This document shows, in pieces, positions 1 through 64,000 of a stretch of DNA of 64,000 nucleotides. Within the stretch, counting starts at the first letter, position 1. Each line of letters begins with the position of its first letter. Source of the stretch: Oscillospiraceae bacterium (GTDB taxonomy: Bacteria > Bacillota > Clostridia > Oscillospirales > Oscillospiraceae); contig AP025582.1 in NCBI GenBank assembly GCA_022846075.1, positions 3,038,001-3,102,000 on the forward strand. The letters run 5' to 3'. The translations under genes and the position numbers were made by a program. Below the pieces are notes generated by a model, which was not told the DNA's origin, searched no databases, and was given only the letters and a program-made list of their open reading frames with translations.

Positions 1-212
1 ATAACGGTACTGTCAAATGGTTCAACGAGGAAAAGGGCTTTGGGTTTATCTCCAACAACGACGGCAGCGGCGACGTGTTCGTCCACTTCTCCGCCATCCA
101 GTCCGACGGGTTCCGCACCCTGGCCGAGGGCCAGGCGGTTTCCTACGACACCGAGGCCGATCCCAAGGACCGCAACAAGCAGCGGGCCATCAACGTCCGC
201 GTCGCCGCCTGA
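1..212 (+). CDS. Cold shock protein, CspA family (5' end outside window)
   Basis: The window opens inside this gene. The frame that starts at base 3 gives 69 residues to the stop at 210-212, so only the first codon or few are missing from a normal 65-72 residue protein. Both RNA-binding motifs of the cold shock fold are visible: RNP1 (KGFGFI) and RNP2 (VFVHFSAI). The family is a small cytoplasmic single-strand RNA/DNA chaperone that melts mRNA structure. The gene is followed after 18 bases by a strong terminator, so it is the last, and probably the only, gene of its transcript. Promoter and start are off the window. Which Csp paralogue it is cannot be said. Confidence 0.93.
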
Positions 213-230
213 GGCTGACCTTTCAAGACT

Positions 231-261
231 GCCGCCCCTTCACCGGGGCGGCTTTCTTTTT
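231..261 (+). terminator. Rho-independent terminator of the cold shock gene
   Basis: An 8-bp G+C stem (GCCGCCCC / GGGGCGGC) with a 4-base loop is followed by CTTTCTTTTT. It lies 18 bases after the csp stop. The rest of the gap up to base 485 shows no supportable gene or signal. Confidence 0.85.
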
Positions 262-485
262 GCCCAAGTCCCATCTGCCGGCCGGCCGCCCATGACCCTG
301 AGCCGCATCCTGCCAAATCATAAACTCCGATATCACAAAATCTGTTCCCCGCCAATATGATTTCCCCGAAAATCCCAGATACCCGCCCAACGGGCGGCCG
401 ACAAATGATATTCTTTTATTCTCCGGGGCTCCACGCCACGGATTTCATATCCCCATACGGGATTCCCGCCGCAGCCGTGCGCGCC

Positions 486-962
486 TTAAGCAGACGCCTC
501 AGCCTCACGTAACAGCAGCGATTTTATAAACGGCCTGCTTTCTTCATCGAGTAAAAACAGGAACGCATTATTGCGGCATCTCTGCAGCCGTTCGCCCTTC
601 AAAATGAAGTCATAGCCCATGGAGCACTTCTGATTGCAGGCGGCCGGATCCACCAGGCGCTTGCAGAGCGGCGCTTCCTGAACGGAGCGCGCCATCCCAT
701 CGGGCATCTCCTCCAAAAGCTCCATATACTGTGCAATATGGCCCGCGTAGATCCGGGCGAGAAGCCCCTTTTTGCGGAACACATAATTGGCGATCGTCTT
801 TTTGTTCAGGATGTAGGACACCACATAGCCGCTCTTGGCGGGCTTCACTTCCGTCTTACAGCCCAGCTTTGTCAGCTCGTCATGCAGATCACTCACAAAC
901 TCTCGGTTCTCCCCATCGACGCACGCCAAAAAATCCTGGAACGTATCTTTTTCACGCATCAT
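486..962 (-). CDS. Conserved hypothetical protein downstream of a flavin-binding-fold gene
   Basis: A 158-residue protein I do not recognise. I start it at the first of two adjacent ATGs (960-962), because AGGGAGAAC sits just upstream and because this start overlaps the end of the upstream gene by 11 bases, suggesting coupled translation. The frame stays open further upstream but without a ribosome site. There is no signal peptide or membrane segment. The C-terminal half carries a CNQKCSMGYDF stretch and a further Cys in QRCRNN; the spaced cysteines could bind metal or be redox active, which is inference only. It probably shares its transcript and role with the upstream pyridoxamine-oxidase-like protein. 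Confidence 0.7.
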   Translation of the reverse strand: MMREKDTFQDFLACVDGENREFVSDLHDELTKLGCKTEVKPAKSGYVVSYILNKKTIANYVFRKKGLLARIYAGHIAQYMELLEEMPDGMARSVQEAPLCKRLVDPAACNQKCSMGYDFILKGERLQRCRNNAFLFLLDEESRPFIKSLLLREAEASA

Positions 963-1419
963 TTTTGTTCTCCCTGGCAGATTCGGTTCGTTCGTCCCCG
1001 CCCACTTCAAAGGATTCGGAATGGAAATTCGCGTAATATCGGCCGCTCTCCGCGACAAATTTCAGGACGCAGTAATCCGGGTCGGTGACCCCGCCGGGGT
1101 AATACATGGTGTCGCCCTCCCGCCAAATCATTTCCTTGCTGGCGGCATCCTCCAGCACTTCCATGCGGCCGACCAGCATCACGCCACGGAAAAACCGCCT
1201 GTCGCAAAAGTAAATGCTGGCGTTTGGATTTTTCCTGTATTGCGCCACCCGCATGGAAGAGGTATTCGTGGTAAAATAAAATTCCCGGATCCCCACCCGC
1301 TTGCGGGGCGGCAGCATGGCTTTCATGTTGGGAAAGCCATCCTCTGAAATAGACGCGACAAAGGCGACCCCTTGCTTTTCAATCAAATTCCCAATCGTTT
1401 TTTCAGCGTCGCGCATCAT
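952..1419 (-). CDS. Pyridoxamine 5'-phosphate oxidase-like (flavin-binding split barrel) protein
   Basis: A 155-residue protein with the layout of the PNPOx-like / general stress protein 26 group: an N-terminal helix, then FVASISEDGFPNMKAM, then EFYFTTNTSSMR and a strand with ASIYFCD. Such proteins bind FMN, F420 or heme and reduce small molecules. This one is shorter than true PdxH and lacks its C-terminal signature, so a vitamin B6 role is unlikely. Start: the first of two ATGs, seven bases after AGGAGGAG. It is first in a two-gene unit with the hypothetical protein that overlaps its 3' end by 11 bases. Confidence 0.82.
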   Translation of the reverse strand: MMRDAEKTIGNLIEKQGVAFVASISEDGFPNMKAMLPPRKRVGIREFYFTTNTSSMRVAQYRKNPNASIYFCDRRFFRGVMLVGRMEVLEDAASKEMIWREGDTMYYPGGVTDPDYCVLKFVAESGRYYANFHSESFEVGGDERTESARENKNDA

Positions 1420-1468
1420 ATGCTCCTCCTCTTTTCTTCCACAGAATCATCTTTATTTTTATAGGCTC

Positions 1469-3712
1469 TCACTCGGAACAGGCCGCCCGCAGACTGTCCG
1501 CCGTCAGTGTTTTCGCATTTCTCAGCAACTCCATCGGCGTACCGGTGAACACCACCTCGCCGCCCTTGTCTCCGCCGTCGGGGCCGATGTCGATGATCCA
1601 GTCCGCCCGCTTCATCACCTCCAGGTTGTGCTCGATCACCACCAGCGTGTTCCCCCGGGACACGATAAAATCGAACAGCTTGAGCAGATTTTGAATGTCG
1701 GACAGGTGCAGGCCGGTGGTGGGCTCGTCCATCACGATGATGCCGCCCTTTTTCCCCAGGTTTTTCGCCAGCTTGACGCGCTGGCGCTCGCCGCCGGAGA
1801 GGGTGCCGAGGGGCTGGCCCAGCGTTAGATAGCCCAGGCCCACCTGCTCCATCCCCTTCAGGCGCTTGCGGATCTTGGCGTCCTCGAACACCTCCAGCGC
1901 TTGGGAGGCGGTTAGCCCCAGCAGCTCCACAATATTTTTTCCCTTGTAGGCGCAGGCAAGGGCCTCCCCGTTATACCGCACGCCGCCGCAGGCCTCGCAC
2001 TCAGTCACGATGGGGTCCATGAAGGCAAGCTCCGTGACGATGACCCCCTTGCCGCCGCACACCGGGCAGGCCCCGGCGGAGTTGAAGCTGAACAGGCCTT
2101 CCGGCTTGCCGCTCTCCCGCGCCAGGAGCTTGCGCATCTCATCAAAAAAGCCCAAGTAGGAAGCGGGGGTGGAGCGGTTGGTGGCCGTGATGGGCCCCTG
2201 GTCAATCATCACGACGTCGCTTTCATACTGTTTGGCAAACACCTGGGAAATCAGGGTGCTCTTACCCGAGCCGGCCACGCCGGTCACCACGGTCATGATA
2301 CCAAGGGGAATGTCCACATCCACGTGCTTCAGGTTGTGTAGGCAGGCGTCCCGAACCGGCAGGCTGCCCGCCGCCCGGCGGACCGCCTCCTTGATGGGCA
2401 ATACCTGCCGCATGGCCCGCCCCGTCAGGGTGTCGGCCTGGAGCAGCTCCGGGTAGCTGCCCGCGAACACGATTTCTCCGCCGTTCTGCCCTGCCCCCGG
2501 CCCCACGTCGATCACGTGGTCGGCGATGGAGATGACGTCCTTGTCGTGCTCCACCACCAGGACGGTATTGCCCTTGTCCCGGAGCTGGCGAAGCAAATCG
2601 TTCATGCGGTATACGTCCCGGGGGTGCATCCCGGCGCTGGGCTCGTCGAAGATATAGGTCATGCCGGTCAGGCTGCTGCCCATGTACCGCACCAGCTTGA
2701 GCCGCTGGGCCTCCCCGCCGGAGAGGGAGGGCGTCTCCCGGTTCAGATGCAGGTAGGGCAGGCCGATCTCAATCATTCGGTCCAAGCCCTCAATCAGAGT
2801 ATACACCAGAACATCCACCGCCGGATTGTATATTTGCGACAAAACTTCCCGAAGCCGGGTCAATTCCATGCCGCAGAGGTCCGCGATGGAATAGCCGTTT
2901 ATCTTACAGCTGAGGGCGGCCTCGTTCAGCCGCTTCCCGTGGCAGTCGGCGCACTCCATCTCGGCAACCAGGCTTTGGGACTTCTCCTGGGTGTGTCTGC
3001 TTTTTTGGCTGATGTCCCGGTTCAAAAGCGTCTTGGTGTACTTGTGGTACAGCCCGGTCACCTTCGGGTGCTCCGGCTCGCCCCTGCCGTCCCGGGAGCC
3101 GTAGAGCAGGAGGTTGTATTCCTCGCCGGAATACTGCCGAATGGGCTTGTCCGGGTCGAACAGGCCGGACTGGGCGTACTGCTTCCAGTACCAGGACCCG
3201 GGCCGGTAGAGGGAATCCTTGACGCAGCCCTCGTTCCAGGATTTATCCAGGTCCAGAATCGCCTCCACGTCAACTTTGGTGATCTTCCCCAGGCCGGAGC
3301 AGGTCTTGCACATGCCGTTGGGGTCGTTGAAGGAAAAGTAGGAGGCCGTACCCACATAGGGCTCTCCAACGCGGGAAAACAGGAGCCGCAGGCTGGCGTA
3401 CAGCCCGCTGATGGTCCCCACGGTGGAGCGGGCGTTCCCGCCCAGAGGGGACTGGTCCACCACCACCGAGGGCGTCAGGTTGTCGATGCGCTCCACCGCC
3501 GGCTTGGGGTACTTGGGCAGCCTGGAGCGCACATAGGCCGGGTAGGTAGCGTTCATCTGCCGCTGGGACTCGGCGGCGATGGTGTCAAAGACGATGCTGG
3601 ACTTGCCGGAGCCGGACACGCCGGTAAACACCGTGATTTTTTCCTTTGGGACCCGGAACGTGACATGCTTCAAATTGTTCTGGGTCAGCCCATGCACAAG
3701 AATATCCGCCAT
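1469..3712 (-). CDS. UvrA-like tandem ABC ATPase (short, class II / drug-resistance type)
   Basis: A 747-residue protein with two ABC ATPase units. The first Walker A is GVSGSGKS (31-38) and the second is GVAGSGKST. Both signatures (LSGGEAQRLKL, LSGGERQRVKL) and both Walker B regions (YIFDEPSAGMHP, IIVMDEPTTGLH) are intact. Zinc-type CxxC pairs occur at CKTC, CADC, CPVC and CEAC. Housekeeping UvrA is about 940 residues and has a UvrB-binding domain; this one is about 200 shorter, like the UvrA2 / DrrC group linked to resistance against DNA-binding drugs. It lies 4 bases after a MATE exporter, so the two are co-translated, fitting a drug-defence role. That role is inference; a repair role is not excluded. 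Confidence 0.88.
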   Translation of the reverse strand: MADILVHGLTQNNLKHVTFRVPKEKITVFTGVSGSGKSSIVFDTIAAESQRQMNATYPAYVRSRLPKYPKPAVERIDNLTPSVVVDQSPLGGNARSTVGTISGLYASLRLLFSRVGEPYVGTASYFSFNDPNGMCKTCSGLGKITKVDVEAILDLDKSWNEGCVKDSLYRPGSWYWKQYAQSGLFDPDKPIRQYSGEEYNLLLYGSRDGRGEPEHPKVTGLYHKYTKTLLNRDISQKSRHTQEKSQSLVAEMECADCHGKRLNEAALSCKINGYSIADLCGMELTRLREVLSQIYNPAVDVLVYTLIEGLDRMIEIGLPYLHLNRETPSLSGGEAQRLKLVRYMGSSLTGMTYIFDEPSAGMHPRDVYRMNDLLRQLRDKGNTVLVVEHDKDVISIADHVIDVGPGAGQNGGEIVFAGSYPELLQADTLTGRAMRQVLPIKEAVRRAAGSLPVRDACLHNLKHVDVDIPLGIMTVVTGVAGSGKSTLISQVFAKQYESDVVMIDQGPITATNRSTPASYLGFFDEMRKLLARESGKPEGLFSFNSAGACPVCGGKGVIVTELAFMDPIVTECEACGGVRYNGEALACAYKGKNIVELLGLTASQALEVFEDAKIRKRLKGMEQVGLGYLTLGQPLGTLSGGERQRVKLAKNLGKKGGIIVMDEPTTGLHLSDIQNLLKLFDFIVSRGNTLVVIEHNLEVMKRADWIIDIGPDGGDKGGEVVFTGTPMELLRNAKTLTADSLRAACSE

Positions 3713-3716
3713 CTGG

Positions 3717-5099
3717 TTACACCTCTTCTTGTTTCCTTTTCCTATCTCGCCACAGCAGCAGCGCCACGACCAGCGCGGTCAGATAATCCGCCATGGGGCT
3801 CGCGCACAAAATGCCGTCCATCCCCCAAACCCGGGAGAACATATGGATGAGGGGAACCATCAGCAGAAGCGGGCGGAGGACGGACAGCAGCAGGGCCTTG
3901 ACCGCCTGCCCCGTCGCCAGATAATACTGGGCGGTCACGACCTGAAACCCCGCCACGGGCATCCCCAGCAGGAAGACCCGCATACACCGGACCCCAAATT
4001 TCAGATATGCCGGGCCATCCACCCCAAACAGCCCCAGAATCCATGCCGGGAACAGGACACAGCCCAGCCACCCAAGGACGGAAACGGCGGTGGCCGCGCC
4101 CACCGCTCTCCGAACGGTCTCCTTTACCCGGTGGTCCAAGCCGGCCCCCTGGTTGAATCCGATGATGGGCTGGATGCCGACCCCAATCCCCACGCAGATG
4201 GAGACGACGATGGTGCTGATTCGGAGCACGATGCCAACCGCGCTGAGCGCCGCCTCGCCGCTGACCGCCCCGGTCCCAAAACGCACCACCGCCTTGTTCA
4301 GCTCGATTTGCAGGATCGCCGCCGCGATTTGGATCATGCAGGCCGGAAGGCCGAACATGACCACCTGCCCGCAGACCGGGAGGGCGGGGCGGAGGTATTT
4401 CCTCCTTAAGCGGATGCGCCCCTTTTTCAGGAAATAAACCAGCAGAATCCCGGCGGACAAGACCTGCGAGGTCACGGTGGCGATGGCCGCGCCCCTGACG
4501 CCCCAGCCCAAAACAAAGAGGTAGATGGGGTCGAGGATGAGGTTCAAAATTGCCCCCGCCAGAAAACAGCCCATGGCCAGCACGGGGCTGCCGTCCGCTC
4601 TCGCGATGCTGGACAGCGCGACCGCGGCGATACTGAAGGGGGCGCCCAGCAAAATGATGGAGGCATAGTCCAGCACATAGGGCAGGGAACCCCCCGCGCC
4701 CTCCGTCGCCCCAAAGGCCAGCGCCAACGGCCTCAAAAAGGCAAGGCAGACGACGGTAAACAAAATCCCTACGACCACGGACAGCGTAAACACGGCCCCC
4801 AGGGTCTTTTCCGCCTCCTCCCGCCTGCCCGCGCCCATGCTCATAGCGGTATAGACGCTGCCGCCGATTCCCAGCAGGGTGGCGACGGACAACAGGATGG
4901 TGACGAAGGGAAACGTCACCGTGGTGGCGGCGATACCCAAATAGCCGACCCCCTGCCCGATAAAGATTTGGTCCACCACGTTATACAGGGCGTCCACCAG
5001 CATGGACAGGACGGACGGCACTGCGAATTGCACCAGCAGCCTGCCCACCGGCGCGGCCGCGAGGGGGTTTTGTCCCTCCGGTTTGATTGCCTCTTCCAT
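3717..5099 (-). CDS. MATE family multidrug / sodium antiporter
   Basis: A 460-residue inner membrane protein with about 12 hydrophobic segments in two homologous halves, the usual MATE length. The N-terminus (PVGRLLVQFAVPSVLSMLVD) and the early motif YNVVDQIFIGQGVG match the family, which exports cationic drugs and dyes in exchange for sodium or protons. Start: ATG after AAGGAGAG. The next gene, a UvrA-like ATPase, begins 4 bases after the stop. A divergent AraC/GyrI-type regulator starts 156 bases upstream and is the obvious candidate controller. The substrate cannot be read from the sequence. Confidence 0.93.
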   Translation of the reverse strand: MEEAIKPEGQNPLAAAPVGRLLVQFAVPSVLSMLVDALYNVVDQIFIGQGVGYLGIAATTVTFPFVTILLSVATLLGIGGSVYTAMSMGAGRREEAEKTLGAVFTLSVVVGILFTVVCLAFLRPLALAFGATEGAGGSLPYVLDYASIILLGAPFSIAAVALSSIARADGSPVLAMGCFLAGAILNLILDPIYLFVLGWGVRGAAIATVTSQVLSAGILLVYFLKKGRIRLRRKYLRPALPVCGQVVMFGLPACMIQIAAAILQIELNKAVVRFGTGAVSGEAALSAVGIVLRISTIVVSICVGIGVGIQPIIGFNQGAGLDHRVKETVRRAVGAATAVSVLGWLGCVLFPAWILGLFGVDGPAYLKFGVRCMRVFLLGMPVAGFQVVTAQYYLATGQAVKALLLSVLRPLLLMVPLIHMFSRVWGMDGILCASPMADYLTALVVALLLWRDRKRKQEEV

Positions 5100-5255
5100 T
5101 TCTCTTCTCTCCTTTTGCTGTTCCGGTTTTCATCGTTCCGTCTCCAGCCTATCAAAGGGAAGAATTTTAATCCTGATGCTTTTTGCGGCATTTTTTAGCT
5201 CTGGCGGGCGGCCATGCGGTATGGTATCATAAAAGCGGCGGAGGGAGGTGCCGTT

Positions 5256-6134
5256 TTGAACCAAATATCCCCCTTAGAAAGGGCCATCGAATATATCGAG
5301 CATCACCTGAATGAAAACATCGGCTTGAGCGACGTGTCAAGGGAGACCGGCTATTCCTACTACCACATGACGCGGCTGTTTTCCTCCGTTTTGGGGGAAT
5401 CCGTCGGCCGCTACATCAACCGGCGCAGGCTGTATAACGCCTCGGAAAAGCTCATCCACTCCAACCAGCGGGTCATCGACATCGCCCTCGACTGCGGGTT
5501 TCAATCGCCGGAGGCGTTCAGCCGGGCGTTCAAGGCCGCCTTTGGCAGCAGCCCGGTGGAATACCGAAGGGCGGGGCTCGACCTGGTGGTGAACGCCAAG
5601 CGGGAGCTGCTGCCCGAGGACGTGACCCATATCGCGAACAACATCTCCCGCTCGCCCGAGCTTGTCACGAGGAAGGAGACGAGGATAGCCGGCCTACGGG
5701 GCACGACCTCCCTCTCCGATAACCGGCTCCCCGCGCTGTGGGAGGAATTCCTGCGTCTCCATAAAGGCCTGAAAGACCTGTTTCCGCCCTCCGGCGCGGG
5801 TTACGGTATCTGTGAAACACAGCAGACCACTTATACCCAAGACGGCGACATACTCTTCGCCGTCATGGTGGGCAGCCCCGTGGACGATTTCGACCGTCTC
5901 CCGCCCGCCTTGTCCTTGGAGCAAAAAGTCCTGCGGGCGGGAAGGTACGCGGCTTTCACCCACCGGGGAACCTTCGCGAACCTGGTCAAAACCTATCAAT
6001 ACATTTTCGGCACGTGGCTGCCGACCGCGGGCGTGGAGCTGGACGACCGCGAGGACTTCGAAGTCTATGAGCGGGAGGTGCTCTCCTTCGACGACCCAAA
6101 CAACGAGGTCAAGATTTTTATCCCAATCAAATAA
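5256..6134 (+). CDS. AraC-type regulator with GyrI-like effector domain
   Basis: A 292-residue protein. An N-terminal AraC double helix-turn-helix (from ERAIEYIEHHLNENIGLSDVS to the GFQSPEAFSRAFKAAFGSSP signature) is followed by a C-terminal GyrI/SOUL-like effector-binding domain. The layout is that of Rob and of several Firmicute multidrug regulators, in which the GyrI domain binds lipophilic drugs. I choose the TTG start at 5256 because GGAGG sits seven bases before it; an ATG at 5214 in the same frame has no ribosome site. It is divergent from the MATE-UvrA operon, its likely target, and ends in a strong terminator. Confidence 0.88.
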   Translation: MNQISPLERAIEYIEHHLNENIGLSDVSRETGYSYYHMTRLFSSVLGESVGRYINRRRLYNASEKLIHSNQRVIDIALDCGFQSPEAFSRAFKAAFGSSPVEYRRAGLDLVVNAKRELLPEDVTHIANNISRSPELVTRKETRIAGLRGTTSLSDNRLPALWEEFLRLHKGLKDLFPPSGAGYGICETQQTTYTQDGDILFAVMVGSPVDDFDRLPPALSLEQKVLRAGRYAAFTHRGTFANLVKTYQYIFGTWLPTAGVELDDREDFEVYEREVLSFDDPNNEVKIFIPIK

Positions 6135-6170
6135 GGACGGGACCCCGCCGGCGGGGTCCCGTCCTTTTTT
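6133..6170 (+). terminator. Terminator between AraC regulator and ABC exporter genes
   Basis: A near-perfect inverted repeat of about 16 bp (AGGACGGGACCCCGCC and its complement) begins at the AraC stop codon and is followed by a T run on the plus strand. It separates two convergent transcripts and may also serve the minus-strand ABC gene. Confidence 0.88.
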
Positions 6171-6203
6171 AATCCCAAAGTCCCGGCGCGCCACAGCCGC
6201 CGC

Positions 6204-6875
6204 TCACCCCCGGAACCGCTTCTTCATTTCCTCCCCGGACAGAACCCCCAGCTCCCCCTCCTCTATGGCATAGATGTGGGTGCACAGCGTTTCCAAATCG
6301 TCATAGTTGTGGGAGGTCATGAGAATCGTCCGCCCCTCCGCCTGGAGGACGCGGATGATCTCCTTTGTGTCGTTGTAGGTCTTGTAGTCCAGGGCGTTGA
6401 ACGGCTCATCCAGAATCAGGATATCCTGGTGCTCCATGATGGCCTGCGCGATGCCCAGCTTCTGCTTCATGCCCAGGGAGTAATGCTCCACCTTGGTCTT
6501 GTCCTCCGGGTCGAGCCCCACCTTCTGCATGGCGGCACGGATTTCCTTCTCCCCAGCCACGCCGCGGATCCCGGCCAGGTACCGCAGATTCTGCAGGCCC
6601 GTATTGAGCCCGATAAATCCGGGGGCGTTGATCAGCACCCCCACGTTCTCGGGGAAATCCCGGCCCCTGCCCAGGGCCCGGCCCCTCACACAGACCTCCC
6701 CGCTGTCCGGGACCAGAAAGCCGCAGATGATGTTGAACAGAACCGACTTTCCGCTCCCGTTGCTTCCGACGATGCCCACGGTGTTCCCCTTTTCAATATC
6801 CAGGGAGACATTGGACAAAACGCGCCGCCCGGAAAAGCTCTTACTGACGTTACGCAATGAAATGATGGGTTCCAT
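6204..6875 (-). CDS. ABC transporter ATP-binding protein (LanF / BcrA-like)
   Basis: A 223-residue single ABC ATPase. Walker A is GSNGSGKS (37-44), the signature is the variant YSLGMKQK (132-139) and Walker B is ILILDEPFN (about 153-160). The SLGMKQ signature without GGE is typical of the BcrA/LanF branch, which works with membrane subunits in peptide-antibiotic export or self-protection. It follows two permease genes (12-base gap), so the unit permease-permease-ATPase is one exporter. A LytTR/GHKL two-component pair lies upstream on the same strand. Start: ATG after AAGGAGG. The substrate is not readable. Confidence 0.9.
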   Translation of the reverse strand: MEPIISLRNVSKSFSGRRVLSNVSLDIEKGNTVGIVGSNGSGKSVLFNIICGFLVPDSGEVCVRGRALGRGRDFPENVGVLINAPGFIGLNTGLQNLRYLAGIRGVAGEKEIRAAMQKVGLDPEDKTKVEHYSLGMKQKLGIAQAIMEHQDILILDEPFNALDYKTYNDTKEIIRVLQAEGRTILMTSHNYDDLETLCTHIYAIEEGELGVLSGEEMKKRFRG

Positions 6876-6887
6876 AGGTGTTCCTCC

Positions 6888-8372
6888 TTAATGATTGAAC
6901 AGCCGCCTGACGCCCCGGCGGTAAAGCCAGAGGGTCATGCCCAGGGACAGGGCCGCCAGCAGTGCGGCGGCTACCGCGGCCGGCACGGTTCCGCCCGTCT
7001 GGGGAAGGTCCAGCCGCGCCAGGCTGGAAAGTCCCACGGGCAGCCACGGAATGGGCAGTATACATAGAAAATGCAGCAGCAGGGCGGCCACAAATCCAGC
7101 CGTCGCCTGCCCCGTCACGCACAGGGCGGCCAGGATCAGCAGAAATTGAAACGCAACATCCAAAAGCTTCAGCCCCACCGCCGCCGCGGTCAAGCCCCAA
7201 TTCAGGGACAGATTCAGCAGCAAGGGCGGCATAATGGCCGCAAGGGCCAGCAGGCCGCCGTACAGCAGGAGCCAGAGAAGCCCGGTATGAAGAAGCGCCC
7301 CCAGCAGCTCTGTCCGCCGCCGCAGGCGGACCGTCAGAAAAACGGAGCGTTCCCCCGCCGCCTGGGTGCAGAATCCCCCCAGCGGCCACAGGGGGAGCAG
7401 CTCAATGGTCAGCAGGGTCAGCAGGCCCATGGGGTAAAAATACCCGGTGCCGTGTCCCGCAAACAGGCGGACCAGCCAGTCCGTGCCATCCTCCGGCGGG
7501 CCTCCGACGATCCAGGTCCAGGCCGTCACAAGGGCAATCAGGCCAAGCAGCGCCAGCCCGTTTTTCCCGGTAAACAGGACCCGGCGGTAATAGGACGCCA
7601 GCCCATGCCCGCCCCGCCCGGAAACAGAGGGCCGCCACCGCCATCTCCGGGTGACGAGCCACACCATCCCGGCCGCCAGCACCGCCGTGGTCACGGCGGT
7701 CAGCGGCAGGCGCCAGGGCTGCGCCAGATCGTGGAGCAGAAAGACCCAGTGGTTGATCCCGGTCAAAAACACGAGGGGCGGGCGGGACATGACCGGCAGC
7801 TGGAGCCAGAGCACCGCGAACAAATAGAGCCCCACGAGCAGCTTGACCGCCAGGGACCGGCCGCAGAAGTGGCCCAGGCAGAGGGCCGTCAGGGCAATCA
7901 GCCAGTACCCCAGCAGCACTTGCCCGGCACAGCAGAGGATGGCGGTCCAGAGGGATGGGAAGTACCCCCGCAGCAGCGTAAATACCTCCCCCCACAGGCC
8001 GCCCGGCGCCTCCGGCCAGCCTCCGGCGATGGGAAGCCCCAGTCCGGAGAGGAGGACCGCCGCCATCTGCCCCAGCCAGAACAGGGCCGCGATGCCGGAC
8101 AGCGCCCGCCATTTGTGGAAAAAGTACCGGCCATAGGTTCCATACCGCGCCAGCACCAAAAGCGTGTCGTCCTCCATCACGCCGGCGCAGAGAAACAGAA
8201 ACACAGGCAGCACACCAAACGTGAAATAATACTGGTCGTTCAGGACCGCCAACAGATGAAGGGGAAGGGAGCCCTGCCCGTTCACCCGTTCCGTCAGTCC
8301 AAACAGAAGGGACAGCCCAAACAGCAGGAAGAACTTCCCCAGGCCGACCTTCTCCCACACACGGCGCGCCAT
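6888..8372 (-). CDS. Large ABC exporter membrane protein (hypothetical permease)
   Basis: A 494-residue, very hydrophobic protein with about 12 predicted membrane segments, twice the size of a normal LanE/LanG permease; it may be a fused pair of six-helix units. There is no ATPase motif and no soluble domain of size. It is flanked by a second permease (4 bases upstream) and by the ATPase (12 bases downstream), so it is assigned as the second membrane subunit by context. I recognise no family motif. Confidence 0.72.
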   Translation of the reverse strand: MARRVWEKVGLGKFFLLFGLSLLFGLTERVNGQGSLPLHLLAVLNDQYYFTFGVLPVFLFLCAGVMEDDTLLVLARYGTYGRYFFHKWRALSGIAALFWLGQMAAVLLSGLGLPIAGGWPEAPGGLWGEVFTLLRGYFPSLWTAILCCAGQVLLGYWLIALTALCLGHFCGRSLAVKLLVGLYLFAVLWLQLPVMSRPPLVFLTGINHWVFLLHDLAQPWRLPLTAVTTAVLAAGMVWLVTRRWRWRPSVSGRGGHGLASYYRRVLFTGKNGLALLGLIALVTAWTWIVGGPPEDGTDWLVRLFAGHGTGYFYPMGLLTLLTIELLPLWPLGGFCTQAAGERSVFLTVRLRRRTELLGALLHTGLLWLLLYGGLLALAAIMPPLLLNLSLNWGLTAAAVGLKLLDVAFQFLLILAALCVTGQATAGFVAALLLHFLCILPIPWLPVGLSSLARLDLPQTGGTVPAAVAAALLAALSLGMTLWLYRRGVRRLFNH

Positions 8373-8376
8373 GGGT

Positions 8377-9138
8377 TCACACCTGGTAAATGGAGAGGTT
8401 CTTCCCTTTTTGAAAGAAGAAGGCCGCCAGCCCCATCACAACACACATCAGCGCCGGCCCCGCGATAAATGACGCGGTGTGGACCGCCTCCGCGCTCATG
8501 CTGGTGGGCTCAAAGGCCGTCACAAACCGCAGCCCCGGCATCCCGAGGATAGCCCAAAAGAAGTTCTCCAGAATGACATAGATGAACGGCCCCGTCAGGA
8601 TGACAAATATATTGCCGCCGTAAAGGGCCAGGACAAAGCCAAAGGTCATGGTCAGGACCCCCAGCAGCCCCTTCCACGCGGAGAGCGCCAGCGCGTAGAG
8701 AACCGGCCTTTGGGCGTACAGGTCCAGGAAAACGTGGGAGTAGCCCACGGGGAGCGGCCAAAGCGCCTGCGGCGCCCTGACGTACAGGGCAAACAGGGCG
8801 GAGACGAAATAGGGCACCATCATAATAATAAACGCGGATACCGCGCAGGCGCACCACTTTGTCACCAGATAGCGGCCCTTGCCGATTCGGGGCAGGGTAT
8901 AGGTCAGAAAACGGTCCCGCCGCTCGTAGTAAAGCTGCCAGCAAATCGGAATGGTGACAAACAACGGGAACAAAAGGCTCAAAAACTCCGTGCCGATTTC
9001 CCAGGGGTCGAGCTCAAAGTGGAGGGTATACTCCCGATACAGGGTACAGGAGAGGATACAGGTCAGCAGGGTGAGGAGCACCGTTGTGACGAGGACCGGC
9101 TTGGCAATTTTCTTTCCTTCCAATATGAAGTTTCGCAT
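8377..9138 (-). CDS. ABC exporter permease subunit
   Basis: A 253-residue protein with about six membrane segments, beginning MRNFILEGKKIAKPVL. Its size and layout (a short cytoplasmic start, a first helix, a large loop, then helices in pairs) fit an ABC-2 permease of the bacitracin / lantibiotic-immunity type. I choose the ATG at 9138 because AGGAAG lies eight bases upstream; the frame is open for 15 more codons without such a site. First gene of the exporter operon. A possible promoter (TTGCCT-16-TAATAT) lies in the 88 bases before it, after a large hairpin that separates it from the kinase gene. Confidence 0.8.
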   Translation of the reverse strand: MRNFILEGKKIAKPVLVTTVLLTLLTCILSCTLYREYTLHFELDPWEIGTEFLSLLFPLFVTIPICWQLYYERRDRFLTYTLPRIGKGRYLVTKWCACAVSAFIIMMVPYFVSALFALYVRAPQALWPLPVGYSHVFLDLYAQRPVLYALALSAWKGLLGVLTMTFGFVLALYGGNIFVILTGPFIYVILENFFWAILGMPGLRFVTAFEPTSMSAEAVHTASFIAGPALMCVVMGLAAFFFQKGKNLSIYQV

Positions 9139-9226
9139 GTCTGTTCTTCCTTTCGATGGGAATGGATCCGTCAACGCCTTCATATTAGCATCCCCCGCCG
9201 GAAAGGCAAGGCAACGGGAACAAACA

Positions 9227-9267
9227 GGGGTTTTATGGGAACGAAATGGCTCGTCCCATAAAACCCC
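9227..9267 (-). terminator. Large hairpin between kinase gene and exporter operon
   Basis: A 14-bp perfect stem (GGGGTTTTATGGGA and its complement) with a 13-base loop that can partly pair (CGA/TCG). It lies 21 bases after the kinase stop. On the minus strand it is followed by TGTTTGTT rather than a clean T run, so termination may be partial and expression of the exporter may depend on read-through. Confidence 0.6.
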
Positions 9268-9288
9268 CGCTGTGTTGCGCTTCTATTT

Positions 9289-10581
9289 TCAGGGAACCAA
9301 TACCCCGATGGTGATATAGGGGATACCGTTCACTTGGTCGTTGCCGGTCACGATTTTTCCCCCGTGCCGTTCCACGATTTGGCGCACATTGTACAGCCCG
9401 TACCCGTGCCCGGACTCCCCCTTCGTGGACCAGCCCCGCCGGAACATCTGGATAAACTCCACATTGGATAACGCCCCGTGGGGGTTCCAGACAGAAAACC
9501 GGAGGCCCTCCCCTTCCTCCACCGCCCTGGCGTATACCACATCCCCGGGGGAAGCGGCCTCGACGGCGTTGTCCAGCAAAATGGCGATCACCTCCACCCA
9601 GTCGGCCTCCGACAAGGCGCGGCGGAGAAACCCGCCCGCGACCGTCACCTCCACACGGACCCGCTTCAATTCCGCCTGCTTCACCTTTCCAAACAGCAGC
9701 CCGCCGATCACCTTGCTGTCGCACTTCAGCAATTCCTTGTCCGCGCCGTCCAGCCTGATATGCCGGAGCAGCGCCGTCACCGCCTCCTGGGCCTCCTGTA
9801 AGTCGTGGGCGGTGGTGACCGCCGCCTCTACCGCCATCATCTGGTTGTTGAAGTCGTGCTGACGCGCCCGCACCTGCTCAATCAGCTCTTCCACCAGAGG
9901 AAGATACTGCTCCAGCATCGCCGCTCTCCGCCGGTCCTGGAGCCGGTGCTGCCGCAGGAGCATGACGACGGCGTCGCAGACCGCCAGCAGTCCCACCGCC
10001 CCCACCGTCACCGGCAGCCGGCGGACCATGGCGGACAGGTCGAACCGAAACAGGAGGAGCAGCAGCAAAAGCACCAGCGCCGTATTGCCGCACACCACGC
10101 AAACGACAGTGTCCCCCTCCGCCAGCTTCTCCCTCAGCCACCGCAGCGCCCCCGTGCCCCAGAGCGCCAGCCACAGGCCCAGGGACAGCGCCCGGCCCAC
10201 GTAGAGGTACCACACGGGCTCCCCCAGGCCGCACAGGGCCGTGAACAGCAGGCACAGCTCCCGCAGCAGGAGATACATCGCAAAGGCGGCGGCCGTGCCG
10301 AAGAGGGTATGCCCCTCGCCCTTTCGAAACCACAGGCTGTTTAATAACAGCACGCCCAGAAAGAGGAACAGGACCCCCACGATATGGTCCACCGGCAGCA
10401 CGGCATACGCCATTTCGGCGTCCTGGTCCCCCAGCCCCAGGCGGGCAAATAGGCAGACCCCGGCGAACAGCAGCGGGAGCAGCCGGTCCAGCTTCCCCCT
10501 TGCCCGCCCCAGCATTCCCAGGCAGGAGAGCGACAGGAGCAGCCCGTCCAAAGCGCTCTGCAAAAAAACAGAAATCGTCAT
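9289..10581 (-). CDS. Sensor histidine kinase, AgrC-like GHKL type
   Basis: A 430-residue membrane sensor. The first half has about six hydrophobic segments. The second half has the phospho-acceptor region RARQHDFNNQMMAVEAA, the N box LLDNAVEAA and the G box GHGYGLYNV, typical of the HPK10 family that reads peptides or cell-wall stress. It overlaps its LytTR response regulator by 4 bases (ATGA type), so the two are co-translated. It lies upstream of an ABC exporter in the same orientation. The ligand is unknown; export or sensing of a peptide is a reasonable guess from context. Confidence 0.9.
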   Translation of the reverse strand: MTISVFLQSALDGLLLSLSCLGMLGRARGKLDRLLPLLFAGVCLFARLGLGDQDAEMAYAVLPVDHIVGVLFLFLGVLLLNSLWFRKGEGHTLFGTAAAFAMYLLLRELCLLFTALCGLGEPVWYLYVGRALSLGLWLALWGTGALRWLREKLAEGDTVVCVVCGNTALVLLLLLLLFRFDLSAMVRRLPVTVGAVGLLAVCDAVVMLLRQHRLQDRRRAAMLEQYLPLVEELIEQVRARQHDFNNQMMAVEAAVTTAHDLQEAQEAVTALLRHIRLDGADKELLKCDSKVIGGLLFGKVKQAELKRVRVEVTVAGGFLRRALSEADWVEVIAILLDNAVEAASPGDVVYARAVEEGEGLRFSVWNPHGALSNVEFIQMFRRGWSTKGESGHGYGLYNVRQIVERHGGKIVTGNDQVNGIPYITIGVLVP

Positions 10582-11303
10582 GGCCGTTCCCGCTCAAACA
10601 CCGCTTTTTGATATTTCTCTCCAATCGGGATGGCCGTTTCGCACCCCTTCAGGTAAAGCAGGCGGTTTGCCTTGTCTATTTTACTGATGTGGACCGGATT
10701 GACCAGAAAGCTCTTATGGCATTGCAGCAGACGGTTTTGCGGCGCCATGTCCAGCAGCTTTGCCAGGCTGTACCCGGAGATCTGGTCGGCGACCATCCTT
10801 CCGCCGTTTTGCGCCGTGTGGATCACGATCCTTTTCCCAAAAGACTCCATATAGAGAATCGTTCCAATCTCGTATTCAAACAAAAACTGCTTCTGCTCAA
10901 TCCGAAGAATTTCCGGCGCCGCCCGCATCTGCTCCCCCATTGCAAGGGCCGCTCGAAAGGCCTTGTGAAATTCAGCCTCCGTGAACGGCTTCACCAAAAA
11001 ATCGTAGCATTTGATTTCCCGGTAGGCGGACAGCTCCTCCCCGGCCAGCTCGGTGGTAAAAAGGATGGGGGTGAACCGGTATTCCGGCATGGCGCGCAGC
11101 TGTCTCGCCAGCTCGGTCCCCCGGTAATCCAAAAGCTGTATATCCAAAATGAACAGGTCCACCTTGTGCTCCGCCGCGTAGGAGAGCGCCTCGGCCGCCT
11201 TCGGAAACGCCGCGAGCGCGTGCTCCGACGAGCTGTTTTCCACGTACCGGCGCATCAGCGCCACCGCGCCCGGCTCGTCCTCCACCAGTAAAATCAGTCC
11301 CAT
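10578..11303 (-). CDS. LytTR family response regulator
   Basis: A 241-residue two-domain regulator. The receiver domain (GLILLVEDEP, LFILDIQLLDYRG with the phospho-Asp, KPFTEAEF with the conserved Lys) is joined to a C-terminal LytTR DNA-binding domain that contains QCHKSFLVNPVHISKI. Such proteins (AgrA, VirR) bind pairs of 9-bp direct repeats. Start: ATG after GGGAGGGAAGG. A -10 like TATAAT lies at 11333-11338 on the minus strand with only a poor -35, as expected of an activated promoter. It works with the kinase that overlaps it by 4 bases. Confidence 0.92.
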   Translation of the reverse strand: MGLILLVEDEPGAVALMRRYVENSSSEHALAAFPKAAEALSYAAEHKVDLFILDIQLLDYRGTELARQLRAMPEYRFTPILFTTELAGEELSAYREIKCYDFLVKPFTEAEFHKAFRAALAMGEQMRAAPEILRIEQKQFLFEYEIGTILYMESFGKRIVIHTAQNGGRMVADQISGYSLAKLLDMAPQNRLLQCHKSFLVNPVHISKIDKANRLLYLKGCETAIPIGEKYQKAVFERERP

Positions 11304-11486
11304 AACCGGCCTTCCCTCCCATCTATTTTTTCATTATAAGATAAATCACCTTGGGATGCCAGACATAAATTACGCCCCTTTTTCTCCGCGCGGTGGAACT
11401 GCTTCTTCGGTACGAACAGAGCCAATCCGCCTCCCCACTTTGCTCCGCACCCGTGCCGCCCCAACGCGTCAAACTGTGTACCTGGC

Positions 11487-11524
11487 AAAAAGAAAACCCT
11501 GTAACCATTACAGTTACAGGGTTT
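11487..11524 (-). terminator. Terminator of the tRNA operon
   Basis: On the minus strand a 12-bp stem (AAACCCTGTAAC / GTTACAGGGTTT, 7-base loop) is followed by TCTTTTT. It lies four bases after the CCA end of tRNA-Val. The stretch from here to 11304 shows no gene. Confidence 0.9.
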
Positions 11525-11527
11525 CTT

Positions 11528-11604
11528 TGGTGGAGACTACTGGACTCGAACCAGTGACCTCCTGCGTGTGAAGCAGGCGCTCTAACCAGCTGAGCTAAGC
11601 CTCC
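11528..11604 (-). tRNA. tRNA-Val, anticodon CAC
   Basis: A 77-base cloverleaf with 3' CCA encoded. The acceptor stem is GGAGGCT / AGTCTCC with one G-U pair, the anticodon arm is CCTGC-TTCACAC-GCAGG, and the T arm contains GGTTCGAGTCC. Anticodon CAC reads GUG. It is the last gene of the three-tRNA operon, in the order Met-Glu-Val. Confidence 0.95.
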
Positions 11605-11623
11605 AAATTGTCGCTGGGAAAAA

Positions 11624-11698
11624 TGGTGACGCGTATGGGAATCGAACCCATGTTACCGCCGTGAAAGGGCGGTGTCTTAACCTCTTGACCAACGCGCC
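11624..11698 (-). tRNA. tRNA-Glu, anticodon TTC
   Basis: A 75-base cloverleaf with 3' CCA encoded. The acceptor stem is GGCGCGT / ACGCGTC, the anticodon arm is CCGCC-CTTTCAC-GGCGG, and the T arm contains GGGTTCGATTCCC. Middle gene of the operon. The 70-base spacer on its upstream side contains nested G+C inverted repeats (for example AGGGGCGTCCCCT), possibly processing structures. Confidence 0.95.
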
Positions 11699-11768
11699 AT
11701 AGGTCGCTCGGCGCATCCACATCGCCTAAAGAGCTCCCCAGGGGACGCCCCTGGCGCCCCGTGGGGAA

Positions 11769-11845
11769 TGGTAGCGGCACCTGGATTTGAACCGGGGACA
11801 CCACGGGTATGAACCGTGTGCTCTAGCCAACTGAGCTATGCCGCC
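11769..11845 (-). tRNA. tRNA-Met (elongator), anticodon CAT
   Basis: A 77-base cloverleaf with 3' CCA encoded. The anticodon arm is CACGG-TTCATAC-CCGTG. The anticodon stem lacks the three G:C pairs of the initiator and the acceptor end is G1-U72 rather than C1-A72, so this is not tRNA-fMet. CAT could also be tRNA-Ile2 (lysidine modified); the body looks more like Met, but that is a judgement by eye. Confidence 0.88.
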
Positions 11846-11876
11846 ATTTGTACCGCTGCTGAACAGGGCAGGATTT

Positions 11877-11905
11877 AGTATACCCGATTCCAGAAAAATT
11901 GTCAA
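11877..11905 (-). promoter_or_regulatory. Sigma-A promoter of the tRNA operon
   Basis: On the minus strand: TTGACA, 17 bases, TATACT. The -10 ends 32 bases before tRNA-Met, a normal distance for a stable RNA leader. Confidence 0.85.
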
Positions 11906-11933
11906 CTGGATTTTTGCCCTTTTTCCGATTTTT

Positions 11934-12623
11934 TCACTCGATTTTGTACCCCACGCCCCAAACTGTCTTAATGAACCGGGGATTGCGGCTGGGCTCCCCC
12001 AGCTTCTCCCGCAGGCGGCGGATGTGGACCATCACCGTATTGTTCCGGTCCAGATACTTCTCCCCCCAAACCGTCTCGAACAGCTCCTCGGCGGAGATGA
12101 CCTTCCCCCGGTTGACGCACAGCAGCCACAGAATGTCGAACTCGATGGGCGTCAGATTCAGCAGCTCGTCGTAAAGCCAGCACTGGTGGGTGGTCTTGTT
12201 GATGGTCAGGCCGTTGACGGACAGGGTGTCCTCCGCCTCCTTCTCCCCGCCGTTGTAACTGGTGTAGCGCCGCAGCTGGGCCTTCACCCGGGCCACCAGC
12301 TCCAGGGGACTGAAGGGCTTGGTCATATAGTCGTCGGCCCCCACGGTGAGGCCGGTGATCTTGTCGGTGTCCTCGGTCTTGGCGGTGAGCATCAAAATGG
12401 GGAACTGGCGGCTGCGGCGGATCTCGGCGCACAGGGTCATGCCGGAGATGTCGGGGAGCATCACGTCCAGCACCGCCAGATCCAGCTTCTCCCGGCCCAC
12501 CACCTCCAGCGCCTCGGTACCCGTGCCGCAGGTAAAGACCTGGAACCCCTCTCCCCGCAGGTATACCGATACCAGATCGGCGATCTCGGGCTCGTCGTCC
12601 ACCACCAGGATATTGGCCTCCAT
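11934..12623 (-). CDS. OmpR/PhoB family response regulator (VanR-like), no adjacent kinase
   Basis: A 229-residue regulator. The receiver domain (ILVVDDEPEIADLV; phospho-Asp in LAVLDVMLPDISG; Lys in YMTKPFSP) is followed by a winged-helix domain ending FIKTVWGVGYKIE. The sequence resembles VanR-type regulators of the cell envelope. No histidine kinase gene is adjacent on either side (tRNA operon downstream, solute-binding protein upstream), so the partner is elsewhere or it acts alone. A good promoter (TTGACG-17-TATCAT) precedes it. Confidence 0.9.
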   Translation of the reverse strand: MEANILVVDDEPEIADLVSVYLRGEGFQVFTCGTGTEALEVVGREKLDLAVLDVMLPDISGMTLCAEIRRSRQFPILMLTAKTEDTDKITGLTVGADDYMTKPFSPLELVARVKAQLRRYTSYNGGEKEAEDTLSVNGLTINKTTHQCWLYDELLNLTPIEFDILWLLCVNRGKVISAEELFETVWGEKYLDRNNTVMVHIRRLREKLGEPSRNPRFIKTVWGVGYKIE

Positions 12624-12658
12624 GGTCCCTTCCCCTCTCTTTCGCAGCTACTAACGCC

Positions 12659-12687
12659 ATGATAACAGGGGCGTCCCCGGCCGTCAA
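12659..12687 (-). promoter_or_regulatory. Promoter of the orphan response regulator
   Basis: Minus strand: TTGACG, 17 bases, TATCAT. The -35 lies in the 15-base gap between inverted 9-mers GGGCGTCCC (12669-12677) and GGGACGCCC (12693-12701). The repeat could be an operator, or the stem that ends the upstream transcript. Confidence 0.65.
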
Positions 12688-12715
12688 GGCTAGGGACGCC
12701 CTTGTCAGAAAAAGT

Positions 12716-14251
12716 TCAGAATTGCTTGATATTCCAGCTCTCCAGCCCGGCAAACACGTCCCGCTGGGTGGGGGCGGCCCCGCTCACCTGCCCCCACTGG
12801 GTCAGGAGAGAGCCGTTTTTGAAGCACAGCGGGGCGATGGGCGCCATTTCCGCCACCCGGGCGCAGAGCGCGGCGGCCGCCCCGGCCCGTTCTGGCTCCT
12901 CAGCCGCCCGGCAGGCGTCCATGAGGGCGTTGGTCTGGCTGTCGATATACCCGCCGTAATTGAGGCCCCCAGAGGAACCCAGCAGGGCCCCCAGGTCGAA
13001 ATCCGCCGTCAGGGTGGTCTCCCCCAGGTAGAGGTCGAAGCTGCGCTTGGAGAGGGCGGAGAGGTAGTTCTCCCAGGGCAGCTTCTCCACCGTCACCGTG
13101 CAGCCAAGGCCCGTCAGGGCCTCTCCCAGGGCTTCCGCCACCGTCACCTTATAGGTGTTCTCCTGGTTCACCACCAGCCGCAGGGTGAGGGCGGAGCGGC
13201 CCTTGTGAAGCTTGCCGTCCTCCCCCAGCTTCCACCCCGCCTCCTCCAGCAGGGCCCAGGCCCCCGCCTGGTCATAGGACAGGGCGGCGGCCAGCTCGGC
13301 GTCGTACCAGGCCGACTCCGGGTGGACGGGCAGGGCGGCGGCCACGGCGTGGCCCGCCAGCAGCTTGCCCGCCACGCTCCGCCGGTCGAAGGCCAGGGAG
13401 AGGGACCGGCGGACCTCACTGTCCCGGCAGGCGCCGCTCTGGGCGTTGAAGCCCACGTACAGGAGGGTGGTGGTGGGGTAGTCGGTAGCCTCAAACCGCC
13501 CGGAGTAGCCCAGGGCGTTGGTCCCTGTGAGGTCTGTGTCCACCAGGGAGATCTCCCGGGCGTCGAAGGCGTACACCAGGTCATCGCTGGCCCCGATGGA
13601 CCGCAGGGGGATGGCCGCCAGGGGCACCGCCGCCCCCGTCCGGGCGGTGAGCTCCAGCTCCTCCCCCTCCCCTGTCAGATAATAGGGCCCCGTGCCCAGG
13701 GGCCGGGCCGGGTCCCCCGTCTCCTTGACGATGGGCACGTCCAGCAGCGCCGGAAGAGCCCCGTTGGGCCGGGAGAGGGTCACGGTCACCTCACCCTCCC
13801 CCGCCGTCACCCGGCTGATCCCGGCCAGCCTGCCGCTGTAGCGCTCGCTCTGCCGGGCCAGGTTCAGGGAGGCGGCGGCCTCCGCCCCCGTCAGCGGGGT
13901 GTTGTCGGAAAAGGTCGCGGCGGCCAGCCGGAAGGTCCAGGTGAGGCCGTCCTCACTGACGGTGTAGCCGGCGCACAGGTCGTTTCGGGGCTGAAAGGTC
14001 CGGTCCAGGGCAAACAGCCCCCGGTACATCAGCGGCGAGAGGGTCAGGTTGGTGCGGTTGCCCCCCGTGATGGGGTGAAAGCCCCCGCCGGGGTAACAGG
14101 GCAGCACAAAATCCAGCCCCTCGGCCTCCACCTCCGGCGCTGTGGCCGTAGGGGTGGGGGACGGGGTCTCCTCCGCCGGCGCGGGCCCCCGGCAGGCGCT
14201 CAGGACCAGGGCCAGCGCCAGGGCCGTCCAGGCCCACTTTGTCCTCCTCAT
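12716..14251 (-). CDS. Solute-binding lipoprotein, family 5 (peptide/nickel ABC type)
   Basis: A 511-residue secreted lipoprotein. A signal peptide with lipobox LSAC lies in the first 20 residues, followed by a Thr/Pro linker (PSPTPTATAP), then the family 5 binding fold with RPLGTGPYYL and SLSLAFDRRSVA. Such proteins deliver oligopeptides, nickel or sugars to a Dpp/Opp permease. No permease or ATPase gene is nearby, so it either uses a transporter encoded elsewhere or serves as a sensor. I choose the ATG at 14251 because it directly precedes the signal peptide (MRRTKWAWTALALALVLSAC); 8 bases separate it from the upstream gene. Confidence 0.86.
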   Translation of the reverse strand: MRRTKWAWTALALALVLSACRGPAPAEETPSPTPTATAPEVEAEGLDFVLPCYPGGGFHPITGGNRTNLTLSPLMYRGLFALDRTFQPRNDLCAGYTVSEDGLTWTFRLAAATFSDNTPLTGAEAAASLNLARQSERYSGRLAGISRVTAGEGEVTVTLSRPNGALPALLDVPIVKETGDPARPLGTGPYYLTGEGEELELTARTGAAVPLAAIPLRSIGASDDLVYAFDAREISLVDTDLTGTNALGYSGRFEATDYPTTTLLYVGFNAQSGACRDSEVRRSLSLAFDRRSVAGKLLAGHAVAAALPVHPESAWYDAELAAALSYDQAGAWALLEEAGWKLGEDGKLHKGRSALTLRLVVNQENTYKVTVAEALGEALTGLGCTVTVEKLPWENYLSALSKRSFDLYLGETTLTADFDLGALLGSSGGLNYGGYIDSQTNALMDACRAAEEPERAGAAAALCARVAEMAPIAPLCFKNGSLLTQWGQVSGAAPTQRDVFAGLESWNIKQF

Positions 14252-14259
14252 GGCCGTCC

Positions 14260-15069
14260 TCACCCCAGGGCGATCAGGGCGGCCTGGCTCCCCCGCCTGC
14301 CCTGGGTCTGGCGGTGGGACCAGTATTTTTCGGGCAGGCACATGGTGCAGTCCGGGGAGACGTCCACGTGCCCGGCCAGCAGCCCGGCCCGCTCCAGCCG
14401 CAGGGCGTTGAGCCCCTTCAGATCCACGTGGAACTTGCCGTCCTCGCCTCCGGTGATGAAGGGCAGGGCGGCCGCACCCAGGGCGGCGGTCATGGCGTTG
14501 GGCACGTCCTCGTCGGTCTCAAAGCAGCATTTGGAGATGCCGGGGCCCACGGCGGCCAGGATGTCCGCCGGGTCGCTGCCGTAGTGGCCGGTCATCTGCT
14601 CCACAGCCCGCTCCACGATCCCCAGGGCCGTCCCCCGCCAACCGGCGTGGACGGCGGCTGCCACCCGGCGCACCGGGTCGCAGAGCAGGACGGTGAGGCA
14701 GTCCGCCCCGAACACCACCAGGGGCAGGCCGGGGATGTCGGTGATGAGGCCGTCGGCCTCATAGTCCACCGGCCGGTCCAGCCCCTTCCCCAGGTCGGCG
14801 GAGGTGACGCAGCGCACCCGGTCGGCGTGGACCTGGCAGGAGAAAACCAGCTTATCCATCTCCACCCCCAAGGCCCGGCACACCCGGCGGTAGTTCTCCC
14901 GCACGTTTTCCGGAGTGTCCTCCCGGTTGACGGCCAGGTTCAGGGAGGAGAAGATATCCCCGGACACACCCCCCGTCCGGGTGGTGAATCCGTGGGCAAT
15001 CCCCGCCCGTTCCATCTGGGGCGAGACCTGGAAGGTCAGGCCGTCGACGGTCTTATCCAGCAGTTCCAT
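14260..15069 (-). CDS. Multicopper-fold purine nucleoside phosphorylase / laccase-domain protein (YfiH/LACC1 family)
   Basis: A 269-residue protein with the family motifs: HGFTTRTGGVS near the start, SCQVHADRV, FGADCLTVLLCDP, AAVHAGWRGTALGIV and AAVGPGISKCCFE. The zinc-binding His and Cys of this group (in QVHA, GADC and HAGW) are all present. YfiH-type proteins have been described as purine nucleoside phosphorylase / adenosine deaminase enzymes and as peptidoglycan editing factors. I place the start at 15069 after AAAGGAG; the frame is open upstream into the secA terminator. Probably co-transcribed with the downstream lipoprotein gene. Confidence 0.9.
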   Translation of the reverse strand: MELLDKTVDGLTFQVSPQMERAGIAHGFTTRTGGVSGDIFSSLNLAVNREDTPENVRENYRRVCRALGVEMDKLVFSCQVHADRVRCVTSADLGKGLDRPVDYEADGLITDIPGLPLVVFGADCLTVLLCDPVRRVAAAVHAGWRGTALGIVERAVEQMTGHYGSDPADILAAVGPGISKCCFETDEDVPNAMTAALGAAALPFITGGEDGKFHVDLKGLNALRLERAGLLAGHVDVSPDCTMCLPEKYWSHRQTQGRRGSQAALIALG

Positions 15070-15121
15070 GGCAGCTCCTTTCTTATGGGGAAACGTCCCA
15101 AGTCCCTTCGGGACCCCGCGG

Positions 15122-15165
15122 AAAAACGGAGCCCTCATCGCCCTTTCCGGCGGTGAGGGCTCCGT
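15122..15165 (-). terminator. Terminator of secA
   Basis: Minus strand: 12-bp stem ACGGAGCCCTCA / TGAGGGCTCCGT with a 16-base loop, then TTTTTCC, ten bases after the secA stop. Confidence 0.85.
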
Positions 15166-15174
15166 CCTCTTTGC

Positions 15175-17937
<2,763 letters not shown>

Positions 17938-18062
17938 CTGTGTCTGTCACCTTTCGATAGTTCACGCCCTGGGGCGCTTTACTGAGACTCGTATCAATTC
18001 AGTGTACACTATACCACAGTTTTTCGCAATAAAAAAGTAGAAATTGTGAACAAAGCAAGCAG

Positions 18063-18090
18063 AAAAAGGGCGGCCCGAAGGCCGCCCTTT
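18063..18090 (-). terminator. Terminator of the redoxin gene
   Basis: Minus strand: 11-bp stem AAAGGGCGGCC / GGCCGCCCTTT with loop TTCG, then TC; the T run is part of the stem base. Confidence 0.8.
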
Positions 18091-18104
18091 CCAAACGCGC
18101 AAGT

Positions 18105-18650
18105 TTATTTCAGCAATTCCGCCAGTTCCTCCGGCGTGGGCACGTCCCCGGCGGAGACGCCGTAGTGGGCGTAGCTCAGGGTCCGGTCCGGGGTCATGAC
18201 AAAACAGGCGGGAAGCTGGAGCTCATCGCCCTCGTAGTCGCCGTGCTTGAAGCCGCCGGCGGTGGCCTTGGCGATCTTGCCCATGGTCTTTAAATCCGCC
18301 ATCTTGGCCTTGGACTCGGCGGGGGCGATCTCGAACTCCTTGTACAGCTTTTGCTCCGGGTCGCAGACGATGTCGAAAGGCAGGTCGCCGGGCTTTAATT
18401 GGGCAGCCAGCTTGGCGGGGTCGGACTGGAGCACCACCAACATCTGCCCGCCGGAGGCCGCAATTTTGTCGTGGGCCTGGGTGAACTGGTGGATGTCGTA
18501 CTGACACAGGGTGCAGCCGTAGTAGCGCAGGAACACCAGGGCGGTCTTGCCCGCGGTCTTTCCGGCAGTCCCGGCCAGGGTGCGGCCGCTTTCAAAGGGG
18601 GTGTCGAAGGTGAAGTCGGGCATCTGGGCCCCCACGGTGAGTTTGGACAT
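18105..18650 (-). CDS. Thioredoxin-fold redoxin, AhpC/TSA-like (DUF899-like or Prx family)
   Basis: A 181-residue protein beginning MSKLTVGAQMPDFTFDTPFE, the usual start of peroxiredoxin-like folds. The motif FLRYYGCTLCQYDIHQF carries two cysteines spaced CxxC where peroxiredoxins have their TxxC peroxidatic Cys. This fits the AhpC-like (Prx-like2) redoxins rather than a classical 2-Cys peroxiredoxin. It would reduce peroxides or disulfides in the cytoplasm; the substrate is not known. Start: ATG after AAGGAGA; the open frame extends 16 codons upstream without a ribosome site. Single-gene unit with its own terminator. Confidence 0.82.
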   Translation of the reverse strand: MSKLTVGAQMPDFTFDTPFESGRTLAGTAGKTAGKTALVFLRYYGCTLCQYDIHQFTQAHDKIAASGGQMLVVLQSDPAKLAAQLKPGDLPFDIVCDPEQKLYKEFEIAPAESKAKMADLKTMGKIAKATAGGFKHGDYEGDELQLPACFVMTPDRTLSYAHYGVSAGDVPTPEELAELLK

Positions 18651-18739
18651 AAATAATCTCCTTTCAATTTTCAGGCGGATACGCCAAATCCCCGGCAAGA
18701 AAAACTCTTGTCGGGGACGGGCGGTTTGAAGCGGGGAAC

Positions 18740-19975
18740 TTAGGCGTTGAAGACGTACTTGTCCATACGCTCAAAGGCTTCTTTCACGCGGGAGAGGGGC
18801 AGGGCCAGGTTCAGGCGGATGTGGCAGGGGCCGTGGAACATCCGGCCGTCCTGCCAGATGACGCCGCACGCCAGGCCGGCCTTCTCCACGTCGTCGATGG
18901 TCTTGCCGTACTTCTCGCACCACTTGGAGCAGTCCAGGAACAGCATGTAAGTACCCTGGGGCTTGGAGACCTCCACGCCGTCAAAGTGCTTGGCGATGTA
19001 GTCGCAGGCGTAGTCGATGTTGCCGGTGATGGTCTCGCACAGCTCGTCGCACCACTCGTAGCCCTCGGGCTTGTAGGCGCCGATGAGGGCGTGGAGGGAG
19101 AACACGTTCATGTCGTTGTAATGGGGCAGAGAGGACTCCTTGTCCATCCGCTCCCGCATCCACTGGTTGTAGACGATGTGGTAGGAACCCACCAGCCCGG
19201 CCAGGTTGAAGGTCTTGGAGGGGGCGTAGATGGCGGCGGTGCGCATCCGGGCGTCCTCGCTGACGGACTGGGTGGGCACGTGCTTATGGCCGGAGAGGAT
19301 GATATCGGACCAGATCTCGTCGGAGACCACGAACACGTCGTGCTTCTTGAAGAGCTCCATGGCCTTCTCCACTTCCCACTTCTCCCAGACGCGGCCGCAG
19401 GGGTTGTGGGGGGAGCAGAACACGGTGGCGTGGATCTTGTTCTCCACAATCTTCTTCTCCATGTCCTCGAAGTCCATGCGCCAGACGCCCTCGGCGTCCT
19501 TCACCAGGGGGGAGAGGACCATGTTGTAGCCGTTGTTGGTCAGCGCGCCGGTGAAGCCGATGTAGGTCGGAGTGTGCAGCAGCACGTTGTCACCCTTGGA
19601 GCAGAACACGTTCAGGGCGCTGATGACGCCGCCCAGGACGCCGTTTTCATAGCCGATGTGCTCCCGCTTCAGGCCCTTGACGCCGTTGCGGGTCTCGTGC
19701 CACTTGATGATGGAGTCAAAATACTCGTCGGTGGGCTGGAAGTAGCCGAAGGCGGGGTGCTGGGCCCGCTCAATGATGGCCTGGGGGATGGTGGGGCAGG
19801 TGGGGAAGTTCATGTCCGCCACCCACATGGGGATGTTGTCCAGGCCGTCCCGGATGGCCACCTCGGACAGGGGCTTCATGACGAAGTTGCCCGCGGCGTC
19901 GGGCTGGGGGACCACGTCGACGGCGATGGCATCCTTGCCGTGGCGGTCCATAATAGAGGTGAAATCGTACTTCAT
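18740..19975 (-). CDS. PatB/MalY-type PLP C-S lyase (aminotransferase fold), copy 1
   Basis: A 411-residue fold-type I PLP enzyme. Motifs: IPMWVADMNFPTCPTIPQAI near the start, SPHNPCGRVW, SDEIWSDI and YAPSKTFNLAGL, where the Lys of SKTFNLAG is expected to hold PLP. MalY/PatB enzymes cleave the C-S bond of cystathionine, cysteine or S-conjugates to thiol, pyruvate and ammonia; some act as aminotransferases. It lies 114 bases after an APC permease gene in the same direction and is read as the second gene of that operon. It is about three-quarters identical by eye to the copy at 21880-23091. The substrate cannot be decided. Confidence 0.88.
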   Translation of the reverse strand: MKYDFTSIMDRHGKDAIAVDVVPQPDAAGNFVMKPLSEVAIRDGLDNIPMWVADMNFPTCPTIPQAIIERAQHPAFGYFQPTDEYFDSIIKWHETRNGVKGLKREHIGYENGVLGGVISALNVFCSKGDNVLLHTPTYIGFTGALTNNGYNMVLSPLVKDAEGVWRMDFEDMEKKIVENKIHATVFCSPHNPCGRVWEKWEVEKAMELFKKHDVFVVSDEIWSDIILSGHKHVPTQSVSEDARMRTAAIYAPSKTFNLAGLVGSYHIVYNQWMRERMDKESSLPHYNDMNVFSLHALIGAYKPEGYEWCDELCETITGNIDYACDYIAKHFDGVEVSKPQGTYMLFLDCSKWCEKYGKTIDDVEKAGLACGVIWQDGRMFHGPCHIRLNLALPLSRVKEAFERMDKYVFNA

Positions 19976-20089
19976 TGTAATCGGTCCTTTCTGATTTTAT
20001 ATCCTTTACTTACTATACTATATTTCTGCGGATTAGGGAAGCCGGTCCAGAAGAACCGGCTCCCCTAATTCATCGGGAAACAGAGGGAT

Positions 20090-21511
20090 TTAGACCACCT
20101 TGGCGGCCGCGGCGGCCTCCCGGGCCTCCTCAGCCTCGTCGGCCTCGGTGGCGGCCAGGGCGTCGGCCGCGATCTTCGCCCGCTTGGCCAGCAGGTCTTC
20201 CTTCTTGACCATGCCGGTGCGCAGCTGGATCTGGGCGATGCCCACCATGACCACCAGCAGCACCACACAGAGGATCATGGAAGTGGTGCTCAGGTCCTTA
20301 AAGAGGTAGAAGGCCACGGCGCAGGCGCAGACAGTGCCGATGACGCACAGGCAGTTGAAGAGCGGGGTGGGCATGTGCAGAGTGGACTTCTTCCACTGCT
20401 CGGGGTACTCTTTGATCAGCTTGATCATGGAGATGTTCATGTAGGCATTCATCACCATGGAGATGATCATCACGAGGGAAATCAGCGCGTCCACGGACAG
20501 GCCGGTGAAGATGGGCACGATGGTGAACACGAAGAACAGGCCCATGACCACGTAGGGGTAACCGCTCTTGGTGGTCTTTTTGAAGACCTTGGGCAGCCAG
20601 CCGTCCTCAGCCACGGAGAGCAGGGGGTAGCGCAGCATGGTCATGCCGGAGGCCAGGGAGGACATGATGGCGCAGCAGGCGGCGCCCAGGATGAAGATGG
20701 CGAAGAGGGTGGGGCTGAAGATAGCCTGGGCCACCAGGGACAGGTTTTGGCCTGCGACCTGCTCCACGGGGAGCACACCGGCGGCCACGATGGACATCAG
20801 GGCGTACACCGCGGCCACGGTCACGCAGATCAGCAGGATGCCCAGGGGGATGGTCTTGCGGGGCTTCTTGGTGACGGGCATAACGGAGACAGGGGCCATG
20901 GTGGTGCCCTGGCAGGCGAAGGACATCATGGCGATGGCGCCGATGAGGCCGCCGAAGCCGCCGGAGAAGAACTGGCCGTCCGCGTTGGAGAAGTAGCCGG
21001 GCTGCACCTTGGGCAGGCCCACAACCACGAAAATCACGACGGAGACCAGCAGCGTGGCCGTAATAATGGTGGTGATGGTGGCCAGGGCCTTGGTGCCCCG
21101 GACGGACAGGGCGAAGAACAGGACGATCAGCGCGATCGCGATCAGATTTTGATAGGGTGCCAAATCGGTAAAGACCGAGGTGAAATAGCTGGCGAAGGCC
21201 AAACCATACGAGGCCATGCCAAACCCGTTCACGACGGTGGCCAGTGCCGAGAAGCCCGTCATGGTGGGGCCCATCAGCATAACTTTCATATCATAGTCGC
21301 CGCCGGGGAGGACGAACATGGAACTCATGATGGGGTGGAACAGGTAAGCCAGCAGCATGTACAGACAGCCTACGGAGACAGCCAGGACGATGGATCGGCC
21401 GGTGTAGGCGATGCCGAAGCCCATCATAACGAAGATGCCGGAACCGATGGCGCCGCCCACGCCCAGACTGAAGATGTTGAACAAGCCTAATTTCTTTTTC
21501 TCACCTTGCAT
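20090..21511 (-). CDS. APC superfamily amino acid permease, copy 1
   Basis: A 473-residue membrane protein with about 12 helices. The first helix carries the substrate-binding GGAIGSGIFV motif of the amino acid-polyamine-organocation family. The last 40 residues are an Ala/Glu-rich cytoplasmic tail (AATEADEAEEAREAAAAA). It should take up or exchange an amino acid, and the PatB-type lyase gene that follows suggests a sulfur amino acid or amino-acid conjugate. Start: ATG 11 bases after GAGGAGG. Transcription begins about 176 bases upstream at a TTGACG-16-TATGAT promoter and passes through a three-hairpin leader that is shared with the operon at 21880-24646. Confidence 0.9.
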   Translation of the reverse strand: MQGEKKKLGLFNIFSLGVGGAIGSGIFVMMGFGIAYTGRSIVLAVSVGCLYMLLAYLFHPIMSSMFVLPGGDYDMKVMLMGPTMTGFSALATVVNGFGMASYGLAFASYFTSVFTDLAPYQNLIAIALIVLFFALSVRGTKALATITTIITATLLVSVVIFVVVGLPKVQPGYFSNADGQFFSGGFGGLIGAIAMMSFACQGTTMAPVSVMPVTKKPRKTIPLGILLICVTVAAVYALMSIVAAGVLPVEQVAGQNLSLVAQAIFSPTLFAIFILGAACCAIMSSLASGMTMLRYPLLSVAEDGWLPKVFKKTTKSGYPYVVMGLFFVFTIVPIFTGLSVDALISLVMIISMVMNAYMNISMIKLIKEYPEQWKKSTLHMPTPLFNCLCVIGTVCACAVAFYLFKDLSTTSMILCVVLLVVMVGIAQIQLRTGMVKKEDLLAKRAKIAADALAATEADEAEEAREAAAAAKVV

Positions 21512-21687
21512 TTTGCTTCCTCCTCAAAGTTCTCCCAGTTTTTACTCCTATCATAAAAGCGGGCCCGCTTCTACTTCTCAACGGTGTGAAAGGAGTATCA
21601 TGTTCCGTATACGGAACATGACGGAAAGGCTAGCCTTTCCGTTCTCCATTTAATTATCTCAATGTTTAAGATGCTTAATCATGAAGT
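21512..21687 (-). ncRNA. Structured 5' leader RNA of the APC-PatB operon, copy 1
   Basis: This is the untranslated leader of the permease mRNA, about 176 bases. Reading with the transcript it holds hairpin H1 (21621-21642, a 22-base palindrome with arms ACGGAAAGG/CCTTTCCGT), directly abutting H2 (21599-21620, arms CATGTTCCG/CGGAACATG), a linker containing CTCCTTTC, then H3 (21553-21574, arms around a GGCC loop), then the ribosome site GAGGAGG. The leader at 24470-24646 has the same order, spacing and length with different but still paired arms. The linker could pair with H1 (GAAAGG) or with ribosome-site bases, so two exclusive folds are possible. I know no riboswitch with this form. The AT-rich stretch 21722-21817 beyond the promoter shows nothing else. 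Confidence 0.55.
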
Positions 21688-21693
21688 GTATTT

Positions 21694-21721
21694 ATCATAC
21701 CACTTTTGTTCATGGCGTCAA
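21694..21721 (-). promoter_or_regulatory. Sigma-A promoter of APC-PatB operon, copy 1
   Basis: Minus strand: TTGACG, 16 bases, TATGAT. The segment from the -35 to about 25 bases past the -10 is nearly identical to the promoter at 24653-24680 (shared GTGGTATGATAAA and ACACTTCAT), while the distal spacer differs. Confidence 0.85.
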
Positions 21722-21817
21722 GACATTTTTTGTACTACTTTTACAATTCTTGCACTTCCAACAAATTAAGTTTTACCTTTTTGTAAAAAACGCACAGCAA
21801 TTTCGAGTTAAAAATAC

Positions 21818-21854
21818 AAAAAGCCAGAACAGTATATACTGTTCTGGCTTTTTT
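21818..21854 (-). terminator. Terminator after PatB copy 2
   Basis: A perfect palindrome built on AAAAAGCCAGAACAGTATA and its complement; on the minus strand it ends in TTTTT. It lies 25 bases after the stop of the lyase gene and blocks read-through into the next operon's promoter. Confidence 0.9.
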
Positions 21855-21879
21855 GAAAATATGGGGCAGCTTGCGGCGC

Positions 21880-23091
21880 TTATGCGTTGAAAACGTATTT
21901 GTCCAGCCGGTCAAAAGCCTCTTTTACCCGTGTCAAAGGCAGGGCCAAGTTCATACGGATGTGGCAGGGCCCATGGAACTGGCGGCCGTCCTGGACGGCC
22001 ACACCCACGTCCCAGCAGGCTTTTTCCAGCTCGTCGATGGTCTTGCCGTGGGTCTCACACCACTTGGTACAGTCCACAAAGAGCATGTAGGTGCCCTCTG
22101 GCTTGCTGGCCTCCACGCCCTCGAAATGCTTGGTGATGTAGTCACAGGCGTAGTCCACGTTGCCGGCGATGGTCTCTCTCAGCTCGTCGCACCACTCGTA
22201 GCCTTCGGGCTGGTAGGCCCCGAGGAGGGCGTGCATGGAGAGGACGTTCATATCGTTGTAGTGGCACAGGGAGGACTCCTTCGCCACCCGGTCCTGCAGC
22301 CGGGGACAATAGATAATGTGGTAGGAACCGATCAGCCCTGCCAGGTTGAAGGTCTTGGAGGGGGCGTAGACCGCGATGGTACGGTATTTAGCATCCTCGT
22401 TTACCGATTGGGTGGGGATGTGCTGGACGCCGGGGCGGAGGATGTCGGACCAGATCTCGTCGGAGACGATGAACACGTTGTGCTTGGCGCACAGCTCGGT
22501 AAATTTCTCCAGCTCCCAGTGCTCCCAGACCCGGCCGCAGGGGTTGTGGGGGGAGCAGAACACGGTGGCGTGGATGCGGTTCTCCACGATTTTCCGCTCC
22601 ATGTCCTCAAAGTCCATGCGGTAGATACCCTTCTCGTCCCTCACCAGGGGCGAGAGCACCATATTGTAACCGTTGTTGGACAGGCTGTTGGTGAAGCCCA
22701 CGTAGGTGGGGCTGTGCAGGAGCACGTTGTCCCCCTTGGAGCAGAGCACATTCAGGGCGCTGATGACGCCGCCCAGAACGCCGTTTTCGTAGCCGATACA
22801 CTCTTTGGTGAGGCCGGTGACCCCGTTGCGCTTCTCATGCCAGCGGATGATGGCGTCGTAGTACTCCTCCGGGGGGTCGAAATACCCGTAGGCGGGATGC
22901 TTGGCCCGCTCGATGATGGCCTGGGGCACGGTGGGCACGGTGGGGAAGTTCATGTCGGCCACCCACATGGGGATGGCGTCGAACCCCTCCTTGGGGGCGT
23001 CGGGAGCGAAACCGGGACAGGTCCCGATGCCGTCTACCGCCCATGCGTCCCTGCCGCGGCGGTCCAGGATGGATGTAAAGTCATATTTCAT
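21880..23091 (-). CDS. PatB/MalY-type PLP C-S lyase (aminotransferase fold), copy 2
   Basis: A 403-residue fold-type I PLP enzyme, paralogous to 18740-19975. It has the same motifs (IPMWVADMNFPTVPTVPQAI, SPHNPCGRVW, SDEIWSDI, YAPSKTFNLAGL with the PLP Lys). The main difference is an 8-residue deletion in the N-terminal segment just before FDAIPMW. It lies 43 bases after the second APC permease gene and is the last gene of that operon, with a clear terminator. Function as for copy 1: C-S bond cleavage of cysteine-type substrates or transamination. The high identity of the enzymes, against strongly diverged permeases, suggests that the two operons feed similar chemistry from different imported substrates. 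Confidence 0.88.
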   Translation of the reverse strand: MKYDFTSILDRRGRDAWAVDGIGTCPGFAPDAPKEGFDAIPMWVADMNFPTVPTVPQAIIERAKHPAYGYFDPPEEYYDAIIRWHEKRNGVTGLTKECIGYENGVLGGVISALNVLCSKGDNVLLHSPTYVGFTNSLSNNGYNMVLSPLVRDEKGIYRMDFEDMERKIVENRIHATVFCSPHNPCGRVWEHWELEKFTELCAKHNVFIVSDEIWSDILRPGVQHIPTQSVNEDAKYRTIAVYAPSKTFNLAGLIGSYHIIYCPRLQDRVAKESSLCHYNDMNVLSMHALLGAYQPEGYEWCDELRETIAGNVDYACDYITKHFEGVEASKPEGTYMLFVDCTKWCETHGKTIDELEKACWDVGVAVQDGRQFHGPCHIRMNLALPLTRVKEAFDRLDKYVFNA

Positions 23092-23134
23092 AGTGTGTCT
23101 CTCCCTTTTTCTTGGCTGAACATTTCATTTTTTC

Positions 23135-24469
23135 TTACTCTACGATTTCGTAGCTGATATCCATATTTACTTTCTTGGCCCGGATGCAGCCGAAAGCCAT
23201 AGCGGCCACAATCATTGCCACGTTGCCAATCAGAAGGGGCGTGCTGAGAGACATGGCGTTGTAAACGGCGATGAGGGCGTTGGCAATCGTAGCGACTACC
23301 GACAAGACAATCAGCACGGGCATGCTCACCTTGAACTTGGACTTGGCCCACGCCTCGGGCATCACTTTGGGGAGCTTATAAAGCATGATATACAGCGGCA
23401 TGCCGGACACGGCGGAGCTGACCAGGCAGATATTGGCCAGATTGTCTACGGACAGCCCGCTGATGATGCACACGGCGGTGATGATGTAAACCGCCGCTAG
23501 GAGAGCCACCGGGGTCTTATACTTGGGGTGCAGGTAGCCCAGCTTTCTGGGGAACCAGCCGTCGTCGCAGGCCTGGAGGAGCGGCTTGGGGGAGGTGGCG
23601 AACTGGGCGTTCAGAGTGGAGATGAGCGCGAACCCGGCGCCGAACACCATGAAGAAGACGTACAGGGGCTTGGAGAGGATGATTTGGGCCACCATGGACA
23701 GGTTCTGGTTGGCCACCTGCTCCACCGGCAGCACGCCGGAGGCCACAGCGCCGATGACCGCGTACAGGATGGTAACTACCAGGGTGCCAACCAGCATGGC
23801 CGCCGGGATGTCCCGGGTGGGCTTCTTCGCCTCGCCGGACAGGCTGGTGATGATTGTCGCGCCGCTCACGGCGAAGGTAAGGAGCATCGCCGCGCTCATG
23901 ATGCCCTGCGGGCCGTGGGTAATAAAGCCGTTGGTGAAGAAGTCGGGCTGGATGTGGGGCACACCCATAACGGCAAACAGCGCCATGGCCACGCACAGGA
24001 GCACGACGATAGCGTTTTGGAACTTCGCCATCACGTCAATGCCCCGAATGTTGACGAGGAAGAACAGCGTAAGTATGACCATGGCGATGACCTTCACATT
24101 TCCAAAGCCGAACAGGGAAACGAAGTAGTCGGCGAAGGCCAGGGGATACATAGCCAGAGATATGTTTTGCAGGATATATAGTATGATATACGCGCCTGTA
24201 AATCGCTTGTCGGTCAGCATGGCCAGTTCGGTATAGGACCCGCCCCGGACACGCACGGTGCCGCAGATGATGATGGAAGGAATGGATACGAGCACGACCA
24301 CGACCGCCGCAATCAGCAGCGAAATAAACATGGAGCGGCCCGTCATGCCGATGGCGCTCCCCAGCAGGGTCATGATGCCCGCGCCGATGACCTGTCCCAG
24401 GCAGGCGCTGAGCAGGTCTTTGAACCCAAGGACGCGCTTGAGCTGTCGAGTGGAACCTTCGTTTGCCAT
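23135..24469 (-). CDS. APC superfamily amino acid permease, copy 2
   Basis: A 444-residue, 12-helix permease. The first helix shows GQVIGAGIMTLLGSAIGMTGRS, an APC-type broken helix. It is only weakly similar to the permease at 20090-21511 (roughly one-third identity by eye), although the leader and the downstream lyase are closely shared. I choose the ATG at 24469, ten bases after AAGGAGG; the same frame is open for 34 codons upstream, but those would lie in the structured leader. Role: uptake or exchange of an amino acid or conjugate that the co-transcribed lyase then cleaves (inference). Confidence 0.88.
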   Translation of the reverse strand: MANEGSTRQLKRVLGFKDLLSACLGQVIGAGIMTLLGSAIGMTGRSMFISLLIAAVVVVLVSIPSIIICGTVRVRGGSYTELAMLTDKRFTGAYIILYILQNISLAMYPLAFADYFVSLFGFGNVKVIAMVILTLFFLVNIRGIDVMAKFQNAIVVLLCVAMALFAVMGVPHIQPDFFTNGFITHGPQGIMSAAMLLTFAVSGATIITSLSGEAKKPTRDIPAAMLVGTLVVTILYAVIGAVASGVLPVEQVANQNLSMVAQIILSKPLYVFFMVFGAGFALISTLNAQFATSPKPLLQACDDGWFPRKLGYLHPKYKTPVALLAAVYIITAVCIISGLSVDNLANICLVSSAVSGMPLYIMLYKLPKVMPEAWAKSKFKVSMPVLIVLSVVATIANALIAVYNAMSLSTPLLIGNVAMIVAAMAFGCIRAKKVNMDISYEIVE

Positions 24470-24646
24470 GATTAAAATGCCTCCTTTGTCTCTCCCGTAG
24501 TAAAATGTTTTATCTAATAAAAGCGGGCCCGCCTTTATTACCGCAATCAAAAGGAATTCATGTCTCTGCAAGAGACATGAAAAAGGAGCCGGCTCCTTTT
24601 TGGCGCCATTTATTTGTTTTATTGTGTAGCACCTTAACTATGAAGT
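24470..24646 (-). ncRNA. Structured 5' leader RNA of the APC-PatB operon, copy 2
   Basis: About 177 bases from the expected start of transcription to the permease ATG. In transcript order: H1 (24580-24601, 22-base palindrome with arms AAAAAGGAG/CTCCTTTTT), directly followed by H2 (24559-24579, arms CATGTCTC/GAGACATG, 5-base loop), a linker with TTCCTTTT, then H3 (24515-24540, 11-bp stem around GGCC), then AAAGGAGG. Compared with the leader at 21512-21687 the arms of H1 and H2 differ at several positions on both sides with pairing kept, which argues for RNA structure rather than a DNA operator. The linker can pair with H1 (AAAAGGA) or with the ribosome site (AAAGGA). Confidence 0.55.
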
Positions 24647-24652
24647 GTGTTT

Positions 24653-24680
24653 ATCATACCACGTTTGCCCAATCCGTCAA
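24653..24680 (-). promoter_or_regulatory. Sigma-A promoter of APC-PatB operon, copy 2
   Basis: Minus strand: TTGACG, 16 bases, TATGAT, matching the promoter at 21694-21721. Nothing else is seen in the AT-rich stretch 24681-24773 before the MarR terminator. Confidence 0.85.
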
Positions 24681-24773
24681 GATGTTTTTTGTTTCTTTTT
24701 TGCGGTTCTTACACTGTTCACAAAATTGGACCGTCATTCTTGTCAGGTATGCACAACCTTTTGTCAGATGCGC

Positions 24774-24807
24774 AAAAAGGGCCGGACAACCTCTGTTGTC
24801 CGGCCCT
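24774..24807 (-). terminator. Terminator of the MarR gene
   Basis: Minus strand: stem AGGGCCGGACAAC / GTTGTCCGGCCCT, loop AGAG, then TTTTTG. It isolates the MarR gene from the APC-PatB promoter that follows. Confidence 0.9.
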
Positions 24808-24823
24808 CTACCGTTTGATGGAA

Positions 24824-25330
24824 TCAATCGTCCTGACTGGCCTCCGCCTTTAAAAACCGCTCCCGGCTGCGGCGCACGTCACCCTGGTAGGCCTCGTTGA
24901 TCTTCCGCTGGACCATCACGTGATGCTCCAGCTCCTCGTTGGAAAATCCCGCCAGCAGTCCGAAGGTCTCGGCCTGGCAGTAGCGGTTGAACTCCAGGTG
25001 GTCCTCATAGACCTTTTGCCCGCTCTCCGTCAGCTTCAGGTTAAACTGCCGGTTGTTGTCCCGGTTCCGGGTCTGCTCCACCCAGCCCTTCTCCTTCAGC
25101 TTGCGCACGATCTGGGAGCAGGCGCTGGGGGTCTTTTTCAAAATATTGCCCAGGTCGGTAATGGTGATGCCGGGATAGACGGCAATGAGGTCGATGATAT
25201 GCCCCTCCGCCTGATAGAGGATGTTCTCTCCATAGTGGTGGGGCAGAGAATCATACTCGCACATCAGATCATACGCTTCGTCCTGGGCCGTCCATAGCTG
25301 CCGCAGCAGTTCCTCTCTTTTATCTCCCAT
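24824..25330 (-). CDS. MarR family transcriptional regulator
   Basis: A 168-residue winged-helix regulator. The central part (GITITDLGNILKKTPSACSQIVRKLKEKGWV) is the MarR helix-turn-helix, followed by the wing with RNRDNNRQFNLKLTESG. MarR dimers repress or activate nearby genes in response to phenols, thiols or oxidants. It has its own promoter (TTGCGA-17-TATAAT) and terminator, so it forms a single-gene unit. The closest possible target is the APC-PatB operon that begins 94 bases beyond its terminator; no shared operator was found, so this is a guess. Confidence 0.9.
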   Translation of the reverse strand: MGDKREELLRQLWTAQDEAYDLMCEYDSLPHHYGENILYQAEGHIIDLIAVYPGITITDLGNILKKTPSACSQIVRKLKEKGWVEQTRNRDNNRQFNLKLTESGQKVYEDHLEFNRYCQAETFGLLAGFSNEELEHHVMVQRKINEAYQGDVRRSRERFLKAEASQDD

Positions 25331-25357
25331 ATTCGGCCCTCCTCGTCCTTTTTTCTT

Positions 25358-25386
25358 ATTATAAACAGCTTCTTCCTCCTTCGCAA
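25358..25386 (-). promoter_or_regulatory. Promoter of the MarR gene
   Basis: Minus strand: TTGCGA, 17 bases, TATAAT, 27 bases before the ATG of the regulator. Confidence 0.75.
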
Positions 25387-25406
25387 GTCGAAACTCTCAA
25401 TTTTTC

Positions 25407-25435
25407 TTTACCTGGACGGGGGAGCGTGGTAGACT
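25407..25435 (+). promoter_or_regulatory. Possible promoter of the DUF3298 lipoprotein operon
   Basis: TTTACC, 17 bases, TAGACT. Moderate match; it is the only candidate between the divergent MarR gene and the lipoprotein gene. Confidence 0.5.
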
Positions 25436-25493
25436 GAAGTCAAATCCATTCCCGGCTTTCGCCGGGCCCCGCCCTTGATTAAGGAGGTTTTTT

Positions 25494-26300
25494 ATGTTCC
25501 GCCGTATCCTTTGCCCCCTGGCCCTGTGCCTGCTGCTGGCCGGCTGTTCCACGGTGGCCGACCACGCCTCTCCCCCGCCCAGCCAGTCCCCGGCCCCGGA
25601 AGTTTCCGCCCCGGGGAACAGTGAGGCGCCCCGTCCGGCGCCCCAGTGGGGGGAGCAGACCTATATGACCGCCTTTGCCGCCGAGGGCCGGGAGGAGCCC
25701 GTCTTTTCCCCGGAATACCGTCTGCCCAAGATTGAAAACGCCGCCGGCATCCCCGCCTATGAGGCCATCAACGCCTTTTACGCCAGCACCCTGGACGACC
25801 TGGCGGCCTCCGCCGCCGAACTCTCCGGCTGGGCCGTGGACGACTACAAGACCGCCCAGATCGTGGGATATCCCTTTTATAATTATGTGGATACCGAGTC
25901 CTACGAACTCACCATGGAGACCGCGGGCCGGGTCAGCATCCTCCGGAGCCATTACAGCAACTCCGGCGGCCCTTACCCCACCCTCTATCCCATGGCGGAC
26001 ACCTTCGACCTGACCACCGGGGCCCGCCTCACCTTCGCCGACCTCTTCACCGTCCCGGAGCCGGAGGCCCAGACCCGGGTGCTGAACGCCGTCCTGGCCC
26101 TGAACGAGGCAGGGGCTTACTCCGGCGCCGTCCTGGACGCCGAGGCGCTCCGAAACGCCTACTCCCCCCAGCATTTTTATCTTACCGAGGACAGCCTCGT
26201 CTGCTATTTTCCGGGCGGCGACCTCCCCAACGCCGTGGGCAGCCCCACCTTCGCCGTCCCCTACACTGATTTGGAGGATATCTTAGCCTCATGGGAATGA
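25494..26300 (+). CDS. Secreted lipoprotein with DUF4163/DUF3298-type domains
   Basis: A 268-residue lipoprotein. The signal peptide ends in lipobox LAGC at about residues 15-18, then a Pro/Ser-rich linker, then a domain with EYRLPKIENA and a C-terminal part beginning FDLTTGARLTFADLF, the hallmark of DUF3298 (RsiV-like C-terminal) domains. In RsiV that fold binds lysozyme; here no sigma factor is nearby, so only a general extracellular or envelope role is suggested. Start: ATG after AAGGAGG. The last 10 bases overlap the start of the rRNA methyltransferase gene, so translation is coupled. Confidence 0.78.
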   Translation: MFRRILCPLALCLLLAGCSTVADHASPPPSQSPAPEVSAPGNSEAPRPAPQWGEQTYMTAFAAEGREEPVFSPEYRLPKIENAAGIPAYEAINAFYASTLDDLAASAAELSGWAVDDYKTAQIVGYPFYNYVDTESYELTMETAGRVSILRSHYSNSGGPYPTLYPMADTFDLTTGARLTFADLFTVPEPEAQTRVLNAVLALNEAGAYSGAVLDAEALRNAYSPQHFYLTEDSLVCYFPGGDLPNAVGSPTFAVPYTDLEDILASWE

Positions 26301-27661
26301 AAAAACTGCCGGCAACCCCTGTTACCCTCACCATAGACGGCTACGGCACCGGCGGCGAGGGTGTGGCCCGCCTCCCCGACGGCATGGCCTGCTTTGTCAC
26401 CGGGGCCCTCAAGGGGGAGACCTGTTCCGTCCGCCTGGACAAGGTGGGCAAGTCCGCCGCCTGGGGCCACGCGGAAGAGGTCCTCTCCCCTTCCCCCGCC
26501 CGCCTCGGCGCCGATTGCCCATATTATGTCAACTGCGGAGGCTGTGCCCTCCGGCACATGACCTACGAAGAGGAGCTGGCATTCAAGCGGCAGAAGGTGG
26601 AGGACTGCCTGCGCCGCATCGGCGGCTGTGACACCCACGTTTCCGCAATTTACGGCTCCGAAAATACGGATCGTTATCGCAACAAGGTCCAGTTCCCCAT
26701 CTCCGGGGAGGCCGTGGGCTTTTACGCCGCCCGCACCCACCGCGTCACCGACGTGGCCGACTGTCTGCTCCAGCCGGAGAGCGCCGCCCGGCTCCGCCGC
26801 GCCCTCAAAAGTTTTATGTCAACTTATCAAGTCCCCGCCTATGACGAGCGGACGGGCAGGGGGCTGCTCCGGCACCTCTATATCCGCACCAACCGGGCGG
26901 GGGAAAGCCTGGTCTGCCTGCTGGTCAACGGGAAGGCCCTCCCCCACGAGCCGGAGCTGGCCTCCACCCTCCGGGCCGCCGAGCCGGGGCTCAAGGGGGT
27001 GGTGCTGGGCGTCAACGAGACCCGGGGCAACGTGATCCTGGGGGACTCCTACCGCACCCTCTGGGGGGATGATTTCCTCATGGATGAGATGTGCGGCCTC
27101 TCCTTCCGCCTGTCCGTCCCCTCCTTCTACCAGGTGAACACCCCCCAGGCCGAGGTCCTCTACGGCCTGGCCCTGGACTGCGCCGCCCTGACGGGGGAGG
27201 AGACGGTGCTGGACCTCTACTGCGGCATCGGCACCATCACCCTGTGCCTGGCCCGGAAGGCCAAGCGGGTGGTGGGGGCCGAGGTGGTGCCCCAGGCCAT
27301 CGAGGACGCCCGGGAGAACGCCCGCCGCAACGGCGTCGGCAATGTGGAATTCTTCTGCGGCGACGCCGCCGATATCGCCCGGCGTTTCGCCGAGGCGGGG
27401 GAGCGCCCCGACGTGGTAACGGTGGACCCGCCCCGGAAGGGCCTGGCCCCCCAGGTGGTGGAGTCCATCGCCCAAATGGCCCCCCGGCGGGTGGTCTACG
27501 TCTCCTGCGACCCGGCCACCCTGGCCCGGGACGTGAAGCGTTTTTCCGAGCTGGGCTACGCCGCCCAAACCGCCGCCGCCGTGGACCTCTTCCCCCGCAC
27601 CGCCCACGTGGAGAGCGTGGTGCTGCTGACCCGGGCGGATCAACGTCTCACCGCCCGGTGA
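26291..27661 (+). CDS. 23S rRNA (uracil-C5) methyltransferase, RumA/RlmCD family
   Basis: A 456-residue SAM-dependent enzyme that makes m5U in 23S rRNA. An N-terminal TRAM-like barrel (TIDGYGTGGEGVARLPDGMACFV) is followed by the cysteine cluster CPYYVNCGGCALRHM that binds a 4Fe-4S cluster in RumA. The SAM site is VLDLYCGIGTITLCLA. The catalytic Cys is in VYVSCDPATLARDV. All key residues are present and the length is normal. It starts at the ATG inside the end of the preceding lipoprotein gene; a second ATG two codons later is possible. Whether it acts at U747, U1939 or both cannot be seen. Confidence 0.94.
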   Translation: MGMKKLPATPVTLTIDGYGTGGEGVARLPDGMACFVTGALKGETCSVRLDKVGKSAAWGHAEEVLSPSPARLGADCPYYVNCGGCALRHMTYEEELAFKRQKVEDCLRRIGGCDTHVSAIYGSENTDRYRNKVQFPISGEAVGFYAARTHRVTDVADCLLQPESAARLRRALKSFMSTYQVPAYDERTGRGLLRHLYIRTNRAGESLVCLLVNGKALPHEPELASTLRAAEPGLKGVVLGVNETRGNVILGDSYRTLWGDDFLMDEMCGLSFRLSVPSFYQVNTPQAEVLYGLALDCAALTGEETVLDLYCGIGTITLCLARKAKRVVGAEVVPQAIEDARENARRNGVGNVEFFCGDAADIARRFAEAGERPDVVTVDPPRKGLAPQVVESIAQMAPRRVVYVSCDPATLARDVKRFSELGYAAQTAAAVDLFPRTAHVESVVLLTRADQRLTAR

Positions 27662-27662
27662 T

Positions 27663-28136
27663 GTGGATATGGATATTTTGGAAATTGACGGCAGGTCCCC
27701 GTGCCTCATGGCTCAGCTTTTAGAGGTTTGGGAGCGCTCCGTCCGAGCGACCCACCTGTTTTTATCGGATGCGGAACTCGCCCGCATCAAGGTTTTTGTC
27801 CCCACGGCACTGCGGGACGTTCCCCACTTGGTGACGGCGGAGCGGGAATCCGGGCGGCCTGTGGCATTTCTGGGTGCAGACGGACATCGACTGGAAATGC
27901 TATTCCTGTCTCCAGAAGAGCGGGGCCGGGGCTTGGGGCGGGCACTGCTGACGTACGCAATCCAGCGTTACGGTGTGGATGAGCTCACCGTCAACGAGCA
28001 AAACCCGGAGGCGGTGGGCTTCTACGCCCATATGGGCTTTCACGTTTACCAGCGGACCGAACAGGACGGGCAAGGGGCTCCCTACCCTCTTTTGTATATG
28101 AGGACCCGCCGTCCTCCTCCCAATGAAAAAGGATAA
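27663..28136 (+). CDS. GNAT family N-acetyltransferase
   Basis: A 157-residue acetyltransferase that starts just after the rRNA methyltransferase stop (ATG at 27663, or 27669). The acetyl-CoA motif A is LEMLFLSPEERGRGLGRALL, with the RGxGxG/A loop as RGRGLGRA, followed by VNEQNPEAVGFYAHMGFHVY. It transfers acetyl to an amine of unknown identity. Its sequence is close to the PhnO/YjaB-like small acetyltransferases. Probably the last gene of the operon that begins at 25494, closed by a bidirectional terminator. Confidence 0.88.
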   Translation: MDMDILEIDGRSPCLMAQLLEVWERSVRATHLFLSDAELARIKVFVPTALRDVPHLVTAERESGRPVAFLGADGHRLEMLFLSPEERGRGLGRALLTYAIQRYGVDELTVNEQNPEAVGFYAHMGFHVYQRTEQDGQGAPYPLLYMRTRRPPPNEKG

Positions 28137-28168
28137 AATGTCCGGCCCCTTGAGGGGCCGGACATTTT
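28135..28168 (+). terminator. Bidirectional terminator between acetyltransferase and MerR genes
   Basis: A perfect 15-bp stem (AAAATGTCCGGCCCC and complement) with loop TTGA and T runs on both strands; it serves both convergent genes. Confidence 0.9.
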
Positions 28169-28552
28169 TCAAATTGCCTCTTTCCCCTTGTCCCCCCGAA
28201 ACATAAGCCCCTTCTCGTACCGCTCGATCTTGTAATCCAGCCGGTCCAGGGATGCCTGCATATCCGCCATCCTGGCCCTGAGCTGCTCCCGCTGCTCCAC
28301 CAAGAGCTCCCTCCGGGCGTCAATGGTGCCGTCTCCCTGCTGATAGAGGGCCACGTACTCGATGAGGGCCTCGATCTGCACCCCGGCGGAGCGCATGCAC
28401 TTCATCAGCTCCACCCAGCCGCAGGAGGCCTCGTCGTAATCCCGGATACCGCTCTTGTTCCGGGGCACGGCCGGGATAAGCCCGATGCGCTCATAGTAGC
28501 GCAGGGTGTCGGCTGTGATATCATATTTCCGGCTGACTTCGGCGATGGTCAT
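28169..28552 (-). CDS. MerR family regulator, AdhR/NmlR-like
   Basis: A 127-residue regulator. The N-terminal winged helix (MTIAEVSRKYDITADTLRYY) is followed by a coiled-coil dimer helix (about 75-115). There are only two cysteines, Cys44 and Cys52; Cys52 is the position I recall as the conserved aldehyde/thiol-reactive Cys of AdhR-type proteins. There is no metal-binding C-terminal tail. Start: ATG at 28552 after AGGAGAAGG; the aldo/keto reductase stop lies 10 bases upstream, so the regulator is the second gene of that operon and likely controls it. The promoters at 29740-29770 and 31604-31634 have the MerR-type 19-base spacer with matching inverted repeats. Confidence 0.9.
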   Translation of the reverse strand: MTIAEVSRKYDITADTLRYYERIGLIPAVPRNKSGIRDYDEASCGWVELMKCMRSAGVQIEALIEYVALYQQGDGTIDARRELLVEQREQLRARMADMQASLDRLDYKIERYEKGLMFRGDKGKEAI

Positions 28553-28562
28553 GACCTTCTCC

Positions 28563-29711
28563 TCACCTTTCAAATACTTCCGCGGCCTGGCGCATGTTCT
28601 CCCGCACCGGCACCCGGAAGGGACAGCGCCCCTCGCAGGCCCCGCAGGCGACGCACTCCGAGGCGGTGTGGGCCAGCGCGGCGTAGTGCTCCCGCACGGT
28701 CTCAGGCACCATGCCCTGGGCCTTGGTCAGATTCAAAAACTTGGTCACGGCGGCGATATCGATGCCCACGGGGCAGGGGGCGCAGTGGCCGCAGTACATA
28801 CAGTGCCCCTCCCATTTGATGCGGGGAAAATCGGCGAAGGCCGCGGCGTAGTCCCGCTCGGCCTCGGTGGCCGTCTCATAGGCCAGGGAGGCCTTCAGAT
28901 CCTCCACGCTCCTGGCCCCCGACATGACGCAGGCCACGGCGGGCCGGGTGAGGGCGTAGTGGATGCACTGGACGGCGGTGAGGGCCTTGCCCGCCGGGGA
29001 GAGGCTCTCGTCCAGCAGGTCCCCGCCACCGAAGGCCTTCATCACCGTGATGCCCACCCCAAGCCGCTGGCAGGTCTCATAGAGCCGCTCCCGGTCCGGG
29101 TCCATGTTGGTGAGGACCCCCTCATACTTCTCGTCGGCCCAAAGCTGCTCGATGTCCTCGCTGCCGGGCTGGAGGTCGTAGCAGGGGTTGACGGCGAACA
29201 TGAGCACGTCCACCAGCCCGCTCTCCACGGCGGCCAGGGCGGCCAGAGGATTGTGACTGCTGACGCCGATGTGCCGGATCTGTCCCGCCGCCTTCCGCTC
29301 CTGGGCGTAGGCCATGACCGGCCCCTTCTCGATCTGCTCCCAGAGCTCTGGGGAGTCCACATAGTGGATCATGCCGATGTCCACGTAGCCGGTGCCCAGG
29401 TTGGCCAGGAGGGTCTCGAAGGCGGCCTTCACCTCCCCCGGCTCCCGAGTGGCCCGGTACTGCCCCTGATCCCAGATGGAGCACAGGTGGCACTGGAGGA
29501 TGAAGTCCTCCCGGCGGCCCCGTATGGCCTCTCCCACCCGGCGCTGGAGGTCGGGGTTGGGGCTGTACAGGTCCATGCAGTTGACGCCGGCGGCCAGCGC
29601 GGTTTGGAACATCTCCCGGGCAAAGCCGTCGTCCTTCAGGAGGAAGCCTTCACAGCCCAGGGCGATCTCGCTGACCTTCAGGCCGGTGCGGCCCAGTGTG
29701 CGGTATTTCAT
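28563..29711 (-). CDS. Aldo/keto reductase with C-terminal 4Fe-4S ferredoxin domain
   Basis: A 382-residue oxidoreductase. The N-terminal aldo/keto reductase barrel (MKYRTLGRTGLKVSEIALGC) spans about 270 residues. The C-terminal part has two cysteine clusters: CMYCGHCAPCPVGID and CVACGACEGRCPF, enough for two 4Fe-4S clusters. Such fused enzymes are common in anaerobic Firmicutes; the electron donor is probably ferredoxin or flavodoxin. Start: ATG at 29711 after GGGAG; the frame is open much further upstream but only across the promoter. It heads a two-gene operon with the MerR regulator, and its promoter is MerR-type. Reduction of reactive carbonyls is the likely role (inference). Confidence 0.9.
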   Translation of the reverse strand: MKYRTLGRTGLKVSEIALGCEGFLLKDDGFAREMFQTALAAGVNCMDLYSPNPDLQRRVGEAIRGRREDFILQCHLCSIWDQGQYRATREPGEVKAAFETLLANLGTGYVDIGMIHYVDSPELWEQIEKGPVMAYAQERKAAGQIRHIGVSSHNPLAALAAVESGLVDVLMFAVNPCYDLQPGSEDIEQLWADEKYEGVLTNMDPDRERLYETCQRLGVGITVMKAFGGGDLLDESLSPAGKALTAVQCIHYALTRPAVACVMSGARSVEDLKASLAYETATEAERDYAAAFADFPRIKWEGHCMYCGHCAPCPVGIDIAAVTKFLNLTKAQGMVPETVREHYAALAHTASECVACGACEGRCPFRVPVRENMRQAAEVFER

Positions 29712-29739
29712 GACAGAACTCCCTTTTCTCGTTTTCTCT

Positions 29740-29770
29740 ATCATACTACCTGGAGCCCGCTCCAAGTCAA
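29740..29770 (-). promoter_or_regulatory. MerR-type promoter and operator of the aldo/keto reductase operon
   Basis: Minus strand: TTGACT, 19 bases, TATGAT. The long spacer holds the perfect inverted repeat TGGAGC-GG-GCTCCA (29751-29764) placed between -35 and -10, the arrangement by which MerR proteins untwist DNA to activate. Confidence 0.88.
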
Positions 29771-29782
29771 GAGGTATTTCTC

Positions 29783-30256
29783 TTATTTCAGACCTTGGAT
29801 CCAGTTTTCCAGCTCCCGCTCCGGCGTGGCGAGCCGGGCGCCTTTGAATGTAAGGCTCACGCCCTTCTCCACCCGGGCCCCGGGGCAGAGCGCCTCCACG
29901 TCCTTCACGGTGTGCCCCGGCCAGCCGCCGCTGGTCACCAGGGGAATGACGGTTTTCCCGGCCAGGCCGTTTTCCGTCAGGAACGTCCGCATGGCCGGGG
30001 CCATGGTGTACCACCACACCGGAATGCCCAGAATGATTCGGTCATAGCCGCTCAGCTCCACGCTCAGGGAGCGGATATCCGGGCAGAAATCCGCCTCCAC
30101 CTCCCGGCGGCCCTGCTCCACCACGCTGTCGTAATCCCCCTCGTAGGGGCTGACCGTCTGGATCTCCGCCACGTCACAGCCCAACGCCTCCCGGACCCGC
30201 CGGGCGATCCCCCCGGTGTTTTGGGTGTAGGAATAATAAACCATTAATGTTTTCAT
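29783..30256 (-). CDS. Flavodoxin-like protein
   Basis: A 157-residue flavodoxin. The phosphate-binding loop is YYSYTQNTGGIA at the start, and the isoalloxazine-contact regions are GIPVWWYTMAPAM and PLVTSGGWPGHT, as in the FMN-dependent YwqN/flavodoxin_4 group. It carries one or two electrons at low potential, plausibly for the reductases in this regulon. It is the third gene of cupin - DUF362 - flavodoxin, starting 9 bases after the DUF362 gene. The MerR-type promoter at 31604-31634 drives the set. Confidence 0.9.
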   Translation of the reverse strand: MKTLMVYYSYTQNTGGIARRVREALGCDVAEIQTVSPYEGDYDSVVEQGRREVEADFCPDIRSLSVELSGYDRIILGIPVWWYTMAPAMRTFLTENGLAGKTVIPLVTSGGWPGHTVKDVEALCPGARVEKGVSLTFKGARLATPERELENWIQGLK

Positions 30257-30265
30257 CTTTTGCTC

Positions 30266-31153
30266 CTATCTCTTGTCCAGATCCACAAGCTCATACTGCC
30301 GCCCGCCCAGGCCCAGGGCCGCGGCGGCCTCCACGGTGTGGATGCCGTGGAGGGATTCCATCCGCTCGATCAGGGCCGCCCTGCCCGGGTCGGGGGAGGC
30401 GTATACCGCGTCCACGCAGGCCTGGTCCAGCGCCACCGGGTCCAGGGAGGCGAAAATGCCGATGTCGGCCATCTCCGGCTCGGCGGGGTCGGCGGAGCAG
30501 TCGCAGTCCACGCTGAGCCGGTTGGCCACGCTGACATAGGCCAAATTCTCCCGGCCCAGATAGTCCATCACCGCCTTGTCGGCGTCGGCCATGGACTCCA
30601 GAAACGCCTCGTGGTCGGCGGTCATGATGGCCTCAAAGGACTGGTCGGGACCCCCGGAGCAGTGGATGTGCCCCTTGCCCCGGGCGGAGGCCACCCCGAT
30701 GGACATGTTTTTCAGCGCCCCGCCGAAGCCCCCCATGGCGTGGCCCTTGAAGTGGGAGAGCACCAGCATGGAGCCGTAACGGGCCAGATGGCTCCCCACG
30801 AAATTCTCCCTCAGGCGGGCCCCGCCGCTCACGGGCAGGGCCAGTTCCCCCTCCTCGTCCATCAGGTCGCAGGGGGCGATGTCCAGAAAGCCGTGGTCAC
30901 GGAAGGTCTGCCAGTGGGCCCACGCCGTGTTCCGCCCGCCCTCGTAGGCGGTGTTGCACTCCACGATGGTGCCCTCCAGCTCCGTCACCAGCTCCCGGAT
31001 CAGGCCGGGCTGGAGAAAATTGTGTCCCCCCGGCTCTCCGGTGGAGATCTTCACGGCCACCTTGTCCCGGAGCTTTATTCCCAGGGCGCCGTAGGCCCTT
31101 TTCAGCCCCGCAGGGCTGATGTCCCTTGTAAAATAAACCTTTGCCTGTTCCAT
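30266..31153 (-). CDS. DUF362 domain protein
   Basis: A 295-residue protein of the DUF362 family, seen by VYFTRDISPAGLKRAYGALG at the start, VAVKISTGEPG and the central segment SHFKGHAMGGFGGALKNMSIG, which is the family signature. Many members also carry a ferredoxin domain; this one does not, and its cysteines (CDCSAD) are few. The function of the family is not settled; iron-sulfur or corrinoid-related redox roles have been proposed. Start: ATG at 31153 after GGGGGAGG. It lies between the cupin and flavodoxin genes (11-base and 9-base gaps), so it belongs to the MerR-controlled operon. Confidence 0.85.
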   Translation of the reverse strand: MEQAKVYFTRDISPAGLKRAYGALGIKLRDKVAVKISTGEPGGHNFLQPGLIRELVTELEGTIVECNTAYEGGRNTAWAHWQTFRDHGFLDIAPCDLMDEEGELALPVSGGARLRENFVGSHLARYGSMLVLSHFKGHAMGGFGGALKNMSIGVASARGKGHIHCSGGPDQSFEAIMTADHEAFLESMADADKAVMDYLGRENLAYVSVANRLSVDCDCSADPAEPEMADIGIFASLDPVALDQACVDAVYASPDPGRAALIERMESLHGIHTVEAAAALGLGGRQYELVDLDKR

Positions 31154-31164
31154 GGTCCTCCCCC

Positions 31165-31572
31165 TCAACTCAGTTTTTCGTAGTCCTCGCCGCATACCGG
31201 CTCCAGCCATTCGTTGGCGCCGTCCGGGCAGGGGATCTCCACCGCCAGATGGGTGAACCAGCTGTCACCGGCGGCGCCGTGCCAGTGCTTCACCTCCGGC
31301 GGGACCACCACCACGTCTCCGGCCCGGAGCGCCCGTGCGGGCTCCCCCCAGACCTGGTACCACCCCCGGCCGCCGGTGCACGGCAAAATCTGTCCGCCGC
31401 CCGCGCCGTGGTGGATGTGCCAGTTGTTCCGGCACCCCGGCTCGAAGGTCACGTTCCCGATGACCACGCCCCGGTCCGTCAGCATCTTCAAATAGCTTCT
31501 GCCGGAAAAATACGTTCCGAAGGGATTCTCCTCCCCTCTGGGAAAGATCTCTCCTTGGTACACTTCTTCCAT
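31165..31572 (-). CDS. Cupin domain protein
   Basis: A 135-residue single-domain cupin. The metal site is shown by NNWHIHHGAGG (His-x-His) and by HWHGAAGD further on, both in the expected strands. Proteins of this size with a MEEVYQGEIFPRG-like start are common in clostridia next to flavodoxins and aldo/keto reductases; their substrate is not known. Start: ATG at 31572 after AGGAAG; the open frame upstream crosses the promoter and is ignored. First gene of the cupin - DUF362 - flavodoxin operon. Confidence 0.87.
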   Translation of the reverse strand: MEEVYQGEIFPRGEENPFGTYFSGRSYLKMLTDRGVVIGNVTFEPGCRNNWHIHHGAGGGQILPCTGGRGWYQVWGEPARALRAGDVVVVPPEVKHWHGAAGDSWFTHLAVEIPCPDGANEWLEPVCGEDYEKLS

Positions 31573-31603
31573 ACCCGCTCGCTTCCTTTCGTTTGATAAA
31601 CCA

Positions 31604-31634
31604 ACCCTACTCCTTGGAGTGAACTCCATGTCAA
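31604..31634 (-). promoter_or_regulatory. MerR-type promoter and operator of the cupin-DUF362-flavodoxin operon
   Basis: Minus strand: TTGACA, 19 bases, TAGGGT. The spacer holds the inverted repeat TGGAGT-TC-ACTCCA (31615-31628), the same half-site (TGGAG) as at 29751-29764. The weak -10 fits strict need for the activator. Confidence 0.87.
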
Positions 31635-31760
31635 GGGGTTTTCGCGAAATTTTTCGGCGGCCCCGGGCCCCCGCCTGGACACCTGTCCCATTCCGTGGTA
31701 CCATCTTTACCATACGCCAAACACAGGGTGGCCCCCGCCCCACGGAGAAAGGAGCTCTTT

Positions 31761-32432
31761 ATGCTGGACCCAAATGCCTATCTGGCCTCGTTCCTCCCCG
31801 CCCTCCAGGCCCGCTTCGGCCCCCGCCTCGTCTGCGCGGGCCTCCAGGGCAGCTATGGCCGGGGGGAGGCCGCCGAGACAAGCGACTTGGACCTGGTGGT
31901 CATCCTGGACACCCTCGGCCCCGGCGATCTGGACGCCTACGACGCGCTTTTGTCCGCCCTGCCCCACCGGGAGCTCATCTGCGGCTTTCTCTCCGGCCGG
32001 GAGGAGCTGGCCTGCTGGGACCGGGGCGAGCTCTTCCAGTTCTACCGGGACACCACGCCCCTTTTGGGCTCCCTGGAGTTCCTCGCCCCCATGGCCGGGC
32101 CGGACTGTGCCCGGCGGGCCGTCCACACCGGCGCCTGCGCCCTCTACCACGCCTGCGTCCACAACCGGCTCCACGAGAAGGACCCGTGCCTCCTCCAGGG
32201 GCTTTACAAATCCGCCCTCTTTACCCTCCAGGCAAAACATTTTGCGGACACCGGCGTCTACCTCCGCCGCCACGGTGACCTGTTCCCCGCCCTCTCCGGG
32301 GCGGACCGGGCCATTGCCGCCACCGCCCTGGAGCTCAAGGGCCGGATCCCGGAGCCCGGGGAGGTGGATACCCTCACCGCCCCCCTGCTCTCCTGGGCGG
32401 GCGGACTGATCCGGGCCTTTTGCCCGGTCTGA
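31761..32432 (+). CDS. Nucleotidyltransferase-fold protein
   Basis: A 223-residue protein with the Pol-beta nucleotidyltransferase core GSYGRGEAAETSDLDLVVIL (GS-x9-12-DxD) near residue 30. It has no recognisable target domain and resembles the stand-alone DUF4037/ANT-type enzymes that modify small molecules, such as aminoglycosides, or tRNA. The C-terminal half is helical. Start: ATG at 31761 after AGAAAGGAG. A fair promoter (TGGACA-17-TACCAT) lies about 55 bases upstream, divergent from the cupin operon. An antibiotic resistance role is possible but unproven. Confidence 0.72.
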   Translation: MLDPNAYLASFLPALQARFGPRLVCAGLQGSYGRGEAAETSDLDLVVILDTLGPGDLDAYDALLSALPHRELICGFLSGREELACWDRGELFQFYRDTTPLLGSLEFLAPMAGPDCARRAVHTGACALYHACVHNRLHEKDPCLLQGLYKSALFTLQAKHFADTGVYLRRHGDLFPALSGADRAIAATALELKGRIPEPGEVDTLTAPLLSWAGGLIRAFCPV

Positions 32433-32503
32433 CCGGACGCAATATCTCACAAGACAGCCCCGCCCTTTTCCGATATACTTCCTCTGATAAAGGAGTTGAG
32501 CTC

Positions 32504-33334
32504 ATGGCCCAGGACCGGCGCGTCGTCCTCTATGACCAGGACTTGAAATTGGAGGCCTACCTGTTCCAGGGGGTCATGCAGGCCTTCCCCAGCCACTTTC
32601 ACGATTACTACTTCATCGGCTTTCTGGAGCAGGGCCTCCAGGAGGCCACCTGCAAGGACTTCGTCTGCCAAACCGGGCCGGGGTCTTTGCTGCTGTTCAA
32701 CCCCGGCGACGTCCACGCCTGCCGTCCGGTGGACGACCGGCCGCTGGATTACCGCTGTCTCAACGTCCCTGTGGAGACCATGGAGCGGGCTGTGAGGGAA
32801 ATTACCGGCTCCCCCGCCCTGCCCCGGTTCACCTCCAACCTGGTCCCGGACGCCGAGCAGGTCCCCGCCCTGCGGGCCCTCCACACCCTCATCATGGAGG
32901 AGGCAAAGGACTTTGATAAGGAGGAGACCTTCCTCCTCCTGCTGGGCCAGCTCCTCACCGACTACGCCGGGGAGCCCCTCGCCCCGCCCGCCTCCGGCGG
33001 GCCGGAGGTGGACGCCGTGCGGGACTACCTGTCCCGGCACTACGACCGGCGGGTGGTCCTGGACGACCTCAGCGCCCTCACCGGCTGGAGCAAGTACCGC
33101 CTCATCCGGGCCTTTACCCGGGAAATGGGCATCACCCCGTACAGCTACCTGGTCACCGTCCGGGTAGGGGAGGCCAAGAAGCGGCTGGAGGCGGGGGCCA
33201 CGCCCCTGGAGGCCGCCCTCTCCTGCGGCTTCGCCGACCAGAGCCACTTTTCCAACCACTTCAAGCGGCTCATCGGCCTCACTCCCCGGCAGTACGCCAA
33301 TATCTTCACCAAGGAGGAACCCCGCCGTGCCTGA
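32504..33334 (+). CDS. AraC family regulator with N-terminal cupin
   Basis: A 276-residue regulator. The N-terminal cupin/AraC ligand domain (HFHDYYFIGFLEQG, then PGSLLLFNPGDVHACRPVD) is followed by a C-terminal double helix-turn-helix ending in GFADQSHFSNHFKRLIGLTPRQYAN. It belongs to the group in which a small molecule binds the cupin. Start: ATG at 32504 after AAAGGAG. It overlaps the following EamA gene by 8 bases and probably controls that exporter; no operator was identified. Confidence 0.92.
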   Translation: MAQDRRVVLYDQDLKLEAYLFQGVMQAFPSHFHDYYFIGFLEQGLQEATCKDFVCQTGPGSLLLFNPGDVHACRPVDDRPLDYRCLNVPVETMERAVREITGSPALPRFTSNLVPDAEQVPALRALHTLIMEEAKDFDKEETFLLLLGQLLTDYAGEPLAPPASGGPEVDAVRDYLSRHYDRRVVLDDLSALTGWSKYRLIRAFTREMGITPYSYLVTVRVGEAKKRLEAGATPLEAALSCGFADQSHFSNHFKRLIGLTPRQYANIFTKEEPRRA

Positions 33335-34235
33335 CTCCAGCCGCCTGAGCGGCCATCTGGCCGCCTTTTTCACCATCTTTTTCTGGGGGACCACCTTTGT
33401 CTTTACCAAGTCCCTGCTGGCCTCCCTCTCCCCGGTGGAGATTTTGTTCTGCCGCTTCGCCCTGGGCTATCTGGCCCTCCTCGCCATCCGCCCCCGGCGG
33501 CTGAAGCCGGAACAGCCCAGGGAAGAATTCCTCTTCGCCGCCGCGGGACTGTGCGGGGTGACCCTCTACTTCCTCTTTGAGAACGTGGCCCTCACCTTCA
33601 CCCTGGCCTCCAACGTAGGGGTCATCGTGGCGGTGTCCCCCCTCTTCACCGCCCTGCTGGCCCCCCGCTTCCTGGACGGGGAGCGGCCCTGCGCCCGGTT
33701 CTTCGCGGGCTTCGCCGCCGCCATCGCCGGGGTGGCGCTGGTGAGCTGGGGCGGCGGCGGGGTGGCACTGGACCTCCGGGGCAGCCTGCTGGCCCTGCTG
33801 GCGGCCCTGGTGTGGGCCTGCTACTCCATCCTCACCCGGAAGATCGGCGCCTTGGGCTACGACAACATTTTGTGCACCCGCCGGGCCTTCTTTTACGGCC
33901 TTGTGTTCATGATCCCCGCCCTCTTCCTCATGGACTTCCACCCCACCCTGGCGGTGCTTTTGCGGCCCGCCAACCTGGGGGGCCTTCTCTACCTGGGGCT
34001 GGGGGCCTCGGCGGCCTGCTTCGTCACCTGGGGCTTCGCCGTGCGGCGGCTGGGGGCGGTGGCCACCACCGTGTACATCTATCTGGTCCCCCTGGTGACC
34101 GTGGCCGCCTCCGCCCTGGTGCTGGGGGAGCGGCCCACCCCCGCCGCCCTCTTCGGCATGGCGCTCATTTTGGCGGGGCTGTTCCTCTCGGAAAAACGCG
34201 GCGGACAGCCGAAGGAAAAGGAGATGGCCGCATGA
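33327..34235 (+). CDS. EamA/DMT family exporter
   Basis: A 302-residue membrane protein of ten helices formed by two EamA repeats (FFTIFFWGTTFVFTKSLL in the first; SLLALLAALVWACYSILTRK in the second). Family members export amino acids, nucleosides or drugs. It uses a GTG start at 33327 placed behind AGGAGG and overlapping the AraC stop by 8 bases. Its stop overlaps the next gene's ATG. The chain AraC-EamA-DUF2000 is therefore translationally coupled. The substrate is not readable. Confidence 0.9.
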   Translation: MPDSSRLSGHLAAFFTIFFWGTTFVFTKSLLASLSPVEILFCRFALGYLALLAIRPRRLKPEQPREEFLFAAAGLCGVTLYFLFENVALTFTLASNVGVIVAVSPLFTALLAPRFLDGERPCARFFAGFAAAIAGVALVSWGGGGVALDLRGSLLALLAALVWACYSILTRKIGALGYDNILCTRRAFFYGLVFMIPALFLMDFHPTLAVLLRPANLGGLLYLGLGASAACFVTWGFAVRRLGAVATTVYIYLVPLVTVAASALVLGERPTPAALFGMALILAGLFLSEKRGGQPKEKEMAA

Positions 34236-34654
34236 ATCCAGCGGAAGAGAAATGTGTGATGGTGGCCGACGAGGCCCTCCCCACCGGGGTGCTGGCCAAC
34301 ACCGCCGCCATCCTGGGCATCACCCTGGGGGCCCGGTACCCCGAGGTGGTGGGCCCGGACGTCACCGACGCCTCCGGCGTCACCCACCCCGGCATCACCA
34401 CCTTCCCCGTCCCCATCCTGAAAAGCGACGCCGAGGGGCTGCGCGCCCTGCGCCAACGGCTGAAGGACCCCGCCTTTCAGGAGGTGTTCACCGCCGACTT
34501 CTCCGACGTGGCCCAGAGCTGCCAGGTCTATGATGAGTACGAGGCGAAGGCGGCCCGCACCCCGGAGGACGGCCACAGCTATCTGGCCCTGCTCCTCTGC
34601 GGGCCGAAAAAGCAGGTCAACAAGCTCACGGGGAGCCTGCCGCTGCTGCGGTAG
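34232..34654 (+). CDS. DUF2000 family protein
   Basis: A 140-residue protein beginning MNPAEEKCVMVADEALPTGV. The pattern KCVMVADEALPTGVLANTAAILGI and the later PVPILKSDAEGLRALR match DUF2000, a small family of peptidyl-tRNA hydrolase II-like fold with unknown biochemical role. The ATG at 34232 overlaps the EamA stop (ATGA), so it is the last gene of the coupled set and is followed by a strong terminator. Its neighbourhood (AraC regulator, exporter) suggests handling of a small amine or drug, but this is only context. Confidence 0.8.
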   Translation: MNPAEEKCVMVADEALPTGVLANTAAILGITLGARYPEVVGPDVTDASGVTHPGITTFPVPILKSDAEGLRALRQRLKDPAFQEVFTADFSDVAQSCQVYDEYEAKAARTPEDGHSYLALLLCGPKKQVNKLTGSLPLLR

Positions 34655-34681
34655 GACAGCATCGAAAAACAACGTGTTTTT

Positions 34682-34722
34682 AAGGGGGAGACGCCGCCGG
34701 CAGGGCGGCGTCTCCCCCTTTT
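34682..34722 (+). terminator. Terminator of the AraC-EamA-DUF2000 operon
   Basis: A 17-bp stem (AAGGGGGAGACGCCGCC and complement, loop GGCA) followed by TTTT. Confidence 0.9.
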
Positions 34723-34735
34723 CCCCAACTGGGCA

Positions 34736-34765
34736 TGGACAGCGGGCATTTATCTGTGGTAGTAT
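34736..34765 (+). promoter_or_regulatory. Possible promoter of the YheO-type regulator
   Basis: TGGACA, 18 bases, TAGTAT. It lies between the terminator and the regulator gene. Confidence 0.5.
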
Positions 34766-34807
34766 ATGGCTATTGATCGACACAAACCGGATGGATGTGA
34801 GTTTGCG

Positions 34808-35473
34808 ATGGAATACAAAAACCTGATCCTCACCCGTAACGACCGGCTGGTCCTGGACTCTTACGGCAGCCTGCTGGACGGGCTGGCCGACTACATGGGC
34901 GAGGGGTACGAGATGGTCCTCCACAGTCTGGAGGATTTGGAACACTCCGTGGTGAAGATCGTCAACGGCCACCACACCGGCCGCAAGACGGGGGCCCCCA
35001 TCACCAACCTGGCTTTGGACATGCTGGGCCGCATCACCGAGCAGGAGGGCTCCACCTTTATCTCCTACTTCACCCAGAACAAAAAGGGGGAGCCGCTGAA
35101 GGCGGCCACCATCGCCATTCGCGGGGAGAACCGGCGGATCATCGGCCTTCTGTGCATCAACTTCTATCTGGACACCCCCTTTTCCCAGATCCTCTCCATC
35201 TTCACTCCCCCCGCCGCGGCCCCCGCCCGGGTCACAGAGACCTTCAGCGACAACACCGCCGAGCTGGTGGAGCAGGCGGTGGAGCAGGCCCGTAAGCACG
35301 TGGAGGCCCAGCCCTCCGTGCCCTCCTCCCTCAAGAACCGCCAGATCGTGGCCCACCTTTACGCCCAGGGCATCTTCAACATGAAGAGCGCCGTGGACCT
35401 GGTGGCGGAGGCTATGGGCATCTCCAAAAACACCGTCTACCTCCACCTCCGCCACACCAAGCAGGGTGAATAA
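34808..35473 (+). CDS. YheO-like PAS/HTH transcriptional regulator
   Basis: A 221-residue regulator with an N-terminal YheO-like PAS domain (LVLDSYGSLLDGLADYMGEGYEMVLHS, GAPITNLALDML, GEPLKAATIAIRGENRRIIGLLCIN) and a C-terminal helix-turn-helix (GIFNMKSAVDLVAEAMGISKNTVYLHLR). The family includes regulators of D-cysteine and other amino acid breakdown genes. Start: ATG at 34808; the ribosome site is weak (GGATGTGAG). It has its own terminator and stands 239 bases before the RidA-PatB-symporter operon, its likely target. Confidence 0.86.
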   Translation: MEYKNLILTRNDRLVLDSYGSLLDGLADYMGEGYEMVLHSLEDLEHSVVKIVNGHHTGRKTGAPITNLALDMLGRITEQEGSTFISYFTQNKKGEPLKAATIAIRGENRRIIGLLCINFYLDTPFSQILSIFTPPAAAPARVTETFSDNTAELVEQAVEQARKHVEAQPSVPSSLKNRQIVAHLYAQGIFNMKSAVDLVAEAMGISKNTVYLHLRHTKQGE

Positions 35474-35495
35474 AATACGCGGCACAAAATGCGCT

Positions 35496-35531
35496 AAGGG
35501 CGGCGCCGGGATACCCCGGCGCCGCCCTTTT
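35496..35531 (+). terminator. Terminator of the YheO-type regulator
   Basis: A perfect 15-bp stem (AAGGGCGGCGCCGGG and complement) around loop ATAC, with TTTT after it. The 90 bases that follow are very AT-rich and hold TTTTA-N9-TAAAA (about 35581-35599), a possible operator. Confidence 0.9.
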
Positions 35532-35621
35532 GTCCGAGTTTACTTTAGAAACCAAACATTTTTCAACAGCCTTTGTACCATTTTAACAAAAGACTAAAAT
35601 AATTTTTATTTATAAAATCTA

Positions 35622-35650
35622 TTGAATGAAATAAATTTTAGTGTTACACT
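35622..35650 (+). promoter_or_regulatory. Promoter of the RidA-PatB-symporter operon
   Basis: TTGAAT, 17 bases, TACACT, 62 bases before the ridA ATG, in an AT-rich stretch unlike the rest of the window. Confidence 0.65.
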
Positions 35651-35712
35651 GGTGATACTGAGAAAGGCGCAGCACGGCGCGTTTCGCAAGAGAGAAAGGA
35701 GAACTGCTGTCT

Positions 35713-36084
35713 ATGAAGCTCATCGAAACCAAGAACGCCCCCGCCGCCATCGGGCCCTATTCCCAGGGCTGGGTCTCCAGAGGCCTGGCCTTCACCTCCG
35801 GCCAGATCCCCGTGGACCCGGCCACCGGCGCCGCCCCCGACGGCATCCAGGCCCAGGCCGAGCAGAGCTGCAAGAACGTGGGGGCCATCCTGGCCGCCGC
35901 GGGCACGGGCTTCGACCGGGTGGTCAAGACCACCTGCTTCCTGGCCGACATGGCCGACTTCGCCGCCTTCAACGAGGTGTACGCCAAGTACTTCACCAGC
36001 AAGCCCTCCCGCAGCTGCGTGGCGGTGAAGGACCTGCCCAAGGGCCTGCTGTGCGAGATCGAGGCCATTGCCGAGGCGGACTAA
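35713..36084 (+). CDS. ridA: RidA family enamine/imine deaminase
   Basis: A 123-residue member of the YjgF/YER057c/UK114 family. It starts MKLIETKNAPAAIGPYSQGW, has FTSGQIPVDP, and the catalytic Arg is in PSRSCVAVKDLP; the C-terminus CEIEAIAEAD is the usual Glu motif. RidA hydrolyses the enamine/imine made by PLP lyases (2-aminoacrylate from cysteine or serine) to pyruvate and ammonia before it can damage other PLP enzymes. Its place directly before a PatB-type lyase gene fits this well. Start: ATG 9 bases after AAAGGAGA. First gene of the operon. Confidence 0.95.
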   Translation: MKLIETKNAPAAIGPYSQGWVSRGLAFTSGQIPVDPATGAAPDGIQAQAEQSCKNVGAILAAAGTGFDRVVKTTCFLADMADFAAFNEVYAKYFTSKPSRSCVAVKDLPKGLLCEIEAIAEAD

Positions 36085-36131
36085 AATCCCCGCGTACCGC
36101 CGGACATCAACAGACAGGGAGGAATCATTTT

Positions 36132-37319
36132 ATGGTCGATTTTACCAGCAAGAGCATCAACTTCGACATTCTCCGCCAGCGGGCCTATAACCTGCGCTGG
36201 GCCGAGGTGCCCGAGGGGGTCATCCCCCTCACCGCCGCCGACACCGACTTCCCGCCCGCCCCCGAAATCAGCCAGGCCCTTGTGGAGTACATCCAGGGCG
36301 GCTACTTCTCCTACACCCCCAAGCGGGGCTTCCCCTCCTTCAAGAAGGCCATCTCCAAGGCCCTGAGGGAGCGCAAGAACGAGATCGTGGACCCCGAGCT
36401 CATCCTGCCCATCGACAGCGCCGCCCGGGGCATGAGCGCCATCGCCAAGGCCGTCCTCCAGCCCGGGGACGAGGCGCTGGTCTTCGACCCCGTCGACTTC
36501 CTCTTCAAGACCTCCATGGAGGCCGCCGGGGCCACCGTCAAGCTCTTCCCCATGACCTTCCGGGAAGACGGCACCATCGACTTTTCCGACCTGGAGCGCT
36601 ACATCACCCCCAAGACCAAGATGCTGGGCCTGTGCAACCCCCACAACCCCCTGGGCAAGGTCTACCCCCTGGAGGACCTGGACCACATTTTGAAGCTGTC
36701 CGAGAAGTACGGCTTCTACATCATGAACGACGAGATCTGGTCCGACATCGTCTACCCCGACGCCCAGTTCAACAGCCTTCTGAACCTGGGCAACGAGCGG
36801 AACATGCGCACCCTCTCCGTCTTCGGCTTCTCCAAGAGCTTCGGCATCGCCGGGCTGCGGGCGGGCTGCGTCTACTGCCAGGACCCGGAGCTCTTTGAGC
36901 GGGTGGTGGCCGCCTCCCTGGTGGAGACCACCATCGGCGGCATCGACGCTCTGTCCCAGGTGGCCGGACAGGCCTGCGTGGAGCGGTGCTACTACTGGGT
37001 GGACGAGTTCATGGCCCACGTCACCGGGAACCGGGACTACGCCCTGGAGCGGCTCAACGCCATGCCCGGGGTGAGCTGTTACAAGCCCCAGGCCACCTTC
37101 GTCATCTTCCCCGACGTCTCCGGCGTGGGGATGGAGGCCGAGGAGCTGGTCAACTACCTGGCCGAGAAGCACAAGGTCTCCATCGTCCCCGGCGGCGCCA
37201 AGTTCTTCGGCCCCGGCTCCGCGGGCCACGTGCGCATCTGCCTGGCCACCAGCCGGGAGGTCCTGTCCGAGGGCCTGGACCGGGTGGAAAAGGGCATCCG
37301 GGAGATTCTCGGCAAATAA
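36132..37319 (+). CDS. PatB/MalY-type PLP enzyme, copy 3
   Basis: A 395-residue fold-type I PLP enzyme beginning MVDFTSKSINFDILRQRAYN. The motif usually read as MWVADMDF is here PLTAADTDFPPAPEI, so it is a more distant member than copies 1, 2 and 4. CNPHNPLGKVY, NDEIWSDIVY and FGFSKSFGIAGLRAG (PLP Lys in SKSFG) are intact. C-S lyase or aminotransferase/aspartate decarboxylase activity is possible. It follows ridA by 47 bases and precedes a sodium:solute symporter, which makes it the catabolic enzyme of an uptake-cleavage-detoxification operon. Start: ATG after AGGGAGG. Confidence 0.86.
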   Translation: MVDFTSKSINFDILRQRAYNLRWAEVPEGVIPLTAADTDFPPAPEISQALVEYIQGGYFSYTPKRGFPSFKKAISKALRERKNEIVDPELILPIDSAARGMSAIAKAVLQPGDEALVFDPVDFLFKTSMEAAGATVKLFPMTFREDGTIDFSDLERYITPKTKMLGLCNPHNPLGKVYPLEDLDHILKLSEKYGFYIMNDEIWSDIVYPDAQFNSLLNLGNERNMRTLSVFGFSKSFGIAGLRAGCVYCQDPELFERVVAASLVETTIGGIDALSQVAGQACVERCYYWVDEFMAHVTGNRDYALERLNAMPGVSCYKPQATFVIFPDVSGVGMEAEELVNYLAEKHKVSIVPGGAKFFGPGSAGHVRICLATSREVLSEGLDRVEKGIREILGK

Positions 37320-37392
37320 CGTCCCCTTGTATCGTCCCCGCGAGAAGAGAAAGGAAGAAACCGCCCCCGCGTAAGAGAAAGGATGGGTCTGT

Positions 37393-38793
37393 ATGGCAAA
37401 AATGCTTATCGCGATCCTGTACATCGTGGCGATCCTGCTGATCGGCATCTTCGCCGGCCGCAAGGTCAAGACGGCCGACGACTTCGCCACCGCCAACCGC
37501 GACATCCCCTTCTGGACCAACGTGTTCTCCATGTCCTCCGCCTGGATCGGCGCCGGCTCCACCCTGGGCTGCGCCAGCATGTGCTACGCCTACGGCATCT
37601 CCGGCTTCTATCTGGCCATCGCCGTGGGCGTGGGCGCCATCATCTCCAGCCTGGTCTTCGCCAAGAAGATCCGGGCGGAGAACGTGAGCACCATCCCCGA
37701 GCTCATCCGCAAGCACCTGGGCGCCAAGTGCGCCAACTGCATCGCGCTGCTGTCCATCTTCGCGGTGTTCTCCGTGGTGGCCTCCCAGATCCGGTCCCTG
37801 GGCACCATCCTCATCATGTTCGTGCCCAACCTGAACCTGCTGACCGCCATGGTCATCATGACCGCCGTCATGCTGGTCTACACCGTCCTGGGCGGCATGG
37901 CCGCCGCCACCAAGACCGACAAGCTGAACATCGGGCTGATGGTCCTCTCCGTGCTCATCATCCTGCCCATCCTCTCCATCATCAAAACCGGCGGCGTGGC
38001 CAACATGATGGCCACCATCAAGGCCGCCGACGTCCAGAAGGTCCAGATCGGCGGGCTGCTGCCCGTGGTCACCATGTTCAGCTCCATGTTCTTCTACTGC
38101 ACCAACAGCCTGATGAACAGTGAGAACTTCCTGCGTATCTGCGGCGCCCGGAGCGCCGAGGAGGCCCGGGGCGCCTCCCTCACCGCCTCCCTGATGATCT
38201 ACTTCCCCTACCTGCTGTTTGCCAGCTTCGTGGGTCTCGCCGGCTGCGCCCTCATCCCCAACCTGGGCACCTCCGACTCCATCCTCCCCGCCATGGTGGA
38301 CCAGCTGGCCGGCCCCGTGCTGGGCGCCGTGCTGCTGGCCGCCCTGCTGGCCGCCGTCATGGGCACCGCCGGTTCGGTCACCATGCTCACCTCCGTCACC
38401 ATCTCCCGGGACGTCATCGGCCGCTTTGTCAAGATGGACGACAAGAAGCTGCTGGCCACCCAGCGGGTGTGCATGATCCTGGTGGCCGCCCTGGGCATCG
38501 TGGTGGGATACTTCGGCTCCTCCATCGTGGCCATCATGGAGGACGTGAGCGCCCCCAGCAACGCCGCCCTGGTGCCCATCTTCTGCGGGCTGTTCTTCTG
38601 GCGCAAGAAGATGAACTCCACCGGCACCCTCATCACCATCGCCGTGGCCGTGGTCTCCACCCTGGGCTACTGGGCCCTGGGCTCCCCCCTGGGCATCAGC
38701 CACTTCGTCTTTGGCCTCATCTGCTCCACCATTACCATGTTTGCCGCCAACCTCATCTGCTACAAGCCCTCCGAAGCTCCTGTCCAGCAGTAA
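37393..38793 (+). CDS. Sodium:solute symporter (SSS family)
   Basis: A 466-residue membrane protein with about 13 helices. The first helix and loop (MLIAILYIVAILLIGIFAGRKVKTADDFATANRDIP) and the unwound helix region SAWIGAGSTLGCASMCY match the SSS family, which takes up amino acids, sugars or carboxylates with sodium. The core GTAGSVTMLTSVTISRDVIG is the sodium-site helix region. It is third in the operon, after RidA and the PLP enzyme, so it probably imports the enzyme's substrate. Start: ATG after AAAGGATG. A 30-residue membrane peptide gene follows. Confidence 0.92.
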   Translation: MAKMLIAILYIVAILLIGIFAGRKVKTADDFATANRDIPFWTNVFSMSSAWIGAGSTLGCASMCYAYGISGFYLAIAVGVGAIISSLVFAKKIRAENVSTIPELIRKHLGAKCANCIALLSIFAVFSVVASQIRSLGTILIMFVPNLNLLTAMVIMTAVMLVYTVLGGMAAATKTDKLNIGLMVLSVLIILPILSIIKTGGVANMMATIKAADVQKVQIGGLLPVVTMFSSMFFYCTNSLMNSENFLRICGARSAEEARGASLTASLMIYFPYLLFASFVGLAGCALIPNLGTSDSILPAMVDQLAGPVLGAVLLAALLAAVMGTAGSVTMLTSVTISRDVIGRFVKMDDKKLLATQRVCMILVAALGIVVGYFGSSIVAIMEDVSAPSNAALVPIFCGLFFWRKKMNSTGTLITIAVAVVSTLGYWALGSPLGISHFVFGLICSTITMFAANLICYKPSEAPVQQ

Positions 38794-38829
38794 GCGGGGC
38801 CGTACCACCATCAGAAAGGAGTCGTCAAT

Positions 38830-38922
38830 ATGGGCATTATCGACTACGTCATCATCATCGTCGGCTGCGGCATCGGTATCGCCGTGTTTTACAACATGAT
38901 CAAGGAGTCTCTCAGGAAGTAA
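38830..38922 (+). CDS. 30-residue single-helix membrane peptide
   Basis: A very small gene with a good ribosome site (AAAGGAG, ten bases before the ATG). The 30 residues begin MGIIDYVIIIVGCGIGI and end YNMIKESLRK: one hydrophobic helix of about 20 residues, then a short basic tail, so N-out/C-in by the positive-inside rule. It lies 36 bases after the symporter gene and before the terminator, so it is the last gene of the operon. Small partners of this kind stabilise or regulate transporters in other systems. That it partners the symporter is inference from position; I know no family name. Confidence 0.75.
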   Translation: MGIIDYVIIIVGCGIGIAVFYNMIKESLRK

Positions 38923-38939
38923 GCCTCTCACCTCTCTCC

Positions 38940-38986
38940 GCAGGCTGGGAGCCGGAGCGTGTCTCCGGCTCCCAGCCTGCGTTTTT
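38940..38986 (+). terminator. Terminator of the RidA-PatB-symporter operon
   Basis: An 18-bp stem (from GCAGGCTGGGAGCCGGAG) with loop CGTGT, then GTTTTT; it starts 18 bases after the small peptide stop. Confidence 0.92.
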
Positions 38987-39027
38987 CCGCGGTCCGTCCC
39001 TCCCGGGAAATCCGCAAAATCGATCCG

Positions 39028-39066
39028 CGGCGCCGCGTCCGGTGGACGCGGCGCCGTTAATTTTTT
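39028..39066 (+). terminator. Second hairpin with T run after the operon
   Basis: A 13-bp stem (CGGCGCCGCGTCC / GGACGCGGCGCCG, loop GGT), then TTAATTTTTT. There is no gene between it and the previous terminator; it may be a back-up terminator or the end of a short RNA. Confidence 0.6.
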
Positions 39067-39141
39067 GTCTGGCGCACAAACTACCCTGTGCGTCTTTTCC
39101 GCCTTGATGCGCTACAATTTCATTTCCTTTTATGTCACCTC

Positions 39142-39170
39142 TGGACACCCGCCCGGTTCCATGATACCAT
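39142..39170 (+). promoter_or_regulatory. Promoter of the DUF3783 gene
   Basis: TGGACA, 17 bases, TACCAT, 30 bases before the ATG. Confidence 0.6.
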
Positions 39171-39200
39171 AGTTTCAAACTGTGTTAAGGAGGTCTTTCC

Positions 39201-39572
39201 ATGCCGAAACAGACCCTTCTCCTATATGATCCCCACGGCGCCCCCTGGGTCCCCAAGCTGCGGCAGATGTGCGCCATCCAGGGCCTTCGCCTGCGGACGG
39301 TGGAGGACGCCGACCTGGGCCGTCCGGTGGCCGCCCTGGCCGAGGGGCTCCGCCCCGCCGGGGAGGTCCAGCCCTTTCCGCCCATTCCCGAGCCCGTGCT
39401 GGTTTTCTGCTCCGTGAGCTCCCAACAGCTGGACCGGCTGCTCCAGGCCTTGCGGAAAATGGAGGTGCCCCGGACCTGTCTGAAGGCGGTGCTGACCCAG
39501 AGCAACGCCCAGTGGCCCTTCTACACCCTCTATGAGGAGCTCAGCCGGGAGCGGGAGGCCATGTCCGGCTGA
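39201..39572 (+). CDS. DUF3783 family protein
   Basis: A 123-residue protein. The C-terminal part (CLKAVLTQSNAQWPFYTLYEELSREREAM) is the DUF3783 signature; the N-terminal part looks like a small alpha/beta domain (LLYDPHGAPWVPKLRQMCAIQGLRLRTV). It has no signal peptide and no membrane segment. The family is restricted largely to Firmicutes and its function is unknown. Start: ATG after AAGGAGG. It stands alone between its own promoter and that of the ThrE genes. Confidence 0.82.
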   Translation: MPKQTLLLYDPHGAPWVPKLRQMCAIQGLRLRTVEDADLGRPVAALAEGLRPAGEVQPFPPIPEPVLVFCSVSSQQLDRLLQALRKMEVPRTCLKAVLTQSNAQWPFYTLYEELSREREAMSG

Positions 39573-39620
39573 GGGCCGTCCTGTTTTTCCGAATTTTGAC
39601 CCTTTTTCCCGGAATTGCTC

Positions 39621-39649
39621 TTGCAGTGTTCCCTCCCATGGGGTAAACT
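39621..39649 (+). promoter_or_regulatory. Promoter of the ThrE operon
   Basis: TTGCAG, 17 bases, TAAACT, 41 bases before the ATG of the first ThrE gene. Confidence 0.65.
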
Positions 39650-39690
39650 AGATTTTTGGAATATTTCTTGTCGCGGAAAGGCGGTGCCCC

Positions 39691-40458
39691 ATGGATTACG
39701 ACCAGCTTCTCTCCCTCGCCACCGACCTGGGGTTCGGCCTTTTGGAGTGCGGGGCGGAGATTTACCGGGTGGAGGAGTCCATCCAGCGGCTTCTCCAGGC
39801 CTACGGCGTGCCCCAGGCCGACCCCTTCGTGATCCCCAACTGCATCATCGTCAGCATGGTCACCCCCGACGGGGTGCCCATGACCCAGGTACGGCGGATG
39901 CCCTCCCACGGCACCGACATCGACCTGCTGGAGCGCTACAACGACCTGTGCCGGACCCTGTGCCGGGAGACGCCGCCCGTAGCCGAGGCCCGGCAGCGGC
40001 TTCTGCGGATCAGCCAGCACCGGCGGGAGTACCCCCTGGCGGTGCAGATGACGGCCTATGCCGTGGCCGGCGCCGCCTTCTCCCTCTTTTTCGGCGGCAC
40101 CCCCCGGGACGCCCTGTGCGGCGGGCTGTGCGGTCTGGCCATCGGGCTGGCCCTCACCGCCATGACCTGGCTGAAAACCAACCTCTTCTTCAAGTCCATG
40201 CTGGGCGCGGCCCTGTCCGCCCTGCTGGCCGTCTTTCTCACCCATATCGGCATCGGCCAGCACAGCGAGAAGATCATCATCGGCGCTTTGATGGCCCTGG
40301 TCCCCGGCATCATCTTTACAAACGCCATCCGGGATGTCATGGCCGGGGACATGGTGGCGGGCATCAGCAAGATCGCCGACGCTTTGCTCACCGGCGTCTC
40401 GGTGGCCCTGGGCACCGCCTTCGCCCTGGGGCTCACCCGGCTTTTCTGGGGGGTGTGA
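39691..40458 (+). CDS. Threonine/serine exporter, N-terminal half (ThrE family)
   Basis: A 255-residue protein. The N-terminal soluble part (LLECGAEIYRVEESIQRLLQAYG and the VSMVTPDG region) corresponds to the DUF1212 domain of ThrE, and five helices follow, with the characteristic GALMALVPGIIFTNAIRDVMAGD. In actinobacteria ThrE is one long protein; in many Firmicutes it is split into this half and a smaller one. The second half starts 2 bases after this gene, so the two form the exporter for threonine, serine or short peptides. Confidence 0.9.
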   Translation: MDYDQLLSLATDLGFGLLECGAEIYRVEESIQRLLQAYGVPQADPFVIPNCIIVSMVTPDGVPMTQVRRMPSHGTDIDLLERYNDLCRTLCRETPPVAEARQRLLRISQHRREYPLAVQMTAYAVAGAAFSLFFGGTPRDALCGGLCGLAIGLALTAMTWLKTNLFFKSMLGAALSALLAVFLTHIGIGQHSEKIIIGALMALVPGIIFTNAIRDVMAGDMVAGISKIADALLTGVSVALGTAFALGLTRLFWGV

Positions 40459-40460
40459 GG

Positions 40461-40940
40461 ATGGGGGAGACGTTTTTGTATCTGCTGCCCGTGCTCTTCG
40501 CCTTCATCGGGGCCGGGGGCTTTGCCGTCATCTACAACATCCACGGCGGCGGCATCCTGATCTGCGCCTTCGGCGGGGCCCTGGGCTGGCTGGTGTACCT
40601 GGCCTCCGCCCCCCTGCTGCAAAGCGAGATCACCCAGTCCTTTCTGGCCGCCATCGTCATTTCCGCCTATTCCGAGGCCATGGCCCGCGTCCGCAAATGC
40701 CCCGTGACGGGTTACCTGCTGGTGGCCTCCTTCCCACTGGTCCCCGGCGGGGGCATCTACTACACCATGGAACACGCCATCAACGGGGAGATCGACCTGT
40801 TTTTGTCCACCTTCCTCCATACCCTGGGCATCGCCGGGGCCCTGGCGGTGGGCGTTCTGCTGGTCTCCTCCGCCGTGCGCATGTGGACCAACTATCATCA
40901 CCGCCGGGTCCTCTCCCGGCACAGGGAGGACCGCCCATGA
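40461..40940 (+). CDS. Threonine/serine exporter, C-terminal half (ThrE_2/DUF3815)
   Basis: A 159-residue membrane protein with five helices. It begins MGETFLYLLPVLFAFIGAGG and contains SFPLVPGGGIYYTMEHAINGE, the ThrE_2 counterpart of the N-terminal half's GALMALVPG motif. It starts 2 bases after the first half and its last four bases overlap the ATG of the next gene. It pairs with the 255-residue product as the second part of the exporter. Confidence 0.9.
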   Translation: MGETFLYLLPVLFAFIGAGGFAVIYNIHGGGILICAFGGALGWLVYLASAPLLQSEITQSFLAAIVISAYSEAMARVRKCPVTGYLLVASFPLVPGGGIYYTMEHAINGEIDLFLSTFLHTLGIAGALAVGVLLVSSAVRMWTNYHHRRVLSRHREDRP

Positions 40941-41629
40941 CCGCCTACCGCTGGCTCTTGTTCGACGCCGACAACACCCTTTTCGACTTCGACGCCGCCG
41001 AGGAGTTCGCCCTCACCCGCACCCTGCTCTACTACGGGCTGGACGCCGGGGAGGAGATCAAGGCCCGCTACCGGGCCATCAACTCCGCTCTCTGGGCCGC
41101 CTTTGACCGGGGCGAGATCGCCCAGGAGGACCTGGTGATCCAGCGCTTTGCCCGTTTTTTGGAGGGGGAGGGCCTCTCCGGGGACCCGGAGGCCTGGAAC
41201 CGCAGCTACTTAGACCGCCTGGCCGGCGGCAGCGTCCTGCTGCCCGGGGCGGAGGCCCTCTGCCGGAAACTGGCCGGGCGCTACACCCTGGCCCTGGTCA
41301 CAAACGGGGTGCCCTATGTCCAGCGCCGCCGTCTGGAGCGCTCCCCCCTGGCCCCCCTCTTCGGGGACCGGGTCTACATCTCCGGCGAGCTGGGCTGCCG
41401 CAAGCCGGAAAAGGAGTATTTCGACAAGGTCCTGGCCGCTCTGGACATCGAAAGCCGGCGCAAATACGCCCTGGTCATCGGGGACAGCCTCTCCAGCGAC
41501 ATCAAGGGGGCCTTCAACGCCCGGCTGGACAGCGTTTGGCTTAACCGCCGCGGCACGGCGCCGGGGCCTATCTCTCCCACCTATGAGGTGACCTGCTTCG
41601 CCGAGCTGGAAGCCCTGCTCATGCCCTGA
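40937..41629 (+). CDS. yjjG: HAD hydrolase, YjjG family pyrimidine nucleotidase
   Basis: A 230-residue HAD enzyme. Motif I is LLFDADNTLFDFDAAE (nucleophile Asp and acid Asp in DADNT), motif II is LVTNG, and motif III/IV is GCRKPEKEYF and VIGDSLSSDIKGA. The DADNTLFDF sequence and the length are those of YjjG/YfnB, which remove phosphate from non-canonical pyrimidine nucleotides and so guard DNA. The start overlaps the ThrE_2 stop by four bases. Its link to threonine export is likely only co-transcription. Confidence 0.9.
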   Translation: MTAYRWLLFDADNTLFDFDAAEEFALTRTLLYYGLDAGEEIKARYRAINSALWAAFDRGEIAQEDLVIQRFARFLEGEGLSGDPEAWNRSYLDRLAGGSVLLPGAEALCRKLAGRYTLALVTNGVPYVQRRRLERSPLAPLFGDRVYISGELGCRKPEKEYFDKVLAALDIESRRKYALVIGDSLSSDIKGAFNARLDSVWLNRRGTAPGPISPTYEVTCFAELEALLMP

Positions 41630-41696
41630 TTTTTTTGCCCTCAAAGTCGATTTTTGGGGGATTTTCCATGATCTCATTGTTTTAGGAGTGATTTTC

Positions 41697-42554
41697 TTGT
41701 CCGAGCCCAACCACCCCTCCCAGCCCCGTCCCCGCCGGGACCACAGCCCCGCCGCGCCCCCTGTCTGGCTTCTGGCCGTCCTGGCGGTATGCGTGGGGCT
41801 TTTGATCCTGCTCATCTTGACCCGTTCCGGGGCCGAGGCCGGCCAGGCCGTCGAATCGGTCCCCCCCGCCGCCACCGCCGCTCCGGACCCCACGCCTACG
41901 CCGGAGCCCACACCCACCCCGGAGCCGGAGCCCGATTACACCCAGCCCGTGCCCATGGGGGAGAAGGTGGAGATGGAGTGGTTCTCCGACGCCGTATTTA
42001 TCGGCGACTCCCGCACCGACGGCTTCAAGCTGTACAGCGGCATCTCCGGGGCCGACTTCCTGGACTATACCGGCATCACCGTCTTTGACGTGATGGAGGG
42101 CAAGAAGGTCATCCGGGTGGACGGCGGGAAAGTCTCTGTGCTGGACGCCCTGGCCCGGAAGCAGTACGGCAAGGTCTACATCTCCCTGGGGGTCAACGAG
42201 CTGGGCTACTATGATCCCCAGGGCTTCGCCGACACCTACGGCCAGTTTATCGACGCCGTCCGTGCCTGCCAGCCGGAGGCCGCCGTCTACGTCCAGTCCA
42301 TCATCCCCGTCAACACCGGCAAATGCAAGGCCAACGACATCCCCTATTACGTGACGAACGAGGGCATCGCCAGCTATAACGAGACGTTGGCCGCCATGGC
42401 CGCCGAGAAAAAGGTCCCTCTGATCAACGTCTCCGAAGCCCTGGTGGACGAGACCGGCGAGGTCCCCCGGGAGGACTCCGCCGACGGCGTCCACTTCCAA
42501 AAGACCGGCTACGTCAAATGGCTGGATTACCTTATGACCCATACGGGCCACTGA
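41697..42554 (+). CDS. Membrane-anchored SGNH/GDSL hydrolase
   Basis: A 285-residue protein with one membrane helix (VWLLAVLAVCVGLLILLILT, about 25-45), a Pro/Thr/Glu linker (TPTPEPTPTPEPEPD) and an extracellular SGNH domain. Block I is DAVFIGDSRTDGF (catalytic Ser), block III is LGVNELG (Asn), and block V is DGVHFQKTGY (Asp and His). I choose the TTG at 41697, eight bases after AGGAG; a GTG three codons earlier overlaps that ribosome site. Such enzymes trim acetyl groups from glycans or lipids outside the cell. It is a near relative of the enzyme at 43040-43774. Confidence 0.85.
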   Translation: MSEPNHPSQPRPRRDHSPAAPPVWLLAVLAVCVGLLILLILTRSGAEAGQAVESVPPAATAAPDPTPTPEPTPTPEPEPDYTQPVPMGEKVEMEWFSDAVFIGDSRTDGFKLYSGISGADFLDYTGITVFDVMEGKKVIRVDGGKVSVLDALARKQYGKVYISLGVNELGYYDPQGFADTYGQFIDAVRACQPEAAVYVQSIIPVNTGKCKANDIPYYVTNEGIASYNETLAAMAAEKKVPLINVSEALVDETGEVPREDSADGVHFQKTGYVKWLDYLMTHTGH

Positions 42555-42579
42555 GTTCAAAAACAGGAAGGTATCTCTC

Positions 42580-43035
42580 ATGAAAAAATTACTTGCCGGA
42601 ATCACCTCTCTGGCCCTCTGCCTCTCCCTCACCGCCTGCGGCGGGGACGGGAAAAAGGCCTTTGACCCCTCTGCCGACGCCGAGACCCTTCTGAACTCCG
42701 GCGCCTTCTCCGAGGCCCTGACCGAGATCGACCAGGATACCGCCTGCCTTCTCTACGGCATCGACGCCTCCACCGTCACCGCCTGCGCCGTCTACGGCTC
42801 CACCGGGGCCACCGCCGAGGAGCTGGCCATCTTCACCCTCAAGGACTCTGACGCCGCCGGGACCGCCCTGTCCGCCCTCCAGCTCCGGGTGGAGGACCGG
42901 ACCGAGGCCCTGGCCAGTTACCTGCCCAACGAGATCACCAAGCTCCAGAGCGCCGTCACCGAGGCCAGGGGCAGCTCCGTCCTGCTGGTCATCGCCGCCG
43001 ACTACGGCCCCGTCGACACCTTCCTGGAGGGCTGA
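42580..43035 (+). CDS. DUF4358 lipoprotein
   Basis: A 151-residue lipoprotein with signal MKKLLAGITSLALCLSLTAC (lipobox LTAC), followed by a domain whose pattern (LLNSGAFSEALTEIDQDTACLLYGID, then VEDRTEALASYLPNE) matches DUF4358. DUF4358 proteins are commonly found beside SGNH hydrolases and MBOAT acyltransferases in clostridia, suggesting a role in acetylation of a wall polymer; no acyltransferase gene is present here. It lies 25 bases after one SGNH gene and 4 bases before the next. Confidence 0.82.
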   Translation: MKKLLAGITSLALCLSLTACGGDGKKAFDPSADAETLLNSGAFSEALTEIDQDTACLLYGIDASTVTACAVYGSTGATAEELAIFTLKDSDAAGTALSALQLRVEDRTEALASYLPNEITKLQSAVTEARGSSVLLVIAADYGPVDTFLEG

Positions 43036-43039
43036 GGCT

Positions 43040-43774
43040 ATGCTCCGCCGTCCATTCCGCCCCGTCTCTCTCGTCCTCGCCGCGGCCCTGCTCCTCTCCC
43101 TCCCCGGCCGGGCCCTTCAGCCCGCGCCCCGGGAAGCCGTCCCCGACGTTGTGGACGCCCCCGTCCTCTTTGAGTCCCCCCTCCCCGCCACCGACCCGGT
43201 GGACCCGGACTGGTTCTCCGACGCCGTCTTTATCGGGGACTCCCGCACCGAAGGGCTCCTTTTGTACAGCACCCTCAGGGCCGGTCTGGGCCTGACCCAC
43301 CCCGGCCTCAACGTGAACACCGCCCGGACCAAAGCCCTCTTCCCCCTGAAAGACGGGAAAGCCACCCTGGAGGAGGCCCTGTCGGGGGGCGCCTGGCGCA
43401 AGGTCTATTTGATGCTGGGGGTCAACGAGGCCTCCTGGATGGACGAGGGGGCCTACTACGACGGCTACGCCGCCCTCATCGACCAGCTCCGGGATCTTCT
43501 CCCCGGGGCCCAGATCTACATCCAGACCCTTATCCCCGTCACCGCGGCCCGCTCGGAGATCCAGGGCCCCGATAATGCCCGGCTGGCCCGCCGCAACGAG
43601 CTTCTCCTCCGTCTGGCCCGGGAAAAGCGGGTCTACCTGGTGGACACCGCCGCCGCCTTCGCCCCGCCGGGAGAGCCCCTTCCGGAGGAGCTGAGCACCG
43701 ACGGCCTCCACTTCACCAAGGAGGGGCACCACCGCTGGATCGACTGCCTGGCCACCCATACCGTGGGCCTGTAA
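43040..43774 (+). CDS. Secreted SGNH/GDSL hydrolase
   Basis: A 244-residue protein with an N-terminal signal peptide (RPVSLVLAAALLLSLPGRALQ). The SGNH blocks are complete: DAVFIGDSRTEG (Ser), LGVNEASWMDEG (Asn) and DGLHFTKEGHHRW (Asp, His). It is the same subfamily as 41697-42554, but with a cleavable signal instead of a transmembrane anchor and no proline-rich linker. It starts 4 bases after the DUF4358 gene. The three genes form a small envelope operon that is closed by a terminator. Confidence 0.86.
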   Translation: MLRRPFRPVSLVLAAALLLSLPGRALQPAPREAVPDVVDAPVLFESPLPATDPVDPDWFSDAVFIGDSRTEGLLLYSTLRAGLGLTHPGLNVNTARTKALFPLKDGKATLEEALSGGAWRKVYLMLGVNEASWMDEGAYYDGYAALIDQLRDLLPGAQIYIQTLIPVTAARSEIQGPDNARLARRNELLLRLAREKRVYLVDTAAAFAPPGEPLPEELSTDGLHFTKEGHHRWIDCLATHTVGL

Positions 43775-43811
43775 TCAAACAAGCCCGCCACTAAAGGAAC
43801 ACGCAGACACA

Positions 43812-43844
43812 AAAACCCCGGCTTCCCATGGAAGCCGGGGTTTT
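43812..43844 (+). terminator. Bidirectional terminator between SGNH and Obg operons
   Basis: A 14-bp stem AAAACCCCGGCTTC and complement, with loop CCATG and T/A runs on both strands, between convergent genes. Confidence 0.9.
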
Positions 43845-43846
43845 CT

Positions 43847-44038
43847 TTATTGATTTCCGTTTAGGATGGGAGAGACCACGGGCTTGCCCTCCCGGTCCAG
43901 CAGGGGGGTGAGCCCGCCGCCGTAGCCGTCCATGTGAAAGAGGTAGTTGACCCCGGTCTCCCGGTCCACCCAGACCTCCATCACCGTGGCGATCCCCTGC
44001 TTGTAGACCCGCTGGAACCGGTCCTCCACCTTTGCCAT
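43847..44038 (-). CDS. DUF6440 family small protein
   Basis: A 63-residue protein beginning MAKVEDRFQRVYKQ. The pattern EVWVDRETGVNYLFHMDGYGGGLTPLLDREGKP is the DUF6440 core, a small beta-rich family of unknown role in Firmicutes. Start: ATG at 44038 after AGAGGAG; the frame is open 18 codons further upstream into the end of Obg but has no ribosome site there. It lies 17 bases after obg and is the last gene of that unit. Confidence 0.78.
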   Translation of the reverse strand: MAKVEDRFQRVYKQGIATVMEVWVDRETGVNYLFHMDGYGGGLTPLLDREGKPVVSPILNGNQ

Positions 44039-44055
44039 AGCCCTCAGCTCCTCTC

Positions 44056-45336
<1,281 letters not shown>

Positions 45337-45380
45337 CATACAGGACACCTCCTCTTCTCTATTCTCCCCTCAACCAGAGG

Positions 45381-45414
45381 AAAAAACGCCCCGGACAACG
45401 TCCGGGGCGTCCTT
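45381..45414 (-). terminator. Terminator of the L21-Prp-L27 operon
   Basis: Minus strand: stem ACGCCCCGGAC / GTCCGGGGCGT with loop GTT, then TTTTTCC, before the obg start. Confidence 0.85.
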
Positions 45415-45425
45415 TTATACCCAAA

Positions 45426-45710
45426 TTACTGGGCGATCTCAACAATAGAGACCTGCTTGCGGTCCTTGCCCAGCCGGGAGAACTTCACCTTGCCGCTCCG
45501 CAGAGCGAAGAGGGTGTCGTCGCTGCCCTTGCCCACGCCCTCGCCGGGGTGGATGTGGGTGCCCCGCTGGCGCACCAGGATGTTGCCGGCCAGGACAAAC
45601 TGGCCGTCGCCCCGCTTGACGCCCAGGCGCTGGGCGTGGGAGTCACGGCCGTTCTTGGTGGAGCCGCCGCCCTTTTTGTGGGCGAAAAACTGCAGTCCGA
45701 TCTTCAGCAT
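45426..45710 (-). CDS. rpmA: 50S ribosomal protein L27
   Basis: A 94-residue L27. The N-terminus [21 protein letters not shown] has the Firmicute extension: L27 is expected to be cut after FFA by the Prp protease so that AHKKGGG can reach the peptidyl-transferase centre. The rest ([37 protein letters not shown]) is standard. It starts 4 bases after prp. Confidence 0.98.
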
Positions 45711-45714
45711 TGGT

Positions 45715-46044
45715 TTACACCTCCATGACGATGATGTTGTCGGGATACTCCTCGTGGAGCTCTGTCAGGTAGAGCATGAGGCTTGCCAGAAGGGTCTGGC
45801 AGGTGCTCTCATTGGTCTGCCCCAGGCCGCCGGGGAGTTTCAGGGAAATGGACGCCTGCTTGGCGTTGGTCTTAACCGAGGCCTCCAGCCCCAGCACGTC
45901 GTTGACGGCGCACTCGACGAGCCGGACGGCGCTGGTGACCGCCGCGCAGAGGATGTCCTCTCCCGATTGGGCCAGGCCGCTGTGCCCTTCCACCTGGAAG
46001 CTCACGACGCGGTCGCCCTCCATATGAAACGCTGCGGTGATCAT
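45715..46044 (-). CDS. prp: Ribosomal-processing cysteine protease Prp
   Basis: A 109-residue cysteine protease that removes the N-terminal extension of L27 in Firmicutes and related groups. The catalytic His is in VEGHSGLAQ and the Cys in [11 protein letters not shown], the family signature. It sits between rplU (1-base overlap, TAATG) and rpmA (4-base gap), the standard order. Confidence 0.95.
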
Positions 46045-46355
46045 TACACGGAGATCTTGCCGATGGTCACCTTGGTATAGGGCTGACGATGGCCCTGCTT
46101 ACGGCGGTAGTTCTTCTTGGGCTTATACTTGAAGACAATGATCTTCTTGCCCCTGCCGTTCTTGACGACGCTGGCGTCCACCTTGGCGCCCTCCACCACG
46201 GGAGTGCCGAAGGTAGCCTTGTCCCCGTCCAGGATGGCCAGGACCTTGTCGAAGGTCACGGCGTCCCCGGCCTCGTTGGGCAGCTTCTCGATGAAGAGGG
46301 TATCGCCCTCGGCCACCTTATACTGCTTGCCGCCGGTCTCAATGATTGCGTGCAT
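46044..46355 (-). CDS. rplU: 50S ribosomal protein L21
   Basis: A 103-residue L21 beginning [18 protein letters not shown], with the C-terminal signature [25 protein letters not shown]. First gene of rplU-prp-rpmA. A strong promoter lies upstream with a leader of about 78 bases, in which Firmicutes usually carry an L21-binding leader RNA. Confidence 0.98.
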
Positions 46356-46433
46356 GTGCTTTCAACTCCTTCAATACGGGCTCGCTGTCGGGGGCGGAGC
46401 GAAAAGCTCACTTAAAGACCCATTCAAAGCGGC
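46356..46433 (-). ncRNA. Leader of rplU (possible ribosomal L21 leader)
   Basis: About 78 bases from the expected start of transcription to the rplU ATG, containing a C+T-rich segment (GCTCCGCCCCCGA) and AAGGAG. The position fits the L21 leader of Firmicutes, an autoregulatory RNA; I could not verify its consensus fold by eye. Confidence 0.4.
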
Positions 46434-46439
46434 TTTGAT

Positions 46440-46468
46440 AGTATATCAGCGCAAAATCGAAAAGTCAA
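46440..46468 (-). promoter_or_regulatory. Promoter of rplU operon
   Basis: Minus strand: TTGACT, 17 bases, TATACT; about 85 bases before the ATG. Confidence 0.88.
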
Positions 46469-46532
46469 GGCTTTGCGCCGTTTTTTCTGTTCGGGCTGCT
46501 TACGCATCCGCGGGCCGGCCGCCGCCGGGAAC

Positions 46533-46565
46533 AAAAAGCCCCTCCGGCACAGGCCGGAGGGGCTT
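46533..46565 (-). terminator. Terminator of the tctCBA operon
   Basis: Minus strand: stem AAGCCCCTCCGGC / GCCGGAGGGGCTT with loop CTGT, then TTTG, 19 bases after tctA. Confidence 0.9.
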
Positions 46566-46583
46566 CCCGCGTCTAAAAACAGT

Positions 46584-48080
46584 TCAGCCCCGCTGGGCCT
46601 CCTTGCTGGCCTTGTCGGACTTCAGCCCCAGCAGGAACAGGGCTGCCAGCACCACGGCGATCACCAGCCCGAAGGGCCGGGTCACCATGCCCACCAGGTC
46701 CCCGGCGTACTGCATGAGGGCCCGGCGCAGGGCGGTGTCGGCGGTCCTGCCCACCAAAAGGCCCAGCACGAAGGGGGCGATGGGATAGTGGAACCGCTTC
46801 ATCAGATAGCCCAGCACCCCGAACACCGCCAGCTGCACCAGGGCGAAGGGGGTGTTGGTGGTGCCGTAGGCCCCCACGGCGCAGAGTACGGCGATGAAGG
46901 GCATGAGCAGGTTCTCCGGCACCGACAGCAGCTTGATGGCGAAGGGGGAGCAGAAAAAGGCCACCGCCCCCAGGGCCAGGGCCGCCACGATCAGCAGCAG
47001 GCACAGCCCGCACAGGAACCCGGGATTCTCGATGAGGAGGGTGGGGCCGGGCCGGAGGTTCATCACGTACATGGCCGAGAGGAACATGGCCACGGTGGAG
47101 CTGCCGGGGATGCCCAGGGCCAGGGCGGGGATGAGGGCCCCCACGGAGCTGGCGTTGTTGGCCGTCTCGGCGGCGATAATGCCCTCCTCCGCCCCTTTGC
47201 CGAAGGTTTCCTTCTTCTTGGAGGCCCGCCGGGCCAGATCATAGGAAAACCAGCAGGCGGCCGACTCCCCGATGCCGGGGATGAAGCCGATCCACATCCC
47301 CGCCAGCACCGAGCGGAGCATGTTGAACTTGTTCTTCAAAAAGGTGGCCGCCCGGATGATGGGGAACCCGGTCTTTTCCGGCATCCTGGGATGCCCCGGC
47401 CGGCTGAGGGTGTAGAGCACCTCCCCGATGCCGAAGAGGCCCAGCATGGCCACCACGCTGTCCACCCCGGACAGGAGCTCCGGCCGGCCGAAGGTGAACC
47501 GGAGCACCGACTGCACCCCGTCGGCCCCGCACATTGACACCAGGCACCCACCCAGCGCGGCGATCCACCCTCTGGTCTTGCTCTCCCCGGAGAGGGAGCC
47601 GCAGACCAGCAGGCCGAACAGGCAGAAGAGGAAGGTCTCCCAGTCCCCGAACTTCAGGGCGATGGCCGTGATGAAAGGCTGGATGAGGAAAATGAGCACG
47701 GTGGCGGCAATGGTGCCGATGACCGAGGACACCACCGAGTAGCCCACCGCCTCCCGGCTCCTCCCCTGCCGGGTGAGGGCGTACCCGTCCATGCAGGTGG
47801 CCGCGGCGGCGGCGGTGCCGGGGATGTTCAAAAGGCTGGCCGTGATGCCGCCCGAGCCGATGGCGGCCACGAAGATGCCGATGAGCAGGGCCATGCCCTG
47901 GCCCGCCTCCAGCTTGAAGATGATACCCAGGGAGAGGGCCATGCCCATGGTGGGGCCCAGCCCCGGCATGACCCCCACGAAGAAACCGCAGACCGTACCC
48001 AGCAGGAGGAATACCCACACCATGGGGTCGGCCAAATACTGGGCCGCCGCCTGGGGCAGAAAAAGCCATTCAGAAAACAT
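46584..48080 (-). CDS. tctA: Tripartite tricarboxylate transporter, large membrane subunit TctA
   Basis: A 498-residue membrane protein with about 11-12 helices. The family core GLGPTMGMALSLGIIFKL, MDGYALTRQGR and the second-half GESAACWFSYDLARR are visible. TctA is the channel of secondary transporters that use an extracellular binding protein and sodium to take up citrate-like or other organic acids. It starts 15 bases after tctB, in the order tctC-tctB-tctA, and ends with a terminator. The substrate cannot be read from the sequence. Confidence 0.95.
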   Translation of the reverse strand: MFSEWLFLPQAAAQYLADPMVWVFLLLGTVCGFFVGVMPGLGPTMGMALSLGIIFKLEAGQGMALLIGIFVAAIGSGGITASLLNIPGTAAAAATCMDGYALTRQGRSREAVGYSVVSSVIGTIAATVLIFLIQPFITAIALKFGDWETFLFCLFGLLVCGSLSGESKTRGWIAALGGCLVSMCGADGVQSVLRFTFGRPELLSGVDSVVAMLGLFGIGEVLYTLSRPGHPRMPEKTGFPIIRAATFLKNKFNMLRSVLAGMWIGFIPGIGESAACWFSYDLARRASKKKETFGKGAEEGIIAAETANNASSVGALIPALALGIPGSSTVAMFLSAMYVMNLRPGPTLLIENPGFLCGLCLLLIVAALALGAVAFFCSPFAIKLLSVPENLLMPFIAVLCAVGAYGTTNTPFALVQLAVFGVLGYLMKRFHYPIAPFVLGLLVGRTADTALRRALMQYAGDLVGMVTRPFGLVIAVVLAALFLLGLKSDKASKEAQRG

Positions 48081-48095
48081 ATTCTTCCTCCCCCC

Positions 48096-48560
48096 TTACA
48101 TCAGCCGCAGGTGAAGCACGCCGGGAATGGCCCAGAGGGCCAGTACGGCGTAGAGGACGGCCAGGCCCAGAAGCAGCGGCAGGGGCTTGTTCTCCTTCCG
48201 GCCGCACAGCAGGAGCATCCCCGCCAGATAGGCCGCCGTGGGCACCGGAAACCCCACCACGGAGGTCACGGCCAGGTAGGCCACCGTGATGAGTATGAGC
48301 AGGGCGGGCCACCCCGGGGCCCCTTCCGGGGGCACGGGGGCCGTCACTCCCCGCCACAGGGCCGACGTGTGGACCCCGCCCAGGACCGCCACCGCCGCCG
48401 ACAGCAGCAGGGGCAGGGCCCGGGCCTCGGACAGCCACCGGGCCGCCCCCGCCACGGGGACGGGGTTGCCGGGGATGGCCAGGGACAGCAGCAGAAACAG
48501 CAGGCCCAGGGCGGTGACCACCAGGCCCTCTCCGCTCCGGAGCAGTTTCTCTCGGGTCAT
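48096..48560 (-). CDS. tctB: Tripartite tricarboxylate transporter, small membrane subunit TctB
   Basis: A 154-residue membrane protein with four helices (for example LLFLLLSLAIPG, ALPLLLSAAVAVLGG and VAYLAVTSVVGFPVPTAAYL), the usual size of TctB. It lies 18 bases after tctC and 15 before tctA and has no catalytic motif; it is an accessory subunit of the channel. Confidence 0.9.
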   Translation of the reverse strand: MTREKLLRSGEGLVVTALGLLFLLLSLAIPGNPVPVAGAARWLSEARALPLLLSAAVAVLGGVHTSALWRGVTAPVPPEGAPGWPALLILITVAYLAVTSVVGFPVPTAAYLAGMLLLCGRKENKPLPLLLGLAVLYAVLALWAIPGVLHLRLM

Positions 48561-48578
48561 CGTATCCCTCCCATCGGT

Positions 48579-49670
48579 TTACTGGGGCCAGGGGGCGGCG
48601 TTTTCCGCCCGCTCGTTGGCCGGGAAAACAAAGTCTTCGATCCGGGGGATCTCAAAGCTCTCCGGGGACTTCCCCTCCGCCGTCATGCCCAAATCGTAGA
48701 GCCCCCAGGTATAGATGGACTCCAGCCGGGCGCACATCTCGTCGCTCTCCTCCCCCACCACGTAGGCGGGGGTGAGGCTTTTGGAGGCGCAGAAGTCCTT
48801 CCACTCCTGGCTCTCCACCGCCGTCCGGAAGGCTCCCTCCAGGGCGGTCACCGCCTCGGCGGGGGTGTCACGGGGCACCCGGAAGCCCCAGTAGAGCAGG
48901 CCTTGGAGGCTGGACAGCTCCGGGAATTCCTCCAGCAGGGAGGGAGCCTCATAGCCGCCTTTGGCCGACTCCACCTTCAAGCTCTGGCCGTCACAGACGC
49001 CCAGGATGCGGATGTCCCCGCTTTGGGCCAGGTCCAGGATGTCGGAGGCGCCGCACCAGGACCAGGCCACCTCCCCGGCCACCACCTTCACGGCGGCGGC
49101 CCGGCCCCCGTCGTAGGGCACGGAGTTGCCCGTCAGGCCCAGGGTATCCAGCATGAGCTGGCCGGTGAGCTGGTTGATGGAGCCCAGACCGGCGTTGCCC
49201 CACTTCATCTGGGGGTCGGCCCGGATCGCCTCGAACAGGTCGGCGTAGGTCTCATAGGGCGAGTTCCCCGCCACGAACAGGACATAGGGGGAGGTGGCGG
49301 CATAGAAACCGTAGAAGTCCTCCCAGCCCAGGTCGGCATAGCCCAGGCACCGCCAGCCCGACACGGTGTGGGCCACGTCCCCCAGCCAGGTATAGCCGTC
49401 ATGGGCGGCGTTGTTGACCTGCTGCCCGGCGATGGAGCCGGAGCCGCCGGTGACGTTGACCACGGCAATGTTGGTCCCCAGGGTCTCCCCCATCAGCTTG
49501 GCCAGCTGGCGGTTGGCCGTGTCGGCGGTGCCCCCGGCGGTGTAGGCCACGTCCACGGTGATCTCCCGGCTGGGCCAGGGCTTGTCCCCGTCCGCCCCCG
49601 CCGGGCCGCAGCCGGTGAGCCCGGCGGCGAGCGCCAGGGCCAGCAAAAGGCTCACGTTCCTTTTTTTCAT
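48579..49670 (-). CDS. tctC: Tripartite tricarboxylate transporter, binding protein TctC (Bug family)
   Basis: A 363-residue lipoprotein with signal and lipobox LTGC at about 18-21. The Bug-family mature part includes ITVDVAYTAGGTADTANRQLAKLM and VVNVTGGSGSIAGQQVN, which form the ligand pocket. It captures the organic acid outside the cell and hands it to TctAB. First gene of the operon, with a promoter TTGCGC-17-TATGAT upstream. Confidence 0.94.
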   Translation of the reverse strand: MKKRNVSLLLALALAAGLTGCGPAGADGDKPWPSREITVDVAYTAGGTADTANRQLAKLMGETLGTNIAVVNVTGGSGSIAGQQVNNAAHDGYTWLGDVAHTVSGWRCLGYADLGWEDFYGFYAATSPYVLFVAGNSPYETYADLFEAIRADPQMKWGNAGLGSINQLTGQLMLDTLGLTGNSVPYDGGRAAAVKVVAGEVAWSWCGASDILDLAQSGDIRILGVCDGQSLKVESAKGGYEAPSLLEEFPELSSLQGLLYWGFRVPRDTPAEAVTALEGAFRTAVESQEWKDFCASKSLTPAYVVGEESDEMCARLESIYTWGLYDLGMTAEGKSPESFEIPRIEDFVFPANERAENAAPWPQ

Positions 49671-49709
49671 ATGGTTCCTCCCCCTGTTTCCTTGAAGGTT
49701 TCAGATCCT

Positions 49710-49738
49710 ATCATACCCGGCTCCGCCCGTCCGCGCAA
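49710..49738 (-). promoter_or_regulatory. Promoter of tctCBA
   Basis: Minus strand: TTGCGC, 17 bases, TATGAT, 39 bases before the tctC start. Confidence 0.7.
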
Positions 49739-49760
49739 CATCATCGGGACGGAAACGGGC

Positions 49761-49789
49761 AAAGGCCGAATCGTACCCGATCCGGCCTT
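49761..49789 (-). terminator. Terminator of the DcuC-PatB operon
   Basis: Minus strand: 12-base arms AAGGCCGGATCG / CGATTCGGCCTT (one G-U pair), loop GGTA, then TTTG, ten bases after the lyase gene. Confidence 0.75.
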
Positions 49790-49798
49790 GTCCCCTGA

Positions 49799-50968
49799 TT
49801 ACAGCGCGCTGACCGCCTTTTCCATCCGCTCCACCGCGTCTTCCAGCGTGGCTCTGGGGCAGGCGATGTTCAACCGCATATAACCCAGTCCGCCCCGGCC
49901 GAAGGTGGTGCCGTCGTTCAGGCCCAGCTTGGCTTTCTCAAAGAAGAATTTCTTCAGCGCCTCCTGGTCCATGCCCAGGTCCTTGCAGTCCAGCCACATG
50001 AGGTAGGTGGCCTCCGGCTCGGCCAGCTTGATCCGGGGGACCCGCTGGCCCAGGGCGTCCATCAGGAAATCCCGGTTGCCCTGGAGGTACTCCATCATCT
50101 CGTCGGCGTAGTAATCGCACTGGGTGTAGGCCGTGATGAAGGAGATCATGCCGAAGATGGTCCGGCCGTAGTTCTTATTGTTGACGATGGCGATCTGGAT
50201 CTCGTCCCGCAGCCTCCGGTTGGGGATGATGGCGGCGCCGGTGCGGAAGCCGGCGATATTGAAGGTCTTGCTGGGGTTGATGAGCACGATGCAGTTGTCG
50301 GCGAACTCCTGGCTGATGGAGCCGAAGGGGATGTGCTTGTACCCCTTGTAGGTCAGGTCGCAGTGGATCTCGTCGGAGATCACGATGACGCCGTGCTTGA
50401 TGCACAGATCCCCGATCTGCTTCAGCTCGGCCAGGGTGTAGCAGCGCATGGCCGGGTTGTGGGGGTTGGAGAGGAAGAGCAGCTTGGCCCGGGGGTCCGC
50501 CAGCTTTTTCTCCAGATCCTCGAAGTCGATCTGATACTTGCCCTCGGCGTCCAGCACCAGCGGGTTTTCCACCACCTTGCGGCCGTTGTTCTGGATAATG
50601 GCCGGGAAGGGGGGGTAGATGGGGGGCTGGATGACCACATGGTCGCCGGGGTGGCTGAAGGCCCGGACGGCGTACATCAGGAAGGGGAGCACGCCGTTGG
50701 CGTACTTGACCCACTCGGGCTTCACGTCCCAGCCGAAGCGGACCTTCTCCCACCGGGCGGCGGACTCCTCAAAGGCGAAGGACTCGATGGGGTATCCATA
50801 GCAGGGGTGCTCGGCCCGGGCCTTGATGGCGTCGGCGATCTCCACGGGGACGGCGAAGTCGGTGTCGGCGATCCACATGGGGAGTACGTCGGCGGGATAG
50901 GCGGCGGCCTCGTACTTTTTACAGTCGGATGCCCGGCGGTTTACGATCTCATCGAAATTGTGTCTCAT
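49799..50968 (-). CDS. PatB/MalY-type PLP C-S lyase, copy 4
   Basis: A 389-residue fold-type I PLP enzyme beginning MRHNFDEIVNRRASDCKKY. The MalY/PatB motifs are clear: LPMWIADTDFAVPVEIADAI, NPHNPAMRCYT, SDEIHCDLTYKGYKHIPF and PSKTFNIAGFRTG with the PLP Lys. It is closer to classical PatB/MalY than copies 1-3 (DEIHCDL). Expected reaction: beta-elimination of cysteine, cystathionine or an S-conjugate. It follows a DcuC-like transporter gene by 35 bases. I choose the ATG at 50968; the frame is open 8 codons more, and the AAGGAGG site lies 13 bases before my start, which is long. Confidence 0.9.
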   Translation of the reverse strand: MRHNFDEIVNRRASDCKKYEAAAYPADVLPMWIADTDFAVPVEIADAIKARAEHPCYGYPIESFAFEESAARWEKVRFGWDVKPEWVKYANGVLPFLMYAVRAFSHPGDHVVIQPPIYPPFPAIIQNNGRKVVENPLVLDAEGKYQIDFEDLEKKLADPRAKLLFLSNPHNPAMRCYTLAELKQIGDLCIKHGVIVISDEIHCDLTYKGYKHIPFGSISQEFADNCIVLINPSKTFNIAGFRTGAAIIPNRRLRDEIQIAIVNNKNYGRTIFGMISFITAYTQCDYYADEMMEYLQGNRDFLMDALGQRVPRIKLAEPEATYLMWLDCKDLGMDQEALKKFFFEKAKLGLNDGTTFGRGGLGYMRLNIACPRATLEDAVERMEKAVSAL

Positions 50969-51003
50969 GTTTATTAAATTGCCTCCTTGCAAAAATCAGC
51001 GGA

Positions 51004-52377
51004 TCAAAGCACGGCGAAAACGATGTAAGAAGCGATAATGGTGACGATGTAGCCGAAGGTCATGGGCAGGATGTTGCGCTTGCACACGGTGCTGGTATCC
51101 AGCTCGGCCATGCCGCTGACGGCGATCATGCCGCCGCAGAAGGGGGAGAAGCAGCGGCCCAGGCCGCCGGCCAGGTGCATGGGCACCACCAGCAGGGCGG
51201 TGGGGGCGCTCAGGGTCTCGGCGATCCCCGGGGCCAGCGGGCCGAAGGCGTACCAGGGGGCGTTGCCGCTGCCGGTGAGGATGGCGGTGCCGAAGACGAT
51301 GAGGCTCAGGGCCACGGCGGCGATCAGGGCGGCGCCGGTCAGGTGGGCGCACCAGTTGGCCAGCACGTCGATGCCCTTGAGCTGCTTGATAGCCTCGGCA
51401 AAGACGCCGGCGGCGGAGATGAGGACGATGATCTTGTGGAAGTAGTCACCCATCCAGACCCAGAGACGCTTCAGGTTGTCCATCAGGACGCTCATGTCCT
51501 TCTTCACGATCAGGTCCACGATGAAAAACAGGAAGTAGCAGATGACATGGGCGGTGATGACGTCCATGTTGACGCTGTCGATGAAGCTGAACACCACCAC
51601 CAGGGTCAGGGGGATCAGGGGGAAGATGCCGTAGAACTTGGGCACGCCCAGCTCGCCGGCTTCTTCGGAGCCCTGGTCCTGGGGCACCACCAGGCCGCCG
51701 AACTCCTTGCGGTCCATGTAGCGGAAGTACAGGGCGTAGAACACGGCCACCGCCAGGATCACCGCGGGCCCGACGATGATCTCATAGTCCATGAAGAACT
51801 CCATGGGGGTGGTATTCATGATGTCGGAAGCGCCGAAGATGGTGGTGGAATCGTTGGGGCCCAAGTCCAGCGCGCCGATGGACACGATGACGGCGGCACA
51901 GCTGACCTTGCTGACGCCCAGTTTGGTCAGGATGGGATACATGGTGGCCATGAACAGCAGGCCCAGGGCGATCTGGCTGGTGATGAAGATCTTCAGCACA
52001 GCGCCCACGATGTACACCAGGGCCAGGACCACGTAGGGATTGCGCAGCTTGGACAGCCCCCGGCCCGCGAAATTGGCCAGCACGTCGGCGGCCTTCACGT
52101 GGTTCATCAGCATGACGTAGCCGCCGATCATCATCAGCCGGATGCCGGTGCCGCCGATGGTGCTGACGAACTTGGCCCGGACCACGTCAAAAACGTCCAG
52201 CCACACGCTGCCGGTGGTGGAGCTTCCCAAAACCGAGGCCCCGTTGACAAAGGTCGCCACCAGCAGGCCCACAACGCCCAGGAAAAGGAAGACCAGTTTT
52301 GAGTCCACCTTTTTCAGGATCATGGCCGCGGCGGCCACGACGAGCAGCGCGGTGAGGAGCACGTACACAAAATCCAT
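51004..52377 (-). CDS. DcuC-like C4-dicarboxylate / organic anion transporter
   Basis: A 457-residue membrane protein with about 12-14 helices. Motifs GLSKLRNPYVVLALVYIVGA, ITSQIALGLLFMATMYPIL and, near the end, MHLAGGLGRCFSPFCGGMIAVSG are DcuC-type. Such carriers exchange C4-dicarboxylates, but distant members carry other anions or amino acids. The following PatB-type gene makes a sulfur or amino acid substrate conceivable. Start: ATG after AGGAGG. The promoter and an operator for the divergent GntR regulator lie just upstream. Confidence 0.85.
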   Translation of the reverse strand: MDFVYVLLTALLVVAAAAMILKKVDSKLVFLFLGVVGLLVATFVNGASVLGSSTTGSVWLDVFDVVRAKFVSTIGGTGIRLMMIGGYVMLMNHVKAADVLANFAGRGLSKLRNPYVVLALVYIVGAVLKIFITSQIALGLLFMATMYPILTKLGVSKVSCAAVIVSIGALDLGPNDSTTIFGASDIMNTTPMEFFMDYEIIVGPAVILAVAVFYALYFRYMDRKEFGGLVVPQDQGSEEAGELGVPKFYGIFPLIPLTLVVVFSFIDSVNMDVITAHVICYFLFFIVDLIVKKDMSVLMDNLKRLWVWMGDYFHKIIVLISAAGVFAEAIKQLKGIDVLANWCAHLTGAALIAAVALSLIVFGTAILTGSGNAPWYAFGPLAPGIAETLSAPTALLVVPMHLAGGLGRCFSPFCGGMIAVSGMAELDTSTVCKRNILPMTFGYIVTIIASYIVFAVL

Positions 52378-52412
52378 AAAATTTCCTCCTACTCTCTTTT
52401 TCCGACATTAGT

Positions 52413-52432
52413 CATATGACGTCTGTCGTCTT
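52413..52432 (-). promoter_or_regulatory. GntR operator, site 1 (downstream of the DcuC promoter -10)
   Basis: A 20-base imperfect palindrome, CATATGACGTCTGTCGTCTT on the plus strand. It matches site 2 (52519-52538) at 16 of 20 positions and sits just past the -10 of the DcuC-PatB promoter, a repressing position. Confidence 0.7.
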
Positions 52433-52438
52433 GTGTCT

Positions 52439-52467
52439 AGTTTATGCAAAGATCGGGAAAATGTAAA
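52439..52467 (-). promoter_or_regulatory. Promoter of the DcuC-PatB operon
   Basis: Minus strand: TTTACA, 17 bases, TAAACT. Operator site 1 overlaps the expected start of transcription. Confidence 0.65.
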
Positions 52468-52518
52468 TTGACGAAACACCCGAAATCCGCCGTCGAATTT
52501 TGTAGAATCCGCCAAATA

Positions 52519-52538
52519 CATATGTCGTATTACGTCTT
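52519..52538 (+). promoter_or_regulatory. GntR operator, site 2 (upstream of the GntR promoter)
   Basis: A 20-base sequence, CATATGTCGTATTACGTCTT. It shares CATATG at one end and CGTCTT at the other with site 1, and lies 12 bases before the -35 of the regulator gene. Confidence 0.7.
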
Positions 52539-52550
52539 ATCTATTTGCCG

Positions 52551-52579
52551 TTGACATTTTCCCCTTTTTTCGATATGAT
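52551..52579 (+). promoter_or_regulatory. Promoter of the GntR gene
   Basis: TTGACA, 17 bases, TATGAT: close to consensus, 51 bases before the ATG. Confidence 0.88.
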
Positions 52580-52630
52580 AATTTAATAGGTTATGTAACA
52601 AAACTGCCGGGAACGAAGGTGTTCTTTGCC

Positions 52631-53350
52631 ATGTCAACCACGAAAACGCTCTCTAAAACGGTGGCCGACAAGATTGAGAAGCAGATCATCTGCGGCAACT
52701 GGGAAGTGGGCAGCCAGATCCCCACGGAGCCGGAGCTGATGGCCAAGCTCAACGTCAGCCGCATCACCGTGCGGGAGGCCATCAAGAGCCTGGTTTCCAA
52801 GGGCATTTTGGAGATCCACCGGGGCCGGGGCACCTTTGTCAGCGTCATGCCCGGCCTGTCCGACGATCCCCTGGGCCTCAAATTCATCCAGGACGAGAAC
52901 ATCAACTCCTACCTCTTCGAGGCCCGCCAGACCTTCGAGCCCGCCGTCAACCGCCTGGCCGCCCTCAGGGCCGACGAGGACGAGATCGAGCTGCTGGGGC
53001 AGCTGGCCGAGAGCATCGACGCTTTGGACACCCAGCTCAACGGGGCCCAGACCCCTCCCGAGGTGATCCAGGCCATCTCCACCAAGGACATCGCCTTCCA
53101 CACCCTGCTGTGCAAAATGAGCAAGAACCCCATTTTTGAGCGGGCGCTGCCCATTATCATCAAGTCTGTGCGCACCTCCTACGACCTATTCATCCCCCGC
53201 ATCAGCAACGGCCCCCGGGTCTCCACCCACCAGCGGATCTACCAGGCCATCCGGGACCGGGATCCCGACCTGGCCTATGACCTCACCGTCCAACACCTGG
53301 AGAACAGCCAGGCCGGCTTCGCCGACGCCCAGGAGCGCAGCGCGCGTTAA
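52631..53350 (+). CDS. GntR family regulator, FadR subfamily
   Basis: A 239-residue regulator. The N-terminal winged helix (IICGNWEVGSQIPTEPELMAKLNVSRITVREAIKSL, with GRGTFV as the wing) is followed by an all-helical FCD effector domain that carries the metal-site residues (FEARQTFEPAVNRLAA, DIAFHTLL, HQRIYQAIRDRD with the conserved His). FCD proteins respond to carboxylic acids, amino acids or metals. Start: ATG at 52631 after GAAGGTG. It is divergent from the DcuC-PatB operon, and two matching operators lie between the two genes. Confidence 0.93.
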   Translation: MSTTKTLSKTVADKIEKQIICGNWEVGSQIPTEPELMAKLNVSRITVREAIKSLVSKGILEIHRGRGTFVSVMPGLSDDPLGLKFIQDENINSYLFEARQTFEPAVNRLAALRADEDEIELLGQLAESIDALDTQLNGAQTPPEVIQAISTKDIAFHTLLCKMSKNPIFERALPIIIKSVRTSYDLFIPRISNGPRVSTHQRIYQAIRDRDPDLAYDLTVQHLENSQAGFADAQERSAR

Positions 53351-53352
53351 AT

Positions 53353-53392
53353 AAAAAGGACCCCGCCGGATGAATCCGGCGGGGTCCTTTTT
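53353..53392 (+). terminator. Bidirectional terminator between GntR and alcohol dehydrogenase
   Basis: An 18-bp stem starting AAAAAGGACCCCGCCGGA with loop TGAA and T/A runs on both strands. Confidence 0.92.
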
Positions 53393-53417
53393 ATGTTTTT
53401 CCTCCGGGCGTCTGTGC

Positions 53418-54599
53418 TCACATGGCCGCCCGGTAGATGGCCTTCATATCCTCCACCCGGAGCGTCTTTACGGCCCCCATCTCCCCGTGGGCGGTGACGC
53501 CGCACTTCTCGGCCATCTCGGCGATCTGCTCCTCGGTGGGCTCCACCCCCAGCTCCCGGAGGCTGGTGGGCATGCGGATGGAGCGGTAGTAGTCCTCCAT
53601 GGCCTCGATGCCCTTGAGGGCGGTGGCCTTGTCGTCCCCCTGGGGCTCCACCCCCAGCACCTCCACGGCGAACCGGGCGAAGCGGCCGGGCTGGGCGTCC
53701 ATCACGTACCGGGCCCAGCTCCCCCAGATGGCGGTGAGCCCCGCGCCGTGGGCCACGTCGAACAGGCCTCCCAGCTCGTGCTCCAGCTTGTGGGTGGACC
53801 AGTCCCCTCCCCCGGTGCCGCAGCCGGTGAGGCCGTTGTGGGACAGGCTCCCCGCCCACATGACCTCGGCCCGGGCCTGGTAGTTCCCCGGCTCCTTCAC
53901 CAGGACCAGTGAGGCGTCGATCACCGTCCGCATCAGTCCCTCGGCCAGGGCGTCGGTGAGGGCCATGGGCTGGGCCTGGTCGTTGAAATACCGCTCCATG
54001 GTGTGCATCAGGATATCGGCGCAGCCGCAGGCGGTCTGATAGTCGGGCAGGGTCATGGTCAGCTCCGGGTCCATGATGGCGAACTTGCAGCGGCACAGGT
54101 CGCTGGAGTAGCCCCGCTTGACCCAGCCGTCCTCATTGGTGATGACGGAGGAGTCGCTCATCTCGCTGCCGGCGGCGGCGATGGTCAGCACCGTCCCGAT
54201 GGGCAGGCAGCCGGTGGGGGCGCGCTTGAAGTCGTAGAAATCCCAGACGTCCCCGCCGCTGGCCACCCCGTAGCCGATGGCCTTGGCCGAGTCGATGACG
54301 CTGCCGCCCCCGATGGGCAGGAGGAAGTCCACCCCCTCCTTCTCACACAGGGCGATCCCCTCCCGCACCAGGGACAGACGGGGATTGGGCACCACGCCGC
54401 CCAGCTCCACGTGGGCCACCCCGGCGGCCTCCAGAGAGGCCTTCACCCGGTCCAGCAGACCGCTTTTCCGCACGCTGCCGCCGCCGAAGTGGAGGAGGAC
54501 CTTGGTCCCCCCCTGGGCCTTCACCAGCTCGCCCACCTGATCCACGGTCCCCTTACCGAATACCACGCGGGTGGGGGTATAGTAGTTGAAATTCACCAT
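53418..54599 (-). CDS. Iron-containing alcohol dehydrogenase (butanol dehydrogenase type)
   Basis: A 393-residue NAD(P)-dependent enzyme. N-terminal part: FNYYTPTRVVFGKGTVDQV and the dinucleotide segment PIGGGSVIDSAKAIGYG. The metal site follows: DYQTACGCADILMHTMERYF (Asp and His) and, in the C-terminal half, HELGGLFDVAHGAGL (two His). Length and sequence are those of YugJ/BdhA, which reduce butanal or other aldehydes during fermentation. Start: ATG after AAGGAGCG. It lies 22 bases after the phosphoesterase gene and probably belongs to that transcript, or has its own promoter. Confidence 0.94.
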   Translation of the reverse strand: MVNFNYYTPTRVVFGKGTVDQVGELVKAQGGTKVLLHFGGGSVRKSGLLDRVKASLEAAGVAHVELGGVVPNPRLSLVREGIALCEKEGVDFLLPIGGGSVIDSAKAIGYGVASGGDVWDFYDFKRAPTGCLPIGTVLTIAAAGSEMSDSSVITNEDGWVKRGYSSDLCRCKFAIMDPELTMTLPDYQTACGCADILMHTMERYFNDQAQPMALTDALAEGLMRTVIDASLVLVKEPGNYQARAEVMWAGSLSHNGLTGCGTGGGDWSTHKLEHELGGLFDVAHGAGLTAIWGSWARYVMDAQPGRFARFAVEVLGVEPQGDDKATALKGIEAMEDYYRSIRMPTSLRELGVEPTEEQIAEMAEKCGVTAHGEMGAVKTLRVEDMKAIYRAAM

Positions 54600-54621
54600 T
54601 GCCGCTCGCTCCTTTTCCAGT

Positions 54622-55716
54622 TTATTTTAATTTACCCAGATACCATCCGGTGGCCCCGTCCTTCTTCGCCAGGGCCCCCCGGCTGGTCTGTCTCACGATG
54701 CTCAGCCGCTCCCCCGCCTTCACCGGCAGGCGGTAGTCGGTGGAGTCCTCACAGTGCCAGCCCTCGTCCCCCTCCCGCAGGTAGTCGGTGAGGATATCCA
54801 GCACCCGGCCGCTCTCCACGTGGCGGCAGCGGCAGAACTCCGCCCCCCGCTCCAGCACCTCCACCCGGCTGCGTCCCCAGCGGATGTTGATGGGGTCCGC
54901 CGACGGCTCCTGGCTGTCCAGGGCGGTCATCACCGGGTTGCCGTCATAGGCCGCGTAGGAGAATTCCCCGCCCGGCTCCTCCGGCAGGATGAGGGCGTTG
55001 AGCTGGCCGTCCATCTTCAGGGTGCATCCCCCGTCGATGCTGGCGATGTGCCTATCATGGAGGAAGATGGGCTTGGCGGAGGGGATATCTCCCCGGTACA
55101 GGGTCACCGGCCAGTGCCCCACCACCACCCACCGGCGGAAGGAGCGGCCCTGGTCCAGAAAGGCGTCGTTCTTCATGCACTGGTGGGCGGAGAGCTCCTC
55201 CAGCCCCTCCTCCCGGGGCACGCCGCCGTGGACGAAGAGGTAGTCATCGCTGAGGTAGATGGTGGGCAGGCTCCGCAGAAAGGCCAGCTCCCCGGGGAAA
55301 GCCCGGGCGATGGCCCGCCGGGCCTGGGGGTAGTCCTCCGGCGTCTCGATGGCCGCCCCCGCCGCGTGGGCCATCTTCACCACGGCGCACTTCTCCCCCC
55401 ACATCTGAAAATACCGGGGATAAAAGGTCTCAGGGATGTTCCTCCCCCCGTCCAGGAAGGCGGGGGTGATGTCGTCGCAGTTGCCCATGAGGGTGTACAC
55501 CGTGTGGGTCCTGGACAACTCCATCACATATTGCAGGGTCTCCAGCCCGCCCTCAGATTTTTCCAGGATGTCCCCCAGGACAATGAGGATATCCTCTTTG
55601 GAAAAGGAGACCTTTTCCAAAAGCCCCTTCAGAAAGGGCAGGTTGCCGTGGATGTCGCTGATGACCAGCACCCGCCGCCCGGGGGGCAGGCGGATGGGTC
55701 TGACCGTGGCTCTCAC
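54622..55716 (-). CDS. Calcineurin-like metallophosphoesterase with C-terminal SH3-like tail
   Basis: A 364-residue enzyme. The metallophosphatase blocks are RRVLVISDIHGNLPFL (Asp, His), ILIVLGDILEKSEGG (Asp), LMGNCDD (Asn) and, later, FVHGGVPREEG and VVGHWPVTLYRGD (His). The C-terminal 35-40 residues (YRLPVKAGERLSIVRQTSRG, then WYLGKLK) look like a small SH3-type barrel, unusual for this class. I choose a GTG start at 55716: it lies 4 bases after the prmA stop and no better start is in frame, so translation is probably coupled. Substrate: phosphoprotein or dinucleotide, unknown. Confidence 0.82.
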   Translation of the reverse strand: MRATVRPIRLPPGRRVLVISDIHGNLPFLKGLLEKVSFSKEDILIVLGDILEKSEGGLETLQYVMELSRTHTVYTLMGNCDDITPAFLDGGRNIPETFYPRYFQMWGEKCAVVKMAHAAGAAIETPEDYPQARRAIARAFPGELAFLRSLPTIYLSDDYLFVHGGVPREEGLEELSAHQCMKNDAFLDQGRSFRRWVVVGHWPVTLYRGDIPSAKPIFLHDRHIASIDGGCTLKMDGQLNALILPEEPGGEFSYAAYDGNPVMTALDSQEPSADPINIRWGRSRVEVLERGAEFCRCRHVESGRVLDILTDYLREGDEGWHCEDSTDYRLPVKAGERLSIVRQTSRGALAKKDGATGWYLGKLK

Positions 55717-55720
55717 CCTC

Positions 55721-56671
55721 TCACCCCGGCCGGCCGGCCCTGGCGGCCAGTGCGCACCAGCCGTCCCGCTCCAGCCGCTCCAAAATCTCCAGGCCGTTCT
55801 TTTCGAGGGCGCCGGCCACCTCGTCCGCCCGACTGTCGATGATGCCGGAGCACAGGAAGGTCCCGCCGGGCGCCAGGACCCGGTGGACCTGGGCGGAGAG
55901 GGGGATGATGACGTCGGAGACGATGTTGGCCAGGACGATCTCATAGGGCCCCGCCTGGACCAGTTCCTCCACCAGCCCGGCGTCGGAGAGCACGTCCCCC
56001 GCCCGGACGGTGTACCGGTCCCGGCCGATGCCGTTGAGCTGGGCGTTTTCGTAGGCCACACCCACCGCCTTGGGGTCGATATCCACCCCCATAGCCTCCC
56101 CGGCCCCCAGGTTCAGGGCGGCCACGGACAGAATGCCGCTGCCGCAGCCCAGATCCAGCACCTTCTGTCCGGGGATCACCCGCCCCTCCAGCAGGCCCAG
56201 GCAGAGCTGAGTGGAGGCGTGGGAGCCGGTGCCGAAGGTGAGGCCGGGGTTCAGATAGACCGCCGTACGCCCCTGGGGCACGGGTTTGCCCCGCTCCCAC
56301 TCGGGGACGATATACATCCGCTCCCCCACCGCCATGGGCTGATAGTATTTCTGCCAGCCGTAGGCCCAGTCCTCCTCCTTGAGGGGGGCCGTGGACACGG
56401 GGTTGCCGATCCCCTCCAGGGCGGCCGCCATCTGCGCCCGGCCCTCCTCGTCGTTGGGGACGTAGAACTTGATCCGGGCCACGCCCTTCATCCGCTCCAG
56501 CAGGGCGTCGTCCACGTAGTCCCAGTACTGCCGGTTCTCCTCCAGAAAAACCTTGAAGTCGGTCTCGTCCTCCAGCACCAGCCCCTCGGCCCCGTTCATG
56601 GTGAGCCGGGCCGCCAGGGTCTCCATCTCCTCGTCGCTGGTCTCCACCGTCACTTCCAGCCAGTTATCCAT
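55721..56671 (-). CDS. prmA: Ribosomal protein L11 methyltransferase PrmA
   Basis: A 316-residue SAM-dependent methyltransferase. N-terminal substrate domain (MDNWLEVTVETSDEEMETLAA), then the catalytic domain with LTFGTGSHASTQLCLGLL, LDLGCGSGILSVAAL (SAM loop) and IVLANIVSDVI, all PrmA-specific. It trimethylates L11, which is dispensable in many bacteria. Start: ATG at 56671 after AAGGAGGAG. A hairpin with a T run lies just upstream, so transcription may begin between degV and prmA or come through partial read-through. Confidence 0.95.
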   Translation of the reverse strand: MDNWLEVTVETSDEEMETLAARLTMNGAEGLVLEDETDFKVFLEENRQYWDYVDDALLERMKGVARIKFYVPNDEEGRAQMAAALEGIGNPVSTAPLKEEDWAYGWQKYYQPMAVGERMYIVPEWERGKPVPQGRTAVYLNPGLTFGTGSHASTQLCLGLLEGRVIPGQKVLDLGCGSGILSVAALNLGAGEAMGVDIDPKAVGVAYENAQLNGIGRDRYTVRAGDVLSDAGLVEELVQAGPYEIVLANIVSDVIIPLSAQVHRVLAPGGTFLCSGIIDSRADEVAGALEKNGLEILERLERDGWCALAARAGRPG

Positions 56672-56685
56672 GGTCTCCTCCTTAC

Positions 56686-56714
56686 AAAAGGCGGCGGGGT
56701 TTTCCCCCGCCGCC
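56686..56714 (-). terminator. Hairpin with T run between degV and prmA
   Basis: Minus strand: stem GGCGGCGGGG / CCCCGCCGCC with an A-rich loop, then TTTTG, directly before the prmA ribosome site. It may end the degV transcript or attenuate prmA. Confidence 0.75.
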
Positions 56715-56760
56715 CTGGTTGAAAACTCTGATTCGATTGTACTGTATCCAACCCCCGGTG

Positions 56761-57633
56761 TCAACGAGGGCTTCCCAGGAAAAACAGCGCCACGCAGCCG
56801 GGACCCGTGTGGGCGCCGATGACCGGGCCGATGTTGTTGTAGCGGGTCCCCTGGGTCCCGTACTGGGCCTGGATCTGGTCCCCCACGTACCGGGCGTCCT
56901 CCTCACATTCGCTGTGGCTGATGAAAATGGTCTGGCCGGCCAGGTCCTCGCCCAGCTCCCCCGCCTTTTTCACCAGGTAGTCCAGGGCCCCCTTCCGGCC
57001 CCGGGCCTTGGCCACGTTGACCAGCTTGCCCTCGTCGTCCACGTGGATGATGGGCTTGATGGAGAGCATGGAGCCCACCACCGCCGTGGCGGCGGAGATC
57101 CGCCCGCCCCGCTTGAGGTACATCAGATCGTTCACCGTGACCCAGTGGCAGATGCGCAGCTTGTTGGCCTCGCACCAGTCCCGCACCGCCTCGATGCTCT
57201 CCCCGGCCTTCTGCCGCTGGGCGGCGTAAGAGACCAGGAGCCCCTGTCCCAGGGAGGCGCACAGGGTGTCCACCACGTAGATCTTCCGATCCGGGAAGCT
57301 CTCCCGCAGCTCCCCGGCGGCCAGATTGGCGGCCTGGCAGGTGGCGGAGAGCCCGGAGGAGAAGGCCAGGATCAACACGTCCTTCCCCTTCTCCAGCTCG
57401 GGGGTGAGAAATTCCACGTACTGGTGGACGTTGACGGCGGCGGTGGTGGCCATCTCCCCCTCCGCCAGGAGTTGATAGAACTCCTTGGCGCTCATGTCCC
57501 GGTCGTCGGGGTAGTTCTTCAGGGTGGTGCCCCGGATGATGAAGGACAGGGGGAGGACGCTGACCCCCAGCTCCTCCACCATGCTCTGGCTCAAATCCCC
57601 CGAGGAATCGGTGACGATCATATACTCACTCAT
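56761..57633 (-). CDS. DegV family fatty-acid-binding protein
   Basis: A 290-residue DegV protein. N-terminus MIVTDSSGDLSQSMVEELGV, the lipid site GEMATTAAVNVHQY and later FSSGLSATCQAANLAA and KPIIHVDDEGKLVNV are family motifs. In Gram-positive bacteria the family (FakB) presents fatty acids to the kinase FakA for membrane lipid synthesis; no FakA gene is near. Its start overlaps the stop of the DUF1836 gene by 8 bases. Confidence 0.92.
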   Translation of the reverse strand: MSEYMIVTDSSGDLSQSMVEELGVSVLPLSFIIRGTTLKNYPDDRDMSAKEFYQLLAEGEMATTAAVNVHQYVEFLTPELEKGKDVLILAFSSGLSATCQAANLAAGELRESFPDRKIYVVDTLCASLGQGLLVSYAAQRQKAGESIEAVRDWCEANKLRICHWVTVNDLMYLKRGGRISAATAVVGSMLSIKPIIHVDDEGKLVNVAKARGRKGALDYLVKKAGELGEDLAGQTIFISHSECEEDARYVGDQIQAQYGTQGTRYNNIGPVIGAHTGPGCVALFFLGSPR

Positions 57634-58183
57634 GTTTTAGTTTCCTTTCGGCTCTTTTGGATTTTTCCGGCCGCGCCGGTTGACTTTGGCGAATGAGGTC
57701 GATGACCCGCTCACAGGCCAGCTTGTCGGCATAGCTGCGCATGGCCAGGGACAGGGCCAACTGGGGCAGGTCCTCCTGACCGCAGTCCGTATCCAGCCGT
57801 TGGGCGGTGTCCTTCAGCGCCCGGTCCAGCTCCTCCCGGAACCGGTCGTACATCTCCCGGGCCTCCCCCTCGGCGTGGGCGGCGGCCAGCAGCCCCGCGT
57901 CCCGCACGGGCAACACCTGCTTGAGGGCGCAGATGGCGGTCAGGTAGGCCAGATGGACCTTGGAATACCGCTTCCCCTCCGCCCGGGGCAGCAGCCCGTC
58001 CTTGATATAGTTGTTCACCATGGCGGAGGTCAGCCGTTCCGCCTCCCCGTACTGGATCAGCTGCCGGGGCATATAGCCGATGACCTGATCCATATAAAGG
58101 CTCAGATCGGGAAGGTTCTCCCAGTCCGACGGCCGCTCTTCCTCCAGCCGCCGCTTGAGTTCTTCCAGCTCTTCCAAAGCCAT
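57626..58183 (-). CDS. DUF1836 domain protein
   Basis: A 185-residue protein. The central DUF1836 part is MPRQLIQYGEAERLTSAMVNNYIKDGLLPRAEGKRYSKVHLAYL, which resembles a MerR-type winged helix and suggests DNA binding. There is a basic C-terminus (PARPEKSKRAERKLKHE). I place the start at the ATG at 58183; the GGAGGG ahead of it ends almost at the ATG, an unusually short spacing, so an alternative start 18 codons upstream (58237) cannot be excluded. Overlaps degV by 8 bases. A role in controlling degV or lipid genes is only suggested by position. Confidence 0.78.
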   Translation of the reverse strand: MALEELEELKRRLEEERPSDWENLPDLSLYMDQVIGYMPRQLIQYGEAERLTSAMVNNYIKDGLLPRAEGKRYSKVHLAYLTAICALKQVLPVRDAGLLAAAHAEGEAREMYDRFREELDRALKDTAQRLDTDCGQEDLPQLALSLAMRSYADKLACERVIDLIRQSQPARPEKSKRAERKLKHE

Positions 58184-58370
58184 CCCTCCGTGGTTTTTAA
58201 AATCACAGGATAAAATAACAAAATGATTATACCACATTGGCGGGAAGTTAGTAAAGCCTGGAACATCAAGATTTCAGGCTTTTGGCATCACATAACAAGA
58301 TTATTTTGCTTTGGGAGGGCCGTTCCGTTTGATTGCTGCCTGGTTGCACGTCGGGACGTGCGGCCTTCTG

Positions 58371-58407
58371 GGGATGTTTCTTTTCCCGGGGAAAAGAAAC
58401 ATCCCCC
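58371..58407. repeat. Long near-perfect palindrome
   Basis: Arms of 18 bp (58371-58388 and 58390-58407, GGGGATGTTTCTTTTCCC and complement) around a single base, with the pairing continuing into the flanks (TCTG/CAGA). No T run follows, so it is not an ordinary terminator. It could be a mobile-repeat relic or a strong RNA hairpin. Confidence 0.75.
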
Positions 58408-58574
58408 AGACCCCCAAAGAAAAGTCTCTTGTGCTGACTTGCTCGCAGATTCCCTTCCCAGTAGAAAGTCTATTGCCCGAAGGAGGGGGGAAAAACACGG
58501 GAGTGTCTGTGCGACACGCAGTCCCCCTTGCACCGCTGCCGCTGACGTGTTCTTGACAGAAGGTTGGTCTTTAG

Positions 58575-58624
58575 CCTTCCCCTCGGGGGAAGGTGGCAGC
58601 CCGAAGGGCTGACGGATGAGGGGA
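58575..58624 (+). repeat. REP-like unit A
   Basis: Two small stems in series: CCTTCCCC-GGGGAAGG and CAGCCC-GAA-GGGCTG, ending GGATGAGGGGAA. This type of unit is, from memory, frequent between genes in Oscillospiraceae. It faces unit B, 38 bases away. Confidence 0.6.
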
Positions 58625-58662
58625 ACTGGGGACACGGGAAAAGGCTCTGCTACACTGATACG

Positions 58663-58710
58663 TTCCCCTCATCAGTCTCGCTTCGCTCGACAGCTTCCCC
58701 CAGGGGAAGC
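58663..58710 (-). repeat. REP-like unit B (inverted relative to unit A)
   Basis: Begins TTCCCCTCATC, the complement of the end of unit A, and ends in the stem GCTTCCCC-CA-GGGGAAGC. The two units together could fold as one long cruciform (BIME-like). Confidence 0.6.
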
Positions 58711-58790
58711 CTAATTGCCAAATTTCCCCCGCCCCTTGCAGGGGCCGCTGTCCCCAGCGCCCCGCCTCCCCCCACCCATACGCGGCACAC

Positions 58791-58826
58791 AAAAAAGGCG
58801 CCCTGTCCAAGCCGGACAGGGCGCCT
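58791..58826 (-). terminator. Terminator of ppdK
   Basis: Minus strand: stem AGGCGCCCTGTCC / GGACAGGGCGCCT with a 5-base loop (GGCTT), then TTTTTT. Confidence 0.92.
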
Positions 58827-58838
58827 CTTCAAACCTTC

Positions 58839-61472
<2,634 letters not shown>

Positions 61473-61533
61473 GGGTCAGTCCTCCTTGTTTTTCACTCTA
61501 GGCATCCAGAATGTACCGCTGCGCTTGCTCTTT

Positions 61534-61561
61534 ATTATATCATTCTCACAAATAAAAGCAA
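61534..61561 (-). promoter_or_regulatory. Promoter of ppdK
   Basis: Minus strand: TTGCTT, 16 bases, TATAAT, with the ATG 61 bases beyond the -10. Confidence 0.75.
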
Positions 61562-61615
61562 GGAAACATTTTCTGTTTTAGTAAACTCCTTATTCTGTTT
61601 ATTTCCCCTTTTTTC

Positions 61616-62353
61616 TTACAATTTCTCATTTTGAAACGGTTCCAGCCACTTGGCCGCCGACCGGCTCATTTCCCTGGAAAAGTCGGACTGGTACTTGCGC
61701 CGGCAGAAGGCATCCACCCAGTCGTCGAAGCTCTTCTGCCCCGTCCTGCCCCCCAGCATGTCCCGCAGCTCCGGCCCCGTCAGGCGGCGGTAGCGGTCCC
61801 GGCACACCAGGTATTTCCCCGCCGCCCGCTGGGGCTTGGGCCGCTCCTTCTGCTGCTGTGTGGGCCAGCCCAGCACCAGCATGGCGGCGGGCACCGCGAA
61901 ATCGGGCAGCCCCAGCAGCTCCCGCACCCGCTCCTGGTGCTCCAGAATGTCCCCGATATAGCAGGAGCCCAGCCCCAGGCTCTCGGCGGCCACCACCACA
62001 TTCTGGGCGGCGATGACGGCGTCGGCCATGGCCAGCAGCAGGTCGCCGGGCCCCGGCTTCCGTGCCTCGGTCCCCGCCTCGCCGTACACGTCCAGCCACC
62101 GCTGGCAGTCGGCGCAGAAGATGAGGACCACCGGGGCCTGGGCGATGAAGGGCTGGTGGTCGCACAGCTCAGCCAGCTCCTCCTTTTCCCCCTGATCCAC
62201 GATGTCCAGGATGGTGTAGAGCTGCTGGCACCCCGCCGTGGGGGCCTGGAAGGCGCACTCCAGCAGAAGCTCCTTCACCTCCGGGGCCACCGGCTCCTGG
62301 GTGTAGGCCCGGACCGACCTGCGGTCAAACAGACTTTGGATGATCTGATTCAT
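61616..62353 (-). CDS. Nitroreductase family oxidoreductase
   Basis: A 245-residue flavin enzyme. The N-terminus IIQSLFDRRSVRAYTQEPV is the FMN-phosphate contact, ECAFQAPTAGCQQLYTIL follows, and the central region has ESLGLGSCYIGDIL (family motif). The C-terminal 60 residues (QKSFDDWVDAFCRRKYQSDFSREMSRS) are typical of the NfsA-like/oxygen-insensitive group of clostridia. It reduces nitro-compounds, quinones or similar using NAD(P)H. It is divergent from an AraC-type regulator at 62592, which may control it. Confidence 0.92.
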   Translation of the reverse strand: MNQIIQSLFDRRSVRAYTQEPVAPEVKELLLECAFQAPTAGCQQLYTILDIVDQGEKEELAELCDHQPFIAQAPVVLIFCADCQRWLDVYGEAGTEARKPGPGDLLLAMADAVIAAQNVVVAAESLGLGSCYIGDILEHQERVRELLGLPDFAVPAAMLVLGWPTQQQKERPKPQRAAGKYLVCRDRYRRLTGPELRDMLGGRTGQKSFDDWVDAFCRRKYQSDFSREMSRSAAKWLEPFQNEKL

Positions 62354-62421
62354 ATCGCTTCACCTCCCCCCTATCCTACCCGCTTTTTTCTCCCGCGTCC
62401 ATCCCCATTCGCGCAATTTGC

Positions 62422-62458
62422 AAAAAAGCCGTCCCGGAGGCCGGGACGGCAGATTTTT
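62422..62458. terminator. Terminator-like hairpin between divergent genes
   Basis: A stem GCCGTCCCGG / CCGGGACGGC with loop AGG, with an A run before it and a T run after it, so it would work on both strands. It lies between genes that point away from each other, where no terminator is needed. Confidence 0.6.
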
Positions 62459-62498
62459 CTTATTTGGCCCCTTGATACCGGGACAAAGGGGCCCCTTC

Positions 62499-62528
62499 TT
62501 GCCATCACCCCGCCGGGCATGGTATGAT
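62499..62528 (+). promoter_or_regulatory. Promoter of the AraC gene next to the nitroreductase
   Basis: TTGCCA, 18 bases, TATGAT, 63 bases before the ATG. Confidence 0.6.
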
Positions 62529-62591
62529 AGCCGCAGCGGCGCCTGGCGCCTGTGGGATGCGGTATCATTTTATGACGGAGGAGGGGATTTT

Positions 62592-63392
62592 ATGGAGCTG
62601 AGCTTTCGGGGCGCCCATGACCGCCGTTTTCTGCGGACCCCCACCCATATCTATCTCCTCCCCCACCCGGCCCTCCGGCCCATGGTGGCCCACTACACCC
62701 TCTGTCTGGCCGGGCCGGTGGCCCCCCACGGGACGGCGTTGACCCTCATTCCAGACGCCAGCGGATGTCTGGTCTTTGATCTGGGCCCCGGGGGCCTGAA
62801 GGGCCGCATGTACGGCCCCACCACCCAGACGGTCACCGTCCAGAACGATCTGGGCCAATGTCCCTTCCGGTTTTTCGTGGAGTGCCGCCCCGGCGGGCTC
62901 TACGGTCTCACCGGCCTGCCCCAGTGGGAGCTGGCCGACCGGGTCTGGCCCCTGGCGGACACGGCCCCCGCCCTGGAACGGGCGGTGGCGGAGGCCTTTT
63001 ATTCCAGCCGGGATCTGGACCGCTTCATCACCGCCGTGGACGCCCTGCTCCTCTCCCGGCCCGTCTTCGCCAATCCCGCCGCCCCGCTCCTGGCCGGGAT
63101 GGCCGCCGGGGCGCTGGAGCCGGGGGAGAGCGGCTACTCCCCCCGGCACCTGTCCCGGCTCTTCCGGGAGGGGGCCGGCATGGGCCACAAGGCCTTTCTC
63201 CGGGTCCTGCGGGTCAACGCCGCCGTGCGCCGGCTGTCGGAGGGCGTCCCCTCCCTCACCGCCCTGGCCCAGGAGCTTGGCTATTACGACCAGTCCCACT
63301 TCATCCACGACTTCCGTTCCGTCTGCGGCCTTACCCCAGGCGCCTACACCGGGCGGCTGGAGGATTTCTACAATGAGCCGCTGAAGCTCTGA
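62592..63392 (+). CDS. AraC family regulator (DUF6597-type N-terminus)
   Basis: A 266-residue regulator. The N-terminal 150 residues (HIYLLPHPALRPMVAHYTLC, then DASGCLVFDLGPGG) match the DUF6597 sensor module of AraC proteins. The C-terminal double helix-turn-helix is QELGYYDQSHFIHDFRSVCGLTPGAY. Start: ATG after GGAGG. Its last 25 bases overlap the convergent alr gene. It probably controls the divergent nitroreductase, but no operator was recognised. Confidence 0.88.
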   Translation: MELSFRGAHDRRFLRTPTHIYLLPHPALRPMVAHYTLCLAGPVAPHGTALTLIPDASGCLVFDLGPGGLKGRMYGPTTQTVTVQNDLGQCPFRFFVECRPGGLYGLTGLPQWELADRVWPLADTAPALERAVAEAFYSSRDLDRFITAVDALLLSRPVFANPAAPLLAGMAAGALEPGESGYSPRHLSRLFREGAGMGHKAFLRVLRVNAAVRRLSEGVPSLTALAQELGYYDQSHFIHDFRSVCGLTPGAYTGRLEDFYNEPLKL

Positions 63393-64000
63393 CCCCTCAC
63401 CGGGATCCGCTCCAGCCGGGGCCCCAGGCGGCTCAAAAGCTCGTTGGTGATGGTGCCCGCCGCCTCGGCGGTCTCGCTGGCCCGGATGGTCTCCTCCCCC
63501 CAGGAGCCGATGACCACCGCCGCGTCCCCCGCCCGCGCCTGGGGGATGTGGGAGACGTCCACCATGGTCTGGTCCATGCAGACCCGCCCCACCACCGGGG
63601 CCCCGCGCCCGTGGAGCAGTACCCGCCCCGCCCCGTTGGACAGGCTCCGGGGGAAGCCGTCGGCGTAGCCGATGGCCAGGGCGGCGATCCGGGTCTCCTC
63701 CCTGGCCTGGAAGGCCAGGCCGTACCCGGCGTATTCCCCCGGCCGGAGCGTCCGCACCGAGGCCACCCGGGCCTTTACCGACAGCACGGGCCGCAGCAGG
63801 TCCTTCCACCGCTCCGTGTCCGCCCGGGTGCTCCCCTCCCCATAGAGGGCGATCCCCACCCGGGCGTAGCTGCCACCCAGCTGGGGATAATTCAGCAGGC
63901 CGTAGCTGCTGAGGAGGTGGGTCTTTCCCACGGCGCGGCCCCGGCCCTCCAGCTCCTCTACCAGCCGCCGGAAGGCCCCGGCCTGGCCCAGGGTGAAGGC
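63368..64000 (-). CDS. alr: Alanine racemase, C-terminal part (5' end outside window)
   Basis: 210 residues are visible, so the N-terminal half including the PLP Lys is beyond the edge. The C-terminal part has the family motifs: YARVGIALYG, YAGYGLAFQA (the catalytic Tyr region), IGYADGFPRSL and GRVCMDQTMVDVS. It makes D-alanine for peptidoglycan. The stop (TAG at 63368-63370) lies inside the convergent AraC gene, a 25-base overlap. No terminator is seen after it. Confidence 0.93.
   Translation of the reverse strand, partial: AFTLGQAGAFRRLVEELEGRGRAVGKTHLLSSYGLLNYPQLGGSYARVGIALYGEGSTRADTERWKDLLRPVLSVKARVASVRTLRPGEYAGYGLAFQAREETRIAALAIGYADGFPRSLSNGAGRVLLHGRGAPVVGRVCMDQTMVDVSHIPQARAGDAAVVIGSWGEETIRASETAEAAGTITNELLSRLGPRLERIPVRGQSFSGSL

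Follow-up and report, generated by a model that had tools for sequence, protein, structure and literature searches.

Two transporter operons in the window (the whole stretch of DNA analysed here, 64 kb in length) begin with a pair of adjoining hairpins, H1 and H2, that belong to what appears to be an undescribed group of leader structures, whose members share a shape more than a sequence. The group occurs in many genera of a single family and, in a few instances, in further families of its class. We tentatively read H1-H2, at a little under even chances, as a general 5′-leader element that probably protects or insulates the mRNA and stands beside a MarR-controlled promoter. The PatB-specific riboswitch or attenuator proposed in the initial annotation was not supported.

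Architecture of the two leaders

The twin leaders are real and lie where the initial annotation had placed them, at 21512-21687 and 24470-24646, both on the (-) strand, with promoter, length and H1-H2-linker-H3 order in common (Table 1). A pattern scan bore out the likeness of the promoters, in which both hexamers are identical and TG precedes the -10, and the H1 and H2 arm sequences and the GGCC loop of both H3 hairpins had also been given correctly. H1 lies 51 nt past the -10 and ~45 nt past the presumed start in each case. The gapless abutment of H1 and H2 holds once the hairpins are trimmed; the coordinates in Table 1 are those of the maximal palindromes, and H1 and H2 therefore overlap there by one base in leader 1 and by two in leader 2. 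Each leader is a composite of three modules: a sigma-70 promoter with a dyad, H1-H2, and H3.

Table 1. Features of the two operons and their leaders
Feature	Position	Strand	Basis or remarks
PatB-like PLP enzyme 1	18740..19975	(-)	TIGR04350, 287 bits, below cut-off of 340; 72.5% identical to PatB-like 2
Permease 1, APC superfamily, AA_permease_2	20090..21511	(-)	Pfam
Ribosome site AGGAGG of operon 1 permease	21519..21524	(-)	Sequence; pairing prediction
H3 of leader 1, GCGGGCCCGC core, A/T flanks, loop GGCC	21553-21574	(-)	
H2 of leader 1, perfect 24-nt palindrome adjoining H1	21598-21621	(-)	
H1 of leader 1, perfect 22-nt palindrome, 9-bp stem, centre CTAG	21621-21642	(-)	
TTAAGCATCTTAA dyad of operon 1 immediately downstream of -10, candidate MarR operator	21666..21678	(-)	Like dyad in G001, G011, G005 and Oribacterium leaders
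Promoter of operon 1, TTGACG-16-TATGAT	21694..21721	(-)	Pattern scan, 10/12 matches, TG before -10
Intrinsic terminator separating operon 2 from operon 1 promoter	21818..21853	(-)	
PatB-like PLP enzyme 2	21880..23091	(-)	TIGR04350, 288 bits, under cut-off
Permease 2, APC superfamily	23135..24469	(-)	Pfam; 33% identical to permease 1
Ribosome site AGGAGG of operon 2 permease	24480..24485	(-)	Sequence; pairing prediction
H3 of leader 2, 11-bp stem, GGCC loop, one G-U	24515-24540	(-)	
H2 of leader 2, hairpin of 11 bp with 3-nt loop, adjoining H1	24557-24581	(-)	
H1 of leader 2, perfect 22-nt palindrome, centre CCGG	24580-24601	(-)	
TTAAG half-site of operon 2, place as in operon 1	24633..24637	(-)	Half-site only
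Promoter of operon 2, hexamers and spacing as operon 1	24653..24680	(-)	Pattern scan; aligned with operon 1
MarR-family regulator directly upstream of operon 2	24824..25330	(-)	Pfam

Even palindromes of at least 14 nt numbered 9 in the window against 6.2 in a Markov control; at 22 nt or more there were 5 against 0.03, three of them being H1 in each leader and H2 in the first. An orthologous leader from another genus (G088) was compared with both; folding z-scores were -3.8, -3.2 and -3.3. In the minimum-energy fold of leader 2, H1 is opened in favour of the ribosome site. A leader peptide considered for leader 1 was rejected: neither operon 2 nor G088 has the ATG in the corresponding position. 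BLASTN with the leader was run against 15 other genomes from the source's genus, and with the G088 leader against 10 others from the genus of G088; neither search turned up another copy.

Covariation of H1 and H2

Across 27 pairs in these three leaders, standard pairs were present in all 80 counted cells (one more cell was gapped). Two-sided changes occurred in 9 of the 27 pairs, a value reached by 0 of 500 shuffles, and sliding the partners by 1-3 columns left at most 2 such pairs. The claim that arm changes are compensated was borne out for H1 and H2, where only two-sided Watson-Crick changes occur. H3 varies on one side only, through G-U, and therefore behaves unlike H1 and H2. One compensated change between operon 1 and G088, GTATAC to GCATGC, is positioned too near the loop centre for RNA hairpin pairing.

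An automatic tandem rule, requiring a covariance-model hit with an abutting second hairpin, was applied to 75 hits. Forty passed, from 36 genomes, with at least four of them doubtful: G376 (a dispersed repeat), G209 (beside tRNA-like sequence), G198 and G037. The other 35 had no abutting second hairpin by this rule, at least G252 among them being tandem by eye. Many weak hits were discarded as single hairpins, such as terminators, that no second hairpin abuts.

The initial annotation had named further homologues and covariation as its own test, and both were found: among 36 members aligned with the covariance model, 219 of 621 pair cells carried two-sided changes, compared with 54 in shuffles. 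Pairing extended to 98.6% of the cells (608 Watson-Crick, 4 G-U and 9 other) against 44-54% with slid partners; one-sided changes were confined to 2 cells, and all 18 pairs vary across the members. The 4 G-U cells compare with 11.4% G-U in 344 control terminators, a comparison that is not like-for-like, the models having been trained on G-U-free stems and the terminators folded freely.

No base separates H1 from H2 in 31 of 37 curated members. Of these 37 members, 33 have a full even palindrome as H1, and just 9 have a full palindrome as H2. H1 loops in the alignment are self-complementary in 27 of 36 members (6 have no loop columns); a self-complementary tetraloop was present in 7 of the 344 terminators. 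Loops and the columns flanking H1 are variable. The base directly after H2 is A in 34 of 35 aligned members, followed by a tail with T in 31 of 35 and C in 22 of 27, all bases that the model used for alignment favours; the near-invariant A suggests that the element is recognised by something. An outer closing stem, which would form a three-way junction and bury the 5′ end, was good by eye though weakly supported: its observed mean was reached by 272 of 20,000 permutations, with 4 of 37 members in the best 5%.

Distribution

In the source genome only leaders 1 and 2 were strong matches, and the element is rare per genome. A class-wide search matched 39 of 291 genomes at E up to 0.01; among 29 loci inspected outside the source genome, only 9 pass the tandem rule, and about 3-4 of these 9 resemble the H1-H2 group. 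A good best promoter match (score 2.6 or less) was present in 17 of the 34 curated members scored, with H1 starting 5-59 nt past the -10 (median 20), and the other half had no good match nearby. At the gathering threshold Rfam returned only three tRNAs in the window and nothing in six related loci, and a permissive scan of 21500-24700 gave 12 matches, none above its own gathering score. Searches of an open-access literature collection found no description of the group. These are leader structures that recur across many genera and have no Rfam match in the scanned DNA.

Genes downstream of H1-H2

Of the 40 tandem hits, 35 lie ahead of a gene on the same strand that has a ribosome site. The product of this gene has a strongly hydrophobic N-terminal part in 29 of 35 cases, compared with 6 of the 21 non-tandem hits for which a gene was called (Fisher p 1.2e-4). 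Pfam assignments for 28 downstream proteins included SBP_bac_5 (six), SBP_bac_8 (two), DUF3798 (two) and single DctP, Peripla_BP_6, DctM, DcuC, SLH and RbsD_FucU domains. SBP_bac_5, SBP_bac_8, DctP, Peripla_BP_6 and DUF3798 are families of binding proteins; H1-H2 is also found ahead of an S-layer and other signal-peptide-like proteins, DctM and DcuC carriers and a FucU-type protein, and ahead of an ATP-grasp, a sigma-70 region 4 and a DUF4379 gene. Pfam revealed no pathway common to the 28 proteins, which mix transporters, secreted and other proteins. H1-H2 is found mostly before genes for exported or membrane proteins, and is therefore probably a general mRNA device rather than a sensor of a single metabolite.

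MarR gene, promoter dyad and H3

A MarR homologue stands upstream of the related operon in 7 of 15 loci searched, each in another genome (G088, 96%; G001, 66%; G011, 75%; G005, 32%; G008, 82%; G316, 71%; Oribacterium, 50%). None was found in the remaining loci, including L108, L116, L119 and L128, where permease and PatB-like genes are present. Retention of the adjacent MarR gene with the operon is a trait of MarR-regulated operons, with which these leaders also appear to share a TTAA-rich putative operator dyad at the promoter. The full TTAAG/CTTAA-type dyad occurs in operon 1, G001, G011, G005 and Oribacterium; G008 has TTTAATATTAAA, operon 2 and G088 have a half-site, and nothing matched in G316. 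As judged from sequence, the sigma-70 promoter with this dyad beside the MarR gene is the likely switch of the leaders: a MarR-type repressor from the next-door gene would bind the dyad at the transcript start. This part of the leaders is ordinary. The four loci without a MarR homologue, and the half-sites of operon 2 and G088, count against the MarR switch.

APC permeases neighbour 5 of 80 named PatB-like loci, some of which end at a contig edge. Relatives of the MarR-transporter-PatB operon in G001, G316 and Oribacterium have the MarR gene upstream and lack H1-H2 and H3; the TTAAG dyad is retained in G001 and Oribacterium despite the missing hairpins. H3 is sequence-conserved in leaders of this transporter regulon, twice (G005 and G008) where H1-H2 is missing. 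This conserved palindrome may be a further binding site, in DNA or RNA. An H3-like match in G014 was set aside; it lies upstream of promoter-like sequence before an ABC-transporter ORF and is not such a leader.

Discussion

On our preferred reading, H1-H2 in these operons would be one case of a 5′-leader element scattered through the source's bacterial family and a few relatives. The stacked hairpins may guard the 5′ portion of the transcript against decay, or serve as insulation for the ribosome site, and would raise output whatever the ligand. The related operons that have the MarR gene and lack the hairpins count in favour of this reading. Counting against it are the rarity per genome, the weak outer stem, the distance of H1 from the presumed start, the scored members with no good promoter match, and the ATP-grasp, sigma-70 region 4 and DUF4379 genes downstream. 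Under this explanation it is puzzling that pairing is strictly Watson-Crick, that H1 loops are self-complementary and that the A after H2 hardly varies.

Leader stem-loops of aprE, papA and ompA are reportedly mRNA stabilisers, and the 5′ mRNA stabilisers known to us are single stem-loops or ribosome-bound leaders. H1-H2 may be likened to such elements (ermC and aprE in B. subtilis, ompA and papA in E. coli) as a ligand-free leader structure that would prolong mRNA life; it differs in having two perfect gapless hairpins of the same shape across genera. In B. subtilis the 5′ leaders of the long-lived ermC, atpE and cryIIIA mRNAs stabilise the RNA behind them (PMC3997798). A stabiliser would have no need to avoid G-U or to keep the self-complementary loops of the palindromic H1, which counts against our preferred reading.

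That the leaders sense a substrate or product of the PatB-type enzyme, as originally suggested, is not supported: unrelated genes stand behind H1-H2, and three operon relatives have no hairpins. Nor did the proposed switch between linker and ribosome site hold across leaders: the linker is the main predicted partner in G088 (pairing 0.8-0.9), shares that role with other partners in operon 2 (about 0.5), and is not a partner in operon 1 or G011. No alternative pairing common to these four leaders was predicted. A loose terminator pattern was passed by H1 and H2 of operon 2 and not by the hairpins of operon 1. The unrelated genes, the lack of a shared alternative pairing and the three relatives without hairpins weigh against any metabolite riboswitch, attenuator or protein-binding switch serving both operons, which we consider quite improbable, even with the predicted linker pairing in G088 and partly in operon 2 and a leader structure conserved ahead of genes for amino-acid permeases and C-S lyase-like enzymes. 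The A that follows H2, and the T and C conserved in the tail, leave room for a bound protein or ligand. Riboswitch candidates from comparative genomics share with H1-H2 a covarying 5′ leader structure and, apparently, a few conserved unpaired bases; H1-H2, unlike them, has no common downstream pathway and no Rfam match in the window and six related loci.

The near absence of G-U, the even palindromes of H1, the loops so rarely self-complementary in terminators and the GTATAC to GCATGC change speak for a DNA-level role, in which H1 and H2 would act in double-stranded or extruded form, as operators or cruciforms, with the RNA fold as a by-product. This is rather unlikely: H2 is seldom a full palindrome, the arms differ widely in sequence, as operators do not, most tandem hits are followed by a same-strand gene with a ribosome site, the conserved A is irrelevant to palindrome symmetry, and the G-U comparison is uneven. 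Template switching in replication could keep arms perfect yet arbitrary, with hardly any one-sided changes and little function; it is very improbable, given the position before a ribosome site, the association with exported proteins, the recurrence in many genera, a gap that is usually zero and a tail that is conserved. Distinctly unlikely, too, is an antitermination RNA acting on RNA polymerase in the manner of HK022 put, which would make the elongation complex resistant to pauses and terminators. Like put RNA, H1-H2 has two adjacent stems early in the transcript, gapless and near the promoter where the promoter match is good; put RNAs are ~70 nt with two stem-loops, and putL lies just past its promoter (PMC9378689). 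The stems of put RNA have bulges, a triplex and RNA polymerase-contacting bases in fixed places (PMC9378689), whereas the stems of H1-H2, compared with this description rather than by alignment, are perfect and variable, with neither bulges nor fixed bases.

A broader proposition, which we regard as unlikely, is that H1-H2 represents a leader element of a new class. It would be a double palindrome conserved in shape, strict in its Watson-Crick pairing and followed by a conserved tail; it would mark mRNAs for exported and membrane proteins in the source's class and be read by RNA polymerase or a dedicated protein, or act through H1 self-pairing, rather than sense one metabolite. If H1-H2 does govern how stable transporter and surface-protein mRNAs are, or how they are transcribed, it would help to account for expression in anaerobes that have few genetic tools, and would be a ready expression part. 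The near-absent G-U, self-complementary H1 loops and conserved tail make the question of recognition as DNA, as RNA or by protein directly testable.

Leaders and operon organization

Inspection of the sequence bore out the promoters, spacing and element order that the initial annotation had described for the two leaders, each carrying two abutting palindromic hairpins (H1 and H2) and a third hairpin (H3). A third copy, found in another genus of the same family (genome G088), precedes a permease and an enzyme of 86% and 95% identity, respectively. For 27 pairs compared across the three leaders, each of the 80 cells counted holds a standard pair, and 9 of the 27 pairs show two-sided changes, a number reached in none of 500 shuffles. 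Variation among the three is two-sided only in H1 and H2, and one-sided only, via G-U, in H3. Strong model matches in the genome itself are confined to the two leaders; among 13 further matches inspected, the sole tandem (two abutting hairpins) is a weak site matched in both orientations.

Features of the two operons (window coordinates)
Feature	Position	Strand
MarR gene, upstream of operon 2	25330-24824	minus
Leader of operon 2	24470-24646	minus
Operon 2 permease	24469-23135	minus
Operon 2 PatB-like enzyme	23091-21880	minus
Terminator, downstream of operon 2 and before operon 1	21853-21818	minus
Leader of operon 1	21512-21687	minus
Operon 1 permease	21511-20090	minus
Operon 1 PatB-like enzyme	19975-18740	minus

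Within 18740-24469, the two enzymes are closely related (72.5% identity) and the APC-superfamily permeases distant (only 33%). The PatB C-S lyase model gives both enzymes 287-288 bits, where its cut-off is 340, making "PatB-like" the safe name. In G088 the MarR gene is adjoined by the operon 1 type alone, which suggests either an insertion of operon 2 between the MarR gene and operon 1 or its loss from G088.

A MarR homologue lies upstream of the related operon in 7 of 15 loci searched (G088, G001, G011, G005, G008, G316 and an Oribacterium), and was not found at loci L108, L116, L119 and L128, despite the permease and enzyme there. A TTAAG/CTTAA-type dyad occurs near the promoter in operon 1, G001, G011, G005 and the Oribacterium and is weaker in operon 2, G088 and G008; a search in G316 gave no match. 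G001, G316 and the Oribacterium lack both H1-H2 and H3, G005 and G008 have H3 without H1-H2, and G011 has all three hairpins upstream of a DcuC-type carrier. The H3 pattern, allowing up to 3 mismatches, matched in 6 of 16 genomes of the genus: within these leaders in G000 (two), G005, G008 and G011, and by what looks like chance in G007 and G014.

Distribution of the H1-H2 element

With E up to 1, a covariance model built from the three leaders found matches in at least 25 of 400 genomes of the family, including those that the model came from. A second model, from nine leaders, matched at least 74 of 300; these counts are lower bounds since each genome's candidates were scored in part, and the E-values are rough. 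Many of the weak matches are ordinary terminators. By an automatic rule, 40 of 75 matches examined, spread over 36 genomes, hold two abutting Watson-Crick hairpins, at least four of them doubtful (G376, a repeat; G209; G198; G037); among the 35 that fail the rule, at least G252 is tandem by eye. A separate scan for two abutting perfect hairpins in 1.36 Mb of partly overlapping loci gave 12 distinct pairs, some outside the H1-H2 group, where a Markov control gave 1. Two genomes outside the family, G537 and G626, have AAAGGGGTACCCCTTT with a second hairpin directly after it, indicating that the group extends beyond one family.

Downstream genes and possible function

The initial annotation had proposed a riboswitch or attenuator responding to the substrate or product of the PatB-type enzyme. 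Pfam analysis of 28 further downstream proteins identified SBP_bac_5 (six), SBP_bac_8 (two), DUF3798 (two), one each of DctP, Peripla_BP_6, DctM, DcuC, SLH and RbsD_FucU, and four others (YDG, DUF4379, ATP-grasp and sigma-70 region 4), while the remaining eight proteins gave no match or one under the cut-off. No single pathway common to these 28 was found, which speaks against the sensing of a ligand particular to the PatB reaction. Among matches for which a gene with its ribosome site was called (lacking in 5 tandem and 14 non-tandem matches), a strongly hydrophobic N-terminal stretch is encoded downstream of 29/35 tandem vs. 6/21 non-tandem matches (Fisher p = 1.2e-4). The hydrophobicity cut-off was our own choice, and leaders belonging to this operon do not count as independent cases.

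A promoter controlled by MarR would be the likely switch, with H1-H2 most likely a general leader device protecting or insulating the mRNA and H3 possibly a further site of these leaders. 5' leaders that stabilize mRNA have precedents in B. subtilis (PMC3997798). The HK022 put RNA is a work-alike with two stems near the promoter, but differs from H1-H2 in having bulges and fixed contact bases (PMC9378689).

The covariance-model alignment took in 36 of 37 curated leaders of the H1-H2 group and contains 608 Watson-Crick, 4 G-U and 9 unpaired cells, with two-sided changes in 219 cells vs. 54 in shuffles and pairing falling to 44-54% when partners are slid; these figures are biased towards the structure, the alignment being fitted by the model and its members chosen by models trained on such stems. 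Among 344 terminator hairpins taken from the loci analysed and folded freely, 11.4% of pairs are G-U. H1 is a full palindrome in 33 of the 37 curated members (centres GTAC 13, CATG 8, GCGC 4, CTAG 3, and others) and H2 in 9; a self-complementary tetraloop occurs in 7 of the 344 terminators. One compensated change, GTATAC to GCATGC, falls at a loop position unable to pair in an RNA hairpin. Simple mRNA protection does not account for the near-absence of G-U, the self-complementary H1 loops or this loop change, which make an action of H1-H2 at the DNA level a possible alternative. The hairpins abut with zero gap in 31/37 members. Loops and the bases preceding H1 vary among aligned members; the base directly 3' of H2 is A in 34/35, followed by a tail with T in 31/35 and C in 22/27, and the conservation of this A and tail suggests that a protein, the polymerase or a ligand recognizes the RNA or the sequence.

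Other palindromic elements

Loci L146 and L168 of G376 hold near-identical blocks with two abutting palindromes at the two places read; the model matches two more places in that genome, and L152 (G138) has a related block. These blocks are a dispersed repeat, not a set of leaders. At L189 (G294:C106:31742-31827), the two hairpins occur as a nested double copy upstream of a gene for a secreted protein, and the element may have been duplicated there. The long abutting pair at L262 (G209:C11:4321-4426) adjoins tRNA-like sequence with repeated ends and is possibly an integration site. In the window, a perfect 34-nt palindrome with a GC-rich core at 6133-6166 is perhaps a terminator.
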